Shown: positions 1 through 15,157 of the stretch, piece after piece
Numbering within the stretch: the stretch's first letter is position 1
Layout: each line of letters begins with the position of its first letter
NCBI GenBank assembly: GCA_020345785.1
Contig: CP070771.1
Coordinates: 6,278,887 to 6,294,043, forward strand
DNA length: 15,157 nt
Origin: Desulfobacterales bacterium
Lineage (GTDB): Bacteria; Desulfobacterota; Desulfobacteria; Desulfobacterales; JAFDCJ01
Reading direction: 5' to 3'
The notes under the pieces: model-generated
What the model saw: only the letters and a program-made list of their open reading frames with translations
Told to the model about the DNA's origin: nothing
Databases searched by the model: none
Position numbers and translations under genes: made by a program

Positions 1-7
1 GCTTCAT
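1..7 (-). CDS. Probable start of Dpp/Opp-type ATPase F (partial, runs off the window)
   Basis: On the minus strand the stop codon of the ATPase D gene (TGA, complement of 4-6) overlaps an ATG (complement of 5-7) as ATGA, the classic junction between dppD/oppD and dppF/oppF. A GGGAAG stretch lies just upstream as a possible ribosome binding site. Only the codons ATG AAG and one further base are inside the window. The identity rests on the overlap and on the usual A-B-C-D-F gene order, so it is an inference. Confidence 0.45.
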
Positions 8-1176
8 AGCTTCCCGGCCTTCCGGCCTTCGACCCAGTAGCATGCCACCAAATGATCTCTTTTTACTTCTTTCATCTCCGGAAACGTTTGCCGACAAACA
101 TCCATTGCATGGGAGCAGCGCGGGTGAAACCGGCATCCCGGCGGCGGCGTCACAAGGTTCGGCACGTTGCCCCCAATACTTCGCAACTCCTCTTCCATCG
201 CAAACTTCGGCACCGCATCCAATAGCGCGCTGGTATAGGGGTGCAGGGGATTCTCAAACAATTCTTCAACATCCGCGACCTCGCACAAATTGCCGGCGTA
301 CATCACCCCCACCCGATCACAGGTCTCAGCCACCACACCCAGATCATGCGTAATCAATAAAATCGAAGAGATCACTTCTTTTTTCAACCGGCCGAGGAGC
401 TCCAGAATCTGGGCTTGTATCGTTACATCCAAATTTGACGTGGCTTCATCTGCAATCAGCAAAACAGGGTTGCACGCCAGGGCGATGGCAATGACGATGC
501 GTTGCTTCATCCCCCCGGAGAGATTATGAGGATATTGGTCGACCACCTGCTTGGCATTGGGAATACCCAGTTTGTCGATGATTTCTTCGGAACGTCGCTG
601 GGCTTCCTTTTTAAGTCGCATTTGCCAGAGCTTCAGCAATGGAAGCTTATTAAGGATCCGCAGGCGAGTATCAGCGGGATTTTTGGCGGCAATACGGTAA
701 ACCGCCTTTAGGAATAGGTGAAACGGATTTGATGAATGATTTTCCGAAGGCTCCAATTCCTTCAGTATTGCGGCGCTCATTTCCTGTTTCTGATGAAACA
801 AAAAGCTTTCACTGATCTGATCGCCGATACTCATGGTCGGGTTCAGGGCGGCATTCGGCTCCTGGAATATCATGGATATGAGGTTCCCGCGAAGACTTTC
901 CATGTACGCCTCTGACTGCTCCAGTAAATCAATGCCGTTTTGTCGGCCCGCATCATCAAGATAAACAATGATTTTGCCGCCTTCGACACGCCCCGGCTCC
1001 GGCACGATGCGCATGATCGAACGCACCGTAACACTCTTTCCGCAGCCTGATTCACCCACCAGCCCAAAAGTGGTGCCGTGATCCACCACCAGACTCACCT
1101 TGTTCAGGGCCTTGACCACCCCTTCGTAGGTGTAAAAGTTGGTTACCAGATCAACCGTTTCCAACAAGCGCGCCAT
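4..1176 (-). CDS. Dpp/Opp-type peptide ABC transporter ATP-binding protein (DppD/OppD-like)
   Basis: This is the cytoplasmic ATPase that powers a peptide or nickel-type importer. Seen in the 390-aa product: Walker A GESGCGKS (41-48), Q-loop Gln105, signature LSGGMKQR (219-226), Walker B ending LLIADEATSNLD (239-250), H-loop His277, and a C-terminal oligopeptide-transporter domain with Cys348, Cys354, Cys361 and Cys379, the residues that hold a [4Fe-4S] cluster in characterised OppD proteins. The start is supported by GGAAGG 5 nt upstream. Two oddities: family members are usually about 325-330 aa, and the extra ~60 residues form a basic helical insertion at about 128-192, between the Q-loop and the signature; and the usual DEPT after Walker B is DEAT. 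It is the last complete gene of the importer operon. The family is certain, but whether it is Dpp, Opp or another substrate class is not decided. Confidence 0.95.
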   Translation of the reverse strand: MARLLETVDLVTNFYTYEGVVKALNKVSLVVDHGTTFGLVGESGCGKSVTVRSIMRIVPEPGRVEGGKIIVYLDDAGRQNGIDLLEQSEAYMESLRGNLISMIFQEPNAALNPTMSIGDQISESFLFHQKQEMSAAILKELEPSENHSSNPFHLFLKAVYRIAAKNPADTRLRILNKLPLLKLWQMRLKKEAQRRSEEIIDKLGIPNAKQVVDQYPHNLSGGMKQRIVIAIALACNPVLLIADEATSNLDVTIQAQILELLGRLKKEVISSILLITHDLGVVAETCDRVGVMYAGNLCEVADVEELFENPLHPYTSALLDAVPKFAMEEELRSIGGNVPNLVTPPPGCRFHPRCSHAMDVCRQTFPEMKEVKRDHLVACYWVEGRKAGKL

Positions 1177-1248
1177 TTAAACCTTCCACAGGTTAAAAGT
1201 TGTATTTACTTCCAAAATGTCCTTAGTAACAATTCAGAAAAGTGGCTG

Positions 1249-1344
1249 AGCGCTGCGCTTAAAGAGCGTTTCACTCGAGGAGCGCTACGCGTGAGGAGCG
1301 CTTCGCTATAGGAGCGTTTCACTCGAAGAGCGCTCCGCTTGATG
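1249..1344. repeat. Six tandem copies of a 16-bp GC-rich repeat
   Basis: Six units follow each other with exact 16-bp spacing, starting at 1249, 1265, 1281, 1297, 1313 and 1329. The unit pattern is AGCGYTNCNCKNNARG, for example AGCGCTTCGCTATAGG at 1297-1312. Units 2 and 5 are nearly identical (AGCGTTTCACTCGARG). Most units contain a small AGCG...CGCT dyad. The array lies between the permease C and ATPase D genes, 72 bp before the D start codon. There are no spacers, so this is not a CRISPR. Function unknown. Confidence 0.85.
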
Positions 1345-1375
1345 CTAAAGGCAAAAACGCAACCTCCCTTTTTAC

Positions 1376-1396
1376 TTTGAGCTTTCAGCCTCGAGC
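1376..1396. repeat. Short heptad repeat (3 x 7 bp, TTTGAGC type)
   Basis: Three consecutive 7-bp units, TTTGAGC, TTTCAGC and CTCGAGC, lie in the gap between permease C and ATPase D. Alone this would be unremarkable. It is listed because 7-bp periodic arrays of different sequence also occur at 2571-2598, 2687-2721, 3817-3866, 4035-4133 and 9252-9286. Confidence 0.5.
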
Positions 1397-1448
1397 CTAG
1401 TTACTCAAATTTCAGACTTCGATGCCAATTAATGCTTTATGTTGCCCC

Positions 1449-1593
1449 AGAAACGGTTTCAGAAGTTCAGATTATGTTCGAGAGCAAGGCGTTCCGCGAA
1501 TCTAAAGCGGAGCGTACACGCTAGTACGTGAGCATTTAAATTCGCGGAACAACGCAGCTATCGGACATAAGATGAGTTTATGAAGCCGTTTCT
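1449..1593. repeat. Long nested-hairpin dispersed element, copy 1
   Basis: Three nested stems surround a constant core. Outer stem: 1449-1461 with 1581-1593 (13 pairs, one G.T). Middle stem: 1473-1484 with 1558-1569 (10 Watson-Crick plus one G.T of 12). Inner stem: 1491-1501 with 1540-1550 (11 perfect pairs). The core 1504-1537 is identical (34/34) to 9350-9383 of copy 2 and carries its own CGTAC...GTACG hairpin. Short constant segments CAAGGC (1485-1490) and AACGCAG (1551-1557) flank the inner stem in both copies. The element ends 2 nt before the stop codon of permease C (minus strand), so it would lie in the 3' untranslated part of that message. Confidence 0.88.
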
Positions 1594-1595
1594 CA

Positions 1596-2501
1596 TCAGC
1601 GTCTTCTGAGCTTGGGATCAAACGCATCCCTCAGCGCATCACCGATCAGATTCCACGCCAGCACAAACAGCACAATGCACCCGCCGGGAATCACAATGGC
1701 AAACCAGAATTTTAGTGGCTCCCCCGGGGGCCCCACGATATAGTTACGGGCCAGGGCTACCATCTGTCCCCAGTCGGCAAAGCCTTTCGGTGCCCCCAAT
1801 CCTACAAAACTCATAAATGATGCCGTAATCACCATGGAACCCATATCCATGGATGCCATGATCAGCACCGGATAAATGGCGTTGGGAATGATGTGACGTA
1901 AAATAATTTTTGCTTCCGAGACTCCCATAATTTTGGCGGCGTGCACATAATCCTGATCGCGCAGGGTGAGTATTTCCGAGCGGATGACCCGCACGTACCA
2001 GCGCCACTGCACCATCGCCAGGGCGATCATAATTTTGTCCAGACCCCTGCCAAAGGCAACAACGATGGCCATAGCCAGGACCAGCGTCGGTATGGCCCAC
2101 ATGACATCCGTAATGCGCATCAAGATTTCATCGATGATTCCGCCAAAATAACCCGAAACCGCACCAAGGGTCACCCCCACCAGGCCGGCAATGATCACCA
2201 CAAAAAGGCCGATTTTAAAAGCCGTCCGGGTGCCCCAGATAACACCGTAAAAAATGTCGTACTGGCCCGAGGTCGTGCCGAAGATGTGTTTGGGGCCCGG
2301 GGGCTTGGGCGTCGGGGAAAACCCCTTGTGGGGCATCAGATACGGATTGTGGGCGTATTTCGGCGGAGCGATCTGGGGCGCGAAAACGGCAACCGTCGTA
2401 AAAACCAGCAGCAGTGAAAACCCGATGATCGCCGAAGGATTCCGAAAAATCCGATACAGCGTAAATTTAAACTCGCGCAGTCGAGGATGGGGTTGGACCA
2501 T
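1596..2501 (-). CDS. Dpp/Opp-type ABC transporter permease (DppC/OppC-like)
   Basis: This is an inner-membrane subunit forming half of the translocation channel of the peptide importer. The 301-aa length is typical of DppC. Seen: a short cytoplasmic N-terminus with the OppC_N pattern (FRNPSAIIG, 20-27), a first membrane helix at about 22-42, a periplasmic loop with GTTSGQYDIFYGVIWGTR (75-92), further helices at about 95-118, 130-150, 155-170, 208-230 and 268-290, and the EAA loop that docks on the ATPase at about 185-206 (YVHAAKIMGVSEAKIILRHI). The start gives the expected N-terminus, but no good Shine-Dalgarno sequence precedes it and an in-frame stop lies about 13 codons upstream. It lies 214 bp downstream of the permease B gene, with repeat arms in between. 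Confidence 0.94.
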   Translation of the reverse strand: MVQPHPRLREFKFTLYRIFRNPSAIIGFSLLLVFTTVAVFAPQIAPPKYAHNPYLMPHKGFSPTPKPPGPKHIFGTTSGQYDIFYGVIWGTRTAFKIGLFVVIIAGLVGVTLGAVSGYFGGIIDEILMRITDVMWAIPTLVLAMAIVVAFGRGLDKIMIALAMVQWRWYVRVIRSEILTLRDQDYVHAAKIMGVSEAKIILRHIIPNAIYPVLIMASMDMGSMVITASFMSFVGLGAPKGFADWGQMVALARNYIVGPPGEPLKFWFAIVIPGGCIVLFVLAWNLIGDALRDAFDPKLRRR

Positions 2502-2570
2502 AGCCAGGTAAAATTTTTTCAGTTTACTTGCAGTTAATCAAAGCAAAACGACCGGTACCTTTGTCAGAAA

Positions 2571-2721
2571 TTGAATATTGAAGATTGAAGATTGATTAAT
2601 TGTGGCATCCTATCATTTTTATTTTACGGGCTGCGTCACATTTTCTGTCTTTACCTGCCATCTAAAAAATCGATAGGATTCCTTAATTCGACATTCTTCA
2701 ATCGTCATTCGTCATTCAACT
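2571..2721. repeat. Heptad repeats in inverted arms around a palindromic centre (B/C gap)
   Basis: The left arm 2571-2598 is four exact 7-bp steps of the TTGAAGA type. The right arm 2687-2721 is five 7-bp steps of the complementary type (TTCGACA, TTCTTCA, ATCGTCA, TTCGTCA, TTCAACT). The arms are therefore inverted relative to each other. Inside them ATCCTATC (2607-2614) and GATAGGAT (2672-2679) form a perfect 8-bp inverted pair. The right arm runs into the stop codon of the permease B gene (2716-2718). Function unknown. Confidence 0.72.
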
Positions 2722-3747
2722 AAGTCGTATCCTCGGGTCGATATATGCATACAGAATATCCAAGGTCAGGTTGGTGATCACAAACACCACGCCCATGAAA
2801 AGACAGATACACATTAGCACCGGAATGTCCAGCTGCACCGCTGATTCCGCCAGCCACCAGCCGATGCCGTGGCGGTTGTAAACAACCTCCACTGCGATAC
2901 TGCCCTCCATGGACATCGCCATCAGTTGGCCGGCAACGGTTATCACCGGCAGCAAGGCATTGCGGCGGGCATGGTTAATATGAATCGTTTTCTTATCCGC
3001 CCCCTTGGCCCGGGCCGTTATCACATAGTCTTTGGACAGCTCCTCTATCATCCCCGAACGCATCACCCGCATATTCAGGGCCACTACCACGATCACATAA
3101 GTCAATATCGGACAAACAAGATGGGCAAGGGCATCCAGCGTAATATTGAAATGACCGTTCAAAATTCCGTCGATCGTGTAAAGACCTGTGTAGCTGGTGT
3201 ATTCATCCGGATTATCAATAATGAACATACTCAACTGATCACTCAGGACCCCCGGAGAGAGTATTTGAAAGTATCCGTAAAACACCATGAGCAGCACCAG
3301 GGCGAAAAGAAACGTGGGCAGCGACCATCCCACGATGGCCAGAATCCGGGTGGTGTGATCAATCCACTTGTCCCGATGGATTCCCGAAAGCGTTCCCAGC
3401 CAGATACCAAAGAACAGCACGATGGGCGCTGCAAATAGATTCATTTCCAGAGTGACGGGAAAATATGTCCAAAAGGCTTCCCAAACCGGGCGGGAAGCCA
3501 CCACCGACCAGCCCAGGTTGCCCCGAAATACTTCTCGCATCCAGCGCACATACTGGATGTAAAATGGATCGTCGAGCCCGAACTGCTTGATGATTTTGGG
3601 GATGTCCTTAGCCTGCTGGGGGGAGCTGATGAATGCAGCCGCCCGTCTTTCCGGACTGAACGTCATCAAAATGGCGAAGATGAGCACGGATACGCCGAAA
3701 AGCACGAGTATCAGCAGCAGGAATCTTCTGGTGATGAATGCAAGCAT
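2716..3747 (-). CDS. Dpp/Opp-type ABC transporter permease (DppB/OppB-like)
   Basis: This is the second inner-membrane channel subunit of the importer, 343 aa, close to DppB length (about 340). Seen: N-terminal helix 8-30 preceded by the typical FITRRFL; the periplasmic FGLDDPFYIQYVRWMREVFRGNLGWS segment (56-81) characteristic of DppB/OppB N-termini; helices at about 101-123, 135-158, 208-226, 265-285 and 311-333; the EAA loop at about 239-261 (KDYVITARAKGADKKTIHIN); and the conserved C-terminal YAYIDPRIR (333-341). The start gives the standard N-terminus, but no clear Shine-Dalgarno sequence is visible just upstream. It follows the binding-protein gene by 389 bp of repeat-rich DNA. Confidence 0.95.
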   Translation of the reverse strand: MLAFITRRFLLLILVLFGVSVLIFAILMTFSPERRAAAFISSPQQAKDIPKIIKQFGLDDPFYIQYVRWMREVFRGNLGWSVVASRPVWEAFWTYFPVTLEMNLFAAPIVLFFGIWLGTLSGIHRDKWIDHTTRILAIVGWSLPTFLFALVLLMVFYGYFQILSPGVLSDQLSMFIIDNPDEYTSYTGLYTIDGILNGHFNITLDALAHLVCPILTYVIVVVALNMRVMRSGMIEELSKDYVITARAKGADKKTIHINHARRNALLPVITVAGQLMAMSMEGSIAVEVVYNRHGIGWWLAESAVQLDIPVLMCICLFMGVVFVITNLTLDILYAYIDPRIRLS

Positions 3748-4136
3748 AGAGGTTGTATGATGAGTTATCTTGTTAAAGGTTTCAGGTTTCTGGTGTCAGC
3801 GCCTTCGCTGGCCGCAGGTTCAGGGTATGAGGGTTCAGAGGTTCTGGGTTCTGGGTTCATAGGTTCTGCTTTGTTTTTTAACCCCCGGCATGAGTTAATG
3901 GATGAAACGACGGCATCCAGAGGCTGCTTTTTAACCGAAGCCACAAGCAACCTTGGGCTTATCTGTACGGCCATAAACCATAACGGCGAGAGCCTTGAAT
4001 CAACATTTAAGGTTGAGTGCAAACCTCAACCTTTGAACCTTTGAACCCTGAACTCTGAACCCTTATACTCTGAACCCCAGAACCCAGAACCCAGAATCCT
4101 GAACCCCAGAACCCTGAACCTCTGACCCTGAACCCC
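3748..4136. other. 389-bp gap between binding-protein and permease B genes
   Basis: No convincing gene lies here. The gap holds the G-rich heptad arm (3817-3866), a central unique stretch of about 168 bp, and the C-rich heptad arm (4035-4133) that ends 3 bp before the binding-protein stop codon. A small perfect hairpin CAGCG-CCTT-CGCTG lies at 3797-3810. Open frames across the central part carry the low-complexity translation expected of repeats and were not called. Confidence 0.7.
3817..4133. repeat. GGTTCTG/CAGAACC heptad arrays in inverted arms (A/B gap)
   Basis: The left arm (3817-3866) has GTTC or GTAT at 3818, 3825, 3833, 3841, 3848, 3855 and 3863, that is, 7-8 bp spacing. The right arm (4035-4133) has about 13 units of GAACCCT/GAACCCA type with the same spacing. 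The arms are complementary: 3840-3854 matches the reverse complement of 4077-4091 exactly over 15 bp, and the match extends further with a one-base bulge. The right arm directly follows the stop codon of the binding-protein gene (minus strand). The arms could form a long hairpin in the operon transcript. Confidence 0.8.
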
Positions 4137-5879
4137 CTATTGCTTATACAATCGTTTCAGAATTTCATTGTCATCGGTAAACATGGCATTGGGAACGAAA
4201 CCATGTACGTAATCCCGGTAGGCTCTGACCACAATCTGCTGATATAACGGAACACCGATGGCATCCTCGTACCAGATACTCTGAAGCCTGGCATAAATCT
4301 CGCGGCGTTTTTGAGGGTCGGCCGTGCCGATGCCGGCATCACACAGTTTATCGATCTCATCGTTTTTAAGAGCCATATATTTTCCATAGTAGCCGTTGGA
4401 ATGCATAAAGGGGTAGACAAAGTTGTGCGGATCGGCATAATCGGCCCCCCAGCCGCTCAAAAACAGCGGATACTGAAAGCTGCGAATTTGAACGACATAG
4501 TCTTTCCACTCGACATTACGGACCTCAATCCGGAATTTGGGATTAAGCGACATAATATTTTCGGCCAGCATGTGGGCGGCGGCCTCCCGCATTTCATTGC
4601 CGGTGTTGTGGGTGACGATCATCTCGAAACCCATCTCCCAGACCTTGCCGCCGAAAGCTTTTTTCATGTATTCGGCCGCTTTTTCGAGATTGAATTCATA
4701 CACCGGAACCTCGATGTGATAGGGCAGTCCTTCCACATTCGGACTGCTGGGCATAATCACAAGGCCATTGAAGACATCCTGTTTGTAGGTTTCACGATCA
4801 AACGCGTGCAAAAAAGCCTTGCGCACATTAATATCCGCAAAAAAATCAGGCGGAATACCTTTGCCGTCCAGCCGGCCGCTGCCGATGTTCGGGTTGCCGG
4901 TGGGATTGATATTGCGGCAAAACATGGCCGCCGTGTAACCCAGCTGGGGAACCTCGTAAAGCTTCAACCCTTGCATGGCTTTGACTTCCGGAACATAGGG
5001 TGTATCCACCACCACCCGGTCGGCATCGCCGTTTTGCAGCATCAGCTTACGGGTGCTCCATTCTTTCACGTACTTGACGATGGCGGTTTTGATCTTAGGG
5101 GGGCCGCCCCAGTAGCCGTCAAAGCGCTCGAAGACAAACTGCTTGGCGGGTTCCCAGCTTTTCATCCTGTAAGGTCCGGTACCGTTTTCAATTTTCTGCA
5201 GCGGCTCGTGTCCAGGTGCAGGATTGCTGTATTTGGCGGCGTTATTAATGTTTCCATCCCAGCAGCCCTTGGATATCGCCCATTCTTTGTTCAGAATGGA
5301 TGAAGCCGTGTAGCACAAAATACTCATCAGCGGCGGATACGGTTTGGGCAGGTGCAAAATGACCTGATCGCCTCGGGCTTCAACCGTTTTGTCAATGATT
5401 TCAAATATGCCGGGAATGATCTTTCCGTCACCGTCGCGGGTGGAACCGTTGCCGGTCAACGCCTCCAGCAGCATCCACATGGGGCCGCCGTCCTGATCGA
5501 CGATCATGTTGCGCTTGAAGGAGTACACCACATCCTCGGGAGTTAAATCTTGACCCTCGTGGAACTTGACTCCTTTGCGAATGGTGAAGGTATAGGTTTT
5601 TCCGTCGGCGGAAATCCCGCCGTTGGCCACGGACGGTACTTCGGCGGCGATCAGGGGCACATAGGTTTCGGTGGAAGATCCGTCAAAAAAGATCAATGTT
5701 TCATACATGTTCCAGATCCGCATGGAGCCGGCCACATCATACGAGGCGGCCGGATCAATGGTCTGGACCGTGCGATAGTCGGCCATTACAAACGTATCGG
5801 GATTTTTGACCTGCGCCCCTGTATTCGCGGCACAGATCAGCATCAACAAACAACCGATAAGGCAGATGTGTTTTTTCAT
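4137..5879 (-). CDS. Dpp/Opp-type ABC transporter substrate-binding protein (family 5)
   Basis: This is the periplasmic solute receptor that delivers a peptide-like substrate to the B/C/D/F importer. The 580-aa product starts with a signal peptide (KK, hydrophobic stretch about 5-18, likely cleavage near ANTGA|Q at 19-23). No convincing lipobox is present, since Cys10 and Cys16 sit in poor contexts. The family 5 signature is clear at about 93-123 (TYTFTIRKGVKFHEG...LTPEDVVYSFKR), followed by the usual NGTGPYRMKSWEP and C-terminal AYRDYVHGFVPN segments. Length is slightly above the usual 530-545 aa. A strong AAGGAGG (complement of 5884-5890) supports the start. It is the first gene of the importer operon. 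The substrate cannot be read from the sequence; di/oligopeptides are the default expectation. Confidence 0.95.
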   Translation of the reverse strand: MKKHICLIGCLLMLICAANTGAQVKNPDTFVMADYRTVQTIDPAASYDVAGSMRIWNMYETLIFFDGSSTETYVPLIAAEVPSVANGGISADGKTYTFTIRKGVKFHEGQDLTPEDVVYSFKRNMIVDQDGGPMWMLLEALTGNGSTRDGDGKIIPGIFEIIDKTVEARGDQVILHLPKPYPPLMSILCYTASSILNKEWAISKGCWDGNINNAAKYSNPAPGHEPLQKIENGTGPYRMKSWEPAKQFVFERFDGYWGGPPKIKTAIVKYVKEWSTRKLMLQNGDADRVVVDTPYVPEVKAMQGLKLYEVPQLGYTAAMFCRNINPTGNPNIGSGRLDGKGIPPDFFADINVRKAFLHAFDRETYKQDVFNGLVIMPSSPNVEGLPYHIEVPVYEFNLEKAAEYMKKAFGGKVWEMGFEMIVTHNTGNEMREAAAHMLAENIMSLNPKFRIEVRNVEWKDYVVQIRSFQYPLFLSGWGADYADPHNFVYPFMHSNGYYGKYMALKNDEIDKLCDAGIGTADPQKRREIYARLQSIWYEDAIGVPLYQQIVVRAYRDYVHGFVPNAMFTDDNEILKRLYKQ

Positions 5880-5883
5880 ACCC

Positions 5884-5890
5884 CCTCCTT
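5884..5890 (-). promoter_or_regulatory. Ribosome binding site of the substrate-binding protein gene
   Basis: AAGGAGG on the minus strand lies a few bases upstream of the ATG at 5879. It is by far the best Shine-Dalgarno match in the importer operon, in line with the binding protein being the most highly made subunit. Confidence 0.8.
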
Positions 5891-5953
5891 TCTGTCGTTA
5901 GGTGAAATTTGATGACAACAGGTAAACTCAAGAAAAGTGGCAGACGCAAGAAG

Positions 5954-5979
5954 CCCCGCTCTTCGCCAGTCAAGCGGGG
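5954..5979. promoter_or_regulatory. GC-rich hairpin in the leader of the binding-protein gene
   Basis: CCCCGCT (5954-5960) pairs perfectly with AGCGGGG (5973-5979) across a 12-nt loop. On the plus strand it is followed by ATTTT, which looks terminator-like, but no plus-strand gene precedes it. On the minus strand it falls in the 5' leader of the importer operon, 75 nt before the start codon. A role as attenuator or mRNA-stability hairpin is possible but not shown. Confidence 0.5.
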
Positions 5980-6009
5980 ATTTTCGTCGGTTCAAACCAT
6001 TTGGGATCC

Positions 6010-6024
6010 TCCATTCCGAATGGA
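6010..6024. promoter_or_regulatory. Perfect 7-1-7 palindrome upstream of the importer operon
   Basis: TCCATTC-C-GAATGGA is a perfect inverted repeat located 131 bp upstream of the binding-protein start and just downstream (minus strand) of a possible -10 region. It could be a repressor operator or a small RNA hairpin. No known operator consensus was recognised. Confidence 0.4.
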
Positions 6025-6046
6025 CATGGGGCTATACTTGATTGGT

Positions 6047-6075
6047 TTTTAACTCCAAATTAACTCAAAGGTCAA
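6047..6075 (-). promoter_or_regulatory. Candidate sigma-70 promoter for the importer operon
   Basis: On the minus strand TTGACC (complement of 6070-6075, 5/6 to the -35 consensus) is followed after 17 bp by TTAAAA (complement of 6047-6052, 3/6 to the -10). It would give a leader of about 160 nt containing the 6010-6024 palindrome and the 5954-5979 hairpin. The -10 is weak, so this is tentative. Confidence 0.3.
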
Positions 6076-6106
6076 GAACATTAGCTAAAGGTGAACTATA
6101 TTGGTT

Positions 6107-6134
6107 TTGTTAAACTCAAAAAGCGTGTTATAAG
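6107..6134 (+). promoter_or_regulatory. Candidate sigma-70 promoter for the hydrolase-phosphoesterase pair
   Basis: TTGTTA (6107-6112, 4/6) and TATAAG (6129-6134, 5/6) are separated by 16 bp, pointing to the alpha/beta hydrolase gene. The predicted leader is about 230 nt and contains the imperfect inverted repeat at 6226-6286 and a 7-bp stem, AATCCCG (6258-6264) with CGGGATT (6311-6317). Confidence 0.4.
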
Positions 6135-6225
6135 TTAATTGTGGTTTCGAGTTTATATGATTGATGCATTCTTTCACTTTTAGGCGCTTAAAAACAATGT
6201 TTTTGTATTTGGTGGTAAAAAATTT

Positions 6226-6286
6226 CCCGCAAAGCCGCCAAGATAAATCATCAAGCTAATCCCGGCGTGTTTGCGTCCTGGCGAGA
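6226..6286. repeat. Imperfect inverted repeat of CGCAAAG-type sequence
   Basis: The left arm (CGCAAAGCCGCCAAGA, from about 6228) and the reverse complement of the right arm in 6264-6286 (CGCCAGGACGCAAACA) agree at 11 of 16 positions. Each arm repeats a CGC-N-A pattern internally. It looks like a decayed dispersed repeat; only this copy is in the window, so it cannot be confirmed here. Confidence 0.35.
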
Positions 6287-6370
6287 GGCCTTTTCGGTTC
6301 CCCGGTAAGGCGGGATTTACGCTTCACTACGACCGGCTTGTCCGGCTTAGGTTAAGGAACTCTGGAAACA

Positions 6371-7282
6371 ATGCTCGGCATTATAATAGGCCTGATTATC
6401 ATTATTCTGGTTATTTACTTCCTCCCAACTCCTAAAGTTTCATTTCAAAAAATCTATGCAACCGTGCCGGCAGATACCTCCCAATCACTGCAGGCATTTC
6501 GGAGTAACCACCCGCTAAATCACCTGATCGTTGAGGGCATACCTTGGAATTACATTAGGTTAGGACAAGGTCCGGAAACAATTTTGCTCCTTCACGGCAT
6601 GGCCGGCAGTTATGATATCTGGTGGCAACAAATCAAAGCTTTGCAGGATCGGTTCCGCATTATCGCCCCGACCTACCCACCGGTGCAAAGTCTGGCGAAA
6701 TTAAAAATGGGCGTAATGACGATATTGGAAAAAGAGCAGGTGGACCGATTCAATGTGGTCGGCAGTTCCCTGGGCGGTTATCTGGCCCAGTATCTGGTCG
6801 ATAAACAGCCCGATCGAATTAAAAAAGCGGTTTTTGCAAATACATTTCCCCCGAATAATATCATTATTAAAAAATTCGGAAGACTGGAAAGATTGCGGCC
6901 TTTGTTTCCGTCATGGGCGCTAATGCTATACTTTAGAAAAGCCACTGTCGACAAAATTTACCCGGCCTCCGGGAACTCGGAACTTTTACGCGCCTACTTG
7001 CTTGAGCAGTTCTATGGTAGGATGAGCAAAGCGCAGGTTGTCGCCCGATATCGTTGTGTCATCGACTCGTTTGAGCCGCCTGGCATTCAATCATCAGGCA
7101 TACCAATTCTGATTATTGAGGCTGACAACGATCCGCTGTTGGAAGAGCCTCTGCGGGAGATGTTGAAGAGGACCTACCCGTCGGCCGAGATCAAAACCCT
7201 GCCCGGCTCGGGGCATTTCCCGTACCTTAACCGGGCCGACGAATACTCAAAAATTCTTAAAGAATTTTTCAATGGTTCTTAA
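6371..7282 (+). CDS. Membrane-anchored alpha/beta hydrolase, maspardin-like
   Basis: The 303-aa product has one N-terminal membrane helix (2-19) followed by an alpha/beta hydrolase fold. Seen: oxyanion-region LLLHGMAGS (72-80), nucleophile elbow VGSSLGG with Ser133 (130-136), a likely acid Asp252 or Asp254 in IIEADNDPLL (248-257), and catalytic His282 in GSGHFPYL (279-286). The triad is therefore complete. The segments YPPVQSL, ANTFPP and GHFPYLNRADE resemble, from memory, eukaryotic maspardin (SPG21/ACP33); this is a recalled likeness, not a search result. The substrate is unknown, with an ester or amide hydrolase as the default. AAGGA lies 12 nt upstream of the ATG, a slightly long spacing. 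The stop codon overlaps the start of the metallophosphoesterase gene by 11 bp, so the two are probably co-translated and act at the membrane. Confidence 0.85.
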   Translation: MLGIIIGLIIIILVIYFLPTPKVSFQKIYATVPADTSQSLQAFRSNHPLNHLIVEGIPWNYIRLGQGPETILLLHGMAGSYDIWWQQIKALQDRFRIIAPTYPPVQSLAKLKMGVMTILEKEQVDRFNVVGSSLGGYLAQYLVDKQPDRIKKAVFANTFPPNNIIIKKFGRLERLRPLFPSWALMLYFRKATVDKIYPASGNSELLRAYLLEQFYGRMSKAQVVARYRCVIDSFEPPGIQSSGIPILIIEADNDPLLEEPLREMLKRTYPSAEIKTLPGSGHFPYLNRADEYSKILKEFFNGS

Positions 7283-8447
7283 AGTCGTGCTATTTCTAAC
7301 TGGAATTCTTGCTCTTACCGTCGGAGCTCACTTGCTTTTTTTCAAAGCGGTGACACGCCTTTTTATCATTAACAGTACCGGCCTCAAAATCTCATTATTG
7401 GTCGTCCTGTTTCTGCTGTCGCTCAGCTTTATGGCATCCTTTTTCCTGCTGCGCTGGCAGGCAAATTTGCTGACCGTCTGCTTTTATAAGTTCAGCGCCG
7501 TCTGGACCGGTTTGTTTATTAACCTTCTGTTGGCGGCGCTGCTTAGCTGGCTGATCATCGTCATTGTCGGGCTGGCCGGAACCTATCCCAATACCCGACT
7601 CATTGCTGCCGGTTGTTTGATGCTGGCTGTTTTATTTTCAGCTTACGGCATGTGGAATGCTTTTCACCCCAGGATAAAAAAGCTGCATATCGAACTTGAT
7701 AATCTTCCGGACCAATGGAAAGGCAAGACCGTCGTGCAGCTATCCGACGTTCATCTGGGCCATTTTTACGGACCGAGATTTCTCAAAGACCTCGTCCGGC
7801 GCGTCAACTCGCTCAATCCGGAGCTTATTCTCATTACGGGGGATTTATTTGACGGCATGGCCTCGGATATCTCCCGCTTTGCCGACGGGCTGAGTCAGTT
7901 TAAAGCCGAAAAGGGCGTCCACTTTATTACCGGCAACCATGAGACGTATATCGGTGTTAACCGGGCGTTAAATGTCCTGGGACAAACCCGGATAAACATT
8001 TTGCAAAATGAAGTGATCGACATCGATGGGCTGCAAATCATCGGCATCAGCTATCCGGGAATAAAAGAAGTCGGTCAGATTCAAGGACGAGAAAAATTAT
8101 CGCAAGATTCCTCAGACAGCAAACCCCGTATATTGCTTTTTCACACGCCCACAAACATTGATCACGGAAGGGGCGATGGGATGGATCGCCACTTTTCCAC
8201 CTACTGGCTTCCCGATACCTCATTTCTCCCGGCCCAAAAACTGGGAGTTGACTTGCAGCTTTCCGGCCACACTCATGCCGGCCAGATTTTTCCCTTCGGC
8301 CATCTGACCAGGCTCCTTTACAAAAACTATGATTACGGACTTCGTGGTCGCGGCAATTTCTCGATCTACACCACCAGCGGGGTCGGTACCTGGGGTCCCC
8401 CCATACGGACGGGGAATTCACCCGAGATTTTAGCAATAATCTTTTAA
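7272..8447 (+). CDS. Membrane-anchored metallophosphoesterase (YkuE/YaeI-like)
   Basis: The 391-aa product has about four N-terminal membrane helices (roughly 5-30, 38-60, 72-100, 106-126) followed by a calcineurin-like phosphoesterase domain. All metal-binding blocks are present: SDVHLGH (158-164), GDLFD (190-194), GNHE (221-224), LLFHTP with His291, and SGHTHAGQ (331-338). The domain order matches the YkuE/YaeI group, some members of which hydrolyse lipid-linked pyrophosphates, such as UDP-diacylglucosamine in the LpxG branch. A lipid-linked substrate is plausible from the membrane domain but is an inference. The start ATG lies inside the 3' end of the hydrolase gene (11-bp overlap), which suggests translational coupling. 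Confidence 0.92.
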   Translation: MVLKVVLFLTGILALTVGAHLLFFKAVTRLFIINSTGLKISLLVVLFLLSLSFMASFFLLRWQANLLTVCFYKFSAVWTGLFINLLLAALLSWLIIVIVGLAGTYPNTRLIAAGCLMLAVLFSAYGMWNAFHPRIKKLHIELDNLPDQWKGKTVVQLSDVHLGHFYGPRFLKDLVRRVNSLNPELILITGDLFDGMASDISRFADGLSQFKAEKGVHFITGNHETYIGVNRALNVLGQTRINILQNEVIDIDGLQIIGISYPGIKEVGQIQGREKLSQDSSDSKPRILLFHTPTNIDHGRGDGMDRHFSTYWLPDTSFLPAQKLGVDLQLSGHTHAGQIFPFGHLTRLLYKNYDYGLRGRGNFSIYTTSGVGTWGPPIRTGNSPEILAIIF

Positions 8448-8539
8448 ACTTACGAGTAGCCTGTCAACCGAAGGCTGAAGATTCTGATTCGAAGCTGTTT
8501 GAAATCATTGAAATAGGATTTACATTTTCTTTGAATTTA

Positions 8540-8553
8540 TTGACCTAAATCAA
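8540..8553. promoter_or_regulatory. FNR/CRP-family-like binding site
   Basis: TTGACCTAAATCAA matches the FNR consensus TTGAT-N4-ATCAA at 9 of 10 defined bases, and the dyad ATTGA...TCAAT (8539-8543 and 8550-8554) is perfect. The centre is at 8546.5. A class II arrangement would place transcription start near 8587, with a -10 near ATTAAT (8574-8579, 4/6). This would drive the structured leader and the cupin gene in response to anaerobiosis or a related signal. A single site in a 15-kb window could also be chance. Confidence 0.4.
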
Positions 8554-8594
8554 TGCATAAAATCGAAGGTTGGATTAATTACCTGACGTGTATT

Positions 8595-8858
8595 TGAGCG
8601 ATTCATTATTCACAAGCATCTTGTGTTGCTCAGCCCGATGCAGTGAGGGTTGCTGCGCCGGCAGACACAACGAGATCATAAAAGATAAGCCTAAATTGTT
8701 TATTCTATCTCCATTCATATGCCAGCGGCATGGTGTAAGTTTGGACAACTAAAAAATGCTCCCGCTGTAACGGTAAAACCTTTTCAATTCTCACCGGTAT
8801 AGCCGGTGGCTTATGAATGGAGTTACCGCAATTGGCTTGAGGCGATGATTGTTGCTCA
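8595..8858 (+). ncRNA. Structured leader RNA of the cupin gene (riboswitch-like, class unknown)
   Basis: Several stems are visible. TGAGC (8595-8599) pairs with GCTCA (8628-8632) around the hairpin CACAAG-CAT-CTTGTG (8611-8625). A perfect 11-bp stem, 8709-8719 with 8812-8822, closes a multibranch domain containing TGCC-AGC-GGCA (8720-8730), AGTT-TGGAC-AACT (8738-8750), CCG-CTGTAA-CGG (8762-8773) and CACCGG-TATAG-CCGGTG (8792-8808). A further hairpin, TTGAG...CTCAA, lies at about 8837-8859. The layout (closing stem plus radiating hairpins 90 nt before a start codon) resembles a riboswitch, but it fits no class I know. TCTCC at 8708-8712 is complementary to GGAGA in the cupin ribosome binding site (8913-8917), which offers a possible switching mechanism. 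Confidence 0.5.
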
Positions 8859-8924
8859 AAAATTCAGGCACTAGAACAGGTACTAGAAAAGGAAATGCCA
8901 ACAAATTTGAAAGGAGACAATGAA

Positions 8925-9242
8925 ATGAAAAAACTCAATTTATATGAAGAAAATGATTTCTCGGAAAAGGCCTTTAAAAAATTGCTGGTGCACGACTCAC
9001 CGTATTTTAAGATCATCAATTTTAACTTCAAAGCCGGGCAGGAACTGCCCGTGCATAGTCACGACATCGAGGGTCAGCTGAGTTTGGTGATCATTGAGGG
9101 GGAGGGCGAGTTCTTGGGAAAAGACGACGCTGTAATGCCGGCGAAAACAGGTGATGTGGTCATCAGTGATATTGCCGAACCACATGGACTGCGGGCCAAG
9201 ACCGACCTCAGACTTTTGGTCACAATAGCGCCTCCGATATGA
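8925..9242 (+). CDS. Small single-domain cupin protein
   Basis: The 105-aa product is a single cupin beta-barrel. Motif 1 is visible as G38...LPVHSHDIEGQ with His44, His46 and Glu49 or Gln51, and motif 2 as GDVVI...EPHGL with His87. The metal-binding His set is thus present, pointing to a small metal-binding cupin acting as enzyme, sensor or binding protein; the ligand cannot be told. The start at 8925 is chosen because AAGGAG (8911-8916) lies 8 nt upstream. The in-frame ATG at 8895 would add 10 residues but lacks a spaced ribosome binding site. The gene stands alone behind the structured leader and FNR-like site. Heptad repeats begin 9 bp after its stop codon. Confidence 0.88.
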   Translation: MKKLNLYEENDFSEKAFKKLLVHDSPYFKIINFNFKAGQELPVHSHDIEGQLSLVIIEGEGEFLGKDDAVMPAKTGDVVISDIAEPHGLRAKTDLRLLVTIAPPI

Positions 9243-9251
9243 TTGGATGAA

Positions 9252-9286
9252 GTCCAATGTCCGTTGTCATTTGTCCGTGGTCTAAT
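9252..9286. repeat. GTCCGTT-type heptad repeat, 5 x 7 bp
   Basis: Five exact 7-bp steps, GTCCAAT, GTCCGTT, GTCATTT, GTCCGTG and GTCTAAT, start 10 bp after the cupin stop codon. The sequence differs from the other heptad arrays in the window, but the period is the same. Confidence 0.65.
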
Positions 9287-9295
9287 ACACTGTTT

Positions 9296-9438
9296 AACTT
9301 GCATTTAAACCCTTAGATTTTGGCCGCGGACAAGGCGTGATTCGATTTAAAAGCGGAGCGTACACGCTAGTACGTGAGCATTTTGAATCGGATCACAACG
9401 CAGGACGCGGTCAAAAGATGATGGTTTAAATGCAAGTT
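9296..9438. repeat. Long nested-hairpin dispersed element, copy 2
   Basis: The outer stem 9296-9311 with 9423-9438 is 16 perfect pairs. The middle stem is 9318-9330 with 9404-9416 (10 Watson-Crick plus one G.T in the outer 11). The inner stem is 9337-9347 with 9386-9396 (11 pairs, one G.T). The 34-nt core 9350-9383 is identical to that of copy 1 (1504-1537), and CAAGGC (9331-9336) and AACGCAG (9397-9403) are conserved at the same places. All three stems differ in sequence from copy 1 but still pair. The element lies between the convergent cupin and mltD genes and its last base is the first base of the mltD stop codon complement, so it could act as a two-way terminator or 3'-end protector. Confidence 0.9.
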
Positions 9439-11684
9439 TAGACGTTTTTTTCTACTATTGGGATAAGTAGCTTCTGAGAAGGAATCAAGGCACCAAAATC
9501 AACATCGGCATTATAGCGTTTTAACAGCCACAGCGGCACCTCAAACTCCTGACGTGAAAGGGTCCAGATATTGTCTCCCCTTTTGATGGAATAGGTAAGG
9601 ACCTTCTCAACACGATAGGTGGCAAAGAAGTCTTCAGCCAACTCCTGATGAAATTCGAAGCGTTTTTCTTCAAATTCCTCCTTGGTGACCCGATCCAGGG
9701 GGATCTTTATTTGCTGGCTCAGATGCAGCGGCCGACCGTAACTGAATCCGTTAAGCCGTCTGATTACCTGGACCGGCACCTGCAGCCACTCAGCATAGTG
9801 TCCCAGCGTCTCTTCCGCCTCCACTTGAATGACGCCGATTATCTTCCCTTCCGATTGCAAAACCCTTTCCACCGCGAAATGGCCCTGCATGATTTCCGGA
9901 TTCAATGGCTGCTTATCAGCATCCGGATTTGCCTCCATGGCATCGCCGTCGATGTCGGCAAGCGCAGCTGTAAATTCAGGATCACCCTGCGCCTGTTCTT
10001 CTTCAGGCTCTTGAATTTGGGCCGGAGGCAAATTATTTTGAACCGGAAATTTCGAAACGGCTCCCTGGGTGAACAAAAACGCCGCCGTCTGATTTGCCTG
10101 CGGCGGATTTTTGATTGGTCCGCGTTCAGTGGCCGCTGCCGGAATATTTTCTTCTGAGGCCTGCGTATCGCTCATGGCGAGCATTCCGGTTATTTGATCA
10201 TCAGCGGGATGCTCCAGAATTTGATCCGTATGATCCTCGGATTGTTTAGCGGGGGAAGTCGGTTGCGGATTCGACGTTTGAAGCAATGCTTCGGGAGCTT
10301 CTTGGCTCCTCTTCTCAAGTCGCGCCACCACGATGGGCTTTTCATCCGGCAACGGAATTCTTAAGGTCTGGTTGACGTAAATCGTGGCCCGCCGATCCAG
10401 GTTGTTGACGGCAATTAAATCGCCGAGTTCGACCCCGTGTATTTTTGCAATTTTTCCGGCCGTATCTCCCCTGCGAACCGTGTAAATTTGACTGCGCTTC
10501 TGATTTTGCCGGTAGATATCCGGCGGCAACTGAGCAATTAACTGCTCCCAATCCCTGTCGTCTCCATCCGGCAGCCGCAGCCGATAACCGCCGGGCACAT
10601 ATTTTTGCCCGCTGAATACCGGACTTCGCAGGGCCGGATTCAATTCGCGCAGTTCGGCGAGATCAATAGTTAAATGTTGCGCAAGTTGAGGCAATGCCAC
10701 ATAGCCGGCCAGCACGATTTCACGGCTTCTGGAGGGCGGATCCAGCTTCAGGTCGCCAAAATATTGACGATAATTTTTGGCAGCCTCACGGGCGGCTATA
10801 AACTCGGAATAAAAATTGCGGGAGGCAAATTTAAAAATCCGGCTGCGATATTCCTTAAAAATCCGTTCGTAGCTGCCCTTTCTGCGCACAGCCCGCAGCA
10901 TCCCGCTCGTGCCGTGGTTATAGGCAGTGATGGCCAAGGGCCATGATTGTAATTTCTGATAATTAGCGTGCAGCAATTTGGCGGCAGCGCGGGATGAAAG
11001 TATCGGATCTCTCCGTTCATCAATGGTGTAGCCGATTTCCATGAAACGCCTGCCGGTGGAGCGGGTGAACTGCCACATCCCGGCGGCGCCAAATTTACTG
11101 TAAGCCTTCGGGTTAAAAGAAGACTCCACATGCGGCAGATACGCCAGATCTTCCGGCAGACCGGCATCGCGGAAAATCTGTTTGATGGCTTCAATATAAG
11201 CGCCCGAACGAACAAGACCCGCTTGGAAACGATCTTTTTGCCCCACCTGACAGCGAATATTATACATGGCCGAACGAAAATCCGCCGCCTTGGCATCCGA
11301 ACCAAAAAGGTCCGCCACCTTTTGCTCCTCAGGTCCCGATGGTGGTTCACCCCGCATGAGTTTTGCCAGGATCGCTTTGAATTTCTTTTTGGCATTTTTG
11401 ATCCGCCGCTGGTTTATCTTGCGGCCGCCGGCGCGGTCGGGGTCTTCAAGTTCAATGCTGCCGTAAATGATATCCAGCCGGCGGTTGTCATGGAGAACAC
11501 CGTAATCGGAAGTATATTGTGTGTATATTTGGGTCCAGAAAGAGACGTTGGGTTGAATGCCAGGATAGACCGGAAAGAGGCCGGATTCAGCCCCGACATC
11601 CGCACTGTAGGATGGGCCTGCAACAGCAACCGCCAGGCCGACAACAACGAGAATTCGTTTCCACTTCAAACGGGTAAAGAGCAA
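9438..11684 (-). CDS. mltD: MltD-type membrane-bound lytic murein transglycosylase with LysM repeats
   Basis: This secreted enzyme cleaves peptidoglycan glycan strands non-hydrolytically, leaving 1,6-anhydro ends. In the 748-aa product: signal peptide 1-28 (KWKR, hydrophobic 11-22, cleavage near SYSA|D); SLT domain about 160-310 with catalytic Glu187 in LPHVESSFNPKAYSKFGAAGMWQFT and the AYNHG motif (254-258); an MltD-like segment to about 370; a first LysM at 400-444 (YTVRRGDTAGKIAKIHGV); a divergent LysM at about 614-663; and a third at 697-743. An acidic, Pro/Gln-rich linker of about 150 residues (455-605) separates the first LysM from the other two, which makes the protein much longer than E. 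coli MltD (about 450 aa). The start is TTG, supported by GAGGTGAT (complement of 11688-11695) with 7-nt spacing; a nearby ATG at 11687-11689 is out of frame. A sigma-54-like promoter lies upstream. Confidence 0.93.
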   Translation of the reverse strand: MLFTRLKWKRILVVVGLAVAVAGPSYSADVGAESGLFPVYPGIQPNVSFWTQIYTQYTSDYGVLHDNRRLDIIYGSIELEDPDRAGGRKINQRRIKNAKKKFKAILAKLMRGEPPSGPEEQKVADLFGSDAKAADFRSAMYNIRCQVGQKDRFQAGLVRSGAYIEAIKQIFRDAGLPEDLAYLPHVESSFNPKAYSKFGAAGMWQFTRSTGRRFMEIGYTIDERRDPILSSRAAAKLLHANYQKLQSWPLAITAYNHGTSGMLRAVRRKGSYERIFKEYRSRIFKFASRNFYSEFIAAREAAKNYRQYFGDLKLDPPSRSREIVLAGYVALPQLAQHLTIDLAELRELNPALRSPVFSGQKYVPGGYRLRLPDGDDRDWEQLIAQLPPDIYRQNQKRSQIYTVRRGDTAGKIAKIHGVELGDLIAVNNLDRRATIYVNQTLRIPLPDEKPIVVARLEKRSQEAPEALLQTSNPQPTSPAKQSEDHTDQILEHPADDQITGMLAMSDTQASEENIPAAATERGPIKNPPQANQTAAFLFTQGAVSKFPVQNNLPPAQIQEPEEEQAQGDPEFTAALADIDGDAMEANPDADKQPLNPEIMQGHFAVERVLQSEGKIIGVIQVEAEETLGHYAEWLQVPVQVIRRLNGFSYGRPLHLSQQIKIPLDRVTKEEFEEKRFEFHQELAEDFFATYRVEKVLTYSIKRGDNIWTLSRQEFEVPLWLLKRYNADVDFGALIPSQKLLIPIVEKNV

Positions 11685-11687
11685 AAC

Positions 11688-11695
11688 ATCACCTC
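11688..11695 (-). promoter_or_regulatory. Ribosome binding site that fixes the TTG start of mltD
   Basis: GAGGTGAT on the minus strand, with its GAGG ending 7 nt before the TTG at 11684, decides the start. The overlapping ATG (complement of 11687-11689) lies within the ribosome binding site and reads out of frame. Confidence 0.7.
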
Positions 11696-11755
11696 TGAAA
11701 AATCAGATTTAGCGGTAGCTGTCGAACCAAATCAGCGTTAAACGGATAAAAAAGC

Positions 11756-11771
11756 TGCAAAATCCACGCCA
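11756..11771 (-). promoter_or_regulatory. Candidate sigma-54 promoter of mltD
   Basis: On the minus strand TGGCGTGGATTTTGCA fits TGGCAC-N5-TTGCA, with the invariant GG and GC separated by exactly 10 bp. Transcription would start near 11745, about 60 nt before the TTG start of mltD. No enhancer-binding site was identified. Confidence 0.5.
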
Positions 11772-12030
11772 GAGCATAGGATTGTTGTTTTATATTAGTT
11801 TTTTCAGACAGTTAAATCGTTTTTCTCAAGATCCCCCCTTTTCATGCATACAAAATATTGTCACCCTGTTGCCGCAAAATGTCTTGTGATCCGCTTCGAG
11901 CATCGAGTCTTCCGGCATCCAGCAATCAAGTATCCTCTATTCAATTGAATCATCAGGCCCCAGTCAGAGGACCATAACGGGGCTGGGAGTCTCTGGCAAG
12001 TTCATATTGAACCGTTTACTCGTTACAAAT

Positions 12031-12216
12031 TTATTGTTGACATGAAATATGACCCTGTGGCATTTTAATTTTAAAGTAGCCTGCAGGCCGCTTGGCTGTC
12101 ATTCGGCCTGCATAATAAAATTCAAAGTCTTCCGCAAGAATCAGTTTCTGACCTGTCCTAAAATTACCGTGAGCTGCGTCTGCTGTGAACGTTAGCAAGC
12201 GATAAATCCGTAACAC
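12031..12216 (-). CDS. Possible small protein of unknown function (61 aa)
   Basis: A GTG start preceded by AGGG (complement of 12223-12226, 6-nt spacing), with an in-frame TGA two codons upstream of the GTG, gives a 61-residue product. Its sequence looks protein-like: a stretch TGQKLILAEDFEFYYAGRM followed by GYFKIKMPQGHI suggests alternating beta-strands rather than random translation. No family was recognised. The 9-bp inverted repeat 12082-12112 lies inside it, so the stretch could instead be a structured leader read on the plus strand. Support is moderate at best. Confidence 0.38.
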   Translation of the reverse strand: MLRIYRLLTFTADAAHGNFRTGQKLILAEDFEFYYAGRMTAKRPAGYFKIKMPQGHISCQQ

Positions 12217-12298
12217 GTTTCACCCTGCCAGCCTGTATGCCCAGCTCTGAGGGGTATTTTACTTCATCAACTCAAATAAAGTGAAGGGGGGGGATAAA

Positions 12299-12763
12299 AT
12301 GGCCATTCAGAAGATATTAGTTGCCTATAATTTTACCAGCTTGGATCAGAAGGCTTTGGACTTTGTCACCAGCGCCTTTGGCCACCTCGAGGGGATTGAA
12401 ATCACAATTTTTCATGCATATACACCCGTACCCGACATTGAAACGGGAGCAAGCCTGGTAACAGGGAAACTGAAAGGCAGCCTGAGCTATCTTTCCCAAC
12501 AGATTATGCAACGGGAAAACGATCTCAAGGCAATCACCGAGAAGCTTTACCAAAGCGGATTTCCTGAAAATCAAATTCTCACAGTTTTCCGACCTCGCAA
12601 GAAAGATATTGCCAGTGAAATTATCGGTCTCACCCGGGATACAAAATTCGATGTCATCGTGCTGAACCGCAAAGCAGCCCGGGTAACCCGTTTCTTCTCG
12701 GGAAGTGTTTCTCACAAGGTCGTCATGACGCTCAAAGACACGACGGTATGCATTGTTTCTTAA
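12299..12763 (+). CDS. Universal stress protein (UspA family) with altered ATP-binding loop
   Basis: The 154-aa single Usp domain begins MAIQKILVAYNFT and ends with the family's FFSGSVSHKVV...TTVCIVS (132-154). In ATP-binding members the loop reads G-2x-G-9x-G(S/T). Here the two early glycines are replaced (Asn123, Ala126) while GSVS (135-138) remains, and the usual early Asp after strand 1 is Asn11. ATP binding may therefore be weak or lost, as in the UspA as opposed to the UspFG-like branch. The start at 12299 is chosen because the G-run AAGGGGGGGG just upstream is the ribosome binding site; the in-frame GTG at 12281 lies in front of it. It is followed after 19 bp by the GAF gene, so the two probably form an operon. 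Confidence 0.9.
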   Translation: MAIQKILVAYNFTSLDQKALDFVTSAFGHLEGIEITIFHAYTPVPDIETGASLVTGKLKGSLSYLSQQIMQRENDLKAITEKLYQSGFPENQILTVFRPRKKDIASEIIGLTRDTKFDVIVLNRKAARVTRFFSGSVSHKVVMTLKDTTVCIVS

Positions 12764-12782
12764 CAGAAAGAGGAGGTCATCC

Positions 12783-13346
12783 ATGAGTACCGAAGAAAAA
12801 ATAGATATTGAACTTTTCAAAGTTGTTTTCCGAGCCATGGCGCAATCCGACAACCTCGAGATCATGGCCAACCATCTGACGCAGCTTTTGGTTGCAGCGC
12901 TTGAAATTAAAGGCTGTACGATTTTCGCCCTGAATCCCGAATTGGAAGAACTCGAAGTTCTGGCAAGCTTTGGAATGAGTATGGGCTACTTGCAGAAAGG
13001 GCCGATTTTATCGGACAAAAGCATCGCCGATACATTCCGCGGAAAACCGGTCGTCATCCCTGATGTCAACAATACGGACCGTTTGCAATACCCGCAGGCT
13101 GCCAAAGAAGAACGTATCGGTGCCATCGTTTCGGTTCCCATCAATTTCTACGGCAAAGTTATCGGGGCCTTAAGACTTTATCACAGCCAAGTTTGGGATA
13201 TATCAGACCGCGATGTCGACTCTTTGTTGGTGCTGGCCGAGAACATCGGATTGGCCATGACCTATACGCGCGTTCTCAAGGCATTGAAAACGATCAGATA
13301 CACCGTCAATGATATCCACAGCATTTGGTTGCTTGAACAGGAATAA
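12783..13346 (+). CDS. GAF-domain sensor protein
   Basis: The 187-aa product is a single GAF domain at about 15-170, with a recognisable core CTIFALNPELEELEVLASFG, then SIADTFRGKPVVIPDVNN, then IGAIVSVPINFYGKVIGALRLY. No kinase, cyclase or DNA-binding domain is attached, so it is a stand-alone small-molecule or redox sensing module that must act through a partner. The start is fixed by AGGAGGT (12771-12777); upstream in-frame codons would place the start inside the UspA gene. The tight spacing to the UspA-like gene suggests co-expression and a shared role in stress or redox sensing. The ligand is unknown; only one cysteine (in KGCTIF) is present. Confidence 0.88.
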   Translation: MSTEEKIDIELFKVVFRAMAQSDNLEIMANHLTQLLVAALEIKGCTIFALNPELEELEVLASFGMSMGYLQKGPILSDKSIADTFRGKPVVIPDVNNTDRLQYPQAAKEERIGAIVSVPINFYGKVIGALRLYHSQVWDISDRDVDSLLVLAENIGLAMTYTRVLKALKTIRYTVNDIHSIWLLEQE

Positions 13347-13365
13347 GTCGGTATTGCTTTTTTTA

Positions 13366-13396
13366 TTGACATATCTACCACATTGTGGCTAATTAT
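13366..13396 (+). promoter_or_regulatory. Candidate promoter with internal palindromic operator for the HTH gene
   Basis: A perfect -35 TTGACA (13366-13371) is followed by AT-rich sequence with weak -10 candidates, for example AATTAT (13391-13396, 4/6, 19-bp spacing). Between them lies the perfect palindrome CCACA-T-TGTGG (13378-13388). An operator in that position would block RNA polymerase, fitting autoregulation by the HTH protein encoded next. A second possible -10, TATAAC (13415-13420), has no good -35. Confidence 0.4.
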
Positions 13397-13451
13397 GACG
13401 ATTTGAGATGTGAATATAACATAAAACCCAACTTTTAAGGGGAACAACTCG

Positions 13452-13826
13452 ATGGACAAAAATGAATTCAAATCGTATCGAAGCCAGATGGACAAAACCC
13501 AGAAGCAAATGGCACAGTTGCTGGGAACTTCTTTGAAGGCTGTGCATAGCTATGAACAAGGGTGGCGTACCATTCCGCCTGCTGTAGAGCGGCAGATGCT
13601 GTTTCTTATTTCACGGAAAAATAACAGTTCGAAACGCAGTAAACCGTGCTGGAAATTAAAAAACTGCGCGCCCGATCGAAAAAAGCAGTGTCCGGCCTGG
13701 GAGTTTAAGAGCGGCGATCTATGCTGGTTTATCAATGGTACGATTTGCGAGGGCGGCGCTCAGGATAACTGGAACGACAAAATGAAAATTTGCCGCTCCT
13801 GCGAAGTGTTCGCAAGCATTTTTTAA
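13452..13826 (+). CDS. HTH protein with C-terminal two-CW cysteine domain
   Basis: The 124-aa protein combines an N-terminal XRE-like helix-turn-helix (about 8-52, KTQKQMAQLLGTSLKAVHSYEQGWR) with a C-terminal cysteine-rich module (66-117). The module has Cys66-Trp, Cys72, Cys80-Pro-Ala, Cys91-Trp, Cys99, Cys114 and Cys117; the repeated Cys-Trp pairs match the arrangement that I recall being called a two-CW domain in Desulfobacterota proteins. Seven cysteines suggest metal or Fe-S binding and hence a redox- or metal-responsive DNA-binding protein, which is an inference. AAGGGG lies 9 nt upstream of the ATG. It has its own promoter region with a palindrome and follows the GAF gene by 105 bp. 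Confidence 0.82.
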   Translation: MDKNEFKSYRSQMDKTQKQMAQLLGTSLKAVHSYEQGWRTIPPAVERQMLFLISRKNNSSKRSKPCWKLKNCAPDRKKQCPAWEFKSGDLCWFINGTICEGGAQDNWNDKMKICRSCEVFASIF

Positions 13827-13914
13827 TCATCCCTTCGTCTTCAACACACCGGCGAAAACGGAAAGAGGCGCAGGCACGGGATCAGGCATTGCGAAGTTTG
13901 CGCTTCCACAGAAA

Positions 13915-13926
13915 ATCAAGCTTGAT
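13915..13926. promoter_or_regulatory. 12-bp palindrome upstream of larE
   Basis: ATCAAGCTTGAT is a perfect palindrome 24 bp before the larE start codon. It could be an operator, but no matching regulator consensus was recognised and short palindromes also arise by chance. Confidence 0.25.
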
Positions 13927-13950
13927 AGACGGCTTTGCAAGGATCAATAT

Positions 13951-14811
13951 ATGACGAACCTGGCCGAAAAAACGGAACAAAACATGGACCCACGGTCCTG
14001 CGCGGCAAGGCTTGAAGATTATTTTAAGAGCCAGCAGCAGGCCATTGTGGCTTACAGCGGTGGTGTAGACAGCGCGCTGCTGGCCTATGCCTCGCACCGC
14101 GCCCTAAAAGACCACATGGTCGCGGTGCTGGCGGACAGCCCTTCCCTTGCTCGCCGCGAGTATCGAAATGCAATTAATTTTGCCCAAACCCACGGCATTC
14201 CGCTGCAAATTATTCGAACCGGCGAAATGCAGAATCCGAAATATCAGGCCAACCAGGCCGACCGCTGTTATTATTGCAAAAGGGCGCTATTCGAAAAAAT
14301 CGAAGCCCTGCGCCGGCAGTTACAGGGCGCTTCAAATATTGCACCTTGGCCGGTAAGTTACGGTGTCAACCTGGATGACCTGGGAGATCATCGCCCCGGC
14401 ATTCAGGCCGCCCGGGAGGCATCCATTCAGGCGCCATATGTTGATCTGGGCTTCACCAAACAAACCATTAGAGAAGTGTGCGCTTATTACAATCTGGCAA
14501 TTGCCGAAAAGCCCGCCATGCCCTGCATGGCCAGCCGGATTGCATATGGCGAGGCGGTCACGGAAGAAAAACTGAGTCAGGTGGAAAAAGCCGAAGATTT
14601 TCTATATGAATTGGGGCTAAAGATTTTACGCGTTCGTCACCATGGTGAAACGGCCAGAATCGAGGTTCCACCGCAAGACTTTGGGACCTTGATGGAAAAG
14701 AGAGAGGAAATCACCGGCAAATTTCACGAATTGGGTTTTGTATATGTTGCGCTCGATATGGACGGGTTTAAAAGCGGTTCTCTCAACGCGGTTTTGAGAA
14801 AAAAGTCTTAA
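13951..14811 (+). CDS. larE: ATP-dependent sacrificial sulfur transferase LarE
   Basis: LarE adenylates the pyridinium-dicarboxylate precursor and inserts sulfur during synthesis of the nickel-pincer nucleotide cofactor of lactate racemase-type enzymes. In the 286-aa product: PP-loop SGGVDS (36-41), RCYYCK with Cys106 and Cys109, GVNLDDLGDHRPG (138-150), and PCMASRIAYG with Cys192 (191-200), the position of the sacrificial cysteine in Lactobacillus LarE. Three cysteines in these places match the variant that carries a [4Fe-4S] cluster and need not sacrifice its own cysteine sulfur. Length is typical (about 270-290 aa). AAGGA (13939-13943) lies 7 nt before the ATG. larA, larB and larC are not in the window. 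Confidence 0.92.
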   Translation: MTNLAEKTEQNMDPRSCAARLEDYFKSQQQAIVAYSGGVDSALLAYASHRALKDHMVAVLADSPSLARREYRNAINFAQTHGIPLQIIRTGEMQNPKYQANQADRCYYCKRALFEKIEALRRQLQGASNIAPWPVSYGVNLDDLGDHRPGIQAAREASIQAPYVDLGFTKQTIREVCAYYNLAIAEKPAMPCMASRIAYGEAVTEEKLSQVEKAEDFLYELGLKILRVRHHGETARIEVPPQDFGTLMEKREEITGKFHELGFVYVALDMDGFKSGSLNAVLRKKS

Positions 14812-14826
14812 GCCGGGGAAAGTGGC

Positions 14827-14854
14827 TTGACGGCCAACCATAAACGCTTATATT
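14827..14854 (+). promoter_or_regulatory. Strong candidate sigma-70 promoter for the small ORF after larE
   Basis: TTGACG (14827-14832, 5/6) and TATATT (14849-14854, 5/6) are spaced by 16 bp. This is the best promoter match seen in the window. Transcription would start near 14861, about 29 nt before the small ORF. Confidence 0.55.
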
Positions 14855-14889
14855 AGTGCGAGACTTTTCAAGAGATCGGAGGTGATGAT

Positions 14890-15048
14890 ATGGAAATGGA
14901 CATGCAGGAGCCGGGTGAAATGTGCTGCTGTGACTGGGAAGAGCATAAACCGGCAATAACGGAAAGAAATCTTAGACAGGTAACCGGCTTGCATAAATTA
15001 GCAAACCATATCATCATTTCTTACCGTAACATTTCCTATTCCTTCTAG
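14890..15048 (+). CDS. Small protein of unknown function (52 aa), Met/Cys-rich N-terminus
   Basis: The ORF encodes 52 residues beginning MEMDMQEPGEMCCCDWEEHK and ending in a basic/aromatic tail with LHKLANHIIISYRNISYSF. A near-perfect Shine-Dalgarno sequence GGAGGTGAT (14878-14886) sits 7 nt (from GGAGG) before the ATG, and a good promoter lies upstream. Both argue that it is translated. The N-terminus has four methionines and three consecutive cysteines in 14 residues, which could bind metal. It could also be a leader peptide or the 5' part of a frameshifted gene. No family was recognised. Confidence 0.55.
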   Translation: MEMDMQEPGEMCCCDWEEHKPAITERNLRQVTGLHKLANHIIISYRNISYSF

Positions 15049-15111
15049 GTGCTTCATCACGCCTTTGCTCTTCACTATTATACATCCAGATAAGTCCTGA
15101 CGGCGGTTTTT

Positions 15112-15141
15112 TATATATAATGACATACATCATTGTATATA
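15112..15141. promoter_or_regulatory. AT-rich inverted repeat at the window end
   Basis: TATATATAATGA (15112-15123) pairs with TCATTGTATATA (15130-15141) across a 6-nt loop, with 11 Watson-Crick pairs and one G.T. It is preceded by a T-run. It may be an operator or promoter element of the next gene or a weak terminator; the window ends too soon to decide. Confidence 0.35.
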
Positions 15142-15157
15142 CATACACAGCGTTCTT

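Follow-up and report, generated by a model that had tools for sequence, protein, structure and literature searches.

A dispersed nested-hairpin element with a strand-specific fold and an ERIC-like layout, found at gene ends in Desulfobacterota

Two nested hairpins in Desulfobacterales DNA are quite probably members of a divergent branch of the ERIC-type miniature mobile elements, with a fold that is specific to one strand. Both lie in a window of 15,157 nucleotides, the whole stretch of DNA that was analysed. Their parts, and the genes that they abut, are:

1449..1593, + strand: copy 1 of the nested-hairpin element, compact form (fold z -11.3; model R1)
1504..1537, + strand: core of copy 1, 34 nt (GCGGAGCGTAC-loop-GTACGTGAGCA)
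1486..1491, + strand: left loop motif AAGGCG in copy 1
1550..1556, + strand: right loop motif CAACGCA in copy 1
1596..1598, - strand: TGA stop of the facing permease gene, 2 nt past the end of copy 1
1596..2501, - strand: host gene of copy 1, ABC transporter permease (PF00528, PF12911)
9296..9438, + strand: copy 2 of the nested-hairpin element, compact form (fold z -12.7; model R1)
9350..9383, + strand: core of copy 2, 34 nt
9332..9337, + strand: left loop motif AAGGCG in copy 2
9396..9402, + strand: right loop motif CAACGCA in copy 2
9438..9440, - strand: TAA stop of the gene facing copy 2, its last base being the end base of the element
9438..11684, - strand: host gene of copy 2, SLT/LysM protein (PF01464, PF01476)

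Copies, fold and covariation

Copies 1 and 2 are identical at 98 of 145 aligned positions. The initial annotation described a shared 34-nt core, which we found to be identical at 1504-1537 and 9350-9383; constant segments CAAGGC, AACGCAG and AAGATGA, which are present in both copies; and three paired stems, for which RNAfold gives 13 outer pairs in copy 1 and 16 in copy 2, followed by the nested stems. A 27-nt piece of the core, with up to three mismatches allowed, had two matches in the window against 0.00 expected. As RNA, the + strand folds at -72.4 kcal/mol (copy 1) and -76.5 kcal/mol (copy 2), against means of -33.6 and -32.3 for shuffled sequences (z of -11.3 and -12.7), and none of 200 shuffles folded equally well. 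The opposite strand is weaker, at -60.2 and -53.6 kcal/mol, because an imperfect pair is usually G.U on the + strand and hence A.C on the other. The covariance model R1, which was built partly from these same two copies, scores them at 147.7 bits (copy 1, 1448-1594) and 139.6 bits (copy 2, 9294-9440). No Rfam family reached its gathering threshold anywhere in the window, and in 16 other loci Rfam gave three riboswitch or 6S matches, none at the element.

Other features of the window were also recorded. A weak Rfam match to DUF3800-XI at 8379-8423 (23.9 bits, gathering threshold 37.8, E 0.09) is probably due to chance. A run of seven T lies on the + strand at 9445-9451, 6 nt past copy 2 and within the end of the LysM gene; together with the hairpin it could terminate transcripts arriving from the left, and it was not called terminator-like. 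In the ABC transporter operon, which runs along the - strand (ORFs 4-1176, 1596-2501, 2716-3747 and 4137-5879), every gap is occupied by a distinct repeat, at 1248-1342, 2572-2714 and 3815-4130; these comprise units of about 16 nt (GAGCGCTnCGCT), a 49-nt inverted repeat, and direct and inverted repeats of the GGTTCTGGGTTC type.

Searching relatives with the core, as the initial annotation had proposed, revealed a dispersed family. G001, a Deltaproteobacteria MAG related to the window, has 56 exact-core places, against 0 for a reversed-pattern control; they represent 55 distinct copies, one copy at a contig end being the same as another in its flanks. The exact core was found in 3 of 297 genomes drawn from the phylum of G001, G001 included. 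The core pattern GGAGCGTAC-N(2-20)-GTACGTGAGC, searched in one genome per species, matched at least 119 stretches, some tens of chance matches being expected by our estimate for a collection this large (L132 looks like one), and it was also matched in 21 viral contigs. Among the matches listed, many have flanking stems able to pair, as judged by eye. By record title, the hosts are Alphaproteobacteria (chiefly Mesorhizobium), Nitrospirota, Desulfobacterota, Enterobacteriaceae, Rickettsia, Paenibacillus, Listeria and others. With a Mesorhizobium copy as query, phage records gave no match and the plasmid search gave 35 records. R1 had 102 matches in G001 and 22, 15, 12, 7, 5, 2 and 0 in seven kin (the eight genomes being the family of G001), with some places counted on both strands. 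It matched 51 of the 55 loci on which it was run, leaving L010 and all three Paenibacillus loci in that set (L025, L040 and L116) unmatched. The complement of true copies also scores 54-58 bits with R1, so that an R1 score alone proves neither kinship nor strand, part of it being earned by shape. The distribution of the family is patchy.

In a longer variant, one arm or both are extended by an insert (GGGCCCACC...GGGTTATCCAGC; CCCCGC...GCGGGATGAC):

G001 L056, L148, L158, L163, L177, L181, L186, L190: right-arm extra stretch
G001 L146, L163, L169, L177; G010 L230: left-arm extra stretch

The two halves of such an insert look able to pair with each other; it may be an added layer of a modular design or a second repeat nested in the element. 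On one G001 contig (C377; L182, L231), two elements in opposite orientation, at 123-271 and 327-473, lie about 56 nt apart, the second at the stop of the LysM relative.

Covariation was assessed in two sets of copies. The first, alignment A1, holds 45 compact copies (2 from the window, 43 from G001) out of 57; the 12 left out comprise 11 excluded by a script rule (ten with arm inserts, and L154, which is compact and was missed) and one cut by a contig end. Since the A1 copies were chosen by the exact core, and the script rule required AACG, the invariance of core and AACG within A1 proves nothing. The RNAalifold structure of A1 has 56 pairs, of which 41 are changed on both sides. Pairing is kept in 95.3% of 2520 cells, against 75.4% after shuffling within columns, and both-side changes occupy 506 cells, against 133 when shuffled and 61-154 with slid partners; none of 500 shuffles reached the observed count. 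The second set comprises 26 loci (24 distinct) taken from the best of 63 R1 matches in the seven kin, LysM-site loci included. They come from G005, G007, G008, G009 and G010, played no part in building R1, and were selected neither by core nor by loop pattern; their alignment was fitted to the structure. In these 24 copies, 92.0% of cells are paired against 70.2% when shuffled, with 295 both-side changes against 87. Their most constant parts are the loops [AG]AGGC and AACG, each in 23 of 24 copies, each full core half being present in 16 of 24.

The same turnover can be followed at a single site. The copies after the same LysM gene in G001 and G007 are identical at 130 of 146 positions, compared with a mean identity of 70%, and at most 76%, to 42 other G001 copies. 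Most simply, the two LysM-site copies would descend from one insertion. Read on the G001 fold, the changes from G001 to G007 turn four pairs, on both sides, into other Watson-Crick pairs and four, on one side, into G.U; none becomes A.C and two are broken, while on the G007 fold one change is A.C. Stem turnover with pairing kept occurs in place. The proposal of the initial annotation that the fold is conserved while the stems turn over, for which two copies alone were insufficient, is thus strongly supported by the covariation in 45 and 24 copies, and neither conservation of stem sequence nor a lack of covariation was found. A decaying repeat was rejected on the 95% pairing together with the in-place compensation.

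The fold of one strand only is kept, in that wobbles on this strand are G.U and not A.C. When the arms of 56 copies from G001 and the window were aligned blind to strand, isolated oppositions on the + strand were G.T in 132 cases and A.C in 32, and the + strand was the more stable RNA in 54 of the 56. Pairs with variation in both partners gave 101 G.U against 18 A.C, with 38 copies leaning to G.U and two the opposite way. The bias recurs in the kin (55 against 8), in 19 viral-contig copies (42 against 7) and in a set of 59 copies, mostly from Alphaproteobacteria (120 against 26), which includes one locus from a Nitrospirota MAG (L082), the taxon sets having been grouped by hand from record titles. 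It is slight in 16 copies from Nitrospirota and others (17 against 13), a set that contains L102 (Peptococcaceae) and L114 (Syntrophales), and absent from 12 Paenibacillus and Listeria copies (15 against 15) and four Rickettsiales copies (3 against 3). ERIC gave 9 against 5, readable in 8 of 30 loci. Moreover, G.A oppositions in tandem occur on the + strand only, as GGA/GA in the core and AGA/AGA between the outer and middle stems. A process acting solely on duplex DNA should prefer no strand, and we therefore infer a single-stranded acting form, either RNA or DNA.

Placement at stop codons and mobility

In 31 of 57 copies the element ends, on its right, at the stop codon of an opposite-strand gene (gap of -4 to +3, with crude gene calling). 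Five further copies have the stop at 46-47 nt, which is the size of the right-arm insert that those five carry, and one of the 57 lies inside a crude ORF. The two ends were compared using open frames of at least 120 codons and copies with 450 nt on both sides. A stop was found at the right end in 25 of 45 copies from G001 and the window and at the left end in none of 45; the corresponding counts were 28 of 50 and 6 of 50 in the mostly alphaproteobacterial set, and 16 of 22 and 0 of 20 in the kin (Fisher values of 5e-10, 5e-6 and 5e-7, calculated on copies that are not independent). The stops used, TAA/TAG/TGA, number 17/7/1 in G001 and the window and 11/6/11 in the alphaproteobacterial set. 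At TAA and TAG sites, TA forms the first two bases of the stop and the first base of the element, a purine, completes it. The TA of the TAA stop at 9438..9440 is likely to be the insertion target of copy 2. TA is absent from the ends of copy 1, which comes after a TGA, and neither window copy shows a readable duplication. TA is near both ends in 24 of 45 Desulfobacterota copies, with chance TA in 36 of 90 flank windows. The left neighbour runs along the + strand in 18 of the 57 copies, against it in 33, and is undefined in six.

The element is mobile, as seen from its presence and absence in kin and from the insertion of a sister repeat in E. coli. The initial annotation, right about fold conservation, missed both this mobility and the one-orientation placement at stop codons. 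Copy 1 is absent after the same TGA in G009 and G010 (92% protein identity), and likewise in G001, over the 330 nt examined after the stop; the DNA after the stop at these empty sites is unrelated, so that no target duplication can be read there. One Mesorhizobium gene is followed by a copy in G012, and in none of the four other genomes searched (220 nt examined). An element lies directly after the LysM stop in the window, G001, G005, G007 and G010, and none was found after that stop in G009 and G011. The stems at this site differ among genomes; G010 keeps the gene-side outer stem of the window copy, the other arm being replaced by an insert.

A sister repeat of 147 nt with the same core type and size was reached in E. 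coli through a Klebsiella copy. It lies between hemE and nfi in strain 7/2 (NZ_CP023820.1 near 4550550-4550670, L387) and not in K-12, the filled site reading CACCGC-TA-[145 nt]-TA-AGGAG and the empty one CACCGC-TA-AGGAG, a difference of 147 nt. The TA of the hemE stop was duplicated on insertion, or was lost again by exact removal. By analogy with this sister element, the Desulfobacterota copies may likewise have duplicated TA. The hemE insertion is present in 294 of the 5370 E. coli genomes with the region (at least 80% of the filled form covered), and in 37 other listed genomes the match falls into two pieces, with 354 instead of 501 bases. The repeat occupies a median of five places per E. 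coli genome. Five sites were read: hemE-nfi, glnA-glnL, pheM-pheS, pyrH-frr and ucpA-cysP. At all of these except hemE, the closest stop upstream of the repeat is 42-94 nt away; at pheM-pheS, glnA-glnL and pyrH-frr the GGAGC strand is within the message. The sister repeat differs from the window element in its orientation at three of five sites, and also in its loop letters. No name for it was found in the literature searched, including PMC10888264; RU-3 of E. coli was considered and, by the part of its description available to us (PMC2759123), has a different sequence.

With the gene side fixed, the message of the host gene carries the complement of the favoured strand. This antisense relation between the favoured strand and the gene next to it is the main puzzle, and a role in the mRNA does not predict it. 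This bears on a reading in which the element is host-owned, a regulatory or stabilising hairpin of the 3' UTR that is selected on the message and is not mainly mobile. One-orientation placement at stop codons suits such a hairpin, as does its recurrence after the LysM gene in the window and in G001, G005, G007 and G010. A capsid gene (PF05065), which we take from the size of its contigs to be probably of the gene-transfer-agent type, was traced through viral contigs (the best 80 of at least 598), and the core comes immediately after its stop in 8 of 79, again in agreement with a 3' UTR role. By eye, many capsid stops in these contigs (L307-L386) are directly followed by unrelated palindromes. 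It seems that any strong hairpin is welcome after the capsid stop and that the strand bias belongs to the element. Against selection on the message stand the greater stability of the antisense strand in seven of the eight capsid-gene copies, the wobbles that favour the antisense strand, the varying presence among close kin and the restriction of the hemE insertion to a minority of E. coli genomes. We regard a host-owned 3' UTR element as somewhat unlikely.

Likeness to ERIC and to other dispersed repeats

The initial annotation offered no named family that would fit; ERIC, also called IRU or RU-1 and hosted by Enterobacteriaceae and Vibrionaceae, has the same layout. De Gregorio and colleagues reportedly found in 2005 that the ERICs of Yersinia duplicate TA and that those adjacent to stops lie in one orientation. 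The latter arrangement is seen here as 25 of 45 against 0 of 45. A 2007 review, in the part available to us, gives ERIC a length of 127 bp with TA at the ends, and states that how elements like ERIC move has no experimental support (PMC2229807). In Yersinia, ERIC inserts at the 3' ends of genes and affects mRNA decay via an RNase E site, according to the accessible part of a further paper (PMC10969869).

The ERIC consensus that we used (about 127 bp) matches E. coli at up to 93.7% and has 51 matching pieces in a Klebsiella genome. It gave no BLAST match at copy 1 or copy 2. Its loop motifs AAGGCG and CAACGCA are present in the window copies, and AAGGCG, GGAGC, GTGA and CAACGCA follow in the same order, with spacings of 25/17/24 in ERIC and 23/19/22 in the window. 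Both have a nested hairpin and a GGAGC-NTAC-loop-GTAN-GTGA core. The window core has GTAC/GTAC where ERIC has TTAC/GTAA, and its outer stem is not the TATACCC of ERIC. One kin copy, in G010, has GGAGCTTAC; the ERIC core reads GGAGC-TTAC-N4-GTAA-GTGAC. The 5-mers of the two loop motifs are found in 5 of 7 and 6 of 7 core-intact ERIC copies, against 6% and 8% of background windows. Applied to 30 ERIC loci, R1 matched three, L207 at 40.7, L221 at 38.0 and L219 at 31.8 bits (L219 on the unexpected strand), and on 35 loci with other palindromes after the capsid gene its best score was 12.2 bits. In Klebsiella, 4 of the 30 ERIC copies, L207 and L221 included, have the stop of a long gene no more than 3 nt from the matching end; at the other end of the same copies one stop lies within 3 nt and two more at 4-5 nt. 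Placement at stop codons is far commoner in the window family than in ERIC.

The likeness to ERIC could also be convergent, the same machinery mobilising or reading both elements without common descent. The lack of BLAST similarity and of an R1 match at the ERIC copy in 27 of 30 loci would agree with this, and among the alphaproteobacterial relatives the left AGGC motif of the AAGGC loop is rare (7 of 45 copies; a more relaxed version of the right motif occurs in 35 of 45). Convergence does not readily account for four motifs in the same order at such similar spacings, and we consider it unlikely.

Other repeats and structures resemble the window element less. YPAL, or RU-2, of Yersinia is also a palindromic miniature and targets sites near dyad symmetry; it is unlike the window element in its length of 168 bp, its duplications of 3-26 bp and its lack of TA ends, as the available part of the 2007 review has it (PMC2229807). 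The same source gives the RPEs of Rickettsia as palindromes of 105-146 bp. Many RPEs are in frame within genes, whereas window-family copies come after stops, and RPE membership was rejected on the finding that 1 of 57 copies lies within a crude ORF; the exact core is also present in Rickettsia contigs. REP/REPIN sequences, described in the accessible text of PMC3733652 as 20-40 bp long with GTAG or CGTC tags, are likewise dispersed extragenic palindromes. The window element, about 145 nt long with nested stems, loops and a strand-specific fold, is not a tagged palindrome of that kind, and membership was rejected. Also rejected were CIR, the element being one nested hairpin and not two arms joined by a linker, and an intrinsic terminator of the abutting gene, there being no T run on the sense side of that gene and none called. 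An integron attC site and a group II intron domain were weighed by their general layout. In the literature searched (titles and the starts of abstracts, with subscription journals mostly outside), we found no paper describing the family or linking ERIC to other phyla, and among the matches listed for a search with the letters of the core none was, by title, on such repeats.

The acting strand and a proposed mechanism

The strand bias and the tandem G.A oppositions, found only on the GGAGC strand, would also be expected of a small RNA gene or an antisense RNA made from that strand, with the abutting gene as its target or partner. The GGAGC strand is in the message at three of the five E. coli sites, and copy 2 has a promoter-like site just to its left (+ strand, 9264-9291) and the seven T of 9445-9451 after it, all of which would suit such a transcript. 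Promoter-like sites are, however, at the level of shuffled sequence (1 against 0.7 for copy 2, 0 against 0.6 for copy 1), no terminator-like site was called, no Rfam family was found, and the left neighbour runs along the + strand in 18 of 57 copies and against it in 33. We hold a small RNA to be improbable. Arm-to-arm correction by DNA template switching is known in E. coli and could, in an imperfect palindrome, keep the pairing without selection, in agreement with arms that are near-perfect complements within each copy while copies differ, but such copying alone gives no reason for G.U to outnumber A.C on one strand and it would erase the unequal loops [AG]AGGC and AACG, each kept in 23 of 24 copies, which makes it very improbable.

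Our preferred reading is an ERIC-type mobile element. Each hairpin would be one copy of a miniature mobile palindrome of about 145 nt, inserted at TA, with duplication of the TA, by a putative enzyme supplied in trans. Where that TA belongs to a TAA or TAG stop, the purine with which the element begins would restore the stop and the protein would be left unharmed; at stops a single orientation is observed. The strand with GGAGC...GTGAGC and the loops AAGGCG and CAACGCA would have to fold while single-stranded, as RNA or as single-stranded DNA. The observed pairing and strand bias could then be due to such folding, a presumed agent that would keep the stems paired while their letters drift. Once inserted, the element would place a long hairpin where the 3' UTR of the abutting gene begins and, by analogy with ERIC, might influence the upstream message. 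From these comparisons we infer movement in trans, an acting form that is a folded single strand, such an influence on the host message, and common descent with ERIC.

A broader proposal, which we put forward as doubtful, is that ERIC could form one ancient superfamily of non-coding mobile elements with those described here from Desulfobacterota, Alphaproteobacteria and E. coli, and perhaps also with those from Nitrospirota and further phyla. Its members would move as a folded GGAGC strand, RNA or single-stranded DNA, and would enter gene ends at stops in a fixed orientation by sensing the gene end or the transcribed strand.

Placement at stop codons and the antisense bias of the fold are two facts that any mechanism must explain. 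ERIC is linked, by motifs and layout, to elements of distant bacteria that show strong covariation with a strand bias. Moreover, since the hemE insertion is present in 294 of 5370 genomes and the site is empty elsewhere, the mobiliser can be sought by strain comparison.
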